A stretch of 64,000 nt of DNA, from positions 148,453 through 212,452 of the forward strand of contig CABVRX010000002.1 in the NCBI GenBank assembly GCA_902500825.1. Direction: 5' to 3'. This document shows, piece by piece, positions 1-64,000 of this stretch. Numbering within the stretch: the stretch's first letter is position 1; each line of letters opens with the position of its first letter. Under the pieces are notes generated by a model. That model saw only the letters and a list, made by a program, of their open reading frames with translations, did not search any database and was not told where the DNA came from. The translations under genes and the position numbers were made by a program. The stretch comes from an uncultured Nitrospira sp. (GTDB taxonomy: Bacteria > Nitrospirota > Nitrospiria > Nitrospirales > Nitrospiraceae).

Positions 1-109
1 CGTCGTGTTTATCGCCATTGTCAGCCTGGCTGCGCTTGTGGCTCTTCGGCCTTCCGTCGCAAGGGTGCGAGAGCCCGAGGGAAGTCCTGTTCCGATCGCG
101 GCCAAGTAA
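1..109 (+). CDS. C-terminal end of a membrane protein (partial)
   Basis: An open frame enters from the left edge and stops with TAA at 107-109, leaving 35 residues. They begin with a hydrophobic stretch that looks like the end of a transmembrane helix (VVFIAIVSLAALVAL) followed by a short polar tail. It lies 39 bases before the first cytochrome c gene on the same strand, so it may be the last part of an upstream gene of the respiratory operon. Too little is present to name a family. Confidence 0.5.
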   Translation, partial: VVFIAIVSLAALVALRPSVARVREPEGSPVPIAAK

Positions 110-148
110 TCACAGTGTGGAGCGCCTACCAAGGCGGCGGGGATTAGC

Positions 149-964
149 ATGGGGAATATATTCAAAAAGCTTGGCATTGGGTTAGTGGTCGGGGGTGTGC
201 TGGTTGGGATCGCTCACTCACAGGAGCTGCCGTCCTCATTCCAATTGCTGTTCTTCATCGTCTCGCTGATCGGGGCACTGGTGTTCATTCTGCTTGACGC
301 GCGACCACTCAGTACGATGAACGGTGGAAAATCGCTCTTTGCCGTGATTGCATTCTGGATCCTCATGGTGACAGTCTGTGTCGCAGGGGCGTCGCTATTG
401 CCGCAGTTTAATCCCGAAGACGAACGGGCCAAAATAGACAAGCTTTTGGGCAAAGAACGAGCTGCCTCGCAGAAGGGCAAGGCGGAAGAGTTGATTGCAC
501 GGGCGAAGGCCCTGGATGAGCAGGTCAAAGCTCTTGAAGAGCGACTCAAGGGTCTGGGTGGTGGACAAGTTGCAACTGCGTCGCAGGCGTCTCACGCGGG
601 AGATAAGCCTTCTTCGGCGCCCGGCGCGACCGCCGGTGGCGGCGATTTCATGAAGGTGGGCGAAGAGCAGTGGCAACTGCAGGAATGTTACAACTGCCAT
701 AAGTTGAGGGGTGAGGGTGGAAAGAAGCGAGGCCCCGAATTGGATAACATCGGCTCGTTGTTGACGGTTGATGAAATTCAACAGAAGATCGCGGACCCCA
801 AGAGCTTCATGGCCGAAGGGTACGAGAAGGAATGGCAGAAGGGTATCATGCCCAACAAGTTTAAAGACCTCATGGATCCCAAGGAAATGCAAGCGCTCGC
901 CGCCTGGCTGGGCACGTTCAAGAATGCCTCGGTGAATACTCCCAAGCCGATCAAGAAAAACTAA
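149..964 (+). CDS. Membrane-anchored mono-haem cytochrome c
   Basis: The 271-residue protein has about three N-terminal hydrophobic helices (residues 8-25, 32-48 and 64-84), an Ala/Lys/Glu-rich coiled-coil linker (about 92-136), a low-complexity hinge, then a cytochrome c domain with one haem-binding motif CYNCH (C180-H184) and a likely axial Met in the GIMPNKF segment. The haem domain should face the periplasm. It overlaps the Rieske gene by one base (TAATG) and starts the operon 149-9413. Its role is probably electron transfer from the bc-type complex to the oxidase or to soluble cytochromes. The family is clear; the exact partner is inferred. ATG 149 was chosen because no earlier in-frame start has a better ribosome site. 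Confidence 0.85.
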   Translation: MGNIFKKLGIGLVVGGVLVGIAHSQELPSSFQLLFFIVSLIGALVFILLDARPLSTMNGGKSLFAVIAFWILMVTVCVAGASLLPQFNPEDERAKIDKLLGKERAASQKGKAEELIARAKALDEQVKALEERLKGLGGGQVATASQASHAGDKPSSAPGATAGGGDFMKVGEEQWQLQECYNCHKLRGEGGKKRGPELDNIGSLLTVDEIQQKIADPKSFMAEGYEKEWQKGIMPNKFKDLMDPKEMQALAAWLGTFKNASVNTPKPIKKN

Positions 965-1899
965 TGCTGCAACCGAAGCTGAAATCCAAGGTCCGGTGCA
1001 CCGACCTCGACATCGGCGAAGTCACGAAAGTCGTGCTCGATCCGCTTTCCCATGAGATCAGCCATATCGTGGTGTCCATGAATGGAAGCGGTGAGCGACA
1101 AGTCGCCATGGGCCATGTCCAGACTGTGACGGACGACTTCGTGCAGTTGCGCGCGCCGTCAACGGACATCCTCGCGTTGCCTCCCTTCAAGCGGGAAGAT
1201 TATGTCACCACCCATGAAGTGGAAATTTCTCACCTTGAAGACAACCTCCATGTGACGCCGGGCGAGGTGTTGGTGCCGTTGCCCGACCTGGAAAAGAACG
1301 TCAAGCGTCGCACATTTTTCATGAATTTCACGCACGTCATCGGGTTCTTGATCGGACTTCCGATCGCCTATCCCATTCTCCGTTTTCTCATGAAACCGAT
1401 GTACGCGGATTTCGACAATGCATGGTTGAACGTGGGAAATGTGAGCAAGATCAAGCAGGACGATGTCGGCGTGCAGTTTAAGTACAAGAAAAAGGTCAAA
1501 GAAGTTTATATGCCGGAGAGCGAAGTCGATAAAAACGTCTGGATTCTCCGAGCGACCCCCGAGCTTCTCGAGAAAGTCTACAAAGACAAGGACATGGAGT
1601 TTCGAGATGCCAGGGGGAAGACGCTCTGGACCAACAAGAAAGACATTCCCTATGTGGCGTTCTCCGGTAAGTGTCCTCATTTGGGCTGCGCATTCAAGTG
1701 GCGGCAGCATAAGACGCTGGGGCAGGTGTTTCTCTGCCCATGCCACTTGAGCATCTACGATGCAGCCGGGACAGTACTCGATGGTCCAGCTCCGCGCGCG
1801 CTCGACGCGTTGCCTTTGAGGGTATCAGCGGGGGGTGACGTCGAAATCATCGATATGGAGTTCAAGGCCGGTACGAAGTCGCAAATCCGGATCATTTGA
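964..1899 (+). CDS. Rieske 2Fe-2S protein with N-terminal PRC-barrel-like domain
   Basis: This 311-residue protein joins an N-terminal PRC-barrel-like domain (about residues 1-85) to a single membrane segment (about 118-141) and a C-terminal Rieske domain. The cluster motifs are CPHLGC (C237, H239) and CPCH (C258, H261), with C242 and C260 placed for the usual disulfide. The motif after the second ligand pair is CPCHLS rather than CPCHGS. Rieske proteins pass electrons from quinol oxidised at the Qo site of cytochrome b to a cytochrome c. The PRC-type head is unlike proteobacterial bc1 Rieske proteins. It is translationally coupled to the cytochrome c upstream and followed at once by cytochrome b, which supports a bc-type complex III. 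Confidence 0.92.
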   Translation: MLQPKLKSKVRCTDLDIGEVTKVVLDPLSHEISHIVVSMNGSGERQVAMGHVQTVTDDFVQLRAPSTDILALPPFKREDYVTTHEVEISHLEDNLHVTPGEVLVPLPDLEKNVKRRTFFMNFTHVIGFLIGLPIAYPILRFLMKPMYADFDNAWLNVGNVSKIKQDDVGVQFKYKKKVKEVYMPESEVDKNVWILRATPELLEKVYKDKDMEFRDARGKTLWTNKKDIPYVAFSGKCPHLGCAFKWRQHKTLGQVFLCPCHLSIYDAAGTVLDGPAPRALDALPLRVSAGGDVEIIDMEFKAGTKSQIRII

Positions 1900-1910
1900 A
1901 AGCTGGCGAC

Positions 1911-3038
1911 ATGGACAGCAAGCAATCTACTCCCGTAACGATTCCCGATCATCAGCCCAGCGCGATCGAAAAGCTCGTGGCTTTCCTTGACGAACGAGTC
2001 GGCCTCAAGGAAATGCAGGCCAAGATGCTCAACGAACCGATCCCCGGCGGTTCCCGTTGGGCCTATGTCTTTGGGTCTATCCTGTTATTCATTTTCGCCA
2101 TGCAGGCGCTGACGGGCACGTTGCTCATGTTCTATTATGTGCCGACAGCCGACCACGCTTGGGCCAGTACACAATATATTATTCATGATGTCGATTATGG
2201 GTGGTTCCTTCTGGGTTATCACTTTTGGGGATCCAGCGCCATGGTCGTCTGTGTTATTGCTCACATGTCCCAGGTGTTTCTCTGGGGCGCCTATAAAAAA
2301 CCGCGAGAGTTACTCTGGATCGTCGGCCTGGCTCTGTTCGGTGTTGTGATCACCTTCGGTTTTACCGGCTACCTTTTGCCCTGGGACCAACGGGCGTTCT
2401 GGGCGACGACCGTGGGTGTCGAAATTTTGGATAAAACCCCCATTGTCGGTGATTTTATCGCCAGATTTCTGAAAGGCGGTCCGACTCCCGGTCAGATGAC
2501 CTTGAGTCGATTCTTCGTTCTCCATGTGATGATTCTTCCGGCGGCGCTCATGGCCCTAGCCGGATTGCATCTGTTTCTGTTCCGCGTCGCGGCCCCGGCG
2601 GGACCCTTCACCGGTACGGTAGAGGAAATCAAAGCAAAGACCGACTATTTCTTTCCCCGTCAAATTTGGAAAGACATGGTCGGCATGGCATTCGTCTTCG
2701 TGAGTATCTGTGCCTTGGCTCTCTGGGAGCCGGTCGTCTTATTGGATGAGGCGGCGCCGGATCCAGGGGACTACCATCCCGAACCGGAATGGTATTTTCT
2801 GTTCTACTTCCAGTTGCTCAGATTGAAATTGTTCGCCGGGGAGTTCGGTCAATTTCTGGGTGCCGTGGCGTTGCCGGTCGCCTTCATGGCATTGCTGGTC
2901 GCGCTTCCGTTCATCGACAAGGATCCCGAACGGAATATTTTTAAACGACCGATCGCTTTGATCAGTTGGATTGCCATCATGGTGGTGATCGTCTTGTTCA
3001 CGGTCGCATCGGTGATCAACAGAGAGTTTTTGGACTGA
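1911..3038 (+). CDS. Cytochrome b of a bc-type complex (b6-like, fused with subunit IV part)
   Basis: A 375-residue multi-helix membrane protein. The first haem-ligand pair HFWGSSAMVVCVIAH has 13 residues between the histidines. The second pair HVMILPAALMALAGLH has 14, which is the spacing of cytochrome b6 rather than bc1 cytochrome b. The Qo-site PEWY motif occurs later (PEPEWYFLFYF), so the b6 part and the subunit IV part are in one chain. It oxidises quinol and reduces quinone across the membrane with the Rieske protein encoded just before it. ATG 1911 is used; an in-frame TTG at 1896 overlaps the Rieske stop and would add five residues. Confidence 0.93.
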   Translation: MDSKQSTPVTIPDHQPSAIEKLVAFLDERVGLKEMQAKMLNEPIPGGSRWAYVFGSILLFIFAMQALTGTLLMFYYVPTADHAWASTQYIIHDVDYGWFLLGYHFWGSSAMVVCVIAHMSQVFLWGAYKKPRELLWIVGLALFGVVITFGFTGYLLPWDQRAFWATTVGVEILDKTPIVGDFIARFLKGGPTPGQMTLSRFFVLHVMILPAALMALAGLHLFLFRVAAPAGPFTGTVEEIKAKTDYFFPRQIWKDMVGMAFVFVSICALALWEPVVLLDEAAPDPGDYHPEPEWYFLFYFQLLRLKLFAGEFGQFLGAVALPVAFMALLVALPFIDKDPERNIFKRPIALISWIAIMVVIVLFTVASVINREFLD

Positions 3039-3056
3039 TCCCGGCACACGTTGGCT

Positions 3057-4061
3057 ATGGCTGAAGAACGCGAATCAATGTCTCCGACGAAGATTGGGTT
3101 CGGCATCCTCTGGCCTGCCTGTTGGACCGGCATGCCCATTAAAGCCGTGTTTGCGGTTCTTGCCATGACGATGGGATTGGTGCATTTCGAAGGAAGGTTC
3201 GGTCTTGCTTTTTTGATGCTGTTTGCCAGTCCCGTCACTGTCTTCGCCGCTCCCATCATCATGGCTGTTTTTGAGACGCACTTCGGTGAGGGGATCGGCC
3301 TGCCGCTTATTTTCGGGATGTCCATCCCTGTCGACATCTGGGCGCTGGGATTGGTCGGGCGAACGTTCTTCTTGGAACGGCTTCGGAAAGAGCCGCCCCA
3401 TGATGGGCTTGGTTTTGCGATCTGGTGGAGGGCGGCGATCATTGGGACGTTCTTTCTCCCGCTCCTTTGGTGGATCGTCAGCCGTGTCACGGAGACCGCC
3501 ATTTCCGCCTCGCACTCGATGGCTGAAATGGACAGCATGAGACATCTGTTCGACACCGGGCTTCCGATCGCAGAACGAATCGGTCTCGAACTCACGATCT
3601 GGGGATCCATCTCGTCGGCCGTTCTGATCGTTCTGGCGCTCATCGGGATATCCATACTTGGACAGATCATTCGACGCATGGCCGAAAACTCTCGTCCGGT
3701 CTCCGAAAATTATCAAGGGATCGTGACCCGCTGGGATTTGATGCGTGTGCCGACCGACCAAGGGTTGTTGCTGGCTTCATTTGTGGGTGTCGGCGTGGTC
3801 CTGTCGCTCATGTTTTGGACCATCCTTCCCGTGACGACTCCGCATCCGCATGATTGCTGTAAGAAGCCCGAGGTGCAAGCCGAACCGGCGTTCAAACCGA
3901 CCGAATCATTGAATAAGAATGCGCAGAGGATTGCGTCGCTTGCGGCGCAAGTTGAGGCCATGGAACGGCAAAAGGCCGACACAAAGGGTCAGAAGGAAAA
4001 GGGCAAGGGAAAGGCCGAAACCGGACCAGCCAAGGAATCCTCTGCCAATACGAAACCGTAA
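3057..4061 (+). CDS. Multi-spanning membrane protein of the respiratory operon, function unknown
   Basis: About 334 residues with roughly six hydrophobic helices in the first 270 residues, then a hydrophilic tail rich in Lys, Glu and Ala (about 285-334). A motif PHPHDCCKKPE with vicinal cysteines lies just after the last helix. I do not recognise a named domain. Position between cytochrome b and the bd-like oxidase suggests an accessory or membrane-anchoring subunit of the complex. Several starts are possible (TTG 3051, ATG 3057, ATG 3078); none has a strong ribosome site. The charged tail resembles the coiled-coil linkers of the neighbouring cytochromes and may be a protein-contact region. 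Confidence 0.7.
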   Translation: MAEERESMSPTKIGFGILWPACWTGMPIKAVFAVLAMTMGLVHFEGRFGLAFLMLFASPVTVFAAPIIMAVFETHFGEGIGLPLIFGMSIPVDIWALGLVGRTFFLERLRKEPPHDGLGFAIWWRAAIIGTFFLPLLWWIVSRVTETAISASHSMAEMDSMRHLFDTGLPIAERIGLELTIWGSISSAVLIVLALIGISILGQIIRRMAENSRPVSENYQGIVTRWDLMRVPTDQGLLLASFVGVGVVLSLMFWTILPVTTPHPHDCCKKPEVQAEPAFKPTESLNKNAQRIASLAAQVEAMERQKADTKGQKEKGKGKAETGPAKESSANTKP

Positions 4062-4086
4062 TTTGAGAGGTGATGAGGTGAGTGCC

Positions 4087-5937
4087 ATGCAACAAGGGGT
4101 CGGAATGATTCAACGAGCTCTCCAGGTTGTCGGAGGTCACGGTGGATGGCTCGCAGGTCTCTTGTTGACGGCCGGCTGGCTTGTGCTTCCTTCAATCGGA
4201 CTCGCGGCGGAAGGTGCGGCGGCCGGTCCCACTGAATATCGTGACATCCCTTACATCGGCAGTCGGAATCTCGTCTGGATCGTCGCACAGCTGCACCTCC
4301 TTCTTGCCGGGTTCGTCCTGGGCGTGCCGATCTTCGCGTGGCTGTGCGAAGTCATCGCATGGAGAGGAGGCGAACAGCGCTACGACAAGCTTGCGAAGGA
4401 ATTTACCAAACTCCTCACGTCGGCCTATGCGACCACCGCGCTCTTCGGCGGGATCCTGTTGTTTCTGTTGGTGGCGTTCTACCCCAAGCTCATGAATTAT
4501 TTGACGGATGTCTTCTTTCCGTCCTTTTTGCTCTACTGCCTGCTGTTTCTGCTCGAAACCGCGACGCTCTATCTGTATTGGTACGGGTGGGATGCGATGC
4601 AGTATGGCAATAAGAAAACATTGCACATATTTCTGGGGTTTCTGCTGAACTTTTTCGCCTTGTTCATCATGATTGTGCCCAATGCTTGGGCCACGTTCCA
4701 GTCCAGTCCGGTCGTCATCTCCGAAGGCACGGCCTTCGAACGTGCCTGGGCTGCGACATGGAATCCGACATGGTGGCCGATCAACATCCATCGGCTCATC
4801 GCCAACGTCGTGCTCGGTGGGTATATCTGCGGCGCCTATGCCGGAGTTCGGTATTTGTCGGTCAAGAGTACCGAGGATCGGGAGCATTACGATTGGATGG
4901 GTTATGTCGGAAACTTTATCGGCGTGTTCGGTCTGCTCGCTCTGCCCTTTGCCGGTTACTGGCTGATGCGGGAGATCTATCAGTACAACCAGCAGATGGG
5001 CATTACGTTAATGGGAGGATTCCTATCATGGCTCTTCATCATCCAAGCCATGCTGATCGGAGTCCTGTTCCTTGGTTCGAACTATTACTTCTGGTTGGGC
5101 ATCACCTATCGAATTCCCGGATCGGAGGGGAAGTACCGACGGGCCATGTTGATGATGCTGGTCAGCCTCCTGCTCTGTCTCGCGGTCTGGATGACGCCGC
5201 ACTCGCTCGTCGCCAGCATCGAAGAAGCGCAAAAAATGGGAGGAGCCCATCACCCCTTGCTCGGCGTTCTGGGCGTCATGTCGGCCAAAATGACCGTATC
5301 GAACCTCATGATCCTCATTACCTTCATGAGTTTCGTCATGTATTGGCGGGCAGGGAAACAAGATACAGCCGGATGGGCCAAACTGGGAAAGGCTGTCATG
5401 GGCGCGGTGTTGGTGTTAGCCAGCCTCGCGGTCATCGTTCTCGGTGTGTGGGGATACTTCGTGCCGGCCATCGTGCGCATCAATTATTTCTCCACCTCTC
5501 AGGTGCTGATCGTCATCTTCGTCATTCTGACCATCACGCCGCTGACCGCGCTGTTGCTGAAAAGCGCCAGAACGACGACGGAAATGGTGTGGGGCAGTAT
5601 GCCTCCGCGCGCAGGATATGCTCTGGTTCTCAATGCCGTGATGGTCATCCTTCTCATGACATTGATGGGCTACGCGCGATCCTCGTCCCGCGTCCATTGG
5701 CACGTGTACGGCGTGATGCGGGATTCGTCGCCCTATGCGTACTCGCCGGCTCTCGGCAGCGCATCGTTGATCATGGCCTTCTGCACGTTTTCCTTCTGCA
5801 TCCTCGTGGCGTTTATCTTCTGGGTCGCCACCATGGGCGATAAGTACAAGGCTGCCGCAGGGGCAGGAAAGGGAGAGCTGCCGCACGGCATTCCGGCGAT
5901 GGCCGGAGGGGCTCCGGAGGAACGACAACAGACTTGA
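4087..5937 (+). CDS. Cytochrome bd-like oxidase subunit I (CydA-like), C-terminally extended
   Basis: A membrane protein of 616 residues with about 13-14 helices. The N-terminal half follows CydA: AQLHLLLAGFVLG holds the His equivalent to the haem b595 ligand, and the segment NPTWWPINIHRLIANVVLGG matches the CydA region with the haem b558 His. The second half is not CydB-like and has further helices and histidines (TPHSL, GAHHPLLGVLG). No cydB lies in the operon. In Nitrospira, bd-like proteins of this kind have been proposed as part of the terminal oxidase or of a quinone-linked complex; which reaction this one catalyses cannot be read from sequence. ATG 4087 is preceded by GAGG; GTG 4078 with GAGAGG is an alternative. 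Confidence 0.85.
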   Translation: MQQGVGMIQRALQVVGGHGGWLAGLLLTAGWLVLPSIGLAAEGAAAGPTEYRDIPYIGSRNLVWIVAQLHLLLAGFVLGVPIFAWLCEVIAWRGGEQRYDKLAKEFTKLLTSAYATTALFGGILLFLLVAFYPKLMNYLTDVFFPSFLLYCLLFLLETATLYLYWYGWDAMQYGNKKTLHIFLGFLLNFFALFIMIVPNAWATFQSSPVVISEGTAFERAWAATWNPTWWPINIHRLIANVVLGGYICGAYAGVRYLSVKSTEDREHYDWMGYVGNFIGVFGLLALPFAGYWLMREIYQYNQQMGITLMGGFLSWLFIIQAMLIGVLFLGSNYYFWLGITYRIPGSEGKYRRAMLMMLVSLLLCLAVWMTPHSLVASIEEAQKMGGAHHPLLGVLGVMSAKMTVSNLMILITFMSFVMYWRAGKQDTAGWAKLGKAVMGAVLVLASLAVIVLGVWGYFVPAIVRINYFSTSQVLIVIFVILTITPLTALLLKSARTTTEMVWGSMPPRAGYALVLNAVMVILLMTLMGYARSSSRVHWHVYGVMRDSSPYAYSPALGSASLIMAFCTFSFCILVAFIFWVATMGDKYKAAAGAGKGELPHGIPAMAGGAPEERQQT

Positions 5938-5975
5938 CGAAAGTTTTGATGGTTATATTGTGAGTTTTGATTTAA

Positions 5976-6003
5976 GCACTCAGCGCTCAACGCTCAGCAC
6001 TTA
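5976..6003 (+). repeat. Short ACTCAGCRCT-type intergenic repeat
   Basis: The 80-base gap between the oxidase gene and the next cytochrome contains a tandem of near-identical units (AGCACTCAGCGCTCAACGC and so on). The same units recur at 43811-43839, where they form one arm of a hairpin. It is a dispersed repeat of unknown role. Confidence 0.5.
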
Positions 6004-6017
6004 ACATTCGAGGGTCT

Positions 6018-6644
6018 ATGAACGAAGTCGCGCAACTACAATTGATCGCACTGTCGATCGTCGGGGTCGGAATTCTGATCCTGCTGTTCATCAAGGCCAC
6101 ATTCGTCCGGGTCACAGGATTTGTCGCCATCGTGCTGGGGTTGTTTTCGCTCATGTCGCTTGCCGTGCCGCAGCTGGCGTCTCTCCCTCCAGCCGAGGAG
6201 AAGATCGATATCGCCAATATCAAGACCCCGACGGACATTGCCGCCATCGGGCAGACGGTGTTCTTCAGCAAAGGCCAATGTGCGCTGTGCCATTCTATCG
6301 GCCCCAGTGAATCAGCCCGTTGCCCGGATTTGAAGGGAATCGGCGCAAAGTTGAGCAAGGATTTCCTTTATGAAAGTCTGACGGATCCTCAAGCGTTCGT
6401 GTATCAGGACTATCGGCATGGGGGGGTACCGAAGGAATATCCCGCAACGATGCCGGCAATCAATAAGGACCCGATCGGACTCTCGAAGAACGAAATTTTG
6501 GCCATCATTGCATTTCTGCAGCAAATGAGCGGCGAGCCTGTCTCCATCAGCGTGACGGATCTGGAAATACCGGGCAAGGCGCCGTCGGCTCCAGTCAAAG
6601 CAGCGGAATCTTCGTTGGTCGCCGAGGCATCACGGAATCAATGA
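6018..6644 (+). CDS. Membrane-anchored mono-haem cytochrome c
   Basis: The 208-residue protein has two N-terminal helices (about 7-23 and 29-53) and a periplasmic cytochrome c domain with haem motif CALCH (C88-H92). A likely distal Met lies in the ATMPAINK segment. The C-terminal 35 residues are Ala/Ser/Glu-rich and probably disordered. A purine-rich site (CGAGGG) precedes ATG 6018. The gene belongs to the same operon as the bc and bd-like genes. Its role is inferred to be electron transfer to or from the bd-like subunit. Confidence 0.87.
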   Translation: MNEVAQLQLIALSIVGVGILILLFIKATFVRVTGFVAIVLGLFSLMSLAVPQLASLPPAEEKIDIANIKTPTDIAAIGQTVFFSKGQCALCHSIGPSESARCPDLKGIGAKLSKDFLYESLTDPQAFVYQDYRHGGVPKEYPATMPAINKDPIGLSKNEILAIIAFLQQMSGEPVSISVTDLEIPGKAPSAPVKAAESSLVAEASRNQ

Positions 6645-6651
6645 GCAGAGT

Positions 6652-6780
6652 GTCAGGATGTTCAAAATGGCCTTTCAGCAAGACCGCAACGAACAAAGAG
6701 GCGAAACGTGCTTTTTGTCGTACGTTGAGCCTCTGCGTGATGTGAGAACGCAGCTGGAGGACTTTTTCAACATCCTGCTA
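6652..6780. repeat. Palindromic intergenic element, about 130 bp, MITE/REP-like
   Basis: The gap between two cytochrome genes is almost filled by an inverted-repeat element. The ends TCAGGATGTTCAAAATGGCC and GGACTTTTTCAACATCCTGC are imperfect reverse complements. A second nested stem inside pairs AGAGGC with GCCTCT and AACGT with ACGTT. The element ends directly before the GGGAGG ribosome site of the next gene. I recall similar palindromes scattered in Nitrospira genomes, but cannot verify this here. It could act as an RNA hairpin that tunes expression within the operon. Confidence 0.7.
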
Positions 6781-6791
6781 GGGAGGAACGT

Positions 6792-7508
6792 ATGGGCGCG
6801 TTAGGCAAGCCGATCATTCTCATGGTAGCCATGTACCTGTTCCTGAAGTTTGTGCTGCCCAATATACCAGGCTCGGCACCTCTTCCTTCCAGTCTGATAT
6901 TCCTCTACCTCTTGCTGACAGCATCCGGCATCGTGATCTTTGAAACATTGAGCGGAGAGTCAAAAGATGCTTTTTGGGGACCGATCCAACGGTTCCTGAC
7001 CGGTGAAAATATCCGAGGTCTACAAGCCCTTCGCTATGGGGTGCTCATTCTGTTTCCTCTTCTGGTTGGATGGCAAACCTACGGCAGTACTGCAACAAGT
7101 GATCTTCCACCGATAGAGAGCCGAACGATTCATCCTGCACCGCCAGGGGAATATACCGGTCTCTCGAACCCCGTTCCCAAGACTCCGGACAATATCATGC
7201 AAGGGAAGGGGTTCTACGCGGCCTTTTGTTCGCCCTGTCATGGCGGGAACTTTGACGGCAAGGGACCTGCGGCTCGTGGTTTTATTCCGGCGCCTGCCAA
7301 TTTTGCCGATCCAACGACCATTGCCATGTTGCAGGAGAGCTATTTGTTCTGGCGCATCAAGAAGGGCGGGGTCGGCCTCCCGATCGAAGGTACGCCGTGG
7401 AAGTCCGCTATGCCTCGCTGGGAAGTGGAGTTACCGGACGAATGGATTTGGAAAATCATTATGGGTGAATACGACGGAGCCCATCAATCCCCGCGAACAT
7501 GGGAGTAA
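6792..7508 (+). CDS. Membrane-anchored mono-haem cytochrome c
   Basis: The 238-residue protein has three predicted helices (about 7-22, 33-52 and 73-88) and a cytochrome c domain with motif CSPCH (C146-H150). The conserved WKSAMPRWE near residue 200 may supply the distal Met. A strong ribosome site, GGGAGG, sits eight bases before ATG 6792. Together with the two earlier cytochromes it gives the operon three single-haem, membrane-bound domains with different architectures. They may form a wire between the bc part and the bd-like part, or between the complex and the haem-b subunit downstream. Confidence 0.87.
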   Translation: MGALGKPIILMVAMYLFLKFVLPNIPGSAPLPSSLIFLYLLLTASGIVIFETLSGESKDAFWGPIQRFLTGENIRGLQALRYGVLILFPLLVGWQTYGSTATSDLPPIESRTIHPAPPGEYTGLSNPVPKTPDNIMQGKGFYAAFCSPCHGGNFDGKGPAARGFIPAPANFADPTTIAMLQESYLFWRIKKGGVGLPIEGTPWKSAMPRWEVELPDEWIWKIIMGEYDGAHQSPRTWE

Positions 7509-7557
7509 AGGGGAGGAACAGCGTGGAACGTAGTTGTGTAGGGAGAACGAGGACAGC

Positions 7558-8385
7558 ATGAAACCGGCGAGTCAAATGATGAAGCAGGTTCTGCGCGGTG
7601 GATCGGCAGTCATCGCAAGTCTGATCATCTGCGGCGCATCTCTCACGTTTGCACAAGAGAGTGTGGCGGTTCGGGCGGCCCTCGTGACCGGAGGGCTACC
7701 CCTTGACGATCCGAATGCGGCAGCCTGGAGTGCTGCGGCCCCGGCATCGTTCCCGATGTCGCCGCAAGTCCATTGGCCGAACCGCATTCAGGAAGTCACC
7801 GTCAAAGATGTGGCCGTACGGGCACTACACGACGGGAAACAGGTCGCATTTCTTGTGGAATACACCGATCCGACTCAAGATCAGGACGACGGGGCAGCGC
7901 TCGAATTCATGGTCGGTGACAAGAAGGCGCATTTTGCGCATGGGCAACCGATGCTGCAGGTCGAAGGTGGACCGGTTAATATTTGGTTCTGGAAAAATAA
8001 GGCCGGCAAAGCCGTCGATATGAGTGCAAAAGGCTTCGGCACATTGAAGCCACAAGTTCATCAAGACGTGGCAGCGAAGGGTCTCTATTCAAACGGGACC
8101 TGGAAAATCGTCTTTTCCCGCACTCTATCGACTGAACATCCCGAAGAGGATGTTCAAATTACACCGGGGCAATTTATCAGTATTGCGTTTGCCGTATGGG
8201 ACGGCCGAAAAGATGCTGCGGGTGAGTTGGTCGAAAAGGGGTCTCAAAAAGCCGTCTCCTCGTGGTGGTATTTCCGAGCCGATGCACCGCCGGACTATTC
8301 CAGCTACATGTACGCGGCGATAGCCGCCGCATTGGCCTTGGGGTTTCAGTTTGTCCTGATCAGAAAACTCAAGAAAGGGCAGTGA
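7558..8385 (+). CDS. Haem-b binding subunit, ethylbenzene dehydrogenase gamma type
   Basis: A 275-residue protein with a Sec signal peptide (about residues 1-35), a beta-sandwich domain of the ethylbenzene dehydrogenase/DMSO-reductase-family gamma subunit type, and a C-terminal helix (about 246-265) anchoring it to the membrane. In this family one haem b is bound between a Met and a Lys and carries electrons between a molybdoenzyme and other redox proteins. In Nitrospira, nxrC candidates belong to the same family. No molybdopterin subunit is in the window, so here it probably serves the cytochrome complex. ATG 7558 follows GAACGAGG; an upstream in-frame start at 7534 would spoil the signal peptide. 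Confidence 0.8.
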   Translation: MKPASQMMKQVLRGGSAVIASLIICGASLTFAQESVAVRAALVTGGLPLDDPNAAAWSAAAPASFPMSPQVHWPNRIQEVTVKDVAVRALHDGKQVAFLVEYTDPTQDQDDGAALEFMVGDKKAHFAHGQPMLQVEGGPVNIWFWKNKAGKAVDMSAKGFGTLKPQVHQDVAAKGLYSNGTWKIVFSRTLSTEHPEEDVQITPGQFISIAFAVWDGRKDAAGELVEKGSQKAVSSWWYFRADAPPDYSSYMYAAIAAALALGFQFVLIRKLKKGQ

Positions 8386-8387
8386 GC

Positions 8388-9413
8388 ATGAAGGCGGCAC
8401 GGTTAGGTGTGATTGGACTGGTGGTTGGAGTCGTGGGGAGCGCGGCCTTGATCACAGGAGGGTGCGCGAACGAACAAGAGAAGCGGGGGCACGAGCTCTA
8501 TACGCACTATTGCAGCGACTGTCACGGTGAAAGCGGCAAACAAAACCAAGGGTTTAATTGGTCCGCTATGCCGGATCCGAAACCGAAAGATCTGTCCAAC
8601 AAATCCGAAATGGGTACGTTCAAGGACGAGGAACTCTTCAGTACGATCTCACGCGATATGTTGGACACGAGCGAAGAGGGCGGCGATCCGATCGGAGACG
8701 ACGACTTTGCCGTTCCAACGATGCCGACATTCAAATATACGCTGTCTGAGGATGAGATTTGGGCGATCGTCGGGCATGTGCGCACGTTGCACGGGATGAA
8801 GATGGGGTTTAACGTCGCGGCGCGCAAGACGTCGCTCGAAGAGGGACAGAAAGCCGCCCAGGCCAAGTTTGAACAGGCCAAACAGGCCTATGAAGCGGCA
8901 GAGAAGAAAGCCAGCGATGAAGCGGAGCGGAAGAGCGAGCAGTTGAAGAAAGATGTGGACGTGGATGAATCCTCTTATGCGGCCGAACAAGCGGCGATGG
9001 TGCAAGCCAAGAAAGAAATGGATGTGGCCCAGGTTGCACTGAACAACTTCTCCACCAGACCCGGCAAAGGAGTCAGCGTTCCCAGGCCGGATTTGACGGT
9101 CAAGCCCGCTGAAGTCGAAAAATTGGTCGATCGGGGGAAAAGACTCTACGAAAATAAGTATGGTTGCAACGGGTGCCACAATCTTGCCGGTGACGGCGGC
9201 AAGATCGGTCCGGCCTTGGATCGAGCGGGATTTCGGCTGAACGCGACCTGGATCTATCGCTGGCTGAAGAATCCGCAAGCGATGGATGCACACACGCGTA
9301 TGCCGGCATTGGGACTGAATGATGCGGATGCAAAGGCCGTGACCATGTACGTGGCCACCTTACGCGCTCCCAAAGCTGAGCCTGTTGCGGAAAAGCCGGT
9401 TGAAAAGCCTTAG
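8388..9413 (+). CDS. Di-haem cytochrome c lipoprotein with central coiled coil
   Basis: The 341-residue protein starts with a signal peptide ending in a lipobox-like ITGGC (C26). It then has a first cytochrome c domain (CSDCH, C42-H46), an Ala/Glu/Lys-rich coiled coil (about 145-215) and a second cytochrome c domain (CNGCH, C260-H264) with a possible distal Met in the TRMPALGL segment. It is likely tethered to a membrane facing the periplasm, with the coiled coil holding the two haem domains apart. The start lies two bases after the haem-b subunit stop and is preceded by AAAGGG. It is the last gene of the operon and overlaps the opposing ubiA-like gene by four bases at the 3' ends. Confidence 0.88.
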   Translation: MKAARLGVIGLVVGVVGSAALITGGCANEQEKRGHELYTHYCSDCHGESGKQNQGFNWSAMPDPKPKDLSNKSEMGTFKDEELFSTISRDMLDTSEEGGDPIGDDDFAVPTMPTFKYTLSEDEIWAIVGHVRTLHGMKMGFNVAARKTSLEEGQKAAQAKFEQAKQAYEAAEKKASDEAERKSEQLKKDVDVDESSYAAEQAAMVQAKKEMDVAQVALNNFSTRPGKGVSVPRPDLTVKPAEVEKLVDRGKRLYENKYGCNGCHNLAGDGGKIGPALDRAGFRLNATWIYRWLKNPQAMDAHTRMPALGLNDADAKAVTMYVATLRAPKAEPVAEKPVEKP

Positions 9414-10300
9414 ACCAGGACGCCTGCGAGGATTCCAACGAGAATCGCGATACCGACCCATACGTGCTTGCGGAACATGTCAAATGCGTGAGTCGGTGTC
9501 ATCGGCCTTCGCAGCTGGCCGATCTGGAACAGGAAAAATACCGCCACGCCCAAGAGAGCTGCGTAATAGGGCCATCCCAGCTGAGCGAACCACCCGGCTG
9601 CGGTCAAGAAGGCCAGCATGATACCGAACGCCAAGCCCACTCCTATGTGAATGGAAGACCCGAAGTAGAGGGCGGCCGACTTAACCCCAATGCGTCGATC
9701 GTCATCCTGATCCTGGATCGCATAGATCGTGTCATAGGCTATGGCCCAGGCGGCGGTTGCTCCAAAGAGACACCACACCGGCGCCTCCAATTGCCCTCGT
9801 ACCGCGGCCCAGGCCATAACGGTTCCCCAGCCAAACGCGATGCCCAGCATGGCTTGCGGGATGTGGATCCATCGTTTCGAGTAGGGGTAGAGGGCCGCGA
9901 GAAAGGCCGCAACCGGGGCAAGCCAGGTTACGATCGGTCGAAGGAAAAACAGGAGACATGCCGCCATAACAAGGAGCGTGCTGAGCAGCAGCATCGCATG
10001 GTGTCGAGATAACTCACCTGAGGCCAAGGGTCGAATTTTTGTACGAGTAACTTGTCGGTCGAACGATTGATCCGCCAAATCGTTCATGATCACTCCGGCG
10101 CTCCGCATTAAAAACGATCCACCGATGAAAATGGCCAATAGATGAGGTGGAGGGATCCCCCGGGAGGCCAGAACCAGCCCCCACATCGTGGGCAGGAGTA
10201 ACAGGTAGGTACCGGTCTGATTCGGCAGCCGGATCAATCGGGCAAGAGCAGACCACGGCACTCCCGAGGAAGCCGACGATGACACTGCCGGACCGGACAT
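9410..10300 (-). CDS. ubiA: UbiA-family prenyltransferase (quinone biosynthesis)
   Basis: A 296-residue protein with about eight helices and both Asp-rich motifs of the UbiA family: NDLADQSFD (about residues 73-81) followed by RTKIRP, and YDTIYAIQDQDDDR near residue 190. These bind the polyprenyl diphosphate through Mg2+ and attach the prenyl chain to an aromatic acid, normally 4-hydroxybenzoate. In organisms that make menaquinone by the futalosine route a close relative (MqnP) does the analogous step, so the aromatic substrate is uncertain. It reads toward the respiratory operon and shares an 85-base divergent start region with the caspase-fold gene. Confidence 0.88.
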   Translation of the reverse strand: MSGPAVSSSASSGVPWSALARLIRLPNQTGTYLLLLPTMWGLVLASRGIPPPHLLAIFIGGSFLMRSAGVIMNDLADQSFDRQVTRTKIRPLASGELSRHHAMLLLSTLLVMAACLLFFLRPIVTWLAPVAAFLAALYPYSKRWIHIPQAMLGIAFGWGTVMAWAAVRGQLEAPVWCLFGATAAWAIAYDTIYAIQDQDDDRRIGVKSAALYFGSSIHIGVGLAFGIMLAFLTAAGWFAQLGWPYYAALLGVAVFFLFQIGQLRRPMTPTHAFDMFRKHVWVGIAILVGILAGVLV

Positions 10301-10385
10301 GGCGCGACCTTAGCCCAGGGGAAACTGGCTGTCAATGCGTCTTCCCCGGTTGTGACCCAGGTGCGAATTTCGGTATAACCAAACG

Positions 10386-12422
10386 GTGAACAAGCTCCAC
10401 ATGCTGATCGTCCGTTTCCCGCCATACCGTCGTCTCATGTCCGTCTGTATGGTGCTGGCACTTGTCCTGTCCGGTGTCGGCTGTTCTTTCCTCAAGCGGG
10501 GAAAGGAGCCGGTCAGTTCCCAGCCGATTCCCTTGACGCCCGCGGTCTGGTTTTCCCCCAGTGTGACTACGGCCGAAGTGACTTATCAGGATGGGTGCGG
10601 CGAGACGAGAGTCATTGCTCTGGCCGGCGCGCTTGTCGACTCCATCCCGAAAAAGTTGACGGGAGTTTTTACCGGTGTTGCCGCCCAGAGCCAAATGAAT
10701 GAACCGCTCGCACCCGACGGCGTGGTTGAGGTCGGGGTAGGGCCGAGACGGATCGAGCTTGCCGTTCCAAAGCAGACACCAGGAATCTATCCTGCAACAG
10801 CGACCGTGGGTGTTGAAATGGTGTTTTTGGGTCGTGACGGTACCTTGCTCTTCAGTAAGAAACTCGACGGTACCGGCCGTGGGACGGTGACGGTCGGGGA
10901 CCAGTCCTGCCAGGTAGAGGGCTTGGAAGCAATTGTTCAGAGCGCCATCGACTCGGCAGTCGACGGATTGGCACAACAGACTGCGCAATCTGTGCGGATT
11001 CGAGAATACGCCGCTCAAAGGAGCTTGTCGGTTCCAACGGCGACAGGTCCACGCCCATTTGCGGCGGTATCGACAACGGAAGCCGTCACGTCGCTTCCTG
11101 CAGTGGACGAGACGGCAGCGCAGCAACTGTCGGTCGCTTCAACCGTACCACCTAAGCCGGCGCAACTGAGTTTTCGCGCCATCATCCGGGATGAAAATCG
11201 GGATCAATTCCTTCAGCCGGATGAATCCTTCACGATCGAAATCGAGGTGAAGAACGAGGGGATGGGTGAAGCAAAAGACGTGACGGTCATGGCCGAAGGA
11301 AAAGCCGAACTCGCCGCGTTATTTCCTTCAGATGTTCAAATCGGTACCCTTCAATCGGGAGAGATCAAGCGCACCTCGATCACACAACGGGTGACGGCAT
11401 CCCAGGAATATCTCCATGGAGAATTGACGTTGAACTTGCGGACGACCAGCCCGGTCGTGTCTGTCCCCCCGCCCAAGATATTTAATTTTGGGATAAAACC
11501 AAGAGTCATCGATGCCGCGATGATTCCGGATGTCGATAACCTACCGCATTCTCTAGCGGCGTTTGATCAGCCCAAAGCCGTCATTATTTCGATCGGCGTT
11601 GGGACCTTTCTCGACGGAGAGGTGCCGGCCGTCAAATATGCTCGCCATGATGCGGAAGTCATGGCCGAATACCTGCGCACTATCGGAGGCGTTCCAGGCG
11701 AGCGCGTACGGATCTTGCTCGACCGACAGGCTCTCATACAGGATTTGGAAGACACGTTTGAACGATGGCTTCGAAAGAAGGTGGACCGAGAGACCATTGT
11801 CTACGTGTTTTTTGCCGGACGAGCTCTGGTAGAGGGCGGGACCGGTGCAATCTCGCTCGTGCCGTATGATGGGACACTCTCTGGGGCGAAGCAGCTCTAT
11901 TCCCTGGTTCGACTACAGGAAGTGCTCTACCGACTTCCGATCCGGCAAGCTATTCTGATGTTTGACGTCTCGATGGACCCGTCTCCGGGCACCGCTCTTG
12001 CCGACATCCCCTCGCCTGCCTGGGAGTCGCCTGTCAGCGAGGCCAGAAAAGATGTGGAGATGTGGATGGTGGGCAATCGAGATCTGCAAGAAGCCCATGC
12101 ATATGACGAAGGCAAGCACGGGTTGTTCACGTACCATCTTCTCAGAGGATTGCAAGGTGTTGCCGATGTGGATCGAGATGGAACGGTCATCGCCGGAGAA
12201 CTCTGTACCTATGCTCGAGGTCAGGCGGCGCGTGTGGCTCGTGAGCAATTCGCTAACAAACACGATGCGCTCTGTGTGCCAGGAACCGGACAGGGAGGCA
12301 TGGTGCGAATCTATCCGATGGCTCGAGGCAATAACCCAAAACCGGTTCCGATACAGAAACCATCAAACCCTCCCTCCGACTCATCAGGACCGACTCCCGA
12401 TCCCAGGCGGATCGGACCGTAG
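10386..12422 (+). CDS. Lipoprotein with caspase-like (peptidase C14) domain lacking catalytic residues
   Basis: 678 residues. A signal sequence ends in the lipobox LSGVGC (C33), followed by a domain of unknown type and a beta-rich CARDB/Ig-like segment (about 260-355). A caspase-haemoglobinase fold occupies about 395-650. The strand order and the FFAGxA and LMFD motifs match bacterial metacaspase-like proteins, but the catalytic His position reads AGRA (R479 instead of the usual GHG). The position of the catalytic Cys reads FDVSMD (V528-S529 instead of DACHSG). It is therefore probably a pseudo-peptidase used for binding. The start is uncertain: GTG 10386 or ATG 10401; ATG 10437 would remove the basic residues before the signal helix. 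Confidence 0.8.
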   Translation: MNKLHMLIVRFPPYRRLMSVCMVLALVLSGVGCSFLKRGKEPVSSQPIPLTPAVWFSPSVTTAEVTYQDGCGETRVIALAGALVDSIPKKLTGVFTGVAAQSQMNEPLAPDGVVEVGVGPRRIELAVPKQTPGIYPATATVGVEMVFLGRDGTLLFSKKLDGTGRGTVTVGDQSCQVEGLEAIVQSAIDSAVDGLAQQTAQSVRIREYAAQRSLSVPTATGPRPFAAVSTTEAVTSLPAVDETAAQQLSVASTVPPKPAQLSFRAIIRDENRDQFLQPDESFTIEIEVKNEGMGEAKDVTVMAEGKAELAALFPSDVQIGTLQSGEIKRTSITQRVTASQEYLHGELTLNLRTTSPVVSVPPPKIFNFGIKPRVIDAAMIPDVDNLPHSLAAFDQPKAVIISIGVGTFLDGEVPAVKYARHDAEVMAEYLRTIGGVPGERVRILLDRQALIQDLEDTFERWLRKKVDRETIVYVFFAGRALVEGGTGAISLVPYDGTLSGAKQLYSLVRLQEVLYRLPIRQAILMFDVSMDPSPGTALADIPSPAWESPVSEARKDVEMWMVGNRDLQEAHAYDEGKHGLFTYHLLRGLQGVADVDRDGTVIAGELCTYARGQAARVAREQFANKHDALCVPGTGQGGMVRIYPMARGNNPKPVPIQKPSNPPSDSSGPTPDPRRIGP

Positions 12423-12549
12423 TGTCTGACCGTATCGATCTGCACTGTCGATCGTCTGCCGCCAGTGTCCTGGCGTGGGGTGCCAACGGTAATGTGCTGC
12501 TCCGCCGATTTGGAACGCTTGAGATACTCAGTCACGGACTAGGTGTTTA

Positions 12550-13441
12550 TAGCTACGCCTATAGTTATTGATAGCCATGGGGTAAGAGTCTGGGCGATCA
12601 TGTGAGCATGAGATGCTCAATAGATGTGCGCCAACGGGTAGTGGATTTTGTCCGGAGTGGTGGGAGCAAAGCCGAGGCGGCTCGGCGGTTCCAGGTCGGT
12701 GAGGCCAGCGTCTACTGCTGGCTCAATCCCGACGACATGGCCTATAAGCGCCCGGGGCCACACCGTTCCCACAAGCTGGATTGGGAACACTTGCATCGTC
12801 ATATCGACGTTCACCCCGATAAGACACAAGCGGAGTGGGCGCGACATTTCCAGCTGTCCCGACATTGCATCTGGTACGCGCTCCAACGGCTGCAGGTGAC
12901 TCGTAAAAAAAGGATTGGGTACAATCCTGGGCAACGCAGACGGTTCTTACGCCTGCGCGAACGGGTTTTTCGTCGCGGCAAACAGCCTGTCTATATCGAT
13001 GAATGCGGCTTTGCACCTTCGACGGCGCGGCGGTATGGGTACGCGCCAAAGGGGCGACGCGGGGACGGCCTGGTCTCTGGGCATCGACGGTCACGCACCT
13101 CATTGATCGCCGCCCGCATGGAGGGGCGACTCGAAGAACCGTTGCTGTGCGAAGGGACGTGTGACACGGTGGTCTTCAACGCATGGCTGAAGACGCGGCT
13201 GTGTCCGCGTCTGACCGGCGAGCACCTGGTCATCATGGACAACGCAGCCTTTCACAAATCGCCGGAAACCCTGCACCGCATTAAGAAAACCGGGGCAACC
13301 CTTCTCTTCCTGCCACCATATTCTCCAGCTCTCAACCCCATTGAGCACGACTTCGCGGCGCTCCAGAAACACCGCGAATATCAGGAAACCGCGTCCATCG
13401 CCTCGATCGTGAAGGCCTATCAATGATTATGCGCTTGGCTA
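12550..13441 (+). mobile_element. IS630-family insertion sequence
   Basis: About 892 bp bounded by imperfect inverted repeats that both begin TAGC (left TAGCTACGCCTATAGTTATT; right, reversed, TAGCCAAGCGCATAATCATT). It is flanked on both sides by TA (12548-12549 and 13442-13443), the target duplicated by IS630/Tc1 elements. One transposase gene fills it and its stop lies within the right repeat. Confidence 0.85.
12602..13426 (+). CDS. IS630-family transposase
   Basis: A 274-residue transposase with an N-terminal helix-turn-helix region (about 1-105) and a DDE domain. The catalytic residues are visible: D133 in YIDECGF, D213 in VIMDNAAFHKS and E248 in SPALNPIEHDF. D213 and E248 are 34 residues apart, the D34E spacing typical of the family. 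No frameshift is seen, so the enzyme may be active. Translation probably begins at GTG 12602 or the next ATG at 12608; there is no strong ribosome site. The gene ends inside the right inverted repeat. Confidence 0.9.
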   Translation: MSMRCSIDVRQRVVDFVRSGGSKAEAARRFQVGEASVYCWLNPDDMAYKRPGPHRSHKLDWEHLHRHIDVHPDKTQAEWARHFQLSRHCIWYALQRLQVTRKKRIGYNPGQRRRFLRLRERVFRRGKQPVYIDECGFAPSTARRYGYAPKGRRGDGLVSGHRRSRTSLIAARMEGRLEEPLLCEGTCDTVVFNAWLKTRLCPRLTGEHLVIMDNAAFHKSPETLHRIKKTGATLLFLPPYSPALNPIEHDFAALQKHREYQETASIASIVKAYQ

Positions 13442-13492
13442 TAGTCCCAGCATTTGATGGGTACTATTCAGCCATCAATGGAAGGACGCGCT

Positions 13493-14450
13493 ATGGGACA
13501 AGTACTTCACGGGAGCGCCCGCACGACAGCGGCGGTGCGTCGAGCAATCCAACAGAGTCAAGAAAGCCTGATCATTCTGGCCAGACGGCACGGGATCAAC
13601 CCCAAAACGGTGGCCAAGTGGAAGAAGCGAACGTCTGCCCACAATCTCCCCACCGGCCCCAAGAATTCCAAGTCCACCACATTGTCGATTGAGGAAAAAG
13701 CCATCATTGTCGCCTTTCGAAGACATACCCTGCTGCCACTGGATGACTGCCTCTACGCCTTGCACGCCACGATCCCGCACCTGACCCGGTCGTCATTGCA
13801 TCGTTGCTTGCAGCGCCACGGGATCAACCGGTTACCCGACGTGACCGGAGACAAGAAACCAAAGAAGAAATTCAGGACAGACCCCCATTGGCTACTTTCA
13901 CATCGACATCGCCACGGTGCGAACGACGCAAGGCAAGCTGCACCTGTACGTGGCGATCGACCGCACCAGCAAGTTCGTCTTCGTCCAGTTCGTGAGCCAG
14001 GCGAACAGGGGCACGGCCTCCGCCGTCCTGGTCGCGCTGATCGCAGCAGTCCCATACAAAATCCACACCGTGCTGACGGACAACGGCATCCAGTTCACGC
14101 TTCCGCCGCGCTACGCTGACGGCCCGCCAGCTACCTACATCACCCATATGTTCGACATGCGATGTGAAGAAAACGGGATCGAACACCGCCTCACCAAGAT
14201 CAAACATCCCTGGACCAATGGCCAGGTTGAACGCATGAACCGGACGATCAAGGAAGCAACCGTCAAGCGCTATCATGACGACAGCCATCAGCAGCTCCAA
14301 GCCCACCTACACGACTTCATCAACGCTTATAATTATGGGCGGCGGCTCAAAACCCTCACGCCCTTCGAATACATCGGCAACATATGGACCCAAGAACCAG
14401 AACGATTCACGGTTAACCCAACCCATCACATGCTGGGACTAAACATCTAA
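13493..14450 (+). pseudogene. IS481-family transposase, frameshifted
   Basis: The first frame (from ATG 13493) encodes the helix-turn-helix part and the segment ending KKPKKKFRTDP. The catalytic core continues in another frame, reading GYFHIDIATVRTTQGKLHLY and on to TNGQVERMNRTIKE, with the stop at 14450. The switch falls at a run of five Cs near 13880-13886; removing one C would join the frames. The DDE core residues are present in the second part (HIDIA, LTDNGIQF, NGQVERMN). It is either a broken gene or a sequencing error in the homopolymer. Programmed frameshifting is not usual for IS481 elements. Confidence 0.82.
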
Positions 14451-14491
14451 TCTGATCGCATTGGCCTCGAACTACTCCGCAGCTTGTCCGA

Positions 14492-15802
14492 TCAGAAGTA
14501 CTGCGTAATGCCAATCTGAACGAGCATGTTCCGGTTCGGTGCAAACAGTTGAGCGAGATCCACTCGCAAGAGCGTGTTGGACAGAAACGTTGGGATGAGG
14601 CGGAATCCAGCCCCCACACTCACTGCTCCCTTCCAGGGTCGTAAGGCACCATCTTCAGCAAATGATTGAAACGCGCCGGCATCGGAAAACAGGACCCCTT
14701 GCAATGCCCATCGGCGCGCAATCGACATCGCGTGCCGGAATTCTAGATTGGTGTAAGTCTGCGCTCGGTTCCGATACAGGTTATCCTGCAGCCCTCGGAT
14801 GCCCACAATGCTGCCGAGAAGCAGACTGTGACTAGGATTCCCAGTGTCATTGACCGCCTCCGCAACGCTATTGATCATCAACACGGTCATGGATCCCAAC
14901 GGCATCCCTTGGAGGTACCGGAGTTTCGCTTCATGTCGCTGATGATTCGCCCCGAAGAAAAACCCGGGCTTGATCTCTAGACTGATGCGGTACCCACTGG
15001 GCGCCAGATCATCCCAATGGTATCGGTCCCACATGAGCTCAGGAATCAAGCCCACATAGTATCCATTGGGCAATGGGCGGGAGGCGTGTTCCTCCAAAAC
15101 CACCTCGCGATAGACCTCCAAGACAACCTCATAGCGGAAAGGAGAGCCATAGCTATACGGACCGCGTACCTCCAACTCAGCGCCAAACCGGTTCCGCGTC
15201 CACGCAAAGGTGGAATCGGCAAACCGGATGCCATTCACATGGTAAAACCCCTTGACCTCTTTGGCCCATCGGTCAGGCTCTAAGGGGTGCTGCGACAGCC
15301 AGAGGTCCACGTTAGGTCCCCGTTGACTGTAACTAAACTGCCCGCCGAGCTGTGTGCCGGCTCCCCACACGTTGTATTCGATCAGCCCCACCGTGGCGTT
15401 GAGATCTTTCGCGGTGCTGCCGCTGGTAAAGGTGAGAATTGGGGCTAGTGTCGTCTTTTCTAGCACTGCCACGCGTAGGAGGGACTGCTCTCTCGTGACA
15501 TGGATCTTGTCGAAGAGACTTAAGTTTCGGACTCGCCGTTCGAACTCATCGATCTCCGCACGGGTAAAGTGATTCGGAACAGGGCGAGGCAATAACCGCA
15601 GAAGCGTCGTGTCTCGTGTATGAATCGTTCCCTCGATCACTACGCGATTGATCTGCACAGCATCCTCTGTTGACTGACTGGTCGCCCCTCGAACGTCCGG
15701 AAGGGATGCCAAGAGCGACAGCACCACCGAGAGAGACGGAATGAATAGCCACAACCGAACTACAGACCAAGCCTCTTGACCGAAATACAGGTATCGCATC
15801 AC
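14492..15802 (-). CDS. Omp85/BamA-like outer-membrane barrel protein with one POTRA domain
   Basis: The 436-residue protein has an N-terminal signal region (about 1-40), a single POTRA-like domain (about 48-118) and a C-terminal 16-strand-type barrel of the bacterial surface antigen (D15) family. The last residue is Phe in the usual aromatic barrel ending (GITQYF). Strands with alternating aromatic residues and the segment VGIRGLQDNLYRNRAQTYTN are consistent with the family's xRGxx motif region. BamA has five POTRA domains and TamA three, so this is a minimal relative whose substrate is unknown. It ends about 45 bases from the IS481 end and stands apart from any operon. Confidence 0.8.
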   Translation of the reverse strand: MMRYLYFGQEAWSVVRLWLFIPSLSVVLSLLASLPDVRGATSQSTEDAVQINRVVIEGTIHTRDTTLLRLLPRPVPNHFTRAEIDEFERRVRNLSLFDKIHVTREQSLLRVAVLEKTTLAPILTFTSGSTAKDLNATVGLIEYNVWGAGTQLGGQFSYSQRGPNVDLWLSQHPLEPDRWAKEVKGFYHVNGIRFADSTFAWTRNRFGAELEVRGPYSYGSPFRYEVVLEVYREVVLEEHASRPLPNGYYVGLIPELMWDRYHWDDLAPSGYRISLEIKPGFFFGANHQRHEAKLRYLQGMPLGSMTVLMINSVAEAVNDTGNPSHSLLLGSIVGIRGLQDNLYRNRAQTYTNLEFRHAMSIARRWALQGVLFSDAGAFQSFAEDGALRPWKGAVSVGAGFRLIPTFLSNTLLRVDLAQLFAPNRNMLVQIGITQYF

Positions 15803-15874
15803 AGGCCTCCGTGGGCAAAAGAAGACGCGTCGCCCAAGCGGACGAGCGCAGGGCGTGGGGGCGCTGCGATGGAA

Positions 15875-16231
15875 TCAAATGCGAAGTGGTGTGGTAAAGG
15901 AAACCGGGCTGCTGCGGGCAGGGGGATCATGGCACGCCGAAGTGGCCCGCGCCAATGCCGTCACCGGCTGAAGAGAGAAGGAACCAGTGGCGCTGTCAGC
16001 GCTCGGAGGAAGCGTGACGATCGTCAGAGCTGAGCCATCCGCGCGGGTCGAGCGCAGGAGCAGATGCTCATCGGGATTCTCCGCCTTCTCAAAGTCGGGA
16101 GTGAGCCCTTCGACGATGTCCGTGTCTTCGAGCACCGAATCCTCGACCCAGTCAATCGTGATGACCAGACAAAGGAGGAGTGTGAGCCAGATCATAACGG
16201 TGTAGGGAAGAAGCAGTTGCCGATGGCGCAT
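15875..16231 (-). CDS. Hypothetical exported or membrane-anchored protein
   Basis: 118 residues: a basic start (MRHRQ), one hydrophobic helix (about 8-27), then an acidic and low-complexity tail. No domain recognised. It lies 72 bases upstream of the Omp85-like gene on the same strand and may be co-transcribed. No clear ribosome site is visible before ATG 16231, so the call is moderate. Confidence 0.5.
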   Translation of the reverse strand: MRHRQLLLPYTVMIWLTLLLCLVITIDWVEDSVLEDTDIVEGLTPDFEKAENPDEHLLLRSTRADGSALTIVTLPPSADSATGSFSLQPVTALARATSACHDPPARSSPVSFTTPLRI

Positions 16232-16278
16232 GCAGAAGACTATAGCACAGCAGGAGGAAGCAGAGCATCATACCGTAC

Positions 16279-16434
16279 CAGGGAGAAGAGATCTATGAGA
16301 GCGAGATTCACGGGCTCCTCACAAATGAGGCGGTCCTTCGTGTTCGCCAGTACACGATAGCTTGCAGTTTCCAGGGCCTATTGAACATGTCGAGATACTT
16401 CTGGTTCGTTTTCAATCACAAGTAGTCTCTGCAT
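16279..16434 (-). pseudogene. Response-regulator receiver domain remnant with in-frame stop
   Basis: On the - strand an excellent ribosome site (AAAGGAGGGC) precedes ATG 16434, which opens MQRLLVIENEPEVSRHVQ and then stops at TAG. The same frame continues after the stop as ALETASYRVLANTKDRL and EEPVNLALIDLFS, which is the pattern of a receiver domain (beta1, helix1, beta2 and the LxDL phosphoacceptor strand). The first acidic pocket residue is also changed (IENE where IEDE is usual). The rest of the regulator is missing. It is a decayed gene in the IS-rich region. Confidence 0.7.
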
Positions 16435-16588
16435 GACGCCCTCCTTTCCAGGTCTGTGCGTTTGAAGGCCGACCTGTGAATGTCTGGGCTGTGATGGCGA
16501 CTTCGTCGCCGAACCCCAAGCCTCAATCTCCCAAACAAGTGCACCGGACATGCGTGACCTTCACGCCCCACTTCGGAGAATGTTCTCT

Positions 16589-17626
16589 GTGTAAAAGACG
16601 AAGGATGTAAGCTGGTCGTTGCTGAGACGAACCATTCTCCACTGAAGGAGGCTTACACCCATGACGACGCTAGCACCATGGACCGAACAGTGGCGACACT
16701 TTCAGACGGAGATCAGGGAGCAGTTCTGGAGCGAGCTGGCCCAGCAGACGCGGCAGAGTTGGCAAGACTTTCTGGGTCGGCTCTCGATCGAAGCCCGAGA
16801 TCGCTATCTGGGGCGTACGCGAGTATGAGCGCAGTCCGGCCCGGACCGATGCCCGCAACGGCTTTTATGAGCGCGACCTCGTAACTCGGCTGAGCACCTG
16901 GAAGATCCGGGTGACCGAAGCCCTCTTGTTGATCCGCGAAGCGTTCTTACGCGGGCGGTGGGTCGCGTGGTGGCCTTGCTCACCGAGGCCCCCGTCAGTG
17001 CGCAGACGGTCTCGCAGCTGACGCGAGACTTGGATCAGGCCGTGGCCCAGTTTCATCAAGGACTGCTTCCGGACGACTGGCGGTATCTGTTTCTCGATGG
17101 GGTCAGCTTACGAGTGCGGCGACCGAGAGGCCGTACGCGCGTGCAGTTGCTCGCCTTTACCCGCAGCACGGGGGAGAGTCAGGTGGCGGGGGAGGGCCTG
17201 CTCAACGAGCTGTATCGGCGCGGCCTTGAAGGCCACCAGCTCCAGCTGATCGTGGCCGATGGGTGTCCTGGGTTAGCGGTCGCGGTACAGACGGTCTATC
17301 CCAGCGTGGCATATCAGTGCTGTTGGGTCCACAAGCTCCGTAATCTGTTGAGCGGTGCCCGGCGGTGAGCCGGGCCGAGGCGGAACACGTATCCGCAGCT
17401 CGTGTCGCGGTTGCTGCGGGACCTGCCGGAGTTGTCCAGTGTCCACGAGCGCTCTGGCGCAAGCTGCGGACGACGAATGTGATCGAACGCTGTTCCGTGG
17501 AAGTGTGTCGGCGGACGCGGCCCATGGTCTGTTTCGTGAGTGCATAGAGTGTCGAGCGGATTATTTTCTCCATCTTTAACCGGTTTAGCTTGGAACGGAG
17601 TCAGCGTGTCCTTCGGCAATTTACAC
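16589..17626 (+). mobile_element. Degenerate IS256-family element
   Basis: Imperfect terminal repeats are visible: GTGTAAAAGACGAAGGATGT at the left and, reversed, GTGTAAATTGCCGAAGGACA at the right. The enclosed transposase is broken in several places and lacks internal segments. The element is no longer mobile by itself. Confidence 0.65.
16662..17579 (+). pseudogene. IS256/Mutator-type transposase remnant
   Basis: Fragments of one transposase occur in order but in different frames. ATG 16662, after GAAGGAGG, starts an N-terminal piece (FLGRLSIEARDRYLGR). Next comes a shifted piece with NGFYERDLVT. The frame 16958-17368 holds the core with YLFLDGVSLRVRR and LIVADGCPGLAVAVQTVYP followed by CCWVHKLRNLL. 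The tail LWRKLRTTNVIERC and SVERIIFSIFNRF ends it. The segment between HKLRNLL and LWRKLR, normally about 100 residues, is mostly gone. Family assignment rests on the DGxxLRVR, ADG and TTNVIER motifs. Confidence 0.75.
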
Positions 17627-17733
17627 AAGCAGCTTGACACCACCACCACGTCTGCTTCATTGACAGTGCTCGCCGGTGGCCGTTATCATGCCCAACAAGG
17701 TCTCGTCCAATCCTCCTTCAGTCACACCAAGGT

Positions 17734-17809
17734 GCCGGCGTAGCTCAGTTGGTAGAGCAGCGGTTTCGTAAACCGCAGGTCGCCCGTTCAATCCGGGTCG
17801 CCGGCTCCA
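17734..17809 (+). tRNA. tRNA-Thr (anticodon CGT)
   Basis: A full cloverleaf can be drawn. The acceptor stem pairs GCCGGCG with CGCCGGC. The D arm contains GCTCAGTTGGTAGAGC, and the anticodon stem GCGGT/ACCGC encloses the loop TTCGTAA with anticodon CGT. The T arm is GCCCG TTCAATC CGGGT. The 3' CCA is encoded. It stands alone, downstream of the IS256 remnant and upstream of a gene-poor stretch. Confidence 0.95.
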
Positions 17810-18460
17810 CGTTTCTCCACGGAATTTCAGGCGGTTTCAGAATAGTTTCGGTCGCGGACAACCTTCCCACTGCGACTATTTCTGGCGTTTTGCTTCACAA
17901 TCCTTGGTGTGTGCTTTTACCTGACTCTCACAGGACTCTATTTTCCTTACCTTCTCGCCGTTCAGATACTCACTGAGGGAAGGAAGCTGCCGCCTCATAG
18001 CCCGACACAGAAACGATCTTTTTCGAGGCGCTAGCCCCATGCTTCGTGTAGGCGCGTTTCGGCTTCTTGGTCGGTTCCGGCTCGGTTATGTTGGTAGCTT
18101 CGTGATAGCAGTCACTTCTATCCTAATGAGGCGTCGCGCGAATTTGTGAGACAGCAAACTCACAAATCACAGGTCAACATCTTATTAATGTCTATCTGCC
18201 CGCCCATACCCCATCAGCGAAGTATCTTGTTTTTTGGGCTGTCCAGTGCAGTTTCCGTAGAGACATAATAGGTCATCTTCTACGTGCGGCACCACAAATT
18301 ACACTCATTTCATAATATTATTTGACATTCTTTTGCTCCGTTGTACTGTGTAAGAGGTTCTTTTGGCCTTATGCGATGCCTCGTCTCATAACCCATTCTT
18401 AACTTAGCAGGCAATGTTACTCACATTTTGATCTTACGCATAGCGAAGGAGGGGGAAAGA
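17810..18460. other. Gene-poor stretch after tRNA-Thr
   Basis: About 650 bases with no frame I would accept as a gene. It becomes AT-rich between 18150 and 18430, unlike its neighbours, which fits foreign or decayed DNA next to a tRNA. The last 15 bases hold the ribosome site of the lipoprotein gene at 18461. Confidence 0.5.
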
Positions 18461-18865
18461 ATGCGCAGACCAAACCTGTTTGTCACGTGCCTGCTTATTT
18501 TGAACTTATCGGGGTGTTCCGTGCTAATGGTAGCCAGTCGCGAGTCTAAACGAGGTGATATTAATGTCATTCAAGTTGGTGTTCAACGATCCGTGGTGAT
18601 CGCCACACTCGGCGAGCCTGACAGCTACTATACCCCTGAAGGTGGAGGATACGATGACCGGTACAAATTAGATCCTGATGCCCATCATTGGGCCGTCAAA
18701 CTCCTCACAGGGATATTCTACCTGGCAGGTGATTTTTTTACGTTTTGCTTGACGGAAATTCTCTTTACCCCGCTTGAGATCGCAGCCAAAGACAGATTGG
18801 TAATCTACCATCTCACATACGAGGCAGATGGAAAACTATCAGCGATTGAGAAGATCAAGCCATGA
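18461..18865 (+). CDS. Small lipoprotein of unknown function
   Basis: 134 residues. The signal sequence MRRPNLFVTCLLILNLSGC ends in a lipobox (LSGC, C19). The mature part contains a VQRSVVIATLGEPDSY segment, which resembles the start of SmpA/BamE-like small lipoproteins (a turn with xLGxPxx). A hydrophobic stretch (about 85-105) follows, then a basic tail. ATG 18461 was chosen over an earlier ATG at 18428 because AGGAGGGGG lies eight bases upstream and because the lipobox then falls at the normal distance. Base composition is more AT-rich than the catabolic cluster. Confidence 0.75.
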   Translation: MRRPNLFVTCLLILNLSGCSVLMVASRESKRGDINVIQVGVQRSVVIATLGEPDSYYTPEGGGYDDRYKLDPDAHHWAVKLLTGIFYLAGDFFTFCLTEILFTPLEIAAKDRLVIYHLTYEADGKLSAIEKIKP

Positions 18866-19419
18866 AGCGACTCATTCCCGGCTGAGGAATCGCGATGCAT
18901 GATTCTCCGGCTATTTCCCAGGGCAGCGTGTAATATCTGTTGTGATGTGGTGCCGACTTATTGCCAAAACACCATGACCTACCATGATCCATGATGCGTT
19001 GAGGGGGTCGCAAATCTTCACCCTTCGCTGATGACTGCTCTTGCTGAGTGTCCTGAGGTCGGGTTTCGTCAGGACTCTTAGTCGGCGGGCTCAGCTCAGA
19101 ATTATTTTGGCCACTTCCTGCTACCACGCTGCTACCAGGATAGGACAAACCAGCCCCATCGGCACCAATCGTGACGGTGTCCTGAGTTGTGGTTTCTTGT
19201 ATGCTTACGTTGCCTGAGATTGGGCTAGGATATAATTCCTAAACTGCAGGTCGTCCGTCTGCAATATCAAAGAATAATACACACGACTCAGCATGTGTTG
19301 GATGCTTGGTGGGTTCTAAAGACACGCACGCATCACGTAGCATGTGGTTCGTGTTGCGTGGTTGAGACGCACGCAAGACTAACCCCCGGGAAGTAATGTG
19401 CTCATGAGGACCGCTAAGC
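18866..19419. other. Gene-poor stretch with tRNA-like remnant
   Basis: No convincing gene. A 97-codon frame on the - strand (18855-19148) lacks a ribosome site and overlaps the lipoprotein end. The only structured feature seen is the degenerate copy of the tRNA-Thr 3' half at 19240-19265. Confidence 0.5.
19240..19265 (+). repeat. Degenerate copy of tRNA-Thr 3' half (possible attachment-site scar)
   Basis: TAAACTGCAGGTCGTCCGTC followed by TGCAAT matches the tRNA segment at 17769-17792 (TAAACCGCAGGTCGCCCGTT, then CAAT) with a few substitutions and a two-base insertion. The tRNA copy covers the 3' side of the anticodon arm and the T arm, the region many integrases use. No integrase gene remains between the copies. 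Confidence 0.4.
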
Positions 19420-19794
19420 TCACACGTACATTGGCCGATCGTCGCTAAGAGTTACCCAGCCGCGAATGATCCGGTACACGAGCCAGAGTCCGACCAGAGT
19501 GATCGGCAGCCACATGAAGAGGAGGCCGATCCCAAGCGTCACGATGATGAAGGCCACGCAGAGGGAGATCCAGAGTAGTCCGAACCAGAACGTTCGGATC
19601 TGCCAGCGAAAGTGTGATTCAAGCCAGGTGCCACGAGCCTCGCTCCGCTTGATGTAGTTCAGAATGACCGCGATGATTGAAGGCCAGCCGGTGAGGAATG
19701 CGCCGACCAACGTGGCAGTGCCGATGATGCCGGTAAGCAAGCTGAATGCGTGTAGGGCATATACGACCTTTGTCCAGGTGATAAGTGAATCCAA
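19420..19794 (-). CDS. Small membrane protein, DUF4870-like
   Basis: 124 residues with three hydrophobic helices (about 8-47 as a broken pair, 67-104). The pattern of an N-terminal helix, the segment NYIKRSEARGTWLESHFRWQIRTFW, a helix pair and the ending YRIIRGWVTLSDDRPMY is characteristic of the DUF4870 family as I know it. Function unknown. It stands alone between two gene-poor stretches. Confidence 0.75.
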   Translation of the reverse strand: MDSLITWTKVVYALHAFSLLTGIIGTATLVGAFLTGWPSIIAVILNYIKRSEARGTWLESHFRWQIRTFWFGLLWISLCVAFIIVTLGIGLLFMWLPITLVGLWLVYRIIRGWVTLSDDRPMYV

Positions 19795-20185
19795 AAGTAT
19801 GCTCCAGTCTTACTTAATGTGGTGAGTGTTGTGTGTCTCAGGACCATACGTCCTAGAGACTGCAAAACGATGGCAATCCCTTCAGACGCCTTCCGAGCGG
19901 TTCAGCATATCCACCGTCTTTGGTCTAACGCAATACCACGAGCTAACTATCACGCACGATGTAGCACAAAACACACGGCGTGCGTAATGCAGGCCCACGA
20001 CAAGACTAAAACTCTTAGAATGACGATTTCTGCCACAGTTTACGGCGACGAGTTGTAGCAACTGGCCCCGGCGAGTCGTAAACAAGTGTACGGTCAAGAC
20101 TCGTTTTAGTCGGATTTACCGCGAGCAGCGGCGCTGAGAGTGATCGGCACCGTGCTTGCTCACGTATGTGCTGTGGGGGAGGCCG
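19795..20185. other. Intergenic stretch
   Basis: About 390 bases without a supportable gene, repeat or RNA. It should contain the promoter of the downstream Usp gene, whose ribosome site GGGGGAGG is at its right end. Confidence 0.5.
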
Positions 20186-20788
20186 ATGGGCGAGACGACG
20201 CTGTTCAATCAGATTTTGTTGCCGGTCGATTTTTCACCCTGTTCGAAGGAGGCGTTTCGGATCGGGTGCCGTCTTGCGCGCATGTCCGGGTCGGTCGTCG
20301 TCGTGCTGCATGTCATCGACACGAGCATAGTGGCTACGCTCCATCGTTTGGGGCTTTCCACGGTTCCGTCCGACGTCGCGACTCAACGCCGGCGTCTTCG
20401 GCATCACGCGCGGTCAAACCTTCGACGCCTCTTGGAATCCGGAGAAGCCAAGGGCGTGAATTGCACCAGACTCATTCTGGAAGGCGCCCCGTTTATGGAA
20501 ATTGCCAAGGTGGCTCGCACCCAGCCTATCGATCTGATTGTGATGGGCACCTACGGGGTTCGCGCAGGGAGCGTCGACAAACTATTCTTTGGAAGCACGG
20601 CGGAGAAAGTCGTGAGAACTGCAGGCTGTCCGGTCCTTACGGTGCCGCTACCGGCACTACTCAACGTACTCTCACCAGAGAGGGAAAATAGCGATGAGGA
20701 TAAACGGAATGTGGATGGGCGGCATGATGCTCGCGCTGATGGTAGGGTTGGGTGCATATACCGCCCGGCCCTTGTTCGGGAACAATGA
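20186..20788 (+). CDS. Universal stress protein (UspA family) with extended C-terminus
   Basis: A 200-residue protein with the Usp fold: an N-terminal strand ILLPVDFSPCSKEAF, a central segment LHVIDTS and the nucleotide-loop region MGTYGVRAGSVDKLFFGSTA, ending GCPVLTVPLP. Usp proteins of this type bind ATP or AMP and act in stress adaptation in the cytoplasm. After residue 160, where the family normally ends, about 40 hydrophilic residues follow that have no Usp character. They overlap the next gene by 95 bases, suggesting that an original stop was lost. ATG 20186 follows GGGGAGG. Confidence 0.82.
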   Translation: MGETTLFNQILLPVDFSPCSKEAFRIGCRLARMSGSVVVVLHVIDTSIVATLHRLGLSTVPSDVATQRRRLRHHARSNLRRLLESGEAKGVNCTRLILEGAPFMEIAKVARTQPIDLIVMGTYGVRAGSVDKLFFGSTAEKVVRTAGCPVLTVPLPALLNVLSPERENSDEDKRNVDGRHDARADGRVGCIYRPALVREQ

Positions 20789-21116
20789 GCAAGTCGTGGA
20801 GGTGACGATCAGAGATTTTCAGTTCGTCACCAAACAGCCGGTGTTGCGCATGGGATGGCCCACGATCATCCGTATTCGGAACGAGGACAAGGAGCGTCAT
20901 GATTTCGGGTCAACCATGTTCGAGGGGATCCCGGCCAAGATAGAGAGGGACGGCGTAATTGTCTATGGACGTGGCTTGAGCGGTGTCTATCTGGACGCGA
21001 AGCGCGACGCGACGATTCAATTCGAGATGTCACGTCCCGGACGGCATGAATTCCGGTGCTCGATCCATCCGAACATGAAGGGCGAGTTTCTCTTGCTCAA
21101 TGTGGAAGCGGTGTAG
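20694..21116 (+). CDS. Membrane-anchored cupredoxin-like copper protein
   Basis: 140 residues. An N-terminal signal or anchor helix (about 5-25) is followed by a cupredoxin beta-sandwich. Ligands of a type-1 copper site can be picked out: His in ERHDFGS, and Cys, His and Met in RCSIHPNMKGEF. It would be an electron carrier or copper-binding protein outside the cytoplasmic membrane. The start is supported by GAGAGGG before ATG 20694, although it lies inside the 3' end of the Usp frame. A cytochrome c gene of convergent orientation follows. Confidence 0.82.
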   Translation: MRINGMWMGGMMLALMVGLGAYTARPLFGNNEQVVEVTIRDFQFVTKQPVLRMGWPTIIRIRNEDKERHDFGSTMFEGIPAKIERDGVIVYGRGLSGVYLDAKRDATIQFEMSRPGRHEFRCSIHPNMKGEFLLLNVEAV

Positions 21117-21150
21117 CCGTGGAAGAGATGTGTTTCAGTTTCGAGTATGG

Positions 21151-21504
21151 TTACTTGGCGAGAGTTCGCACATACGTGAGTACATCGCGCGCGTCCTGCT
21201 GGGAGAGACGAATGTTCCATGAAGGCATGGTTGCCTTTCCCTGATGTATGGAACTGAGAAGGGCCGCATCCGACTTTTTTTGTATCGCCGGCGATGTAAG
21301 ATTTGCCGGATCTGCACCGAGAATCCGGTACCCATCTCCTTTTCCCTCGGAGCCATGACAACCGGCACAATGTCTAACGTAGATCTGTTTCCCCTTCGCC
21401 ATCCGATCTGATCCGGATTGAGAGGTTGCCTTTCCATCCACAGGCATGGATAGCGCGACTGCTGTCATCACTGTGAAAAAGACCACGAACCTGACCAGTC
21501 TCAT
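21151..21504 (-). CDS. Small periplasmic cytochrome c
   Basis: 117 residues: signal peptide (about 1-25), then a single-haem class I cytochrome c domain with HCAGCHG as haem motif and a likely distal Met in KATMPSWN. Small cytochromes of this kind shuttle electrons in the periplasm. It converges on the cupredoxin gene with 34 bases between stops, so the two are not co-transcribed. The start at 21504 places the hydrophobic signal at the N-terminus; a longer frame to 21606 would add 34 residues without signal character. Confidence 0.82.
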   Translation of the reverse strand: MRLVRFVVFFTVMTAVALSMPVDGKATSQSGSDRMAKGKQIYVRHCAGCHGSEGKGDGYRILGADPANLTSPAIQKKSDAALLSSIHQGKATMPSWNIRLSQQDARDVLTYVRTLAK

Positions 21505-21933
21505 TGCAGCACTCACGATTCTCGTGCAACCGAATCGCAGTGTTCTCTCCCAAAAAGCGATGGTGGTTTCGAATGTGTCGCTGGTACCTGGACACCGCGG
21601 CGGCACCGTATCAGGGGGTGATGGAAGATGTCGAGCGCAATGTTGTCAGCGAACGGTACCGAGAGTGCGGTCTCTGTTAAGTCAATGCAACGGCTTGGAT
21701 ATCATGTGGTTGAAGTGAGGTAGCAGGAAACGTCGCTATGACTGCGAACGAGAGTGATGACAAGATCCCCACCCTGAGGCAAAACGCCACGAAGATCCGC
21801 CTGGAACGATGGGATTTTTCGGATAACGCTTGGACTGATAAATAAAGAAGCATGGCATCCGGCTTGCTCGAACACGCCTATAGGACTTCTTCCTGGTGGA
21901 CTGATGAACCCTTGATCCGATCGGAGGTGGGAA
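21505..21933. other. Divergent intergenic stretch
   Basis: About 430 bases between the cytochrome c gene (leftward) and the alcohol dehydrogenase gene (rightward). I see no gene here. It must hold both promoters; GGAGG precedes the dehydrogenase start. Confidence 0.5.
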
Positions 21934-22998
21934 ATGGAAACCATGCGCGCGCACGTCTTTCAGGGTGTCGGACGTTCGAGTATTGAGCGTCTACCCATCC
22001 CGGTACCGGGACCGGGTGAGGCCTTGGTGCGGGTCACGCTGACGACGATCTGTGGAACGGATTTGCACATTGTGCGGGGTGAATATCCTGTTAAACCGGG
22101 CCTCATCATCGGGCACGAACCCGTCGGCGTCATCGCGGAACTTGGTGCCGGTGTCACCGGTTACGAGGTCGGTGACCGAGTGTTGATAGGGGCAATCACG
22201 CCGTGCGGCCAATGCCGTGCCTGCTTGTCCGGACACCTATCGCAGTGCGGCCATGGTGAAGGCTACGAGGCACTTGGCGGCTGGCGGCTCGGAAATACGA
22301 TCAATGGGGCACAGGCGGAATACCTGTTGGTCCCTTATGCCCAGGCTAATCTCACCAAGATTCCAGATGAGCTGAGTGACGAGCAAGTGGTCTTGCTGGC
22401 CGATATTGCATCGACCGGTTTCAGTGGAGCGGAATCGGGAGGCGTCCGCATCGGCGATGCGGTGGCCGTATTCGCACAGGGACCGATCGGGATTTGTGCC
22501 GCCATAGGCGCGAAGCTCATGGGCGCGTCTCTTGTGATCGGTATCGACGGGGACGACGCGCGTTTGCGAATGGCCAAGCGAATGGGAGTCGATATTGTGC
22601 TCGATTACCGAGCCCTGGACGTAGTTGCAGAAGTGAAGCGACACACGAGCGGCGGCGCGGATGTGGCCATCGAAGCCTTGGGTATCCAGGATACATTCGA
22701 GAAGGCGTTGCGGTGCTTACGCCCCGGCGGCACGTTATCGAGCTTGGGCGTCTATTCAGGCAAGTTGAACATTCCGTACGACGCATTTGCAGCCGGTATC
22801 GGCGACTACCGTATTGTCACGACCTTATGTCCAGGAGGGAAAGAACGGATGCGGCGTCTCATGGAGGTCATACGACAGAAACGCGTGGACTTAACCCCAC
22901 TTCTTACACACAGAGTTTCGCTCGATAATATTCATGAAGGCTACCGCATCTTCGGCGAGCGAATGGATGGTGTGATGAAAGTCGCAGTTGAGCCATGA
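21934..22998 (+). CDS. Zinc-dependent alcohol dehydrogenase (MDR family)
   Basis: 354 residues. Catalytic zinc ligands are in TICGTDLH and GHEPVG. The structural zinc lobe is complete (CGQCRACLSGHLSQC), and a Rossmann domain carries the nucleotide loop QGPIGICAAIGAKLMGA with an acidic residue after the second strand (GIDGDD), which favours NAD+. Overall it resembles the secondary alcohol (isopropanol) dehydrogenase group of medium-chain dehydrogenases, so a short-chain alcohol/ketone or aldehyde substrate is likely. GGAGG precedes ATG 21934. It is followed by the VIT-like gene after 50 bases. Confidence 0.88.
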   Translation: METMRAHVFQGVGRSSIERLPIPVPGPGEALVRVTLTTICGTDLHIVRGEYPVKPGLIIGHEPVGVIAELGAGVTGYEVGDRVLIGAITPCGQCRACLSGHLSQCGHGEGYEALGGWRLGNTINGAQAEYLLVPYAQANLTKIPDELSDEQVVLLADIASTGFSGAESGGVRIGDAVAVFAQGPIGICAAIGAKLMGASLVIGIDGDDARLRMAKRMGVDIVLDYRALDVVAEVKRHTSGGADVAIEALGIQDTFEKALRCLRPGGTLSSLGVYSGKLNIPYDAFAAGIGDYRIVTTLCPGGKERMRRLMEVIRQKRVDLTPLLTHRVSLDNIHEGYRIFGERMDGVMKVAVEP

Positions 22999-23048
22999 TC
23001 AAGGCTTGGTGAGTTAAATCATCAGTCAGGACCGGGTTCACGTTCGGT

Positions 23049-23489
23049 TTGACCTCCGGCGTGATTACCACCATTGGACTGATGGTGGGGCTGAACTCAG
23101 GCACGCATTCGAAAGCCGTTGTTCTCGGTAGGATTCTCAGCATTGCCATTGCGGATTCCCTGTCGAATGCTATGGGCATCCATCTTTCGGAAGAATCGAA
23201 GAACACCGGTTCGACCGTCCACGTTTGGGAGTCGACTATCGCGACTTTCATCGCCAAATTTGTCATCGCGTTGAGCTTCATCGTGCCGATACTCGTGGCT
23301 CCGCTTCCGATTGCAATTCTTGCGAGCGTCCTCTGGGGCCTTTCCCTGATCGCAGTCCTCAGTTTCTTTCTGGCGCGGACCCAAGGGATCGCATCCTGGA
23401 CGATGATTGCCGAGCATCTGTTCATCGTGTTGTGCGTGGTGATGCTCTCTTATTATGTCGGGAATTGGATAGAAGCGTGGAAGGAATAA
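23049..23489 (+). CDS. VIT1/CCC1-like membrane protein, N-terminus unclear
   Basis: The sequence LTSGVITTIGLMVGLNSGTH, with later AIADSLSNAMGIHLSEES and three to four further helices, matches small bacterial relatives of the VIT1/CCC1 iron and manganese transporter family. The only usable start codon is TTG 23049, but the family similarity extends upstream in the same frame (VRTGFTFG) back to a TGA at about 23010. So either an unusual start is used or the 5' end was damaged. Length with TTG is 146 residues, close to relatives that lack the vacuolar-type cytosolic domain. Confidence 0.65.
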   Translation: MTSGVITTIGLMVGLNSGTHSKAVVLGRILSIAIADSLSNAMGIHLSEESKNTGSTVHVWESTIATFIAKFVIALSFIVPILVAPLPIAILASVLWGLSLIAVLSFFLARTQGIASWTMIAEHLFIVLCVVMLSYYVGNWIEAWKE

Positions 23490-23554
23490 AAAGAGTGATG
23501 GACTCTAGACCTCTTGTTACAGCGCTTGCTTGACTCACACCATCAGGATTCACA

Positions 23555-24553
23555 TTAGTCGACCACCCGCACCACTACTTTCCCCATCGGACCTTGCGCC
23601 AATCGCGCGAATCCTTTTTTGACCTCCTCGAACGGGACGATACTGTCCACCAGTGGGCGGAGTCCGATCATTTCCAGCCGACTGACAATGTCTTTCCATG
23701 CAGCTTGGGCCGCCTGAGCTGTATAGTCTCCAACTGCGACGCCGCCCATGCGAATACGGTGGAACAGCAAGGTGGCTGTATTAAATTCCGATACAGTTCC
23801 TCCGCTCCTACCGACGATGCTGATCCGCCCGCCATAACCGAGAAGGGCAATGACGTGAGGTAAGAGTTCGCCACCGACGCAGTCGATAGCCAGATCCACT
23901 TTTTTCGGGCTGATCGCGCCCACTATGGACCGCACAAGGTTTCTATCCTCGGGGTCAAACACGAAATCAGCTCTGAGCGTCTTCAACTTGGCTCGCTTCT
24001 CTGCATCGCGAGATAAAGCCACCACGATCAAGCCCATCGATTTTCCTAGTAGGACTGATGCAACCCCGACTCCGCCTGATGCGCCGGTCACGAGAAGGAT
24101 GGATTTGTCCGGTGGAGGCGCAGGTGGATCGCTCCACTGTGTCAAGGCCTGCCAAGCGGTTAAGAAGACCAGCGGGGCACCTGCCATTTCTTCGAGGGAC
24201 CAGCCGGTGGGGGTTCGGACCAGACTTTCCACGGGCACGACGACTTTCTCGGCCAGCGTTCCCGGTGTTTCCACTCCTGTCTCGCAGCGCAGAATTCCGA
24301 CTGTCTCTCCCTCACGGATGTTGTCCACACGCGATCCTAAGATCTCGACATCGCCTATGCCATCACGCCCAAGAATATGCGGCAGGGTGGGTTTGGCCGG
24401 ATAGAGCCCCTGTGCCAGAAACGCATCAGCCGGATTGAGCGCGGCATACCTCACTTTGAGCAGTACCTCGGCCGGGCCTGGCTGAGGATCCGGTACCTCG
24501 CCAAGCCGCAACTGTTCAACTCCAGCATAAGAGTCCATCAACCAGGCGCGCAT
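23555..24553 (-). CDS. NAD(P)H:quinone oxidoreductase-like protein (zinc-free MDR)
   Basis: 332 residues of the medium-chain dehydrogenase superfamily without the zinc ligands of alcohol dehydrogenases. It has a GroES-like N-terminal domain (RYAALNPADAFLAQG) and a Rossmann domain with VTGASGGVGVASVLLGKSMG and an Arg after the second strand (LSRDAEKR), which suggests NADPH. Members reduce quinones or enoyl substrates, including 2-enoyl thioesters. As the last gene of the leftward acyl-CoA operon, an enoyl-reductase or quinone-reductase role is possible. It lies 70 bases after the acyl-CoA dehydrogenase stop. Confidence 0.82.
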   Translation of the reverse strand: MRAWLMDSYAGVEQLRLGEVPDPQPGPAEVLLKVRYAALNPADAFLAQGLYPAKPTLPHILGRDGIGDVEILGSRVDNIREGETVGILRCETGVETPGTLAEKVVVPVESLVRTPTGWSLEEMAGAPLVFLTAWQALTQWSDPPAPPPDKSILLVTGASGGVGVASVLLGKSMGLIVVALSRDAEKRAKLKTLRADFVFDPEDRNLVRSIVGAISPKKVDLAIDCVGGELLPHVIALLGYGGRISIVGRSGGTVSEFNTATLLFHRIRMGGVAVGDYTAQAAQAAWKDIVSRLEMIGLRPLVDSIVPFEEVKKGFARLAQGPMGKVVVRVVD

Positions 24554-24623
24554 AAGTTGTCTTTGTTTTGGTTCGCTTTACGATGGGTAACCGTGTCGAT
24601 GTTCCAGAAACGCCCCATTGGAA

Positions 24624-26567
24624 TCAGGCGACCTCGTGCATGTTCACATCGTCGGCTTTAAGAACACTCTCTTGGCGTGAGTAGTCTTGAAGATCGCGCC
24701 GGATGATCCCGCTGATAAGTGAAGGATAGCGACCGCTGAGGGCTCTTTCCCCAACTGCCGCCACCATGGAATCTTGATTGCGGATCAGTCCCTTGAGGTC
24801 TTGCTCGACACGTTGCGTGGCTTCCCGAAAACATTCTTCTACGAGTTCCCAAAGTTCCGGATCGGCTGCCGTCTGTACCTGTGCCTCGGCATACAGTGCT
24901 GTTGTTGCGATGACCAACAGGTCTTCTCCGATCATCTCGATCCGGTTTTGACGGCCTTGATCGTCTCGAAGCGCTTGGCGGTGGAGCAGCATGGCATAAA
25001 AGATCGTCCGGGCGAGCCGACGGCTCGCACGTTCGACGAAGATCAATTTGGAACGGACATTCGGATGATGGAACTCTGGGCGAGACGGTAATCGGCCGCT
25101 TCTCCATTGGCTCACGTACCAAGGAACATAGAATCTCAGGAGTCGCTGCAACTCAATAAGTCGATGAACGCCCGGTGTTTGCTCGTCGAGGAGGCGTCCG
25201 ACCCGTTCAAGGTGCATATTGAGGCCTTCACGCGCGACGAACGGGCGCAGGATATCGGTGGCACCTTCTCCGATTCGGTACATCTCCGCGTCGCGGACCA
25301 GTTGTTCAATGCCGAACGCAGGCTCTCCACGAACCCACTTGGAGTGGGCGGTTTCGTATCCCATCCCTCCGAAGATGACTTGGGCGTCTTTTAAGAATTG
25401 AATAGTCTTCTCGGAGCAGAAGAGCTTGGCGAGGGCTGCCTCGATCCGGACATCATAGGTATGCTGATCTGCCATGCGCCACGCAGTGAGCGCGAGGGCC
25501 TCCATAGCGAAGAGATTCAAAGCCATGCGACCCAGCCTCATGCGCTGTGTCTGCCTGGTGCCGAGAGGCTTCTGGAAGGTGAGTCGTTGATTGGCCCGAT
25601 CGAGCGTGGGTTGCCATGCTTGTTTGGCCATGCCCAGGCAAATCGCCGGGATGCTGACCGCCCGACCCACGTTGAGAATGGTCAGCGCGTACTTGAGCCC
25701 ACGGCCCACTTCTCCGATGACATTCTCCGTCGGGATAGGCACGTCCGTGAACGTCATGTGAGCGTTCTCGATGCCCCGGCAGCCTTCAAATTGACAGTGC
25801 TGTCGAATATCGACACCAGGTGTCCGCATATCAAGAATGAAGGCGGTGTGTACGTAATCGTCTGCTCCTTTGCCATTCGGAACCGGATCCCACCTGGTCT
25901 GCCCCTTCTGTTGTGTCGTTTTTGCCGGCACACGTGCGATCAGCGTCACGTAGCGGGCGATGGGACCGTTGGTGCACCACAGTTTTTCGCCGTTCACGAC
26001 AAACGTCGTTCCAGTGGAATCCAAGATAGCCGCCGTCGCAATGTTGGCGGCGTCAGACCCGGTGATCGGTTCGGTGAGGGCGAAGGCCGACAGGGCTTCT
26101 CGCGCCACAAGGGGGAGGTAGGTGCGTCGTTGCTCTTCGTTGCCGAACAGGAGTATCGGCATCGCGATGCCGATTGATTGCGGTACGGCGACAGTGAGGG
26201 CCAGTGCATTGCTCCAACTCGCCATGAGCATGAGGGCACGGCCATAGTTCGTGTACGAGAACCCAAGCCCCTCATACTGTCGGGGGATTTTCATGCCGAA
26301 GGCGCCGAGCGCAAAGAGCCCTTTCAGGACGGAATCGGGGATCTTCGCGGTCCGTTCGATTTCATCGGGATCGACTTGCGTCGTGAGAAAGGTTTCCAGG
26401 CGTGGGCGGAATTCTTCCCAGGCGGCCTTGTCTTCCGGTGACTCTTTCGGCATGAGCAGGAGTGAAAAGTCCGGCCTTCCGGCGAACAGCCCCACCATGA
26501 AACTCTGGCCGGCTAACCGCTCTCGGGCATCTTCGATCCGCTCGAACCCTTTGAACAGGTTGGCCAT
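24624..26567 (-). CDS. Acyl-CoA dehydrogenase, long (VLCAD/ACAD9-like architecture)
   Basis: 647 residues: the normal acyl-CoA dehydrogenase core (about 60-430) plus a 200-residue C-terminal helical extension as in VLCAD/ACAD9. FAD and substrate segments are visible (FALTEPITGSDAANIAT, WCTNGPIARYVTL). The catalytic Glu position reads YRIGEGATDIL. It oxidises acyl-CoA to trans-2-enoyl-CoA and hands electrons to ETF, which is not encoded in the window. It is nine bases downstream of tnaA. Chain-length preference is not readable; long-chain or branched substrates are plausible from the architecture. It is paired with a second paralogue at 28939-30897. Confidence 0.9.
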   Translation of the reverse strand: MANLFKGFERIEDARERLAGQSFMVGLFAGRPDFSLLLMPKESPEDKAAWEEFRPRLETFLTTQVDPDEIERTAKIPDSVLKGLFALGAFGMKIPRQYEGLGFSYTNYGRALMLMASWSNALALTVAVPQSIGIAMPILLFGNEEQRRTYLPLVAREALSAFALTEPITGSDAANIATAAILDSTGTTFVVNGEKLWCTNGPIARYVTLIARVPAKTTQQKGQTRWDPVPNGKGADDYVHTAFILDMRTPGVDIRQHCQFEGCRGIENAHMTFTDVPIPTENVIGEVGRGLKYALTILNVGRAVSIPAICLGMAKQAWQPTLDRANQRLTFQKPLGTRQTQRMRLGRMALNLFAMEALALTAWRMADQHTYDVRIEAALAKLFCSEKTIQFLKDAQVIFGGMGYETAHSKWVRGEPAFGIEQLVRDAEMYRIGEGATDILRPFVAREGLNMHLERVGRLLDEQTPGVHRLIELQRLLRFYVPWYVSQWRSGRLPSRPEFHHPNVRSKLIFVERASRRLARTIFYAMLLHRQALRDDQGRQNRIEMIGEDLLVIATTALYAEAQVQTAADPELWELVEECFREATQRVEQDLKGLIRNQDSMVAAVGERALSGRYPSLISGIIRRDLQDYSRQESVLKADDVNMHEVA

Positions 26568-26576
26568 GATGCTTCC

Positions 26577-27983
26577 TCAGGCTGTCATCGGTTCCAGGGA
26601 TGGTGACTCTTGGAGTTCTGCAAATCGTGCCGTGAAGTGGCGCAGTATCGGTGCCTCATAGATCAACGCGAGTCTGTGGATCAGTTCGCGTCTTCGATAG
26701 AGTTCGATGATTGATTCCGCGACATACGTGATCTGCATATTCGTATAGACGCGCCGGGGAATGGCGAGTCTGACCATCTCCAGCTCGGGGTGAATTGTTC
26801 GGCCTGTCACGGGATCTTTTTTGCCGAACATGAGGGTGCCGATTTCGACTCCTCGGATGCCGAAGTCCCGGTACAGCGCGACAGACAGCGCTTGTCCTGG
26901 AAATTCGGATTGCGGAATGTGGGGGAGAAATTCTTTGGCATTGAGGTAGACCGCGTGGCCGCCGATCGGCTTAAGAATCGGGACGCCGGATTGGTCGAGG
27001 AGTTCCCCCAAATATCGAACCTGCCCGATTCGAAAACGGAGGTAGTCCTCATCCAGTACTTCTTGAAATCCTCGTGCCATTGCTTCCAGATCTCGGCCTG
27101 CCAGACCTCCATAGGTCGGAAAGCCTTCCACTAGAATCAGCATGTTCGTGATTTCTGTCGCCCACTGGTCATTGTTCAAGCTCAAAAATCCTCCGATATT
27201 GACGAGCCCGTCCTTCTTGGCCGACATGGTACAGCCGTCTCCATAAGAAAAGAGTTCACGGGCGATCTCGGTAATGGACTTCTCGGCGTACCCCTGTTCA
27301 CGTTCTTTGATGAAGTAGCAGTTTTCAGCAAATCGACAGGCATCGAAGAACAGTGGGATACCGTAGCGATCGAGCAATGATCGAGTTTGACGGATATTTT
27401 CCATCGAAACTGGTTGCCCTCCGCCGCTGTTATTAGTGATGGTCATCATCACGAGTGGAATATGTTCACGGCCCACGCGATTGATAGTGTCCTCCAGGCG
27501 ACCGAGGTCCATATTTCCCTTGAAGGGCAACTCACGATGCGGGTCGTAGGCTTCTTTGATCACCAAGTCGAGCGCATCCGCACCCTGATGCTCGACGTTG
27601 GCTCTCGTCGTGTCGAAGTGGATGTTGTTGGGGACGGACATGCCAGGCTTGACGATCGTGGAGAAGAGAAGATTCTCCGCCATACGGCCCTGGTGCGTCG
27701 GAATGACATGCTTGTAGCCGAAAATCGACCGGACCGTTTCTTCCAGATGGTAGTAGTTTCTGCTGCCGGCATAGGATTCATCCCCTAACATAAGGCCCGC
27801 CCACTGCCGGTCACTCATGGCTGCCGTGCCGCTATCGGTCAAGAGATCAACGTAGACACTTTCGGCCGGGACCTGAAACAGATTGTAGCCGGCGGTGCGC
27901 AGCAGCTTGTCACGCTCTTCGCGGGTCGTGTGACGAATGGGCTCCACCACCTTGATCTTGAACGGCTCCGACGGGAATTTCAT
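26577..27983 (-). CDS. tnaA: Tryptophanase
   Basis: 468 residues of the beta-eliminating lyase family (fold type I, PLP). The PLP lysine is K257 in MSAKKDG. To separate tryptophanase from tyrosine phenol-lyase I used two sites. The segment that is M379-E-R381 in phenol-lyase reads V379-E380-I381 here, as in tryptophanase (VEIG). The phenol-lyase Phe448 position is H449 here (LRHFTA), as tryptophanase H463. The reaction would be L-tryptophan to indole, pyruvate and ammonia. The gene overlaps the XRE regulator by four bases (ATGA), so it is translationally coupled to it. Confidence 0.85.
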   Translation of the reverse strand: MKFPSEPFKIKVVEPIRHTTREERDKLLRTAGYNLFQVPAESVYVDLLTDSGTAAMSDRQWAGLMLGDESYAGSRNYYHLEETVRSIFGYKHVIPTHQGRMAENLLFSTIVKPGMSVPNNIHFDTTRANVEHQGADALDLVIKEAYDPHRELPFKGNMDLGRLEDTINRVGREHIPLVMMTITNNSGGGQPVSMENIRQTRSLLDRYGIPLFFDACRFAENCYFIKEREQGYAEKSITEIARELFSYGDGCTMSAKKDGLVNIGGFLSLNNDQWATEITNMLILVEGFPTYGGLAGRDLEAMARGFQEVLDEDYLRFRIGQVRYLGELLDQSGVPILKPIGGHAVYLNAKEFLPHIPQSEFPGQALSVALYRDFGIRGVEIGTLMFGKKDPVTGRTIHPELEMVRLAIPRRVYTNMQITYVAESIIELYRRRELIHRLALIYEAPILRHFTARFAELQESPSLEPMTA

Positions 27984-28942
27984 TTGGTCGCTCTCGTGAA
28001 TCGCTCCAATTCCACCTTGAAAGCCCTCGGGCCTGAATAGTCGAAGACGTATCGGGTCATGTCGAAGAGCGGAGCCGGGTCAAGGTCCCGCAGCAACTCC
28101 GGCTTCCACGTGATTTCCAGTTGATTGATCATTGTAATGGGTGTGGCAGGACCCACTATTCCGAGCTGTACTTGGCCGTAGGAACGGGAAAAAATGAGAA
28201 TTTCCCGGTCAAAGATCGCCGTGTTGAGATCCCGTGCAGCTCCCTGCTGCCTGTAGTCTTCCTCAAAACGTTGAAAGGCGGCCGCTCGATCGAGATCTTC
28301 ACGGAATGAAAAAAAGATTTTAATACCGGCCCGATGCTGGTCGTCCATGACTTGGATGGCATCCGCGATGACCGAATCTTGCTGCATTTGCTCGCGTGTC
28401 AGGACCAAGAGGCGACGGATCACGACGCCCCGCTTGACCGCCGCCTGGTTCGCCAGGAGGTAGCTCGGGTATAGCGCCTCTCCTTTTTTCCAGATGTTCC
28501 ATCGCTCCATGATCGCGTCGATGGACTCCTCAGCTGTCTGAACGAGTCGAACGGCTTCCGCGTTTGCTTCGGCTCCTTCATAGAGCAAGGTTTGCGTTTC
28601 AAGCTGGCGGAGTTCTTGTCCGATGGCGGCGACCTTGCGCGGGATGTATTTCGGGCTTTTAGGGACATGAAGCATGACGTCGACGGCGGTCAGCGCCAAA
28701 GTCCAGTACTCTTTGGCCTGTTTCGGGGCCTTGTCTTTTTGAGCGATCAGAAGGAGTTCGACCGGGTTCTTGTTCAAATGCTTAGCGATCTTGATGCACA
28801 GCTCCGGTTTCGGGATTTTGAGTCCACGGCGCATGAGATTCGCCTCCGGTTGTGCGATGCCGAGTTTCTCCGCCAAGGCGTAATCGCTGCTCAATCCATA
28901 GCGGTCCTTGACCAGTTCGAAGTATTCCGCGATTTCCGTCAT
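27980..28942 (-). CDS. XRE-type DNA-binding regulator with unknown C-terminal domain
   Basis: The 320-residue protein begins with a helix-turn-helix of the XRE/Cro type (about 6-62: DYALAEKLGIAQPEANLMRRG). A linker and a 220-residue alpha/beta domain I cannot name follow. That domain has alternating hydrophobic strands (RRLLVLTREQ, GIKIFFSF, TAIFDREILIFSRS) and may be a ligand-sensing or phospholipase-D-like fold. It overlaps the acyl-CoA dehydrogenase before it and tnaA after it by four bases each, so it is produced with the catabolic enzymes. It is the only DNA-binding regulator in the two divergent operons and the obvious candidate for controlling them. Confidence 0.75.
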   Translation of the reverse strand: MTEIAEYFELVKDRYGLSSDYALAEKLGIAQPEANLMRRGLKIPKPELCIKIAKHLNKNPVELLLIAQKDKAPKQAKEYWTLALTAVDVMLHVPKSPKYIPRKVAAIGQELRQLETQTLLYEGAEANAEAVRLVQTAEESIDAIMERWNIWKKGEALYPSYLLANQAAVKRGVVIRRLLVLTREQMQQDSVIADAIQVMDDQHRAGIKIFFSFREDLDRAAAFQRFEEDYRQQGAARDLNTAIFDREILIFSRSYGQVQLGIVGPATPITMINQLEITWKPELLRDLDPAPLFDMTRYVFDYSGPRAFKVELERFTRATK

Positions 28943-30897
28943 GCTGACCTCGTCATAGGGTGTTCCTCCAATTGGTCTCCTATCGTGGATGCGAGCTGGT
29001 CTTCCCGGTCATGCCCGGCCGGATGCCAGGCAAGAATCCCCTCTTCCAACCACTCGGCCTTGCCGGCAAGAATATCTTGCGCCAAGCGGAACACATGCGA
29101 GTCGTCCTGCCATAACGCTCGTCTGAGAGAGAGCAAGGGTCTGGGATTGAACTCGTCTTCGACCTGTGAACAAAAGTGCTGCAAGAGTTCTTCGGCCAAC
29201 TGCCGGTTCCGGACGGCGTTCTGCGCTACGTACCATAATACTGATTCCATCGCAAAAAGTTGCATGCTGGCTTTGACGAGGTGTGTCATCAAGAGTTGCT
29301 TATGCGCGAGGCCTTGACGATGACGCGCTGCGGCCCATAGCGACTTCTGTGCAAGTTCTCGGGACTTCTTCGTGACAAACCGCTCCCATGCCGATTCAGG
29401 CGCCGCAGAAGCCGGCCATCCTTTAACCCAAGGCCAACGGTTGAAGGACCGGCCCACGATTTTGGCGAAGAACGGCAGAGCCTGTACCATCTCGCTGATC
29501 TGGAATTCCAAGAAGGCTTTACCTTGGGAGACGTACTCAGCCAATCCCTCACGCCCGATCCAGAGGGTGAGGATACCGTTCGTCCCCTCCCAAATGACAT
29601 TGATCAGCGAGTCGCGAATCATGCGTTCGACAGGTGTCGGCAGGTCCCCGTGAAGCCGGAGCGATTCCGGCGTTTCGAATCCGCGTCCGCCATAAATGCG
29701 GAAAAGATCGAGCACAGATTCGAGCAGCCATTCGGTCGCGAGGATCTTGGCGGCGGCTGACTCAAGCCGCACGTCGATCTTGGCGTCGGCCCAAATCCCT
29801 GTGATGGTGACCAACGCCTCCAGTGCGAGGGTGCGTGAAGCCATGCGTACGATTTTCGATCCGATGTCCGTGTGCTCGCCGATCGGTCGGTCGTATTGGA
29901 TGCGCTGCTGCGCGCGGAGCCGAGCGAGCCAGAGGCATTGTTTCAGGTTCCCAAGGCAGGCCGCGGGAAGGGTAAGCCGGCCCACGGTCAGACTTTCCAA
30001 GGCCCGCCGTAACCCTTCTCCCTCATTTCCTAAACGATCCGCCACGTGGACGAAGACGTTGTCCAACCGGACAGCGCCGTTATAAATACCGCGTACGCCC
30101 ATGTAATGCAGCCTGGTGCAGCGGCACCCCGAAGAGCCGGTGTCGACGACAAAGGCCCCGAACCGCCGTTCCGATTTGGGGCAAGTGACCTCATGAGGTT
30201 CGTTGACGATTTGAGCGATCACCACCAGGAGCGACGCCAGGAACTCATTGTGTCGTTTGGGCGCGTTCGTCGTGTACAGTTTGTCACCGGTCAATCGATA
30301 GCCCACGAGAACACCGCTCTCGCGTACCGGGATGGCGTAGCTTCTAAGGTCCCAAATATCGCAGCCGGCTCCCTTTTCCGTAAGCGCAAACCCTGAAATG
30401 TCTCCGCGCGCAAGGCGGGGCAACCAGCGTCGTTGCTGCTCTTGATTCCCGATCAGCTTGACCGGCTCCGCTACTCCGATCGAGTTGTGCGCCGAAATCA
30501 GCACCGTGGTCGCGGCGTCGTGGCTTCCGAGGAGTGTCGCCACACGGTGGTACTCCGACTGGGTCAAGCCGAGTCCTCCATAGATTTCTGGAATTTTTAG
30601 GCCGAAGGCACCGATGTCCTTGAGCGCCGCGAACACATCCTCGCCGACTTCCCCCTCTCGGTCGATGCTCTCTGGATCAACTGTTTCGCTCAGAAGGAGG
30701 CGCAGTTGTTCAAGAAACTTCTTTGCTGTGTCACTGAGCGGCGGGATCGACTGTGCTCGGAAGAGATCGCGGCGAACCACTCCTTCGAACAGGCCGGCCA
30801 GAAAACCAGAATAGGGAGTCCGATCCCGCGAAGCTTCCGCTATGGCGAGTGATCCCTGGAAAAGTGGTTTCTTGTCCAACTTTGTCATCGCGTTCAC
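28939..30897 (-). CDS. Acyl-CoA dehydrogenase, long (VLCAD/ACAD9-like architecture)
   Basis: 652 residues with the acyl-CoA dehydrogenase core and a C-terminal helical extension. FALTEKGAGCDIWDL and TGDKLYTTNAP mark the FAD/substrate region. The catalytic Glu lies in VIWEGTNGILTLW. It is a paralogue of the 24624 gene with clearly different sequence, so the pair probably divides substrates, for instance straight-chain against branched acyl-CoA. The start is three bases after the patatin gene stop and the end overlaps the regulator. Electron transfer would go to ETF encoded elsewhere. Confidence 0.9.
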   Translation of the reverse strand: MNAMTKLDKKPLFQGSLAIAEASRDRTPYSGFLAGLFEGVVRRDLFRAQSIPPLSDTAKKFLEQLRLLLSETVDPESIDREGEVGEDVFAALKDIGAFGLKIPEIYGGLGLTQSEYHRVATLLGSHDAATTVLISAHNSIGVAEPVKLIGNQEQQRRWLPRLARGDISGFALTEKGAGCDIWDLRSYAIPVRESGVLVGYRLTGDKLYTTNAPKRHNEFLASLLVVIAQIVNEPHEVTCPKSERRFGAFVVDTGSSGCRCTRLHYMGVRGIYNGAVRLDNVFVHVADRLGNEGEGLRRALESLTVGRLTLPAACLGNLKQCLWLARLRAQQRIQYDRPIGEHTDIGSKIVRMASRTLALEALVTITGIWADAKIDVRLESAAAKILATEWLLESVLDLFRIYGGRGFETPESLRLHGDLPTPVERMIRDSLINVIWEGTNGILTLWIGREGLAEYVSQGKAFLEFQISEMVQALPFFAKIVGRSFNRWPWVKGWPASAAPESAWERFVTKKSRELAQKSLWAAARHRQGLAHKQLLMTHLVKASMQLFAMESVLWYVAQNAVRNRQLAEELLQHFCSQVEDEFNPRPLLSLRRALWQDDSHVFRLAQDILAGKAEWLEEGILAWHPAGHDREDQLASTIGDQLEEHPMTRSA

Positions 30898-30900
30898 GTC

Positions 30901-32124
30901 CTACTTTGCTTGTTGGATGGCGGTACGAGCGTCACCTAGGCCAACTGTCACGCCTTTGCCCCGTCGCCGTAGAGGAGGAGAGACCCTCACAATCTGATCA
31001 AGCTGTGCCATCCGTGACCTGGCACGATCCTCAAATCGAGTTCGTTCGAGAGCGATCCCATGGCGAGCGAACTGCGTGTGAAGGTTTTTGTATGCGTTGC
31101 ACACCAATGTCACGACCGACTGATATCCGGCTCGCAAGAGGTGTACTCGGTCTTGATAGCTCAGAAAACTCCGCTCGAACAGGAGCACATCGTGGGGACC
31201 CGGTGTGATCATGAGCAGTTCTTTGTCGGGATAGTCTTGCTGGAACATGGTTGCCGCTTGCGAAATACGCGCGTCGCAATTGATGCGACCGGCCTGCTCA
31301 CCAATCGTCAAGAATCCCTTGTCCCGAAGGCGACAGGGGCGTGTGCTGTGAACCGGCTCGCGCCGTAACAAACTCGGTAGTGGAATGCGAGCCATCGGAT
31401 TGATCATAACCATGAGATCCACCTGTTTGGTGACGGCTAGGTCGAAGAACGGAGGTCGTCCGATGCCTGCATCGATGTAATCGCGGCACTCGATGCGCAC
31501 AGGACAGAAATAGATGGGCGTGGCGGAGGAGGCTGTGACGGCCTGGGCGATGGAAATGTTCCGCCAGCCTTCTTCGCCGAAGATCACGCATTCCCCTGAT
31601 TCCAAATCGATGGCCGGGATATAGAGGTCTTTTCGAAGGTCGGCAAACCGCAGCCCCAGACCCTTGGCCTTGAACGTTTGCTCCAGGTATTTGGCGAAGG
31701 GCTCCAATCGATAGATGCCGCTTGGGAGCGCATCCTGAGCCTTATCCAGCAGATCGATGAGCGTCATCTCCCGGTAATTGCGCGCATACAGCCGCACCAA
31801 CGGGATCAGTTGTTTCGTTGCCCGCCAGATTGTCTTCATCCCTTCCCCGATTGCAGGTCTGAAAATATCCCGGTGCTCGAAGTAGTATGGACGTTTTCCG
31901 GACAAATTCGTCTCAAGGATTTCTTGGGGCGTGACCCCTTGTGCCAGTAGGGCGGCGACGGCCGATCCGGCGCTCACGCCGACATACATGTCGAAATCGT
32001 TACTGGTGAACGACTCACCGAGGAGATCGTCCAGTCCGGTCAAGGCGCCGACTTCGAAGAGATAGCCTGTGAAGCCGCCTCCCGCCAGAGCCAAGGCCAA
32101 TTTTGTCGAACGACGAGCTTGCAT
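30901..32124 (-). CDS. Patatin-like phospholipase
   Basis: 407 residues. The N-terminal patatin domain shows the oxyanion loop GGGFTGYLFEVG, the nucleophile motif GVSAGS (Ser in GxSxG) and the catalytic Asp in YIDAGIG. These form the Ser-Asp dyad that cleaves acyl chains from lipids. Free fatty acids released could feed the acyl-CoA ligase and beta-oxidation genes of the same operon. ATG 32124 was chosen because GAGGAG lies upstream and because a longer frame to 32235 would overlap the crotonase gene and add a non-patatin start. Confidence 0.88.
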   Translation of the reverse strand: MQARRSTKLALALAGGGFTGYLFEVGALTGLDDLLGESFTSNDFDMYVGVSAGSAVAALLAQGVTPQEILETNLSGKRPYYFEHRDIFRPAIGEGMKTIWRATKQLIPLVRLYARNYREMTLIDLLDKAQDALPSGIYRLEPFAKYLEQTFKAKGLGLRFADLRKDLYIPAIDLESGECVIFGEEGWRNISIAQAVTASSATPIYFCPVRIECRDYIDAGIGRPPFFDLAVTKQVDLMVMINPMARIPLPSLLRREPVHSTRPCRLRDKGFLTIGEQAGRINCDARISQAATMFQQDYPDKELLMITPGPHDVLLFERSFLSYQDRVHLLRAGYQSVVTLVCNAYKNLHTQFARHGIALERTRFEDRARSRMAQLDQIVRVSPPLRRRGKGVTVGLGDARTAIQQAK

Positions 32125-32152
32125 AACGTCTCCTCGCTGCCTCTGTTGGGAA

Positions 32153-32941
32153 CTAACGGTTCTTGAACCGAGGTTGTCGTTTCTCCAAGAAGGCTGCCGT
32201 CCCTTCTTTCCGATCTTCTGTATCGCACAGCTCACCGAACAGACGGGCTTCCAGATCTAAACCGTCAGAAAAATTCAGCGCTGTCCCCCGGCGGATCGCC
32301 CGAAGCGATGCACGGAGCGCTACCTGGCTCTTCCCGGCCATCTTTCGCGCCAGTCCTTGCGCTTGGCGCAGTAGATCATCAACCGATACCACTTGGGACA
32401 CCAACCCTAGGTTCATGGCTTCCCGAGCTGAGACGGGGTCGCCTGTCAGGATCAATTCCATGGCTTTGGATTGGCCGATCAGCAGAGGAAGGCGTTGAGT
32501 GCCGCCGAATCCCGGCATGATGCCCAGGTTGATTTCCGGCTGGCCGAGTCTGGCGCTTTCTGCCGCAAGGCGGATGTGGCAACACATGGCCAATTCCAAC
32601 CCCCCGCCCAAACAGGCGCCGTTGATCGCCGCAATGACTGGTTTTTCAAGCGCTTCAATCTTGTTCAACATGAACTGCCCCTGGCGGGCCATCGCTTCAC
32701 CCTCAACCGACGATGGAATGGAGGCCAGTACTCGGATATCCGCCCCCGCGACAAAGAAGCGGCCGGCACCGGTGAGCACGACGACCTTCACGGCGTCATC
32801 GGTCGCGAACGAGTCGAACGCGCTGTCCAACTCTGCGAGGAGTTCGGGTGTGAGGGCGTTGACAGGCGGATGATCAAGAGTCACCAAGGCCACGCCTTCT
32901 TCAATCGTGCACCTGTGCATGGCTCCCGCTATGGTAGTCAT
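32153..32941 (-). CDS. Enoyl-CoA hydratase (crotonase family)
   Basis: 262 residues of the crotonase fold. Both catalytic glutamates of enoyl-CoA hydratase are present: the first in CLGGGLELAMCCHIRLA and the second in QPEINLGIMPGFGGTQ. The oxyanion segment VAGADIRVLA is also normal. It hydrates trans-2-enoyl-CoA to L-3-hydroxyacyl-CoA in beta-oxidation. It sits between the 3-hydroxyacyl-CoA dehydrogenase (44 bases upstream) and the patatin gene (28 bases downstream). It is about 50% alike in appearance to the crotonase at 54468 in the divergent operon. Confidence 0.92.
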   Translation of the reverse strand: MTTIAGAMHRCTIEEGVALVTLDHPPVNALTPELLAELDSAFDSFATDDAVKVVVLTGAGRFFVAGADIRVLASIPSSVEGEAMARQGQFMLNKIEALEKPVIAAINGACLGGGLELAMCCHIRLAAESARLGQPEINLGIMPGFGGTQRLPLLIGQSKAMELILTGDPVSAREAMNLGLVSQVVSVDDLLRQAQGLARKMAGKSQVALRASLRAIRRGTALNFSDGLDLEARLFGELCDTEDRKEGTAAFLEKRQPRFKNR

Positions 32942-32985
32942 GACGTATTCCTTCCGTGTCTAATTTGGAGGCCGATCCAGCGACT

Positions 32986-34209
32986 TCAGTATGTGAAGAA
33001 GCCTCGTCCGGCCCTCTGACCCGTAAATCCGGCATCCACCATCCGCCGTAGCATCGGAGCCGGCCAGAATCGCAGTCCGAGCGTTTGAGCGAAGTCTTCA
33101 AGCTCGTGCAAGACCTGATCGATGCCGAGCCTATCCGCGAAATGCAGCGGGCCTTCTTTATCTTTGGGGTAGCCGATTCCTGCTACCATTGCGAGATCAA
33201 TGTCGCGTGCCGAGGCGACCCCTTCCTGGAGCGCCGTGACGGCCTCGTTCGTCATCGCCAGGAGGAGTCGCGATTGACTCCATCGTGTTGCAGCATGATC
33301 GGCATGCGATCTGAATTCTTGGAGGAGCCGTTCAAGTCCTTGATCGCGACCGCCTTCCTCTCCGCTGACATAGTCGTAGAAGCCATGGCCAGATTTGACT
33401 CCCAGACGACCCGCCTTCACCATGGTTTCAAGCAGGGGAGCCGGCGTCATGCGAGGTCCGTAGCTGCGGTACAGAATGCGCGCGACTTCGAGCGAGATAT
33501 CGAGACCCACCGCATCCAGAAGGGCGAGCGGGCCGACCGGCATGCCAAATGACACCATCTCCTGATCGATTTCTTGTAGCCCGGCCTCCCCTTCCTGCAA
33601 GGCGCGAACGGCTTCATTCACATAGGCCATCAGGACACGATTGACTAAAAACCCTGCACATTCCTTCACCACGATCGGCAGTTTCCCGATGCTTTCGATA
33701 AAATTTACCGCGTCGTCGAGGGTTTGTGAGGTGGTCGCGAGTCCAGGTACCACCTCCACGAGCCGCATCACATAGGCTGGATTGAAGAAGTGAAGTCCGA
33801 CGACTTTATCCGGCCTTGTCGTCGCGGCACCAAGAGCTGAGACGGACAGTGCTGATGTGTTACTGGCTAGGATGGTGCCTCGCGGGCAGATCTGGTCCAA
33901 CTCCTGAAAGACCTGTGCCTTGAGTTTTAAGTCCTCCGATACTGCCTCAATCGCCACATCGACGTCCTCGAGGCCGGCCAAACCATTGGAAGCGGTGACG
34001 AGCAACATCTTTTCCTCAAGCTGCTCGGCGCTCATTTTCCCCTTGTCTACCCGTGCCTGATAGATCGCTCGCACCGAATCAAGCCCTCGTTTCACCAAGG
34101 TCTCATTTACATCGGCCAACACGACAGGTAGTCCGGCATAACTCACCACTTCCGCGATCTGTGCGCCCATCGTTCCCGCGCCAACGACTCCGACCTTATA
34201 GATGTACAT
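32986..34209 (-). CDS. 3-hydroxyacyl-CoA dehydrogenase with duplicated C-terminal domain
   Basis: 407 residues. The NAD-binding N-terminal domain begins YKVGVVGAGTMGAQIAEVVS. It is followed by one standard C-terminal helical domain (to about 290) and a second copy of that domain (about 310-405). The active-site segment [17 protein letters not shown] supplies the catalytic His. The single-copy form, 3-hydroxybutyryl-CoA dehydrogenase, occurs at 46238. The duplicated form is common for longer chains. It oxidises L-3-hydroxyacyl-CoA to 3-ketoacyl-CoA with NAD+. ATG 34209 follows GGAGAG. Confidence 0.92.
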   Translation of the reverse strand: MYIYKVGVVGAGTMGAQIAEVVSYAGLPVVLADVNETLVKRGLDSVRAIYQARVDKGKMSAEQLEEKMLLVTASNGLAGLEDVDVAIEAVSEDLKLKAQVFQELDQICPRGTILASNTSALSVSALGAATTRPDKVVGLHFFNPAYVMRLVEVVPGLATTSQTLDDAVNFIESIGKLPIVVKECAGFLVNRVLMAYVNEAVRALQEGEAGLQEIDQEMVSFGMPVGPLALLDAVGLDISLEVARILYRSYGPRMTPAPLLETMVKAGRLGVKSGHGFYDYVSGEEGGRDQGLERLLQEFRSHADHAATRWSQSRLLLAMTNEAVTALQEGVASARDIDLAMVAGIGYPKDKEGPLHFADRLGIDQVLHELEDFAQTLGLRFWPAPMLRRMVDAGFTGQRAGRGFFTY

Positions 34210-34287
34210 GTTGCGCTCTCCGTTCTGCGTCATCCCAACATCATGACGGATTCCATTCGTTCGAATAACGATTGACGCGTAGGCAGT

Positions 34288-35478
34288 TCATACTTGCTCC
34301 AACACCATTGCCGCCCCTTGCCCTCCGCCCACGCACAAAGCCACCGCTCCCAGCGCGGCGCCCCGTCGGCGCATTTCGTGCAGGAGCGTGATGACGAGAC
34401 GTGTGCCGGTCATCCCGACCGGATGGCCCAAGGCGATGGCGCCGCCGTTGACGTTGACAAGGTCTCGTTTAAGTCCCAACAGCCGCTCAACGGCCAGGTA
34501 CTGCGCCGCGAATGCCTCGTTCACCTCGATCAGGTCGAGATCCGCCAGCTGGAGGCCGGCTCGTTTGAGTGCTGCCGGGAGTGCATCCACCGGGCCAATG
34601 CCCATACGCGCAGGGTCTACACCTACGAAGGCATAACTTCTCACACGCCCGAGCGGATGCATGCCCAAATCCCGTGCTCGTTCGGCCGACATAACGATCG
34701 CAGCGGCAGCGCCATCGTTGAGCGGACAGCTGTTACCCGCGGTGACGGTACCTCCCTCCTTGAAGAGTGGAGGATAGAGGGTCAGTTGGGGTTCGGTCAG
34801 ACCGACGTTCGGACCCTCGTCTTGAGTCATTACGAGAGGAGGAACTTCGCGTCCAGCCACCGATTTGGATACGGTAACGGGCACGATTTCTTCCTTCAGC
34901 CGACCCTCCCGCATGGCTCTGAATGCGCGACGATGGCTGTCGATTGCGAAGCGGTCCTGTTCTTCCCGACCGATCCCAAACTCTTCGGCCAAGGTTTCCG
35001 CGGTCCGGCCCATGAGCTGGCCGCAGACCGGGTCCGTCAATCCTTCCCAAATGCTGTCGACGAACTCGGCATGCCTCAGCCGCTTGCCCCAACGCATGTC
35101 CCGAGAGAGATAGGGAGCGCGGCTCATATTCTCGACGCCGCTCACGATCTGTACATCGGCATCCTGACTTTGGAGGTTCTGGTAGGCGTTTACAAACGGC
35201 TGAAGGCCGGACGAACAGTTGCGCTGCACGGTATACGCCGGTGTCGTGAGAGGGAGTCCGGCTTGTAGAGCGACGACGCGGCCGATGTTATACGCATCGC
35301 TCGGCTGGCCGACACAGCCGACGATCACTTCGTCGATTAGCTTTGGGTCGAGGCCGGTCTGTGCGATGACTCCGCGCACCGCGACTTCCCCGAGTCTCTG
35401 GGCCGGCATATCCTTCAACGCGCCGCCGAAGTTCCCGATCGGAGTTCGTACGCCGGCCACAATCACGAGGTCTTTCAT
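34288..35478 (-). CDS. Thiolase (acetyl-CoA acyltransferase)
   Basis: 396 residues. The catalytic Cys is in NCSSGLQPFVNA (RNCSSG), the His in NVNGGAIALGHPVGMTG and the second Cys in ALCVGGGQG. It cleaves 3-ketoacyl-CoA with CoA to acetyl-CoA and a shortened acyl-CoA, or runs as acetoacetyl-CoA thiolase. The start ATG 35478 gives MKDLVIVAGVRTP, the standard thiolase opening; the longer GTG 35493 start would overlap the ligase gene by four bases. It completes a beta-oxidation spiral with the genes on either side. Confidence 0.92.
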   Translation of the reverse strand: MKDLVIVAGVRTPIGNFGGALKDMPAQRLGEVAVRGVIAQTGLDPKLIDEVIVGCVGQPSDAYNIGRVVALQAGLPLTTPAYTVQRNCSSGLQPFVNAYQNLQSQDADVQIVSGVENMSRAPYLSRDMRWGKRLRHAEFVDSIWEGLTDPVCGQLMGRTAETLAEEFGIGREEQDRFAIDSHRRAFRAMREGRLKEEIVPVTVSKSVAGREVPPLVMTQDEGPNVGLTEPQLTLYPPLFKEGGTVTAGNSCPLNDGAAAAIVMSAERARDLGMHPLGRVRSYAFVGVDPARMGIGPVDALPAALKRAGLQLADLDLIEVNEAFAAQYLAVERLLGLKRDLVNVNGGAIALGHPVGMTGTRLVITLLHEMRRRGAALGAVALCVGGGQGAAMVLEQV

Positions 35479-35489
35479 GAGGAGCCCCG

Positions 35490-37205
35490 TCACACCGCTT
35501 GATGTTGAACCACCTCGGCTTCGCTCGCGCGAACGGCCTCATCGCGCATCGCCCGGCGAAGCACCTTGCCGATGACCGTTCGCGGCAGCTCCGGGCGAAA
35601 CTCTACGGTCGACGGAATTTTGTACCGCGCCAGCAATCCGGCGCAGTGCATAATCAATTCTTGCTCAGTGACGAGCAATCCGGGCTTCGTCACGACGTAG
35701 GCTTTAACGGCTTCACCATAGTCGTGATCTGCTACCCCAATGACGGCGGCTTCGGACACCGCCGGGTGTTGACGCAAGACTTCTTCAACTTCCCGTGGAT
35801 ACACTGTCTCACCACGCGACTTGATGATGTCCTTCTTGCGATCGACGAAGTAGAAGTATCCCTGATCGTCCCGGCGAACGAGGTCGCCGGTATACAACCA
35901 TCCGTCGCGCAGTACGGCGCGTGTTTCGTCTTCCTTGTTCCAGTATCCCTGCATTACTTGTGGTCCGCGCACGATCAGTTCACCCGTTTCGCCTTCCGGC
36001 ACTTCCGTCAGTCCAGCGTCGGAATCCACCACTCGCGCCTCGGTATCAGGGAAGGGAAGTCCCATCGAGCCTCGCGGATGGGCTCCGTTCAACGGATTGC
36101 AATGGGTCGCGGGACCGGCTTCGGTCAAGCCATAGCCTTCCGATATCCTGGTTCCGCTGAGATTTTCGAACCGTTCCTGAACATCGGCAGGAAGCGTGCT
36201 GGCTCCACTCAAACACACGCGCAGCGATCGTAAGTCATAGCGGCCGGCATCCGGATGTTCGACGATCATCGAGTACATCATGGGCACACCCGAGAACATG
36301 GTAATGCGATGCGTATCAATCGCCTTGATGACCTCGTCCGCATGGAACCGAGGGAGGAGGACTATAGGACAGCCTGTCGCGATGGCTAGGTTCTGACAGG
36401 TGGCCTGACCGTAGCAGTGGAAAAATGGAATAGCGCCGAGAAAGATTTCCTGTCCTTCACGAAAATCAGGGGACCAATATCGGCCTTGTAACGTGTTGAC
36501 GACCACATTACGGTGCGTGAGCATCACACCTTTCGGCGTTCCCGTCGTTCCACCGGTGTATTGCAGTTGTGCAAGATCGGTCGGTCGCACGTGAGGCAGA
36601 TCGGCGGAATGATCCGTATCCATTGAAGCGCTTGCACACAGGAGATCGAGGAAGTCGTATACGGAGGGGGTTTTCTCGACGGATACCCATCGTTTGGCTA
36701 ACCGAGCCTTGATGGGATAGAGAAGTTTTTTGAAGAAAGGGAGATAGTCCTGAATGCCGGTGATGATGATCCGCTTTGGAAGCGTAGTTGCCTCCTTCAC
36801 CGTTCGAACGCGAGGATAGAGCAGGTCAAGAACCACCATCGTGTCCGTTCCTGCATCGGTCAGCTGCGTCTGAATTTCTCGTTCGACGTAAAGTGGATTG
36901 GTCGGCACCACGACGGCGCCGGCTTTTTGAATTCCGTAATAGGCGATAACCGTCTGTGGAATATTTGGAAGCATGATGGCGACTCGGTCGCCTTGATTGA
37001 CACCGAGTTGTCGCAGTCCAAGCGCAAATCGAGTCGTGAGGTTGTCCAGTTCTCCATAAGAGATGCAGGTACCATAAAACAGAAGTGCAGGGGAGTCCGC
37101 GAAACGGTCCGATGAGTGTCGCAGGAGATCCGGTACGGTCCATGCCGGATAGTTGAGGCTTGACGACACCCCGGAATCATATCGGCTGACCCAAGCGCGC
37201 TGCAT
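35490..37205 (-). CDS. Long-chain fatty-acid-CoA ligase (FadD-like)
   Basis: 571 residues of the ANL adenylate-forming superfamily. The P-loop-like motif is YTGGTTGTPKGVMLTHRN, the aromatic/SETE-like motif is GYGLTEAGP, and the hinge and A8 region is YTGDLVRR to DIIKSRGETVYPREVE. The adenylation Lys lies in RTVIGKVLRR near the end. It activates fatty acids to acyl-CoA through acyl-AMP. Gene order (ligase, thiolase, hydroxyacyl-CoA dehydrogenase, hydratase, two dehydrogenases) supports a fatty-acid role. It begins 17 bases after the di-iron protein gene. Confidence 0.9.
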   Translation of the reverse strand: MQRAWVSRYDSGVSSSLNYPAWTVPDLLRHSSDRFADSPALLFYGTCISYGELDNLTTRFALGLRQLGVNQGDRVAIMLPNIPQTVIAYYGIQKAGAVVVPTNPLYVEREIQTQLTDAGTDTMVVLDLLYPRVRTVKEATTLPKRIIITGIQDYLPFFKKLLYPIKARLAKRWVSVEKTPSVYDFLDLLCASASMDTDHSADLPHVRPTDLAQLQYTGGTTGTPKGVMLTHRNVVVNTLQGRYWSPDFREGQEIFLGAIPFFHCYGQATCQNLAIATGCPIVLLPRFHADEVIKAIDTHRITMFSGVPMMYSMIVEHPDAGRYDLRSLRVCLSGASTLPADVQERFENLSGTRISEGYGLTEAGPATHCNPLNGAHPRGSMGLPFPDTEARVVDSDAGLTEVPEGETGELIVRGPQVMQGYWNKEDETRAVLRDGWLYTGDLVRRDDQGYFYFVDRKKDIIKSRGETVYPREVEEVLRQHPAVSEAAVIGVADHDYGEAVKAYVVTKPGLLVTEQELIMHCAGLLARYKIPSTVEFRPELPRTVIGKVLRRAMRDEAVRASEAEVVQHQAV

Positions 37206-37222
37206 AGGACCCTCCGGCGGCG

Positions 37223-37960
37223 CTAACTTGCACGCCGCTGAGCTAAGTCAGGCCATGTGTTGTCTGATCTCGTTTTCCGTTGCTCCAAACCTGCCCAGAA
37301 CCCTTCCAGATAGCCGAGCACCGCATCGACGCCGGAGCGAAAGTCATCTTCATCCTGGTTGGACATCCTGGTCTCATCCGTTCCTTGCACGGCTGCTACG
37401 GCGTGCTCCATTGCCTCCTCGTGAGTGATCTCAAGTTGCCGGTGAAACGTGAAATAGGCGAGGTCCATCTGGGGATAACGCGAGAGTTTTAGGTAGGTCA
37501 GGCCCGGAATCAAATGATCCCACATCGTGATGGCCATGTTCTCAAGTCCGAAGGATGCTCCCAGCGCCTTGGCGTGATTGCCGTCGGTGTAGAGACGTTC
37601 CATCCCCTCTATGTAGGCGCGGGTCGATGGGAGCATCGGTCGCGTCATGGCCTCATGTATGTCGATACCCACGGATCGCAAAAAGTTGCGATAAAGGAGT
37701 TCATGCCGATGACTGGTTTGTCCGTCGCCCAATTCGGAATACAGGACCTTGGTCAGTTCATCGGCCACCCGCTCGTCCTCGGTATTTACAAGTTGAGACA
37801 TCAGGATGCGGGGGAAAAAACGGGAAAAGTTGTAGAACTCAAGTGCGAACTCCTTGAGGTGAAAGTCGGTGAGATCTCCTGCTCGGAAGCGATTCAAGTA
37901 CACATTATTGATGGCACCATGCTTGAGCACCAGTCGTCTCATTTCTTGATGAAACGTCAT
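37223..37960 (-). CDS. Haem-oxygenase-like di-iron protein (HDO family)
   Basis: 245 residues, all helical. Likely metal ligands align by spacing with those known for CADD/UndA-type proteins: E76 and H84 in ELGDGQTSHRH, E140 in SFGLENMA, and H173, E177 and H180 in FTFHRQLEITHEE (Glu at 177 where CADD has Asp). Such proteins activate O2; UndA decarboxylates fatty acids to alkenes, CADD takes part in 4-aminobenzoate synthesis, and others act on amino acids. Substrate here is unknown. It is the first gene of the leftward operon, just upstream of a fatty-acyl-CoA ligase. ATG 37960 follows GGAGG; an upstream ATG (38014) is inferior. Confidence 0.75.
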   Translation of the reverse strand: MTFHQEMRRLVLKHGAINNVYLNRFRAGDLTDFHLKEFALEFYNFSRFFPRILMSQLVNTEDERVADELTKVLYSELGDGQTSHRHELLYRNFLRSVGIDIHEAMTRPMLPSTRAYIEGMERLYTDGNHAKALGASFGLENMAITMWDHLIPGLTYLKLSRYPQMDLAYFTFHRQLEITHEEAMEHAVAAVQGTDETRMSNQDEDDFRSGVDAVLGYLEGFWAGLEQRKTRSDNTWPDLAQRRAS

Positions 37961-38014
37961 GGGTACCTCCGAATCTCCTTTTGCCGTCTCGCGATTGAAG
38001 TTTTTATTAATCAC

Positions 38015-38043
38015 ATAATATAGTTTTTGAATTACAATGACAA
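38015..38043 (-). promoter_or_regulatory. Predicted sigma-70 promoter of the leftward operon
   Basis: On the - strand TTGTCA (38043-38038) and TATTAT (38020-38015) are separated by exactly 17 bases. The start point would fall about 38008, some 50 bases before the ATG of the di-iron protein gene. The surrounding sequence is markedly AT-rich. Confidence 0.55.
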
Positions 38044-38118
38044 TAGGGTGACGATCCTTAATATCCTTTAAAGCGTAACTTATCTGGTCGGTTTATAAAG
38101 ATTAAGCCTGAAAGCGTC

Positions 38119-38147
38119 TTGTATTGAGTTATAAATAATAGTACTAT
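38119..38147 (+). promoter_or_regulatory. Possible sigma-70 promoter of the rightward operon
   Basis: TTGTAT (38119-38124) and TACTAT (38142-38147) are 17 bases apart, placing the start about 70 bases before the HPPD-like gene. The -10 element lies within the palindrome at 38135-38150. Weaker than the leftward promoter. Confidence 0.4.
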
Positions 38148-38150
38148 TAT
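38135..38150. promoter_or_regulatory. Perfect 16-bp palindrome, candidate operator
   Basis: ATAATAGTACTATTAT is its own reverse complement and lies in the AT-rich space between the two divergent catabolic operons, overlapping the candidate rightward -10 box. Such placement suits a repressor dimer, possibly the XRE-type protein encoded at 27980-28942. Binding is not shown by sequence alone. Confidence 0.45.
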
Positions 38151-38225
38151 ATTATTAAATATGAAATGTGAATTTAAGAAAGAGTTCCTCGTGTCAAGAG
38201 TAAGAGACGGCGATGTGGAGGCTTC

Positions 38226-38819
38226 ATGAAACAGACAACCGGTTTTGACCACGTCACTCTCTGTGTCGAAAATCTTGAAGCTGCAGAATTCCTGTTCGCC
38301 AAAATCCTGGGATTTGAAGTGATCTGGTCAGCGCGGGATGTGGGAAGTCACACCTCATCGATGGATACTGTCGTCGTACAACGTGGAACCGCCAAGATTG
38401 CCCTCATGCAGGGTCGGGACAAGGCGGGGAAGTCCCAAATCAACGAATTCATAGAAAGGTATGGACAGGGCGTGCAGCACGTTGCTTTCGAAGTCGAAGA
38501 CATCGATGCGGTGTGTCGCGAGTGGGAGGCACATGGCGTGAAATTCAGCGGACCGGTGAAAGAGGGAAGAGACGGATTCGGGCCGCTTAAGCAACGCTTC
38601 ACTTATCCCCTTTTCCCAAACACCGGACTCTTCATTGAACTGACCCAACGGCAGCATGGAGAAGAAGCTGCGAGGACGTTTGTCCGAAGTACGGTGGAGT
38701 CGCTGTATAAGGACATCGAGCGAGATCAAGCTTCCGGGGTCCAGAAGACCATCATTGATTACGACTCATCTTCGATGCTCAGGCAAAAGCAAAAGAAGCC
38801 GCTGAAAAAGGCATCGTAA
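38226..38819 (+). CDS. Single-domain 4-hydroxyphenylpyruvate dioxygenase-like protein (VOC fold)
   Basis: 197 residues corresponding to the catalytic C-terminal half of HPPD. The three Fe(II) ligands are visible: H9 (FDHVTLC), H85 (GVQHVAFEV) and E138 (GLFIELTQR), with the HPPD-type segment SQINEFIERYGQGVQH. Normal HPPD is about 350-400 residues with two VOC domains; here the first is absent. HPPD converts 4-hydroxyphenylpyruvate to homogentisate, and the next two genes (homogentisate dioxygenase, fumarylacetoacetase) are the following steps, which supports that activity. A related single-domain dioxygenase with another substrate is possible. Start ATG 38226 follows GTGGAGG. It is the first gene of the rightward operon. 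Confidence 0.78.
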   Translation: MKQTTGFDHVTLCVENLEAAEFLFAKILGFEVIWSARDVGSHTSSMDTVVVQRGTAKIALMQGRDKAGKSQINEFIERYGQGVQHVAFEVEDIDAVCREWEAHGVKFSGPVKEGRDGFGPLKQRFTYPLFPNTGLFIELTQRQHGEEAARTFVRSTVESLYKDIERDQASGVQKTIIDYDSSSMLRQKQKKPLKKAS

Positions 38820-38850
38820 CCGCGCGATCCACTCTTTGTGGGAGCCGGCC

Positions 38851-39957
38851 ATGTATCTCAAGCGGAGAGGAAAAGTTCCCAACCAGGCCCATGTCGGAAT
38901 TCCCGAAGGGCTGTATGAAGAAGAGCATGGACGAAACGGCTTTGCGGGTTCGGTTTCTCATCTCTACCGGACACATCCCCCCACAGCGTGGATTACTATC
39001 GAAGGGAAGCTGAGGCCGCGGGCCTTTGCCTGTACGCAGATTTCCGAGACCGCATTATCCAGTACCACGCAATCACTGTTGATGATGCGAAGCCAGGATG
39101 TGAGTCTCCACATTTCCTGCCGACGAGAGACGATGCCCTATTTCGTGCGCAATGCGGATGGAGATGAAGTCCATTTCGTGCATCGGGGCAGAGGCAGGTT
39201 TGAGACCGATTATGGCGTTCTTCCTTACGAGTCTGGCGATTACGTGGTGATCCCAAAAGGTACGACCTATCGAAATCACGTCGATGAAGGAGCTTGTTTT
39301 GCTCTTATTGTCGAAACGCCCGTTCCTATGATGGTGCCGGACCGAGGAGCTTTGGGACAACATGCGTTGTTCGATAAGGGCGTGTTGCTTGCTCCTGAAC
39401 TGGAGGCAGTGGAACCGGTGGAAACCGGATTACAAACGTGGGAGGTCCACATCAAGCGTCAAGGCGACTGGACGCGAGTCGTTTATCCCTTTTACCCCAT
39501 GGATGTGATCGGATGGAAAGGGGATCTCTGGGTTGCGAAGCTGAACGTGCGGGACTTCCGGCCGGTCGTCAGTCCTCGGTACCATCTGCCGCCGAGCGTC
39601 CATCAGACGTTCCAAGCCGGAGGATGCCTCATTTCCACTTTTGCTCCAAGGCCGTTGGAAAGTGATCCGGAAGTCTTGCGCGTGCCCTTTTATCATCGAA
39701 ATACCGACTACGATGAAGTGCTGTTTTATCACGATGGAGAATTCTTCAGCCGCGCGGGGATTCAAGCAGGGATGCTCACGTTACACCCGCAGGGTATCCA
39801 CCATGGACCGCAACCGCAGGCGGTCCAAGCCAGCAAAGCGAAGAGGCACACTAGCGAAGTAGCGGTGATGATCGAATCCAAAACTCCCTTTACGGTTCAA
39901 CCGGAGATGGAGCCGGTGGAAATCAAGGACTACGCAATGAGTTGGAGCCGTCGATGA
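38851..39957 (+). CDS. hmgA: Homogentisate 1,2-dioxygenase
   Basis: 368 residues of the cupin-fold homogentisate dioxygenase family, somewhat shorter than the 430-440 residues of proteobacterial and animal enzymes. Ligand segments for Fe(II) are present: the His and Glu in PFYHRNTDYDEVLFYHDGEF and the His pair in TLHPQGIHHGP. It opens homogentisate to maleylacetoacetate. ATG 38851 follows GGGAG and gives the usual MYLKRRGKVPNQAH opening; a GTG at 38836 would add five residues. It overlaps the fumarylacetoacetase gene by four bases (ATGA). Confidence 0.9.
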   Translation: MYLKRRGKVPNQAHVGIPEGLYEEEHGRNGFAGSVSHLYRTHPPTAWITIEGKLRPRAFACTQISETALSSTTQSLLMMRSQDVSLHISCRRETMPYFVRNADGDEVHFVHRGRGRFETDYGVLPYESGDYVVIPKGTTYRNHVDEGACFALIVETPVPMMVPDRGALGQHALFDKGVLLAPELEAVEPVETGLQTWEVHIKRQGDWTRVVYPFYPMDVIGWKGDLWVAKLNVRDFRPVVSPRYHLPPSVHQTFQAGGCLISTFAPRPLESDPEVLRVPFYHRNTDYDEVLFYHDGEFFSRAGIQAGMLTLHPQGIHHGPQPQAVQASKAKRHTSEVAVMIESKTPFTVQPEMEPVEIKDYAMSWSRR

Positions 39958-40967
39958 AGCTCGTCAGTTTTCGAATCAGAACTCCCATCGGTACCTTCAC
40001 AAGGGTGGGAGCGATACACGACCAACGAATAGTGGACTTGAATATGGCCTATGCCCGTTGGCTGGCGGATCAACAGGAAGCACAACCGCATCGATTAGCC
40101 AATGCGCAGGTTCCGCCGACTATGTTGGAGTTTCTCGAAGGAGGATCTTCTACCCTAGCGGCAGCCCGCCGAGCGAAGGATTATGTGACCGCGCTTTTTC
40201 CATCAGGCAAGGGTCCATTTGGTGAAACGATCATGTATGCGGCCCCTGATGTTCAACTCGCTGCTCCTCTTCCCAATCCACCTTCGCTTCGTGATTTCAT
40301 CGCGTTTGAAGACCACATTGCAGCGACGTCGAGGAAGCGGGGACAGCCGATTCCGCCGGAGTGGTACAAGGCTCCGGTGTACTACAAAGGGAACCATCGC
40401 ACGATCATGGGACCGGACGAGGCGCTGCCCTGGCCGCTGGAGACGACGAAGTTGGACTATGAGTTGGAGCTGGCCTGTGTCATTGGGCGGAAGGGCAGGG
40501 ACATCTCCGAACGACTGGCAGAAGAATACATTGCCGGTTACACGATCATGAATGACTTCAGCGCGCGTGATATTCAGTTCCAAGAAATGGCATGCCGACT
40601 GGGACCGGCGAAGGGGAAGGACTTTGCGACTGCGCTGGGCCCCTGTCTCGTAACCCCCGATGAGATTGCGGATCTCGGTGCCTTGACGATGATTGCAAGG
40701 GTGAACGGAGAAGAATGGTCGCGAGGACGATTCGGGACGATCCATTGGTCTTTTGCTCAGATGATCGCGCACGTATCGCGAGGCGAAACGATCTATCCGG
40801 GAGATGTCTTTGGTTCGGGGACGGTGGGAGGTGGCTGTGGGCTGGAACTGGACCGTTACTTGAAGTCGGGTGACATGGTGGAGTTGGAAATTCAGCCGAT
40901 CGGAATTCTAAGGACTCGCGTTGTGAGTGCAACGCAAGGGGGTGAAGATGCTGGCCCGCACGATTGA
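39954..40967 (+). CDS. fah: Fumarylacetoacetase-family hydrolase
   Basis: 337 residues of the FAH fold. Metal-binding acids appear in order as DYELELACVIG (the ExE pair) and NDFSARDIQ, and KGKDFATALGPCLV is the family's substrate-side segment. It would cleave fumarylacetoacetate, or maleylacetoacetate directly, to acetoacetate plus fumarate or maleate. No maleylacetoacetate isomerase is in the window, so direct hydrolysis or a distant isomerase is needed. Coupled to hmgA by a four-base overlap, and its end overlaps the next gene by 20 bases. Confidence 0.9.
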   Translation: MKLVSFRIRTPIGTFTRVGAIHDQRIVDLNMAYARWLADQQEAQPHRLANAQVPPTMLEFLEGGSSTLAAARRAKDYVTALFPSGKGPFGETIMYAAPDVQLAAPLPNPPSLRDFIAFEDHIAATSRKRGQPIPPEWYKAPVYYKGNHRTIMGPDEALPWPLETTKLDYELELACVIGRKGRDISERLAEEYIAGYTIMNDFSARDIQFQEMACRLGPAKGKDFATALGPCLVTPDEIADLGALTMIARVNGEEWSRGRFGTIHWSFAQMIAHVSRGETIYPGDVFGSGTVGGGCGLELDRYLKSGDMVELEIQPIGILRTRVVSATQGGEDAGPHD

Positions 40968-41700
40968 GCAGGCCCTCGCAGAGGTGGTGGATCGGCATCG
41001 CGTGCTTTATGAAGACCAGACGATCGATGCAAGACTGAGAGCCATCATCCGTGCAGGTGCCCACACCAATGTCACCGAGGACGAGGTGCTTCATATTCTG
41101 AGGAGGTCCCGATCCGTCTTTTTCGATACTCACGTGGAGGTTGTGTCAGGACACCACACGGCGACATATTTGCGTTTCGAATCCATCGCTCGTTTTCCTG
41201 AATTGATCCGGCAGGTGGCTGGAGATATGGCGGGCTGGATTAGGCGGGCGTTTCAACACCGCTCAATAACCGGACTCGTAGCGACCAGTTCAGCAGCGGA
41301 GTTGCTCGCACAAGAAATTGTGGATGTCCTTCACGACACGATGGGATTGCGTGTGGCACTGACGCCGTACAGTTGCGAGACGGGACGGATCGGGACGGAC
41401 ATCAACGTCGGCGTGATCAAATCCGGCGAGCGCTTTTTGGCGCTCAACGATGTCACGACGCGTGGCAATTGTGTCAGCAAACTCGGCAAGGTCATCACCG
41501 ACACAGGAGGTGTGTCGGCGGGGATGATGGTCTTTGCCCGCCGCGACAGCGGTCAGTTCCCATTGATGAACGAATTAATCGCACGACATCCGTTCTACTA
41601 CACGACGGACCTCGATATGCCGCAATGGGAGCCGGCGTACTGTCCACTGTGCAGCGAAAAAAAGCCCTTGTTGTCATGGAAGGATATGCCGGCTTTGTAA
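40948..41700 (+). CDS. Phosphoribosyltransferase-like protein with C-terminal CPxC motif
   Basis: 250 residues. The central domain looks like a type I phosphoribosyltransferase: GLVATSSAAELLAQ, then FLALNDVTTRGNCVSK at the PRPP-loop position (normally VxVDDVxTTGxS), so the loop is altered (ND for DD, RG for TG). The chain ends in CPLCSEKK, half of a zinc site. A purine or pyrimidine role is not obvious in a tyrosine-degradation operon and the altered loop makes catalysis uncertain. It may be a regulatory or repurposed PRTase. ATG 40948 lies within the end of the fah gene after GGGGGTGAAG. Confidence 0.6.
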   Translation: MLARTIEQALAEVVDRHRVLYEDQTIDARLRAIIRAGAHTNVTEDEVLHILRRSRSVFFDTHVEVVSGHHTATYLRFESIARFPELIRQVAGDMAGWIRRAFQHRSITGLVATSSAAELLAQEIVDVLHDTMGLRVALTPYSCETGRIGTDINVGVIKSGERFLALNDVTTRGNCVSKLGKVITDTGGVSAGMMVFARRDSGQFPLMNELIARHPFYYTTDLDMPQWEPAYCPLCSEKKPLLSWKDMPAL

Positions 41701-41721
41701 GGCAGCGACATGGAGGCTGTC

Positions 41722-42720
41722 ATGGACGTTGCGGTCATCGCCAAGGAGATCAAGCGAGACGACCTGCTCCAGATGTACCATTACCTTCGGCTCACCAGAG
41801 CGTTGGAGGACCGCATCACGGCCCTCTACCGACAGGGACGTATTGTCGGCGGAGTCTATACCAGCCACGGAATGGAGGCGATCGCCGTCGGCTATGCCTC
41901 CGCGCTTGAGCGCGACGACATCATCGCTCCCTTTCACCGAGACATGGGTGCCTTCCTCATTCGAGGCTTCACGACCGGCGAAATCCTCGCCCAGTATCTC
42001 GGGAAAAGGACGGGGCCGAGCAAAGGGAAGGACGGCAATGTTCACATGGGAGACCTCAGGCGAGGAGTCTTCGGGTTTGTCAGTCATCTGGCGGACAACT
42101 TGCCGGTGGCGGCCGGCGCGGCGTTGGCGTTCAAGATCAGAGGGGAATCCAGAGTGGTCTTTGCCGGAACCGGAGACGGTGGAACCAGTCGGGGTGACTT
42201 CCACGAAGCGATGAACTTGGCGGCGGTACGGAAGCTCCCCGTCGTCTTCTTCTGCAACAACAACCAATACGCCTACTCGACGCCGCTTCGTCTGCAAATG
42301 GCGATCTCGAACGTCGTCGATCGAGCCAACGCGTACGGCATGTCCGGTGAAATCGTGGACGGCAACGATGTGGCCGCAGTCTATCTGGCGGCAAACCGCG
42401 CAATTGCGAGAGCCCGAGCAGGAGAAGGGCCGACCTTTCTCGAATTCAAAACGATGAGGATGCACGGTCACTCGGAACATGACCCGGCGAAATATGTTCC
42501 ACGTGAGCTGCTGGAGGAGTGGAAGAAGAGGGATCCGATCCTCAAGGCCGAGCAGCTCCTTACACATCTTGGTTATGGTGAGGAGGGGTATTTCCAGGAT
42601 GTATCCGAACGGGTGAAGAAAGAAGTCGAGGTAGGAGTGGAATTTGCCGAACAAAGCCCACTGCCGGAAGGGCCGGAAGTATTGGAAGGCGTATTTGCGA
42701 TACGAGCCGACAGTCATTAG
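41722..42720 (+). CDS. 2-oxoacid dehydrogenase E1 component, alpha subunit
   Basis: 332 residues. The thiamine-diphosphate motif is GTGDGGTSRGDFHEAMNLAA ending in NNN, and the active-site loop is HGHSEHDPAKYV. Length and sequence suit pyruvate or acetoin-type E1alpha, while the surrounding genes for leucine, valine and isoleucine breakdown argue for a branched-chain 2-oxoacid dehydrogenase. I cannot separate these by eye. With E1beta and E2 it forms the core of a multi-enzyme complex; E3 must come from elsewhere. ATG 41722 has GGAGG just before it; ATG 41710 is an alternative. Confidence 0.88.
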   Translation: MDVAVIAKEIKRDDLLQMYHYLRLTRALEDRITALYRQGRIVGGVYTSHGMEAIAVGYASALERDDIIAPFHRDMGAFLIRGFTTGEILAQYLGKRTGPSKGKDGNVHMGDLRRGVFGFVSHLADNLPVAAGAALAFKIRGESRVVFAGTGDGGTSRGDFHEAMNLAAVRKLPVVFFCNNNQYAYSTPLRLQMAISNVVDRANAYGMSGEIVDGNDVAAVYLAANRAIARARAGEGPTFLEFKTMRMHGHSEHDPAKYVPRELLEEWKKRDPILKAEQLLTHLGYGEEGYFQDVSERVKKEVEVGVEFAEQSPLPEGPEVLEGVFAIRADSH

Positions 42721-42749
42721 TCGGCTGTCGTTTCAGTGAGGAGTTCCAT

Positions 42750-43745
42750 ATGGCGACCATGGCTCAAGCGACCGAGGAAGTCAGCTATCTCGAGGCGATT
42801 TCACAAGCGTTGGACGAAGAAATGGCCCGTGATGAACGGGTGTTTCTGATGGGCGAAGATATCGGCACGTATGGAGGCGCCTTCAAGATTACGGAAGGAT
42901 TTCTCCAAAAGTACGGCGAATGGCGGGTGCTCGATACGCCGCTTGCCGAGTCCGGGTTTGTTGGAGCGGCGATCGGTGCAGCCATGATGGGTCTACGTCC
43001 GGTCGTGGAGATGCAGTTCGCGGACTTCATTTCCTGCGCGTTCGATCAGATCACCGAGGTAGCAGCCAAGAATCACTATCGATGGGGAGCCGCGGTGCCC
43101 ATGGTGATCCGGGCGCCGTTCGGTGGTGGCGTTCACGGCGGGCCGTTCCATTCTGAATGCCCCGAAGGCTGGTTCTTCCATTCCCCGGGACTCAAGTTGG
43201 TCGCCCCGTCCACACCCTATGACGCCAAAGGGCTCCTCAAGGCGGCGATTCGCGACCCCAACCCGGTAATCTACTTTGAGCACAAATTTCTCTACCGGCG
43301 CATCAAATCTGTCTTGCCTAAAGAGGACTTTGTCGTGCCACTTGGAAAAGCCGATGTAAAACGGGTCGGTAACGACGTATCGGTCATCACCTATGGCGCA
43401 ATGGTCCATCTGGCGCTGGAAGCCGCCCAGACCTTGGCCAATGAGGGGATCGATCTGGAAGTGGTCGACCTGCGCACATTGGTGCCATTCGACAAGGAAG
43501 CAATTTATTCGTCCGTGCATAAAACCAGCAAAGCCATTATTTTGCATGAGGACAACAAAACCGGCGGCATCGGGGCTGAAATTGCCGCGCTGTTAGCGGA
43601 GGACTGTTTTGGCTGTTTGGACGGTCCGATTGTGCGTATCGCGCCGCCGGACACGCCGGTGCCGTTCAGCACGCCGCTGGAGGAGTTTTTTCTCCCGAAG
43701 ACGAACGACATCATCTCGGCAGCGAGAAAATTGGCGGCATATTAA
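42750..43745 (+). CDS. 2-oxoacid dehydrogenase E1 component, beta subunit
   Basis: 331 residues, standard E1beta: the transketolase-like pyrimidine-binding domain with GEDIGTYGGAFKITEGF and MQFADFISCAFDQI, and the C-terminal domain with TYGAMVHLALEAA and VDLRTLVPFD. It pairs with the alpha subunit to decarboxylate the 2-oxoacid and acylate the lipoyl group of E2. The start follows GAGGAG and lies 29 bases after the alpha-subunit stop. Substrate assignment has the same uncertainty as for the alpha subunit. Confidence 0.92.
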   Translation: MATMAQATEEVSYLEAISQALDEEMARDERVFLMGEDIGTYGGAFKITEGFLQKYGEWRVLDTPLAESGFVGAAIGAAMMGLRPVVEMQFADFISCAFDQITEVAAKNHYRWGAAVPMVIRAPFGGGVHGGPFHSECPEGWFFHSPGLKLVAPSTPYDAKGLLKAAIRDPNPVIYFEHKFLYRRIKSVLPKEDFVVPLGKADVKRVGNDVSVITYGAMVHLALEAAQTLANEGIDLEVVDLRTLVPFDKEAIYSSVHKTSKAIILHEDNKTGGIGAEIAALLAEDCFGCLDGPIVRIAPPDTPVPFSTPLEEFFLPKTNDIISAARKLAAY

Positions 43746-43750
43746 GAAGG

Positions 43751-43839
43751 ACTGAGGACTGAGTTATGAGGGCTGAGAACAAAAGAACCGCGTATTTGCT
43801 TGATGCCCATCTCAGTGCTCAGCACTCATCACTCAGCAC
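43751..43839. repeat. Hairpin-forming ACTGAG/CTCAGT inverted repeat
   Basis: The gap between the E1beta and E2 genes contains two arms, 43756-43777 and 43818-43839, that pair at 18 of 22 positions around a 40-base loop. The right arm has the same repeat units as the sequence at 5976-6003. The arm ends only six bases before the E2 start, occupying the place where a ribosome site would be expected. Confidence 0.65.
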
Positions 43840-43845
43840 GTGAGT

Positions 43846-45012
43846 ATGGCTACCGACATCATCATGCCTCAGCTTGGAGAGAGCATCGCCGAAGGGACGG
43901 TCGTGAAGTGGCTTATCTCTGTCGGAGGGATGATTCAAAAGGATGAGTCGCTCTTGGAAGTCGAAACTGAAAAAGTGACATTGGAAATTCCATCGCCTGC
44001 CACGGGCTCGTTGAACGAGATCATCGTTCATGAAGGACAGACGGTTCCTGTCGGCACCTTGCTGGCGCGTATCGACAGCGCTGCGCCTTCGGAAGTCGTC
44101 AATCGAGTCGGCGGCGTGGTTGTTCGTCCTATGGAACCGATTCCGACCGGAGATCAACATCATTCTCCGGCCGTCCGGCAGCTGGCGAAGGAGCATGGAA
44201 TCGAGCTTTCCCAGGTGAAGGGGACCGGAGTCGGAGGCCGGGTGACCAAGAAGGATGTCCTTGACGTTATCGCCCACAGCGGTTCTCAGACCAACATTGC
44301 CGCTAGAACGAGCGAACCCTCCATGGGAGAAGAACTTTTCCCCTTCACACAGATGCGCAAGACCATTGCCGATCGGATGGTCAGGAGCAAGCAGACATCC
44401 GCGCACGTCACCACCGTTTTTGAGGCGAACTTTTCGAGCATCGCCAAATTCAGAGAGGCCCTTCGACAGGACTCAGGACAGGGCTGCAGCCTGACCTATT
44501 TACCGTTTGTCATCCGTGCTGTAACCAAAGCCATTCGAGATGTATCGATCGTGAACTCATCATGGAGCGGGCAAGGCATCGTGGTCAAAAAGGATATCCA
44601 TATAGGAATTGCCACGGCGCTCGACGACGGACTCTTGGTGCCGGTGGTGCGGTATGCCGATCGAAAAGGACTGACACAACTGGCAAAGGAAATCGCGGAT
44701 CTTGCGGAACGAGCCAGGTCCAAGAAGTTGAGCCCCGAAGAGGTTCAAGGCGGCACGTTCACGATCACGAATCATGGCGGGTTCGGCAGCTTGTTCAGTG
44801 CCCCGATCATCCATCAACCGCAGATTGCCATTCTGGGCATCGGCGCGATTCAGAAGCGAGCCGTCGTCATCGACGATGCGATCGCCATTCGACCGATGGG
44901 CTATCTCAGCTTGTCGTTCGACCACCGGGTCATCGATGGGGCGACGGCGGATCAGTTCATGGCGAAGGTGAAACACTATCTCGAACACAGTCATTGGGAG
45001 CAGATCCTGTGA
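43846..45012 (+). CDS. 2-oxoacid dehydrogenase E2 (dihydrolipoamide acyltransferase)
   Basis: 388 residues. Domains in order are a single lipoyl domain (about 2-76; the lipoylated Lys is in EVETEKVTLEI), a peripheral-subunit-binding domain (about 110-145, SPAVRQLAKEHGIELSQVKG) and the acyltransferase domain with catalytic SFDHRVIDGA near the end. It passes the acyl group from E1 to CoA. No ribosome site is visible before ATG 43846 (GTG 43840 is the alternative) because a hairpin repeat fills the gap. The end overlaps the thiolase start by GTGA. Confidence 0.92.
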   Translation: MATDIIMPQLGESIAEGTVVKWLISVGGMIQKDESLLEVETEKVTLEIPSPATGSLNEIIVHEGQTVPVGTLLARIDSAAPSEVVNRVGGVVVRPMEPIPTGDQHHSPAVRQLAKEHGIELSQVKGTGVGGRVTKKDVLDVIAHSGSQTNIAARTSEPSMGEELFPFTQMRKTIADRMVRSKQTSAHVTTVFEANFSSIAKFREALRQDSGQGCSLTYLPFVIRAVTKAIRDVSIVNSSWSGQGIVVKKDIHIGIATALDDGLLVPVVRYADRKGLTQLAKEIADLAERARSKKLSPEEVQGGTFTITNHGGFGSLFSAPIIHQPQIAILGIGAIQKRAVVIDDAIAIRPMGYLSLSFDHRVIDGATADQFMAKVKHYLEHSHWEQIL

Positions 45013-46196
45013 ACCGGACGGCATGTGTAGTCATCGTCAGCGCAGTACGGACTCCGATGGGCAGTTTCAACGGCATCTTCAGCCAGGTGCCGTCGACAAA
45101 ATTGGGTAGTCTTGCCATCGCCGAAGCGCTGAAGCGGGTTCACGTGCCGCCGGACCGTGTAGACCAGGTCTACATGGGTTGCGTCCTCAGCGCCGGTCTG
45201 GGGCAAGCGCCGGCCCGGCAAGCGTCGATCGGAGCCGGAATTCCGCATTCGATCGGAGCGACAACGGTGAACAAAGTCTGCGGGTCCAGCCTACAAGCGG
45301 CGATCATGGCATACCAGGCCATTGCGCTTGGAGAGGCGCGCATCGTCGTGGCAGGTGGAATGGAAAACATGACCCGCGCACCATATTTGTTGGAGAAAGC
45401 GAGACAGGGTTATCGGCTAGGACATGCAGAATTGGTCGACAGCCTCGTCAAAGACGGGTTGTGGGATGTCTACAATAAATTCCACATGGGAAACGGAGGT
45501 GAACTCTGTGCAGCCAAGTATCGGTTGACGAGAGAAGAACTGGATGATTTCGCGCTCGAGAGCTATCGGCGCGCGCGTGAGGCGATCGCGACCGGAATTT
45601 TTGCACAGGAAATTGCGCCGGTTGAGGTGCCGCAACGCAAAGGTCCGGCAGTGGCGGTCGTGGAAGATGAGGAGCCGAATCGAGTGGATCTGAGCAGAAT
45701 GCGTGAGCTCAAGCCGGTATTTCAGGACAACGGCGTCCTGACGGTAGGTAATTCCCCCGCCTGTAATGATGGTGCGGCTGCGTTGGTTGTCATGGCGGAA
45801 GAGGAGGCGGCACACCTCGGGCTTATCCCGATGGCGCGCATCGTCGGCTACGCCGGAGCAGCGCTGGCACCGGAATGGTTTACGATCGCGCCGATCGAGG
45901 CAGTCAGACGGGTGCTTAAGAAAACGGGCTTCACGGTCGGTGACATCGATTTGTTCGAAATCAACGAAGCATTTTCAGCCGTCTCCCTCGCGATCAACCG
46001 TGAATTGGGCCTCGACGTAAAGAAGGTCAACGTGAACGGCGGAGCGGTTGCGCTCGGCCATCCGATCGGGGCCACCGGCACGCGCATCCTCACGACGCTG
46101 CTCCACGCCATGGCTGCACGCAAAGTGAGGCGGGGGTTGGCCGGTCTTTGCATCGGTGGAGGAGAAGCATTGGCAATGATCGTAGAAAGGCCGTGA
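45009..46196 (+). CDS. Acetyl-CoA acetyltransferase (thiolase)
   Basis: 395 residues. Catalytic residues are in VNKVCGSSLQA (Cys), NGGAVALGHPIGATG (His) and GLCIGGGEA (Cys). The EINEAFSAV segment is typical of acetoacetyl-CoA thiolase. It would cleave acetoacetyl-CoA or 2-methylacetoacetyl-CoA produced from butyrate, leucine or isoleucine carbon. GTG 45009 overlaps the E2 stop (GTGA), implying translational coupling; a longer open frame upstream is inside E2 and not meaningful. Confidence 0.92.
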   Translation: MNRTACVVIVSAVRTPMGSFNGIFSQVPSTKLGSLAIAEALKRVHVPPDRVDQVYMGCVLSAGLGQAPARQASIGAGIPHSIGATTVNKVCGSSLQAAIMAYQAIALGEARIVVAGGMENMTRAPYLLEKARQGYRLGHAELVDSLVKDGLWDVYNKFHMGNGGELCAAKYRLTREELDDFALESYRRAREAIATGIFAQEIAPVEVPQRKGPAVAVVEDEEPNRVDLSRMRELKPVFQDNGVLTVGNSPACNDGAAALVVMAEEEAAHLGLIPMARIVGYAGAALAPEWFTIAPIEAVRRVLKKTGFTVGDIDLFEINEAFSAVSLAINRELGLDVKKVNVNGGAVALGHPIGATGTRILTTLLHAMAARKVRRGLAGLCIGGGEALAMIVERP

Positions 46197-46237
46197 AATG
46201 TGAGACGTGAAGTGGGAAGCGTAAATTAGGGACGACG

Positions 46238-47137
46238 ATGAAACTCGACGATATCAGGAAAATCGGGATCGTGGGAGCAGGTCAGATGGGCCGCGGCATT
46301 AGCCAGGTATGTGCTACCGTCGGCTATGAAGTTCTCCTCGTAGATGTTGCCGAACCACCATTAACGGAAGCCATTTCCAAGATCCGCATTGGACTGCAAC
46401 GCGCAGTTGAACGAGGGAGTCTTACCGATCACCAAGCCGGAGAGGTATTGGCGCTCATCCGTCCACTGGGGCAGCTTGACCGCTTGCGGGATGTGCAGAT
46501 GGTTATTGAAGCGGTTCCGGAAGATCTCACGGTGAAGCAAGAACTCTTCGCCCAATTGAATCGAATCTGCGCGCCAGAGGTGGTGTTCGCGAGCAATACC
46601 TCATCTATTTCAATCACGAAGTTGGGAGCCGCCTCCGGTCGGCCTGACCGCACCGTCGGCCTGCATTTCATGAATCCTGCACCCGTGATGCGTCTCGTGG
46701 AAGTGGTTCGCGGGCTGGAAACATCCGAACGAACGACGCAGCTCGCACTCGACTTGGCACAGCGCTTGGGCAAAACGCCGGTCGTAGCTAAGGATGTACC
46801 AGGATTCATCGTGAACCGTGTGCTGATTCCCATGATCAACGAAGCGATTTTCGCATTGGAGGAAGGTGTAGCCTCTGCGGAAGACATCGATATGGCGATG
46901 ACCGCGGGCGCCAATCATCCTGTGGGACCGCTGGCCCTTGCCGATCGCATCGGTTTGGATACAGTGCTGGCCATCTGCGATGTCTTGCATCAAGACTTGG
47001 GTGATCCAAAATTTCACGCGTGTCCCTTACTCCGTCGGTATGTCGAAGCGGGGTGGTTGGGACGGAAGTGCGGTCGCGGATTCCATGTCTACGAAGGGAA
47101 GAACGAACAACAGGAAGCGATAAGCAGCAAGTCCTGA
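46238..47137 (+). CDS. 3-hydroxybutyryl-CoA dehydrogenase
   Basis: 299 residues, single-copy form. The NAD site is [17 protein letters not shown], the catalytic His is in [19 protein letters not shown], and the C-terminal domain contains [19 protein letters not shown]. It oxidises 3-hydroxybutyryl-CoA to acetoacetyl-CoA. Directly upstream is a thiolase and directly downstream the B12 mutase. Together they form a logical path from isobutyryl-CoA through butyryl-CoA to acetyl-CoA. The preceding 41-base gap contains a short tandem motif (GTGAAATGTGAGACGTGAAG) like low-complexity spacers seen elsewhere in this window. Confidence 0.92.
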
Positions 47138-47177
47138 TCTTGGTCCCTGGTTTCTCAGCACGGTCTGGAGGAGATCG

Positions 47178-48773
47178 ATGCAAGAACGTAAACCGAGATT
47201 CACCTCCCTCTCAGGATTCGACACCAACCGGGTGTATACCCACAACGATTTGAAGGACTGGTCGCCGGATGAGGAGCTGGGCGCGCCGGGTCAATTTCCG
47301 TACACACGAGGAGTCTATCCGACTATGTATCGTGGCCGGCTCTGGACCATGCGACAGTTCGCCGGCTTCGGATCGGCGGAGGACACCAACCGCCGCTTCA
47401 AATACCTTCTCCAACATGGGCAAAACGGCCTGAGCGTCGCGTTTGACATGCCCACGTTGATGGGGGTCGATGCGGATGCCCCGCTCGCTCACGGCGAGAT
47501 CGGTCATTGCGGCGTCTCCATATCGTCGCTCGACGATATGGAGCGACTGTTCGACGGTATTCCGTTTGAGCAAGTCACCACGTCGATGACGATCAACGGT
47601 CCGGCCGCCGTGATCTTTGCGATGTACCTCGCGGTTGCGGAGAAGCGCGGCATTCGTCCTGAACGATTGGACGGCACATTGCAGAACGACATTCTGAAGG
47701 AATATATCGCGCAAAAAGAATGGCTCTATCCGCCGGAACCGTCGCTCCGTTTGATTGCCGACACCATCGCGTACTGTTCCGAGCATGTCCCCAAATGGCA
47801 TCCGATCAGTGTCAGTGGATATCATATCCGGGAAGCAGGTTCGACGGCAGTCCAGGAACTGGCCTTTACCCTGTACGACGGCCTGACCTATGTGGAAGCG
47901 GCGGTCAAAGCCGGTCTTTCCGTGGACCGATTCGCTCCGCAACTCTCGTTCTTCTTCAACGCTCACAATGACTTGTTTGAGGAGATCGCTAAGTTCCGCG
48001 CGGCTCGTCGGCTATGGGCTCGCGAAATGACGCGGCGGTACCGGCCCGTCGATCCTCGCTCGGTGCAGCTCCGCTGCCACGCACAGACAGCCGGCTGTAC
48101 ACTCACGGCGCAACAGCCCATGAACAATGTGGTCCGCACGACCATCCAGGCCCTGGCCGCCGTCTTGGGCGGCGCGCAATCGCTCCATACCAATTCGATG
48201 GACGAAACGCTCGCGCTGCCGACCGAAGATGCGGTGAAACTGGCATTGCGCACGCAACAGATCATTGCGCAGGAGAGCGAAGTCACCAACAGCGTCGATC
48301 CTCTCGGCGGGTCCTATTATGTCGAAACTCTCACGAATCGCCTCGAAGAGGCGGCGCTGGATTACTTTCATCGGTTGGATGACATGGGCGGCATGGTCCG
48401 AGCGATCGAACAGGGTTTTCCACAGCGTGAAATCCTTAACTCTTCGCAACGGTATTTGCGCGAGTCGGAACGAAAAGAACGGATCATCGTTGGTGTCAAT
48501 GAGTATGTGGAACCGGTGGAACGTCCGATCCCGATCCTCAAGATCGGACTGGAAGTCGAGCATGAACAAGTGGCGCGTCTTTCGGACCTACGGAAGTGTC
48601 GCGATTCATTCAAGATGGCCGGCGCCGTCGAGGCGTTGCAGGAAGCGGCTTCGTGCGGTGAGAACGTGATGCCGTATCTCATCGACGCGGTGAAAGCCAA
48701 GGCGACATTAGGTGAAATTTGCATGGCCTTGAAAGAGGTGTTTGGAACGTATCGAGAACCGGTGGTGTTGTGA
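47178..48773 (+). CDS. icmA: Adenosylcobalamin-dependent acyl-CoA mutase large subunit, isobutyryl-CoA mutase type
   Basis: 531 residues forming the TIM-barrel substrate domain of the methylmalonyl-CoA mutase superfamily, without the B12 domain (encoded separately at 49854). Two residues that set specificity are F61 ([11 protein letters not shown]) and Q179 (KEYIAQKEW). Methylmalonyl-CoA mutase has Tyr89 and Arg207 at these places and isobutyryl-CoA mutase has Phe80 and Gln198; the spacing of 118 is identical. So the likely reaction is isobutyryl-CoA to n-butyryl-CoA. Annotation as methylmalonyl-CoA mutase would probably be wrong. Other ICM-like activities, such as pivalyl-CoA/isovaleryl-CoA, cannot be excluded. 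GGAGGAG precedes ATG 47178. Confidence 0.85.
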
Positions 48774-49014
48774 TGACAGCGGACAATTAGAATGCCTCCT
48801 GTGCTCGCGCGACACGCACACAGGGTCGATCAGATTGTGATCATAACGGGCGGTGCTCGTCGCATGCGCGCAGTGAGAGGCGCCCTGGTCGTCCGCTGCC
48901 GAATGGAGGATGGGAAGGATAGGCGCATCCATTTGCTACTGAATCAGATTCGGCGCTGTGGCGAAGGCCTCTATGCCCATCCTTCCCGCCGTGGCCCGGA
49001 CGTAGGGAGAGAGA

Positions 49015-49857
49015 ATGATGAAACTCGGGGCGTTTGAAATTTATCCGGTGAGCGACGGTCGGTTTCGGCTGGACGGCGGAGCGATGTTCGGAGTAGTTCC
49101 GAAGGCCCTATGGGACAAATGTTGTCCCGCCGATGAGTTCAACCGAATCTCACTGAGCCTGACGGCTCTGCTGATCCGAGCGAATGGAAAAAATATTCTG
49201 GTGGACACCGGATTGGGAACAAAGGAAGACGAAAAGTTTCACCGCCTGTTCGCCGTCGAGCGAACGCCGACCATCCTTGAATCGTTGAAACGACTAGGAC
49301 TAGAACCGGATGACATTCATCTGGTGATCAACACACATCTGCATTTCGACCATGCCGGTGGGAACACGATGCAGGTGAACGGGGCTGTCGTGCCCGCTTT
49401 CCCCAAGGCCAAATATTTCATTCAGCATGGCGAGTTTGAAGATGCGGTTGGCGCCAATGAACGGACCAAGGCCAGCTACCGTCGCGATAACTTTACCCCG
49501 ATCGCCCACGTGAACCAGTGGGAATTCTTGCACGGGAATACTGAATTACTGCCCGGCATCACTGTTGTGGTGACCGCCGGCCATACACGCTGTCATCAGA
49601 GCGTCAAAATCGAATCAGAAGGGGAAATGGCATTCTTTCTCGGCGACCTGATTCCGACCGTATCGCATCTGCCGCTTCCCTACATCATGGGCTACGACCT
49701 CTTCCCCATCCAAACCCTGGAGACGAAACGATGGGTGTTGGATCGGGCGTTTGAAGAGCGATGGCTGCTGCTCTTCGAGCATGACCCAGTGGTTCAGGCA
49801 GGATACGTTCGGAGGGAACAGGATGGTAAATATTTTCTTCGTGAGGTGACAACGTGA
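49015..49857 (+). CDS. MBL-fold metallo-hydrolase
   Basis: 280 residues. The metallo-beta-lactamase motif NTHLHFDHAGGN gives the HxHxDH di-zinc site. Further ligands are His in TAGHTRCH, Asp in FFLGDLIPT and His in LLFEHDPV, the full set seen in lactonase-like members. The substrate is unknown. It lies between the two subunit genes of the B12 mutase and overlaps the small-subunit gene by four bases (GTGA), so a role with acyl-CoA metabolism, such as a thioesterase or glyoxalase-like repair enzyme, is possible. Two ATG codons in a row (49015 and 49018) follow GGGAGAGAG. Confidence 0.85.
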   Translation: MMKLGAFEIYPVSDGRFRLDGGAMFGVVPKALWDKCCPADEFNRISLSLTALLIRANGKNILVDTGLGTKEDEKFHRLFAVERTPTILESLKRLGLEPDDIHLVINTHLHFDHAGGNTMQVNGAVVPAFPKAKYFIQHGEFEDAVGANERTKASYRRDNFTPIAHVNQWEFLHGNTELLPGITVVVTAGHTRCHQSVKIESEGEMAFFLGDLIPTVSHLPLPYIMGYDLFPIQTLETKRWVLDRAFEERWLLLFEHDPVVQAGYVRREQDGKYFLREVTT

Positions 49858-50261
49858 CAGTAGCGAGTGCGCCTTTACGGATTCTGATCGGCAAAGTCGG
49901 CCTCGACGGTCATGACCGAGGTGTGAAGCTCATCGCACGCGCATTACGAGACGCCGGAGTGGAAGTCATCTATACCGGTCTGCATCAGACGCCGGAACAG
50001 GTCGTCAATGCGGCGATCCAAGAGGATGTGGATGCGATCGGTTTGAGCATTCTTTCAGGAGCACATAATACGCTGTTCCGACGCGTCCTCGAACTCCTCA
50101 AAGAACAAGATGCAGAAGACATCGCTTTGTTCGGCGGCGGCATCATTCCCGACGAAGATGTTGCGACGCTCACAGCGGACGGCGTGAAGGCTCTGTTCAA
50201 GCCTGGTGCGCCTATCCAGGAGATCGTGACGTTTGTCAAAGGGCTCAAACCACATGGCTGA
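49854..50261 (+). CDS. icmB: B12-binding small subunit of acyl-CoA mutase
   Basis: 135 residues, a complete cobalamin-binding domain. The DxHxxG motif is DGHDRG (H20 is the lower cobalt ligand), followed by GLSILSGAH and FGGGIIPDED. Small subunits of isobutyryl-CoA and 2-hydroxyisobutyryl-CoA mutases are of this size. It would pair with the 531-residue large subunit. GTG 49854 overlaps the MBL-gene stop. Subunit type is clear; the ICM assignment follows from the partner. Confidence 0.88.
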   Translation: MTVASAPLRILIGKVGLDGHDRGVKLIARALRDAGVEVIYTGLHQTPEQVVNAAIQEDVDAIGLSILSGAHNTLFRRVLELLKEQDAEDIALFGGGIIPDEDVATLTADGVKALFKPGAPIQEIVTFVKGLKPHG

Positions 50262-50267
50262 AGAACC

Positions 50268-51872
50268 ATGCGTACGTTGACGACTTCAGTGGTTACGACC
50301 TCCGGCGAATTCGCGGCGAATCGTGCGCACTATGAGGGTCTGGCGGCGGACCTTCAGAAGCATCTCACCCTCGCTCGATCCGGGGGACCACCGGAAGCAA
50401 CTGCTCTTCATCAACAACGAGGCAAACTGACTGCCCGAGAGCGGATTGCGAAGTTGCTCGATCCTGACAGGCCTTGGCTGGAGCTCAGTCCTCTGGCGGC
50501 ATTCGGCATGTACGACGATCAGATCGCGGCTGCCGGTCTGATTACCGGAGTCGGTTACGTATCGGGACGGCCATGTGTCATCGCCGCCAACGACGCGACG
50601 GTTAAAGGCGGGACCTATTTCCCCATGACGATCAAGAAGCATCTCCGGGCTCAGGAGATTGCCTTAGAAAACCGGCTGCCCGCTATCTATCTCGTCGATT
50701 CCGGCGGCGTGTTCCTGCCGATGCAGGCCGATGTGTTTGCCGACAAAGAGCACTTTGGGCGGATCTTTTATAACCAGGCACGTATGTCCGCCCTCGGTAT
50801 TCCACAAATCGCCGTCGTCATGGGCATGTGTACTGCGGGCGGCGCCTATGTGCCGGCCATGTGTGATGAGAACGTGATCGTCAAAGGGACCGGCACCATT
50901 TATCTGGCGGGGCCTCCGCTGGTCAAAGCGGCAACCGGCGAAGAGGTCACCGCCGAAGATCTTGGCGGCGCCGATCTCCACACCAGACTCTCAGGAGTAA
51001 GTGATCACCTGGTGGAAAGCGACAATGAAGCGCTTGAAATTTGCAGGTCGATCATCGAGACGCTGCCTCGACGCCCTGTCCTTCGCAGACCGGCCGCGAT
51101 CGAAGAGCCACGCTATCCAATCGAAGAACTGTACGGACTGATCCCGAGTAATCCTCGACAGACTTTTGAAAGTCGAGAAGTCATTGCACGCTTGGCGGAC
51201 GGCAGTCGATTCCATGAGTTCAAGGCCCGGTACGGCCGAACCCTCACATGCGGCTTCGCCCATTGGATGGGACATCAGGTCGGCATCGTCGCGAACAACG
51301 GCGTGTTGTTCTCCGAAGCCGCACTGAAAGGCGCGCACTTTGTGCAACTCTGTGCCCAGCGACGGATGCCGCTCGTGTTTCTGCAAAATATTACCGGCTT
51401 CATGGTTGGGAAGGAGTATGAGGCGCGAGGGATCATCAAGGACGGGGCCAAGATGGTGCAAGCGGTGGCGACTGCCGAAGTTCCAAAGTTCACGATCATC
51501 ATCGGCGCATCTCATGGCGCCGGTAATTATGCCATGTGCGGACGGGCCTATGCTCCGCGGTTTCTCTTTCTTTGGCCTAACGCCAGAACCTCGGTGATGG
51601 GGGCACAACAGGCCGCCCAAGTTCTCTTGACCGTGAAACAGCAGCAACGAGTCCGCGACAAGGTCGCCTTGTCGGAAGACGAGCAGCGGAAAATTACAGA
51701 CTCCACTCGCACGCAATATGAGCAGGAGGGCAGTCCTTATTTCAGCACAGCCCGGCTCTGGGATGACGGCATCATCAATCCAGTTGAAACGCGTCGGATC
51801 CTCGGCTTGTGTCTTGATGTCGCGTTGACGACACCGATCCAATTATCGCGTTTTCCAATCTTTCGCATGTGA
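50268..51872 (+). CDS. mccB: Methylcrotonyl-CoA carboxylase beta subunit (carboxyltransferase)
   Basis: 534 residues of the acyl-CoA carboxyltransferase family. Segments [20 protein letters not shown] and [19 protein letters not shown], with [18 protein letters not shown], are of the 3-methylcrotonyl-CoA type rather than propionyl-CoA carboxylase. It transfers CO2 from biotin to 3-methylcrotonyl-CoA in leucine breakdown. The next two genes (methylglutaconyl-CoA hydratase and HMG-CoA lyase) are the following steps. The biotin carboxylase/BCCP alpha subunit normally located in this cluster is absent. Confidence 0.88.
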
Positions 51873-51881
51873 GGTGCGCCG

Positions 51882-52682
51882 ATGAAGAATTGTACGTCAA
51901 TCCTCGTTGAGTCGAACAACGGCTACACACGTGTGACGCTCAATCGGCCGGATCGGCAGAACGCATTCGATGCAGAAATGGTCGAAGAACTCCGCGAGGC
52001 CTTTTATACATTGGGACAGGATCACTCGGTACGCGCGGTCGTATTGACCGCTATCGGTTCCACGTTCTGCAGCGGAGCAGACCTCCGGTGGATGAAGCCG
52101 GATCGAGCCGTTTTCCCGCCGGAGGCGCAACGGGACGCTGAGTGCGTGCTCGAAATGTTCAGGACCATCGATGCATGTTCCTGTCCTGTGATCGGGCGTA
52201 TCCAGGGAGCCGCCTATGGCGGAGGGATCGGGTTGATCGCGGTGTGCGATGTGGCCGTGGCTGCCGCTGATACGACATTTGCCTTCAGCGAAGTTCGCCT
52301 GGGCCTGGTTCCCGCAGTGATCGCGCCCTTCGTTCTCGCAAAAACCGGGGAGTCCTTCGCGCGGCGATTCTGTCTGACCGGCGAATCGTTTTCCGCATCG
52401 ATGGCTCGAGACAGTGGTCTTATCCATGATGTGGTAGAACCGGTTTTGCTTGATGCCCGCGTCGAGACATTGGTAGAGCAGATTGCCCATCGGGCTCCGC
52501 AGGCGGTGCGAGACACAAAGGCGCTGCTTCGCCGACTCCACCATTTGTCGAACGAGGAGAGCTGGAAGGCTTCTGTCGCATGGAATGTTCGGGCTCGCAT
52601 CTCCTCCGAGGCACAGGAAGGACTTCGCGCCTTTCGCGAGCATCAATCGCCGAACTGGACCATGTCGGCAGGCAACAAATAG
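51882..52682 (+). CDS. liuC: Methylglutaconyl-CoA hydratase-like crotonase
   Basis: 266 residues of the crotonase fold. The oxyanion-loop segment is CSGADLRWM, and GAAYGGGIGLIAVCDVAVAA and FSEVRLGLVPAVIAPFV follow. This GGGxGLxAxCD and FSExxLGLxPA pattern is the one seen in LiuC/AUH proteins, where the first Glu of typical hydratases is replaced. It hydrates 3-methylglutaconyl-CoA to HMG-CoA. Position between the carboxylase and HMG-CoA lyase agrees. GAGGTG precedes ATG 51882. Confidence 0.87.
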   Translation: MKNCTSILVESNNGYTRVTLNRPDRQNAFDAEMVEELREAFYTLGQDHSVRAVVLTAIGSTFCSGADLRWMKPDRAVFPPEAQRDAECVLEMFRTIDACSCPVIGRIQGAAYGGGIGLIAVCDVAVAAADTTFAFSEVRLGLVPAVIAPFVLAKTGESFARRFCLTGESFSASMARDSGLIHDVVEPVLLDARVETLVEQIAHRAPQAVRDTKALLRRLHHLSNEESWKASVAWNVRARISSEAQEGLRAFREHQSPNWTMSAGNK

Positions 52683-52705
52683 GACACACCGTGGAAAGGT
52701 GTCCC

Positions 52706-53650
52706 ATGTTCGAACAGGATCAACAGAGACGAGATTTATCACGCATCCGGATCATTGAAGTCGCTCCACGGGACGGACTCCAGAATGAGATGGCCATCGT
52801 TTCGACCGAGGACAAAGTGGTGTTCGTGGACGCTTTGTCCACGAGCGGCGTAACAGAGATCGAAGCGGGGTCGTTTGTATCGCCTCGCGCCATTCCGCAA
52901 CTGGCGGATTCCGACGAGGTGTTCCGGAGAATCGAGCGGCGGCCCGGCGTCATCTATTCAGCGCTGGTGCCGAACGAACGAGGGTTGGAACGGGCGAGGG
53001 AGGCGGCGGTCGGCAAGATTTCCGTCTTTACAGCGGCCTCTGATTTGTTCACTAGACGGAACATCAACTGCACGATCGACGAGTCGATCGTGCGGTTCAA
53101 GCCGGTGGTATTCGGGGCAAAACGTGACGGCATGACCGTGCGAGGATACATTTCCACCGTGACCCATTGTCCATTCGAGGGTGCCATCCAGCCGTTGCAG
53201 GTTCTGGATGTGGCGAGGCAGTTATTCGATCTCGGCGTAGACGAAATCTCTCTCGGGGATACTGTTGGAAAGGCTGCCCCTCGGGACATCCGAAAGCTGT
53301 TGGATGAAGTCGTGCCACGCTTTGATCGGAGTCGGCTCTCGCTTCACGTCCACGACACCTGTGGCATGGCAGTGGCCAATGTCCTGACTGCGTGGACAGA
53401 GTATGGCATTGAGGCGTTCGACACGGCCGCTGGAGGACTCGGAGGGTGTCCGTATGCGCCGGGGGCGTCGGGGAACGTGGCGACGGAAGATGTGGTCTAT
53501 GCCTTAAAAGCATCCGGTGCCGCACTTGCCGTGGATGAGCGGAAGGTGATTGCGGCGGCAAGCGAGATCGGTAAGGTTCTGAACCGCCGACTCTCGTCGC
53601 GCCTCTCGCAGGTACAGACGGAACAAACCGCGTATGAAGGTGCGGCATGA
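52706..53650 (+). CDS. mvaB: Hydroxymethylglutaryl-CoA lyase
   Basis: 314 residues of the DRE-TIM metallolyase family. The signature EVAPRDGLQNE is near the start (Arg and Asp of the DRE motif), SLHVHDTCGMA supplies metal-binding His residues, and GGLGGCPYAPGASGN holds the catalytic Cys loop. It splits HMG-CoA into acetyl-CoA and acetoacetate, the last step of leucine breakdown. ATG 52706 was chosen after AAAGG; GTG 52691 and longer forms are inside the previous gene's end. It overlaps meaB by four bases. Confidence 0.93.
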   Translation: MFEQDQQRRDLSRIRIIEVAPRDGLQNEMAIVSTEDKVVFVDALSTSGVTEIEAGSFVSPRAIPQLADSDEVFRRIERRPGVIYSALVPNERGLERAREAAVGKISVFTAASDLFTRRNINCTIDESIVRFKPVVFGAKRDGMTVRGYISTVTHCPFEGAIQPLQVLDVARQLFDLGVDEISLGDTVGKAAPRDIRKLLDEVVPRFDRSRLSLHVHDTCGMAVANVLTAWTEYGIEAFDTAAGGLGGCPYAPGASGNVATEDVVYALKASGAALAVDERKVIAAASEIGKVLNRRLSSRLSQVQTEQTAYEGAA

Positions 53651-54432
53651 GTCCCGTCGGTTCACACCCGTTCCTGTGCGACATCCACGACATGATGATC
53701 TTAGCTGAACAGGTGAGAACCGGAAACATCCGCGCCGTATCACGCCTGATCTCCTTGTTGGAAAACCACCCGGGCGGCAGAGAAGCGCTGCGCCTCCTCA
53801 ACAGCACCTCGCGGGAGACGAGGATCATCGGGGTAACGGGGTATCCCGGAGCCGGGAAGAGCACAGTGGTCAACCGTTTAGTGAGCTGCTACCGACGGAA
53901 AGGTTTGAAGGTGGGGGTTCTGGCGGTCGATATCAGTAGCTCTATCACAGGCGGTGCCCTGTTGGGTGACCGCATCAGAATGCAGGAACACGCGCTGGAT
54001 CACGGGGTGTACATTAGGAGCATGGCCACTCGTGGCCATCATGGAGGGCTTGCCCAAGCGACCGGCGATGCAGCGTTCGTATTGGAAGCAGCCGGATATG
54101 AGGTGATCCTGATTGAGACCATCGGGGTCGGCCAGAATGAAGGCGACATCGACGATGTCGCGCGCATCGTTGTGGCAGTGGTGGCGCCTGGCCTGGGCGA
54201 CGAGGTTCAAGCGATGAAGGCCGGATTATTGGAAGTCGCGCACATCGTCGTCGTCAACAAGGGAGACCTTCCTGACGCGGATAACACGTTACGAGATCTG
54301 CGTGAGTGGTGTCCGAATGTGTTGCGCACGGTCGCAACGACAGGTGAAGGGATTCCGGAGCTCGCTGCTGCGATAACGGCATACCAACAGCCTCACGCTG
54401 TCGGCCCTGTCGGTGAAGCTCGAAACTGCTGA
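53647..54432 (+). CDS. meaB: MeaB/ArgK-type G-protein chaperone of B12 mutases
   Basis: 261 residues with a P-loop GYPGAGKSTVVN, the segment VLAVDISSSITGGALLGDRIRM, and NKGD for guanine recognition (VVVNKGDLPDA). MeaB-family GTPases load and protect adenosylcobalamin in methylmalonyl- or isobutyryl-CoA mutase. The protein is about 60 residues shorter than typical members, lacking the C-terminal dimerisation arm. The start ATG overlaps the HMG-CoA lyase stop (ATGA). Its presence supports an active B12 mutase from this operon. Confidence 0.9.
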   Translation: MSPVGSHPFLCDIHDMMILAEQVRTGNIRAVSRLISLLENHPGGREALRLLNSTSRETRIIGVTGYPGAGKSTVVNRLVSCYRRKGLKVGVLAVDISSSITGGALLGDRIRMQEHALDHGVYIRSMATRGHHGGLAQATGDAAFVLEAAGYEVILIETIGVGQNEGDIDDVARIVVAVVAPGLGDEVQAMKAGLLEVAHIVVVNKGDLPDADNTLRDLREWCPNVLRTVATTGEGIPELAAAITAYQQPHAVGPVGEARNC

Positions 54433-54467
54433 CGTTCCGAGCCGTGGAAGCTTGCTATGGAGGATAT

Positions 54468-55247
54468 ATGCCGCATCAATTATTGACGATTTCTCACCAT
54501 GTCGCACGGATCACGCTGCACAATCCGCCGGCCAATGTGTTGAATTTGTCCGTGCTCAAGGAGCTTGATCTCGTCTTAAGCGAGTTGGAAGAAGATGAGT
54601 ATGTTCGAGCGGTGATTGTGACCGGTACAGGGCGGTTTTTTTGCGCCGGCGCCGACATCAATGAGCTGGCGCACCTTCATACAGAGCACGGCGGGTCGGA
54701 GTTTGCTTCTCGTGGGCAGGCGCTTCTCAACCGCATCGAGCGGTCAGACAAGCCGGTTCTTGCTGCAATCAACGGAACGTGTGTCGGCGGCGGGCTCGAA
54801 CTCGCTTTGGCCTGTCACATTCGGGTGGCGGCCGAAGGCGCAATGTTGGGGCTTCCGGAAATCAAACTCGGTCTCATCCCGGGCTTCGGAGGAACCCAGC
54901 GGTTGCCGCGGATCGTTGGGCCTTCCAAGGCGGCGGAAATGATCCTGACGGGTGAGAGTGTCTCCGCAGAGGAGGCGTTGCGAATCGGTCTGCTGAGTCG
55001 GGTGGTGCCGCCGCACGAGCTGATCACACAGGTTGAAGGCATTGCAGCCTCAATTACCACGCACGGGAAAACTGCCGTCGAAGCCGCGCTGCATGCGATT
55101 AGAGGGGGAATTGATATCCCACTGTCGGAAGGTCTGGCGAGGGAAGCGGAATTATTCGGCCGATTGTGCGCCACTTCCGACAAACACGAAGCCGCGCAGG
55201 CATTTTTGGAAAAGCGCCAGCCGAAATTGGCCGAAACAGAAGCATGA
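54468..55247 (+). CDS. Enoyl-CoA hydratase (crotonase family)
   Basis: 259 residues with both catalytic Glu residues (GGGLELALACHIRVA and LPEIKLGLIPGFGGTQ) and the loop CAGADINELA. It hydrates enoyl-CoA; crotonyl-CoA and tiglyl-CoA are likely given the mutase, thiolase and methylcitrate genes around it. It resembles the crotonase at 32153 in the divergent operon and both end in FLEKRQPxxxx, so the two may have arisen by duplication. ATG 54468 is preceded by GGAGG; an upstream start at 54444 is less likely. Confidence 0.9.
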   Translation: MPHQLLTISHHVARITLHNPPANVLNLSVLKELDLVLSELEEDEYVRAVIVTGTGRFFCAGADINELAHLHTEHGGSEFASRGQALLNRIERSDKPVLAAINGTCVGGGLELALACHIRVAAEGAMLGLPEIKLGLIPGFGGTQRLPRIVGPSKAAEMILTGESVSAEEALRIGLLSRVVPPHELITQVEGIAASITTHGKTAVEAALHAIRGGIDIPLSEGLAREAELFGRLCATSDKHEAAQAFLEKRQPKLAETEA

Positions 55248-55307
55248 ATTCGTGGAGCGTCCAGCGTGAGGGGTGAAGCGATGGTCTAGATCGCAAAGGG
55301 ACAGCCG

Positions 55308-56696
55308 ATGCTCGCAGATCGTCTCGCTCGATATAGCCAAGCGTTGCGCTACAGCGATTTACCGGATGCCGTTGTGCACGAAGTCAAACGGCGCACGCTC
55401 GACAGTCTTGGCTGTGCACTTGGATCGTGGAATGCACCGCCCTGTCGAGTCGCCCGCCTGATTGCCAAGACCGTCAAGGTGCCGCAGGGCGCCACGCTGT
55501 GGGGCACCGGTCACAAAACCCTGCCCGATCTTGCGACCTTCGCGAACGGCGGGCTGGTCCGGTATCTTGATTTCAACGATACCTATCTTTCAAAAGAGCC
55601 GGCGCACCCTTCCGATAATATCCCGGCTATTCTTTCGGTCGGCGAGGCCGTCCATGCGTCCGGCAAACGCGTCACGGAAGCCATCGTGCTCGCCTACGAA
55701 ATCCAGTGCCGGTTCTGTGACGCTGCAGCGCTACGCCCCCGCGGGTGGGACCACGTGACGTACGGCCCCTTTTCCTCTGCCCTCGGCGCCGCCAAGCTCA
55801 TGAATCTCTCCCAGGACCGGACGGTGCAGACAATCAATCTGGCCGGCATTGCGAATATGGCTCTTCGGCAGACGCGGGTCGGGGATTTGTCCATGTGGAA
55901 AGCCTGCGCCTTTTCGAACGCCGCACGCAACGGGGTGTTCGCCGCCATGCTGGCGCAACTGGGTATGACAGGACCGTCACCTATCTTTGAAGGTGAAAAG
56001 GGCTTCATGAAACTGGTTTCGGGACCGTTCGATCTTGAGATGTTGGGAGGAGAAACGGGACAGGCATCTGCAAGTGGCCGATTCAAGATCCTGGACACCT
56101 CTATCAAGCATTACCCGGTCGAGTATCACGCACAGACTGCAGTCGAGGCGGCGTTGGCGATTCGCAATGAACTGACGGAAGCGGAGGGAGCCCGTGCCGT
56201 CGATCATGTCATGGATGTTGAGATCGGGAGCTATGCCGTGGCCATCGAAATCATCGGACGCGATCCTGAAAAATGGCAGCCGGCCACGCGGGAGACGGCG
56301 GATCATAGCTTTCCTTATTGCGTTGCAACGGCATTGCTCCATGGTTCTGTGACGCTACAGTCATTCGGCCAGAAACGATTACACGATCAAGCCATGCGGA
56401 ATCTGATGAAGAGGATCCGTGTTGTGCAACAACCTGAATTCGAAGGGCGCTACCCTAAGACCATGCCGACCAGGATCACGATCAAGACCGAGGCGGGGAA
56501 AACCTATATGAGTCAGATCGATGTGCCGACCGGGCATCCCAGCAGTCCGATGTCGGATCGAGATCTGGAAGCAAAGTTTCGTCGGTTAGCAGCCGGACGG
56601 TTGAATCGTCCCCGCATCGACAAGCTGATCGAATACATATGGAACTTTGATCGTGTTCGAGATGTTGGCACACTCATGCCGCTCTTGAGGATCTGA
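55308..56696 (+). CDS. prpD: MmgE/PrpD family 2-methylcitrate dehydratase
   Basis: 462 residues of the MmgE/PrpD family. Recognisable segments are LDSLGCALGSW near the start, VRYLDFNDTYLSKEPAHPSDNIPAIL and GWDHVTYGPFSSALGAAKLM. It dehydrates 2-methylcitrate to 2-methylaconitate or on to the isocitrate form. It is followed by prpB and prpC, which fixes the pathway as the methylcitrate cycle for propionyl-CoA. AAAGGG precedes ATG 55308. The 60-base gap before it carries a short tandem GTGGAGCGTCCAGCGTGAGG spacer. Confidence 0.9.
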   Translation: MLADRLARYSQALRYSDLPDAVVHEVKRRTLDSLGCALGSWNAPPCRVARLIAKTVKVPQGATLWGTGHKTLPDLATFANGGLVRYLDFNDTYLSKEPAHPSDNIPAILSVGEAVHASGKRVTEAIVLAYEIQCRFCDAAALRPRGWDHVTYGPFSSALGAAKLMNLSQDRTVQTINLAGIANMALRQTRVGDLSMWKACAFSNAARNGVFAAMLAQLGMTGPSPIFEGEKGFMKLVSGPFDLEMLGGETGQASASGRFKILDTSIKHYPVEYHAQTAVEAALAIRNELTEAEGARAVDHVMDVEIGSYAVAIEIIGRDPEKWQPATRETADHSFPYCVATALLHGSVTLQSFGQKRLHDQAMRNLMKRIRVVQQPEFEGRYPKTMPTRITIKTEAGKTYMSQIDVPTGHPSSPMSDRDLEAKFRRLAAGRLNRPRIDKLIEYIWNFDRVRDVGTLMPLLRI

Positions 56697-56715
56697 GCTG
56701 AAGACAGGAAGGGAG

Positions 56716-57600
56716 ATGCCAAACACGGACAAAGATTCGGCAACGCAGACGAAGACATCGCGCCTGCGTGAATTACTGAGTACCCGCACTCTTGCCATTC
56801 CCGGCGCATTCAACGCGCTGGTTGCGATGCAAATTGAACGAGCCGGCTTCGAGATCGCATATGTCTCAGGGGCGACCATATCGGCTTGCCGTGGGGTGCC
56901 GGACATAGGTCTGCTGACGCTCAGTGAGATGGCGGGGGAGGCGGAAAGGATTGCCCGTGCGGTATCGATTCCGACCATTGTGGATGCAGATACAGGCTAT
57001 GGCGGTCCAACTCAAGTCGCTGAAGCGGTGAGGGTTTTCGAGGAGAGTGATCTCGCAGGTATGCAGATCGAAGACCAAGACACGGCCAAGAAGTGCGGCC
57101 ATCTTTCGGGAAAAAGTTTGGTGCCTGTCGAAGAAATGGCAGCCAAAATCAAGGCGGCTGTTCGTGCCAAGACCGATCAAAATTTCATGATCGTGGCGCG
57201 CACTGATGCCCGGGCGGTGGAGGGGCTGGAGGCCGCTATCCAACGAGCCGTGACGTATGCGGAGGCCGGTGCGGATGCGCTCTTTCCTGAGGCTCTGGAG
57301 TCACTCGAAGAGTTTCGAGTCTTCGCCCGCGAAATCCAAAAGAGGCGAATCACCGTTCCGTTGATTGCCAATATGACGGAGTTTGGTAAAACGCCACTGT
57401 TGAGCGTCGAGGAATTCGAGCACCTGGGGTATCGCGGCGTGCTCTTTCCTGTGACGGGGTTACGGACGGCCTTGCAAGCCGTCGATAGGCTGTTGGCCGA
57501 GCTGAAGCTGTTTGGGTCCCAGAAGGACTGGCTCCACCACATGATGACGCGACGAGAACTGTACAGTCTGCTTCGATATACCGACACGCAGGAACGCTGA
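56716..57600 (+). CDS. prpB: 2-methylisocitrate lyase
   Basis: 294 residues of the isocitrate lyase/PEP mutase superfamily. The catalytic loop KKCGHLSGKSLV (KKCGH) is diagnostic, and the Mg2+ segment DADTGYGG is intact. It cleaves 2-methylisocitrate into pyruvate and succinate. Start ATG 56716 follows GGAAGGGAG and the stop is 13 bases before prpC. The length equals that of characterised PrpB proteins. Confidence 0.94.
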   Translation: MPNTDKDSATQTKTSRLRELLSTRTLAIPGAFNALVAMQIERAGFEIAYVSGATISACRGVPDIGLLTLSEMAGEAERIARAVSIPTIVDADTGYGGPTQVAEAVRVFEESDLAGMQIEDQDTAKKCGHLSGKSLVPVEEMAAKIKAAVRAKTDQNFMIVARTDARAVEGLEAAIQRAVTYAEAGADALFPEALESLEEFRVFAREIQKRRITVPLIANMTEFGKTPLLSVEEFEHLGYRGVLFPVTGLRTALQAVDRLLAELKLFGSQKDWLHHMMTRRELYSLLRYTDTQER

Positions 57601-57613
57601 GAAGGGAGGACCT

Positions 57614-58792
57614 ATGAGCACAATAATGGGCGAGTCTCCCTCGACAGAGATGAAAGACTGTTCTGCTTATCGCCCCGGTCTCGAAGGGGTGGTTACCGGA
57701 GAATCGGCGCTTTGTCTTGTCGATGAAGGAGAAGCCGGGCTGCTCTATCGAGGCTATCCGATCCGCGAGTTGGCGGAGCGCAGCACGTTTGAGGAGGTCG
57801 CCTATCTGCTGTTGTTCGGCCAGCTGCCGAACCAAAAAGAGCTGACAGGGTTCTCAACGGACCTCGTTGAAAATACTGTTCTTCCTCGTCTGATCGAAGT
57901 ATTCCTCGGCGCGGTGCCTTCCGGCGCGCATCCGATGGACATCGTCCGAACGGGTGTTTCGGTGCTGGGCATGGCTGATGCGGATGCAGCCGATCATTCG
58001 CACGATGCGAACGTTCGGAAGTCAGTTCGACTACTGGCGCAAATCCCGTTAATAGTCGCGATCTCTTATCGGCTCATCAACGACAAACCTCGCATCCAAC
58101 CGCGAGGAGATCTCAGTTTCGCTGAAAACCTGCTGTATCTTCTCACTGGTCGGATGGGAGATGACCAGGCGAGAGCCATGGCTCGCGTCCTTGACGTTTC
58201 CCTCATACTGTATGCCGAACACGAATTCAATGCGTCAACGTTCGCCGCCCGCGTCACTGCCTCGACGATGACGGATCTGTATTCGGCTATTACCTCGGCG
58301 ATCGGGGCGCTTAAGGGACCGCTTCATGGCGGGGCCAACGAAGCTGTGGCCGAGATGTTTCTCGATATCGGCAGTCGTGAACGGGCGGAAGCATGGGTGC
58401 GACGGACGTTGGCAAAGAAACAGCGGGTCATGGGTTTCGGCCATCGCGTGCTCAGAAAAGGTGACAGCCGTTCAGTCATCATTCAGCGGTATGCCGAATC
58501 GCTGAGCCGGATCTGCGGCGATCACCGATGGTACGAGATTGCGACGGCTGTCGACCATGTCATGCAGCATGAGAAAGACCTTCATCCCAACCTGGATTTC
58601 TATACGGCGGTTGCCTACCTCCTGATGGAGATTCCTCGTGTTCTTTACACGCCGTTGTTCGTCTGCTCGCGCATTACCGGATGGTGCGCCCATGTCATCG
58701 AACAACAGGACCACAACCGGTTGATGCGACCACGCGCTCTCTACACGGGGCCGCCGAGGAGAGAATATGTCCCCCTTGATCGTCGTACCTGA
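57614..58792 (+). CDS. prpC: 2-methylcitrate synthase / citrate synthase family
   Basis: 392 residues of citrate synthase fold. Active-site residues are the His in LKGPLHGGANEAV, the His in MGFGHRVLRKGD and the Asp in HPNLDFYTAVAYL. It condenses propionyl-CoA with oxaloacetate; citrate synthase activity is also common for this type. Context with prpD and prpB supports PrpC. Its last 74 bases form the first unit of a 91-bp tandem duplication that contains an out-of-frame duplicate of the next gene's start. Confidence 0.92.
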   Translation: MSTIMGESPSTEMKDCSAYRPGLEGVVTGESALCLVDEGEAGLLYRGYPIRELAERSTFEEVAYLLLFGQLPNQKELTGFSTDLVENTVLPRLIEVFLGAVPSGAHPMDIVRTGVSVLGMADADAADHSHDANVRKSVRLLAQIPLIVAISYRLINDKPRIQPRGDLSFAENLLYLLTGRMGDDQARAMARVLDVSLILYAEHEFNASTFAARVTASTMTDLYSAITSAIGALKGPLHGGANEAVAEMFLDIGSRERAEAWVRRTLAKKQRVMGFGHRVLRKGDSRSVIIQRYAESLSRICGDHRWYEIATAVDHVMQHEKDLHPNLDFYTAVAYLLMEIPRVLYTPLFVCSRITGWCAHVIEQQDHNRLMRPRALYTGPPRREYVPLDRRT

Positions 58793-58902
58793 CCACATCA
58801 CGCAGGCACGGTTGATGGAACCTTGCGCTCTCTATAGGAGACTATCGAGGATAAAATATGTCTCCATTAATTGGCGTACCTGATCACATCGCACAGGCAC
58901 GG
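58719..58902 (+). repeat. Diverged 91-bp tandem duplication at the prpC-ligase junction
   Basis: Unit 1 starts at 58719 and unit 2 at 58810, both beginning GGTTGATG and sharing GCGCTCTCTA, GAGGA, ATATGTC, GTACCTGA and ACATC with CAGGCACGG to the end. Both units contain an ATG (58767 and 58858) that opens MSPLI(V/G)VPDHI(T/A)QAR. Only the second leads into the ligase; the first is inside prpC in another frame and stops after about 38 codons. Confidence 0.85.
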
Positions 58903-60585
58903 AAAGTCGAAGGGCTCTGCCCTCCACTCCCATGGAGATCATTCGCGGGGTTCTTCAAGTCCCGCGTCTACGATCGCGCGCTGGTCAACCGGACATTTTT
59001 GATCTATTGCGACGATGATCGGGCCGTCCGCTACACCTACAGTTATGGAGAATTTGGGACGGTCGTCCAATCGGTCGCGACCTTCCTGCACGACCGGGTC
59101 GGCTTAAGACCAGGGGACCGTCTGGCGACGATTCTCTTCAATCATGATGTCACGGTGGTGCTGTACTTCGCAGCGTGGATTCTGGGTGTCACGATAGTTC
59201 CAATCAACATTGAAGAGTCCGCCGATAAGAAACGCTACATCCTGGAACACTCCGAGGCGGCAGTCGTCTGTTGCTGGCATGCCTCTCTTGATGAAGTGAA
59301 AACTCTTCAACGAGAACTTCCGGCTTTACGCGATGTGATTGCGGTCAATGATGAAGGTTTTGTGGAAGGCCCGAAGCATAGGGCGAAAGCCGAGATAGGG
59401 TCGGTCCTCACTTCCTTGGCCACGTCGCTTCACACGCCCAGTCTCGACGATGAAGCGCTCATTGTCTACACGTCCGGGACCACCGGTCCGCCCAAAGGGG
59501 TAATCCTCACTGTTGAGAATGTGCTCCTCGATGCGGATGCCATCGCCGACTGGCATCAATTTGGAACAGATGACCGCCTGATGTGCGTGCTCCCGATTCA
59601 TCACGTGAATGGGACCGTTGTGACCCTGATCACGCCGTTTTATTGCAAAGGCAGCATCGTCCTGAATCGCAAATTCAAAAGCGCTACGTTCTGGAGGAGA
59701 GTGCATGAAGAACGAGTGACGTGTGTGAGTGTCGTGCCGACGCTGTTGGAATTTCTTCTCGATGCGAACGATGATCTCACTGTCTACAAGCTGGATGATT
59801 TCGACGGACTTATCTGCGGTGCGGGGCCCTTGTTGAAAGACACCGCAGCAAGGTTCGAAGACCGATTCGGGTTTCCGATTCGCCATGGTTACGGCTTGTC
59901 TGAAACGACCTGTTACTCCTGTTTTCTGCCCAATGAACTTTCGCGGGGTGAACACCGCCACTGGATCAGGAACTTAGAGTTCCCCTCCATCGGAGTTCCG
60001 ATGCGGCATAACGAAATGGCGATTTTTGGCGGGGATGGGCAATGGCTGCCGGAAATGACGAGAGGAGAAATATGCATCCGCGGCGGGATTGTGTGCGCTG
60101 GTTACTTCAAGCGGGATGACGCCAATGATGCGGCGTTTCAACGGGGCTGGTTCCATTCCGGAGACGAAGGTTTCTATGTTCGAGATAAGGCAGGGCGACC
60201 ATTTTTCTTCATTTCAGGTCGCCTCAAGGAATTGATTATTCGAGGCGGTGTCAATATTGCTCCACTGGAAATCGACGAAGTATTGAGAGGCCATCCGCTC
60301 GTCCGATTCGCGATGGCTGTTCCGTTCGAGCATCGCTACTACGGAGAGGAAATCGCCGCTTATGTGGTGCTGCGAGGCGGAGTCGCTCCTCCCACCGAAG
60401 CCGAATTGCTCGCGCATTGCCGTCAACGGCTTCCGTTCTCGAAATGTCCAAAGATTATCCGATTTGGGGAAGAAGTGCCCTACACCTCGACCGGCAAACC
60501 CAAGCGACTGGAATTAAAAACTCGCCTTGCTTCCGTGTTGGCAGCCTATCGCGATCATCAATTCAAAGACGCACAGATTGTATAG
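58858..60585 (+). CDS. Acyl-CoA ligase of the AMP-binding (ANL) family
   Basis: 575 residues. Core motifs are YTSGTTGPPKGVIL, GYGLSETTCYSC, WFHSGDEGFY and the hinge GRLKELIIRGGVNIAPLEI. The adenylation Lys is in YTSTGKPKR near the C-terminus. It forms an acyl-CoA from a carboxylic acid and ATP. The acid is not evident; propionate, acetoacetate or a branched-chain acid would suit the operon. Its N-terminal 15 codons also occur in the duplicated unit upstream. ATG 58858 follows GAGGATAAA. It is the last gene of the rightward operon. Confidence 0.88.
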   Translation: MSPLIGVPDHIAQARKVEGLCPPLPWRSFAGFFKSRVYDRALVNRTFLIYCDDDRAVRYTYSYGEFGTVVQSVATFLHDRVGLRPGDRLATILFNHDVTVVLYFAAWILGVTIVPINIEESADKKRYILEHSEAAVVCCWHASLDEVKTLQRELPALRDVIAVNDEGFVEGPKHRAKAEIGSVLTSLATSLHTPSLDDEALIVYTSGTTGPPKGVILTVENVLLDADAIADWHQFGTDDRLMCVLPIHHVNGTVVTLITPFYCKGSIVLNRKFKSATFWRRVHEERVTCVSVVPTLLEFLLDANDDLTVYKLDDFDGLICGAGPLLKDTAARFEDRFGFPIRHGYGLSETTCYSCFLPNELSRGEHRHWIRNLEFPSIGVPMRHNEMAIFGGDGQWLPEMTRGEICIRGGIVCAGYFKRDDANDAAFQRGWFHSGDEGFYVRDKAGRPFFFISGRLKELIIRGGVNIAPLEIDEVLRGHPLVRFAMAVPFEHRYYGEEIAAYVVLRGGVAPPTEAELLAHCRQRLPFSKCPKIIRFGEEVPYTSTGKPKRLELKTRLASVLAAYRDHQFKDAQIV

Positions 60586-60632
60586 AGCGAAGAGGCGAAT
60601 CAACAGCGAATAGACGCATCTGGGGGTGCTGA

Positions 60633-60821
60633 TCAATAGAGCGGAGGCTGTGGCCCCCATTGCAAGCCCGCGAGGTCAGGGTCCTCGCCATCTTGTGTCG
60701 GCCTGGTGACCTTGGCGGCCTTCCTCTGTGCACGGCGCTCTTCTTTCTCACGTTGTTTCAGCTGGCGTGCTTTTTCACGGTCCCGCTTGGCGGTTGTGGT
60801 TTTGCCTGTTCCTCCGATGAT
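60633..60821 (-). CDS. Small Lys/Arg/Glu-rich protein without a canonical start codon
   Basis: A 62-codon frame on the - strand reads IIGGTGKTTTAKRDREKARQ, a highly charged helical stretch (LKQREKEERRAQRKAA) and the ending LAGLQWGPQPPLY, then TGA. I recall small proteins of this type (KTTxAKRDRExARxxK ... GEDPDL ... GPQPPLY) from environmental bacteria. A perfect ribosome site AAAGGAGG lies just upstream, but no ATG, GTG or TTG occurs between it and the conserved part; the codons there are ATC ATC. An AUC start, or a mutated ATG, must be assumed. Function unknown. Confidence 0.5.
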   Translation of the reverse strand: MIGGTGKTTTAKRDREKARQLKQREKEERRAQRKAAKVTRPTQDGEDPDLAGLQWGPQPPLY

Positions 60822-60855
60822 GCCCTCCTTTCAGGTGCGACGTGTCTAGTAAGAC

Positions 60856-61125
60856 CTACTGTGAAGGGGTATCACGCTTCCGGGTAATCACGGACGCCTT
60901 GGACCCTGGCTTGGGGCGTCCGTCTTTCTGACGAGAGCGGGAGAGTGTATCGGGACTCAAGCCCTGACTGGCGGCTGAAGTGACCTGACGGCGAATGTCA
61001 TCTATCGACGTTGTCGATGACGTTCGCTCCGGGTCTTGCAGGCCCAGCAGATCCCAGCGGACTTTCGTTCTCCGAATGGCCCGCTTCCGTCGGTGCGAGG
61101 CTTTGGTTCCCCAGGAGGTATTCAT
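60856..61125 (-). CDS. Small basic protein, unknown
   Basis: 89 residues rich in Arg, Lys and Ser (KASHRRKRAIRRTKVRW near the start). It has a ribosome site GGAGAAG eight bases before ATG 61125. No domain recognised. It lies between two other small - strand genes and could be co-transcribed with the one starting at 61558. Coding status rests on the ribosome site and spacing only. Confidence 0.5.
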   Translation of the reverse strand: MNTSWGTKASHRRKRAIRRTKVRWDLLGLQDPERTSSTTSIDDIRRQVTSAASQGLSPDTLSRSRQKDGRPKPGSKASVITRKRDTPSQ

Positions 61126-61189
61126 GATTCTTCTCCGATTCCAAGGTTTTCATTCAGCGATGCGCGGAGAAATCCGCTTCACACGACCT

Positions 61190-61558
61190 CTATTTGCCGG
61201 GCGATGCCAGTCCCTTGCTGCCGATCGTCACGAATCGATCTTCCGCAAACACCGCCCGTAGTCGGTCGGTGACGTTCCGACGATACAGTTCAGATTCACG
61301 AGCGAGCAGAACCAAATTCTTGTTGTCGAGCAAAATATTCAGGTTATCCTCCGAGACGAGCAGCCGCGTACCGTCGCCCACCTTCACCCGATACTGTGTT
61401 TTCCCGTCCGGGTTGCGATCCGATCCGGAAATGATCTCCGTCAACCCGTCAATGACCCCTTCATAGGCTTCAGATCGATGGCGCACTTTTGTTCCGTCTG
61501 GGATACGGACCCAATGGCTCCCAGATGTCGGTCGACTATTCTTATTAGCGACATTCAT
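61190..61558 (-). CDS. Small hypothetical protein
   Basis: 122 residues. The N-terminal part SHWVRIPDGTKVRHRSEAYEGVIDGLTEI and YRVKVGDGTRLLVSEDNL suggests a small beta-barrel (SH3-like), followed by a helical C-terminus. I cannot name a family. AAGGAG precedes ATG 61558 at a normal distance. It is the first of three small - strand genes ending at 60633. Confidence 0.6.
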   Translation of the reverse strand: MNVANKNSRPTSGSHWVRIPDGTKVRHRSEAYEGVIDGLTEIISGSDRNPDGKTQYRVKVGDGTRLLVSEDNLNILLDNKNLVLLARESELYRRNVTDRLRAVFAEDRFVTIGSKGLASPGK

Positions 61559-61747
61559 GAACGGTCACTCCTTACCTGATCACACATCATCACACATCGC
61601 TAGTTGTCCTCCTTCTGCCTGTTGGACCTGAGAGGACATAGGTGTCAGCTCTATCGATTCCACACGAATTCTCCGCAAAATGCTGATCAACTCAATCGCG
61701 CAGGAACGGAACGGGGGGAAGAGCGCGAGGGATAAAGCTATATAGAG

Positions 61748-61764
61748 CACTCTATCATAGAGTG
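61748..61764. promoter_or_regulatory. 17-bp palindrome, possible operator
   Basis: CACTCTAT-C-ATAGAGTG has perfect 8-base arms around one central base. It lies about 190 bases upstream of the - strand gene at 61558 in a stretch without genes (61559-61924). Function is unknown. Confidence 0.35.
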
Positions 61765-61828
61765 GGGGGAAATTGCGAACATGATGGAACTCCCCACAGG
61801 AAAGGCGATCTTGATTAAGAAGGGAACA

Positions 61829-61855
61829 CCGGAGCCGTCAGGAGGACGGCTCCGG
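61829..61855. terminator. GC-rich perfect hairpin, possible terminator
   Basis: CCGGAGCCGTC and GACGGCTCCGG pair over 11 bases with a five-base loop (AGGAG). It stands between the 42-residue peptide gene (stop at 61925) and the small gene starting at 61558, both on the - strand, so it would end transcripts of the former. No long T run follows on either strand, so it may act as a factor-dependent or RNA-stabilising hairpin. Confidence 0.45.
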
Positions 61856-61924
61856 CTGGCATTCCCACCCTCGCGACAGGGACTTACTTCGTCGTACTCC
61901 AACTGCGGCAATCCGCTACGAACT

Positions 61925-62053
61925 CTAGCCCATGAAACCTCCCATCAACAACGCGAAGACAACAATGCCGATAAAAAATGCTGCGTACAGGAACGCCCAA
62001 GCCGGCTCAGACTTTAGCTCGTCCTTTACATCCTTTATGTGTATAGCATGCAT
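61925..62053 (-). CDS. 42-residue single-helix membrane peptide
   Basis: On the - strand AAGGAGGTGAAC, an almost perfect match to the anti-Shine-Dalgarno, lies nine bases before ATG 62053. The frame encodes 42 residues and stops at TAG. The first 20 are polar (MHAIHIKDVKDELKSEPAWA); the rest is one hydrophobic helix (FLYAAFFIGIVVFALLMGG). The topology recalls small accessory subunits of membrane complexes. No family can be assigned. A GC-rich hairpin 70 bases downstream fits as its terminator. Confidence 0.65.
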   Translation of the reverse strand: MHAIHIKDVKDELKSEPAWAFLYAAFFIGIVVFALLMGGFMG

Positions 62054-62220
62054 ACCGTTCACCTCCTTGCTTGAAACCCGCGGCTCTTGGTCTCAGGGTG
62101 ACTGGACCGTCCTCTGTATTCAGCAAGATATTAAGGGACGAGCCGCTTCCTTCGCTATCGCCTGGAAGATTGAATTATGGCCTACACCGATTGGGTGAGA
62201 ATATACGAGCAGAAGGCGGA

Positions 62221-62886
62221 TTAGTGAGCTCTGAGGTAGGTGAGGATTGCCTCAACACGCCCATCGACGGAAAGCTTCTGATAGATGTGATGCAGATGCG
62301 TCTTCACGGTATCGATTGAAACACACAAGTGGTCGGCGACTTCTTTGTTGCTCCAACCGGCAGCCGCGCACGTCAATATTTCTTGTTCCCGATCAGTCAA
62401 GTAAGAAAGCTGCGTGTTGTTTGCTTCGTGCGTCTGTCGGAGTGCGCCGGGAACGGTGCGGGTGAAGCGCTCAGGCATGATCGGTGACAAAACGTGTTCG
62501 CCTTTCGCGGTTGCCCTGATGATCCGCAGGAAGTCCGTTTTATCGGTGTCTTTGAGGATATAGCCGAATGCACCAGCCCGCATCGCGGTCACTATACGGA
62601 TGTCTTCCTCGTATCGGGCCAACAGCAGAACTCGCATATGAGGGAGGTGCTTGCGGACAAGTTTTACGGCCGATTCCACGTCGAGATCAGGCATATCCAC
62701 GTCTAATAGCTCGATATCGGGTTTGTGTTCGAGCGCCAGTTGATAAGCCTCTCGCCCATCAGTTGCTTCCACCACGGCTGCGATATCTCGTTCCCGTTCC
62801 AAGAGCGCCCGTAGACTTTGCCTGAACAGACGTTGGGTTTCGACGATGAGCAGTCGGATGGACATGGGTTCTATTCCATGATCCAT
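62221..62886 (-). CDS. LuxR/NarL-type response regulator
   Basis: 221 residues. The receiver domain (about 8-125) has the phosphoacceptor Asp in PDIELLDVDMPDLD and the conserved Lys in GYILKDTDKT. The C-terminal LuxR helix-turn-helix (about 158-220) reads LTDREQEILTCAAAGWSNKEVADHLCVSIDTVKTHLHHIYQKL. It would bind DNA when phosphorylated by a histidine kinase, which is not in the window. The start is uncertain: ATG 62886 has GGAG upstream, ATG 62865 gives a tighter receiver start. The membrane-protein gene lies 94 bases upstream on the same strand. Confidence 0.9.
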   Translation of the reverse strand: MDHGIEPMSIRLLIVETQRLFRQSLRALLERERDIAAVVEATDGREAYQLALEHKPDIELLDVDMPDLDVESAVKLVRKHLPHMRVLLLARYEEDIRIVTAMRAGAFGYILKDTDKTDFLRIIRATAKGEHVLSPIMPERFTRTVPGALRQTHEANNTQLSYLTDREQEILTCAAAGWSNKEVADHLCVSIDTVKTHLHHIYQKLSVDGRVEAILTYLRAH

Positions 62887-62980
62887 TCGATGGGCTCCGT
62901 TTTTCATGCTCCTGGCTTCACCGGCGCCCGGTGGGGTGCATTCTGATTGCCTGGCGCCGGTGCAACTGTTTATGCGTGTA

Positions 62981-63949
62981 TTAGCCAACCATGCGAAACG
63001 CCCAACGGTCCGCATCTCGTCTCAGCTGCGCGAGCGCTTTGGCCTCTCGGCTCTCTGCGGCCATTGAGAGGCCTCCCCAAAATACGGAGGCCAAGAGAAG
63101 ACCGGCGGCAATCAAGTAGGCCATCGGGATCTCCGGCCATGACACTGGGTTGCTGGAAGCCACACTGATATCTTTCGAAGGCATCGCTCCTGCTGAAGCT
63201 GCTGCGACAATTGGCTGCGTTGAACGATCGGTGATGACCTCATTGCGAACGGCGGCAAATATCAAGCTCGCCAGCTGCTCTTGTTGCCTCGCTTGTCCTG
63301 CTTCGGTTCTCATTTGTGCCTGAACCACCTGGACCAGAGCCCAGCCGAGTCGTTCCTGGATCGCGCCGGCCTGGAGCCAGTCGTGGTGAGCAGCCTCGAC
63401 GATACGGCGTCCGAGCATGGCTTGCCAGGTAGAAGCGAATTGGTCATGCAGGCGCTGCCCTTGGCCTTCGATCACACCGATCATCTTCATGTTGTACATC
63501 GTTCCATACTGATCGGCCGACAAGAGACCATGACGGACGCCGCGAGTCGTGAAGTTGATAATCCCTCGTCCCATGACACCTTGCACGCGAGCCAGATGAT
63601 TGGCCGAGACGATTGCGGCCTGGCTGAGAGTTCCCCCAAGCATGCCGCGAGAACCCGATTGCAGCTCATGATAGGCCATTGTCGCCCGATTCCACTCAGA
63701 GACTGATTGGGCCATGGCTTGGTTGGCATGGCGCTCGAAGATCGCGTGATCGACGACGGCTTGGCCCAGGACCGGCTGGAGTACGCGCATGCCACTATCA
63801 AGGCCTGCTTGTTGTTCGAATGCTGGAATTTGTGGTGTGACTGCTTGATAGGTTCCATTGGCGGCGAGGAACAACAGAAGGCCTCCAAAGAGAACGGCAC
63901 ACAGTCCGACGCCCACGATGATATCGATGGTGTTATAGCGGTACGACAT
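62981..63949 (-). CDS. Membrane-anchored protein of unknown function
   Basis: 322 residues: an N-terminal helix (about 8-30), a long extracytoplasmic helical region (about 35-270) rich in Gln, Ala and Met, a second helix (about 276-297), then a short basic cytoplasmic tail. Two helices flanking a periplasmic domain resemble sensor-like topology, but no kinase, HAMP or other output domain is visible. GGAGG precedes ATG 63949. Being just upstream of a response regulator, it might take part in the same signalling unit; that is inference. Confidence 0.65.
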   Translation of the reverse strand: MSYRYNTIDIIVGVGLCAVLFGGLLLFLAANGTYQAVTPQIPAFEQQAGLDSGMRVLQPVLGQAVVDHAIFERHANQAMAQSVSEWNRATMAYHELQSGSRGMLGGTLSQAAIVSANHLARVQGVMGRGIINFTTRGVRHGLLSADQYGTMYNMKMIGVIEGQGQRLHDQFASTWQAMLGRRIVEAAHHDWLQAGAIQERLGWALVQVVQAQMRTEAGQARQQEQLASLIFAAVRNEVITDRSTQPIVAAASAGAMPSKDISVASSNPVSWPEIPMAYLIAAGLLLASVFWGGLSMAAESREAKALAQLRRDADRWAFRMVG

Positions 63950-63967
63950 CTCTACCTCCTTGCCACA

Positions 63968-64000
63968 TCAGGCGCTCGTGCGGGTGGCGACGTGTTCAAT
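63968..64000 (-). CDS. C-terminal end of an upstream gene (partial)
   Basis: The - strand frame entering from the right edge reads IEHVATRTSA and stops at TGA (63968-63970), 18 bases before the start of the membrane-protein gene. The distance suits operon organisation. Ten residues are too few to assign a family. Confidence 0.3.
   Translation of the reverse strand: MEHVATRTSA

Follow-up and report, generated by a model that had tools for sequence, protein, structure and literature searches.

We examine a tyrosine-degradation-like locus in a 64,000-nucleotide stretch of the genome of an uncultured Nitrospira sp. (hereafter, the window). Its features, together with three gene clusters from other genomes used for comparison, are collected in Table 1. 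At the centre is a forward-strand open reading frame (the VOC gene) with an ATG start and a GGAGG-like ribosome-binding site shortly 5' of it. Its product has 197 residues and a single VOC domain by domain search, and an alignment places H9, H85 and E138 at the two histidines and one glutamate of the HPPD catalytic domain; all three are invariant across the single-domain proteins and in 33 of 33 HPPD/HMS C-domains. A first-pass annotation, made from the letters alone, had described a 197-residue single VOC domain with these ligands, adjoined by homogentisate dioxygenase and fumarylacetoacetase; the reading frame, domain search and alignment agree with the former, and HmgA-type and FAH-family genes do lie directly 3'. 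It had further called the protein the catalytic VOC domain of HPPD, which holds as far as the match to the C-terminal half goes, but the protein is less than the whole domain: an HPPD insertion of about 30-35 residues before the third-ligand strand is absent from the alignment.

Table 1. Features at the window locus and at the loci compared with it (window positions unless a locus is named).
Feature	Location	Strand	Remarks
Acyl-CoA ligase, thiolase, hydroxyacyl-CoA dehydrogenase	32986-37205	-	Beside the operon
Haem-oxygenase-like diiron oxidase, BesC/CADD-like	37223-38014	-	Divergent from VOC gene; adjoins it throughout Nitrospirota
AT-rich divergent promoter region, diiron oxidase/VOC operon	38015-38225	.	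Consensus matches only
Single-domain VOC protein, HPPD/HMS-like	38226-38819	+	197 aa; H9, H85, E138; C-terminal helix about 154-169
Homogentisate 1,2-dioxygenase HmgA, short form	38836-39957	+	Start perhaps ATG 38851; Pfam HgmA_N and HgmA_C above cut-off
Fumarylacetoacetate-hydrolase-family protein (FAH), likely last step	39942-40967	+	Pfam PF01557, 3.1e-57
Phosphoribosyltransferase-like protein	40927-41700	+	Weak pyrE_Therm match, without Pfam match; conserved synteny 3' of FAH
G241 HPPD cluster: HPPD, FAH, HmgA, thiolase, acetoacetyl-CoA synthetase-like	L146:6264-11287		Replaces single-domain form
Chorismate mutase-VOC fusion	L176:7692-8474		NRPS/pabB cluster, Sinorhizobium meliloti plasmid
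Cassette of VOC, MocR-type PLP aminotransferase and Ldh-family oxidoreductase	L177:7917-10778; L221; L222; L271; L272		

The HmgA keeps the three Fe ligands of the YHRN...E...HGP motif when aligned with solved HGDs (match 1.8e-14). Both HmgA and FAH genes are short or divergent forms that fall under the NCBIfam equivalog cut-offs. Between 37900 and 38900 we count 7 promoter-like sites where 1.0 would be expected (consensus matches only), and 3' of the phosphoribosyltransferase-like gene lie the E1 alpha, E1 beta and E2 genes of a 2-oxo acid dehydrogenase. The acyl-CoA ligase, thiolase and hydroxyacyl-CoA dehydrogenase on the other flank could serve the disposal of acetoacetate. The VOC gene itself is neither a sequencing error nor a truncated copy: proteins of like length occur in dozens of genomes, and dN/dS against six orthologues is about 0.05-0.12, which indicates purifying selection.

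In HPPD, a drug and herbicide target, the catalytic half is coupled to another VOC domain that is inactive. The best NCBIfam model for the VOC protein is 4HPPD (TIGR01263), matched over its C-terminal positions (90.9 bits, E 1.1e-25). This is below the curated cut-off of 277 bits, as is the match of a two-domain HPPD from another Nitrospirota genome, G241 (252.6 bits). The alignment shows the HPPD C-domain ligands, the SQI...GVQH and LxQxF...FxE blocks and the C-terminal helix, while HPPD N-domains and epimerases are without both the insertion and that helix. The VOC protein shares Q71, Q123, F152, L160 and E165 with 33 of 33 HPPD/HMS C-domains, and these residues do not characterise N-domains or epimerases. 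An AlphaFold2 model (mean pLDDT 81.8, pTM 0.75; weak at 116-118, 144-151 and the tail) has HPPD/HMS catalytic domains as its top fold matches, with Z of 20.1 (3zgj, 9kp0) and 20.0 (3isq) over 162-170 residues at rmsd 2.1-2.2; Z is 15.8 for the best HPPD N-domain and 14.8 for the best epimerase. Foldseek is concordant, with HPPD/HMS catalytic domains nearest. The gene product belongs to the HPPD/HMS group as a conserved member with a single domain. A decayed remnant of HPPD, or a VOC protein of the methylmalonyl-CoA epimerase or glyoxalase type, is a scarcely credible alternative: there is sequence likeness to epimerases at about residues 70-93, but the epimerase model (TIGR03081) gives 53.8 bits against a cut-off of 114.95, epimerases are without the C-terminal HPPD helix and the glutamines, and the protein is under purifying selection and in our tree lies outside the epimerase clade without nesting in HPPD.

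How widespread is this arrangement? A VOC orthologue of similar length occurs in 34 of 296 Nitrospirota genomes and HmgA in 35 of the 296, namely the same 34 and one (G241) with a full-length HPPD instead; these are counts of related genomes and not of independent events. The orthologues, at 69-91% identity, sit beside the same genes across the phylum. Nitrospira genomes, N. moscoviensis among them (78% identity), are the nearest relatives that share the arrangement. Among 42 Nitrospirota-type loci (L034-L075), all those sufficiently flanked have the order diiron oxidase-VOC-HmgA-FAH, and three of these have a wider gap 5' of the VOC gene. Four more Nitrospirota matches, weak at 25-29% identity, proved to be other VOC proteins. 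The VOC orthologue and HmgA are both absent from at least 20 listed congeneric genomes. In G241, which belongs to the same order as the window's genome, a 387-aa two-domain HPPD, FAH, HmgA, a thiolase and an acetoacetyl-CoA synthetase-like gene form one run, and its FAH is 49% identical to that of the window.

The first-pass annotation had put the gene in the HPPD position of the operon and had named a full-length HPPD elsewhere in the genome, together with a different activity for this protein, as evidence that would count against its reading. A search of the window's genome (99.78% complete) found no full-length HPPD: TIGR01263 picked out the VOC gene and one place at chance level, among thirteen VOC places in all (the VOC gene and 12 others). 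The N-terminal half of HPPD had no match in that genome at E up to 1, on which a split HPPD with its N-half encoded elsewhere was rejected. The slot is indeed filled by the single-domain HPPD-like protein, a phylum-wide pattern (34 of the 35 genomes with HmgA).

Outside the phylum, HmgA proteins 41-45% identical to that of the window stand in full-length HPPD-HmgA-FAH order in Vibrio, Aeromonas, Variovorax and Tistrella. The HmgA of Photobacterium GJ3 (49% identity) has FAH, glutathione-transferase-like (probably MaiA) and phenylalanine-hydroxylase-like genes alongside, by our own reading of these neighbours, and no HPPD within 4 kb. In Bacillus thuringiensis, mutants show that a 390-aa HmgA encoded in an hppD-fahA-hmgA operon acts on homogentisate, and this organism has no identifiable maleylacetoacetate isomerase (PMC6193087). 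MaiA over the cut-off is absent from seven Nitrospirota genomes, and phenylalanine hydroxylase was not found in five genomes.

One neighbour, the diiron oxidase, is not accounted for by plain tyrosine breakdown. Its close orthologues (62-100%) are found in the same 34 genomes as the VOC gene and in G267, whose contig stops 45 bases past the diiron oxidase gene and short of any VOC position. The enzyme is closer to BesC than to CADD; as a CADD-type tyrosine-consuming enzyme it was rejected, as the sacrificial Tyr27 position is Leu, with Y39 adjacent, in our reading of the alignment. The G241 operon with the full-length HPPD lacks a close orthologue of the oxidase. Conceivably the VOC protein is a dioxygenase whose substrate is some other 2-oxo acid or a phenolic compound, and the adjacent diiron oxidase may be required in the pathway, which would finish with ring cleavage of the HGD type. 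Such a pathway would fit the constant adjacency of the oxidase and its absence beside the HPPD of G241, as well as the missing phenylalanine hydroxylase and MaiA; however, the pocket residues are of HPPD type and the HmgA resembles those of ordinary HPPD operons, and we judge this explanation unlikely. A more specific proposal, that the VOC protein turns an arylpyruvate into a product other than homogentisate, as its HMS-like pocket would suggest, and the diiron oxidase completes a new two-enzyme route to HGD-type ring cleavage, replacing HPPD in Nitrospira, strikes us as very unlikely.

Where the protein belongs among its relatives was addressed with a tree of 110 rows and 160 columns (LG+C20). 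The 33 HPPD/HMS C-domains in it form one clade (100/98) that leaves the Nitrospira VOC proteins outside, in a clade of their own (100/100) that is sister to the C-domains at 94/73 (not starred). NRPS-type single-domain VOC proteins make a third clade (97/87), and the epimerase clade excludes the Nitrospira proteins. An AU test of joining the two single-domain clades gives p 0.40, which leaves their union neither demonstrated nor rejected, and the long N-domain branch leaves the base of the tree uncertain. Since the VOC protein falls outside all 33 sampled HPPD/HMS C-domains, no sampled HPPD gave rise to it by recent truncation, and the tree speaks against recent loss of the N-domain from any sampled HPPD lineage. 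The earlier idea of a "minimal form", if taken to mean a trimmed HPPD, finds no support in this placement.

Members of the second single-domain clade (about 180-215 aa) came from rhizobia, Paraburkholderia, Vibrio europaeus, G579 and G439 in a search of plasmids and 331 Pseudomonadota genomes. No phage relatives of the VOC protein were found, and 149 actinomycete genomes had weak VOC matches only, without a strong single-domain relative. The loci of this clade adjoin NRPS genes and/or a PLP aminotransferase, joined in V. europaeus, G579 and G439 by an Ldh-family oxidoreductase. Sinorhizobium meliloti T073 carries a fusion of chorismate mutase and the VOC domain; pabB lies 5' of it, and genes for a prephenate dehydrogenase-family protein and an aminotransferase come next on its 3' side. 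The VOC-aminotransferase-Ldh cassette looks like an alternative hydroxyphenylglycine route, and the gene order suggests arylpyruvates (4-hydroxy- or 4-aminophenylpyruvate) as the substrates of the clade.

Comparison of the pocket, covering the Ser-Asn-Gln-Gln network and the Phe and Asn residues of the final helix, reveals a mixed picture. Residues Q71, Q84, Q123, F125, F136 and F152 of HPPD are kept in the VOC protein, and five positions are changed: Ser to T48, Asn to M61, Asn (Asn423) to T156, Phe to V157 and Phe to Y161. Where the Arabidopsis HPPD has Asn282 and that of Streptomyces avermitilis has Phe337 and Phe341, 31 of 31 HPPDs have N, F and F and 14 of 14 Nitrospira proteins have M, V and Y; two HMS-like rows, L182 and L185, of which gene context (an alpha-hydroxy acid oxidase) backs only L185, have L/V, I and Y. 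In S. avermitilis HPPD, F337I lowers activity by about 98% with some hydroxymandelate made, and F341Y lowers it by about 80% (PMC3739788); N282A cuts the efficiency of Arabidopsis HPPD about 160-fold (PMC6750108). The HMS feature of an aliphatic or small residue at the F337 position with Tyr at the F341 position is present here as V157 and Y161. These residues, with M61, would lean toward HMS, and the gene context toward HPPD.

A single-domain enzyme of HMS type would carry out benzylic hydroxylation of 4-hydroxyphenylpyruvate or a related arylpyruvate, and the neighbours would process its product or obtain homogentisate elsewhere. Besides M61, V157 and Y161, the top fold match (an HMS mutant, tied with HPPD) and the other single-domain clade, whose PLP aminotransferase and Ldh oxidoreductase follow the logic of 4-hydroxyphenylglycine synthesis, speak for it. 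Yet the conserved neighbours of the VOC gene include no mandelate or hydroxymandelate oxidase, no mandelate dehydrogenase and no phenylglycine aminotransferase, the VOC-HmgA linkage is strict, relatives have a full-length HPPD in this slot, and the other single-domain clade has different residues at F136, Y161 and T156. We regard an HMS-type activity as improbable. HmgA in the phylum sample always comes with either the VOC protein or a full-length HPPD, and for this reason we let context outweigh residues: judged from sequence and gene order, the VOC protein probably, though by no means surely, makes homogentisate as a natural single-domain enzyme of the HPPD/HMS group.

On the homogentisate reading, a single Fe(II) would be held by H9, H85 and E138 in one VOC barrel that the C-terminal helix closes. 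Tyrosine would be converted by a transaminase to 4-hydroxyphenylpyruvate, whose keto-acid group the VOC protein probably binds; O2 would then be used for decarboxylation and for ring hydroxylation with a shift of the side chain. The presumed product, homogentisate, would pass to the adjoining HmgA and FAH-family enzymes. A homodimer may supply the stabilisation that the absent N-terminal domain would otherwise give.

If this is true, the one-domain form, together with the clade from peptide clusters, would show HPPD's second domain to be dispensable. The proteins would also be small model enzymes for the switch between HPPD and HMS products, and their clades would be outgroups for asking if a protein of this kind was duplicated to give HPPD. 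In the literature searched, whose coverage was incomplete, we came across no report of an HPPD with one domain.

Among the closest known systems, hydroxyglutarate synthase HglS/FLO7 is a VOC enzyme that uses Fe(II) and belongs with the intramolecular 2-oxo acid oxygenases (PMC7286885). The VOC protein would share this type, but HglS (DUF1338; 6w1k) acts on 2-oxoadipate, belongs to a different family and gives a fold match of only Z 11.9. Methylmalonyl-CoA epimerase has a single VOC domain, the metal ligands and local motif similarity in common with it, and differs in having neither HPPD-type glutamines nor the C-terminal helix and in forming a separate clade. The single-domain VOC proteins of NRPS clusters (rhizobia, V. 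europaeus, G579, G439) are alike in having one domain, no insertion, the HPPD C-half as best model, the C-terminal helix and Val at the F337 position; they are a separate clade at about 30-34% identity, with a PLP aminotransferase, Ldh oxidoreductase or NRPS as neighbours and, in one case, the chorismate mutase fusion. HMS (2r5v, 3zgj, 7yvv) shares the fold, the Fe site and, at the positions of F337 and F341, an aliphatic residue and Tyr respectively, but is two-domain and in L185 adjoins an alpha-hydroxy acid oxidase, where the Nitrospira protein adjoins HmgA and FAH. HPPD (TIGR01263; 3isq, 1cjx, 9kp0) shares the catalytic VOC barrel, the His-His-Glu Fe site, the pocket glutamines, the C-terminal helix and the HmgA/FAH operon; the VOC protein has one domain rather than two, no insertion and three HMS-like pocket positions, and stands outside the C-domain clade. 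Because of its one domain and its place outside the HPPD clade, we class it as a variant and not as a plain HPPD: it is without these two features that help define HPPD as a family, and it probably works like one.
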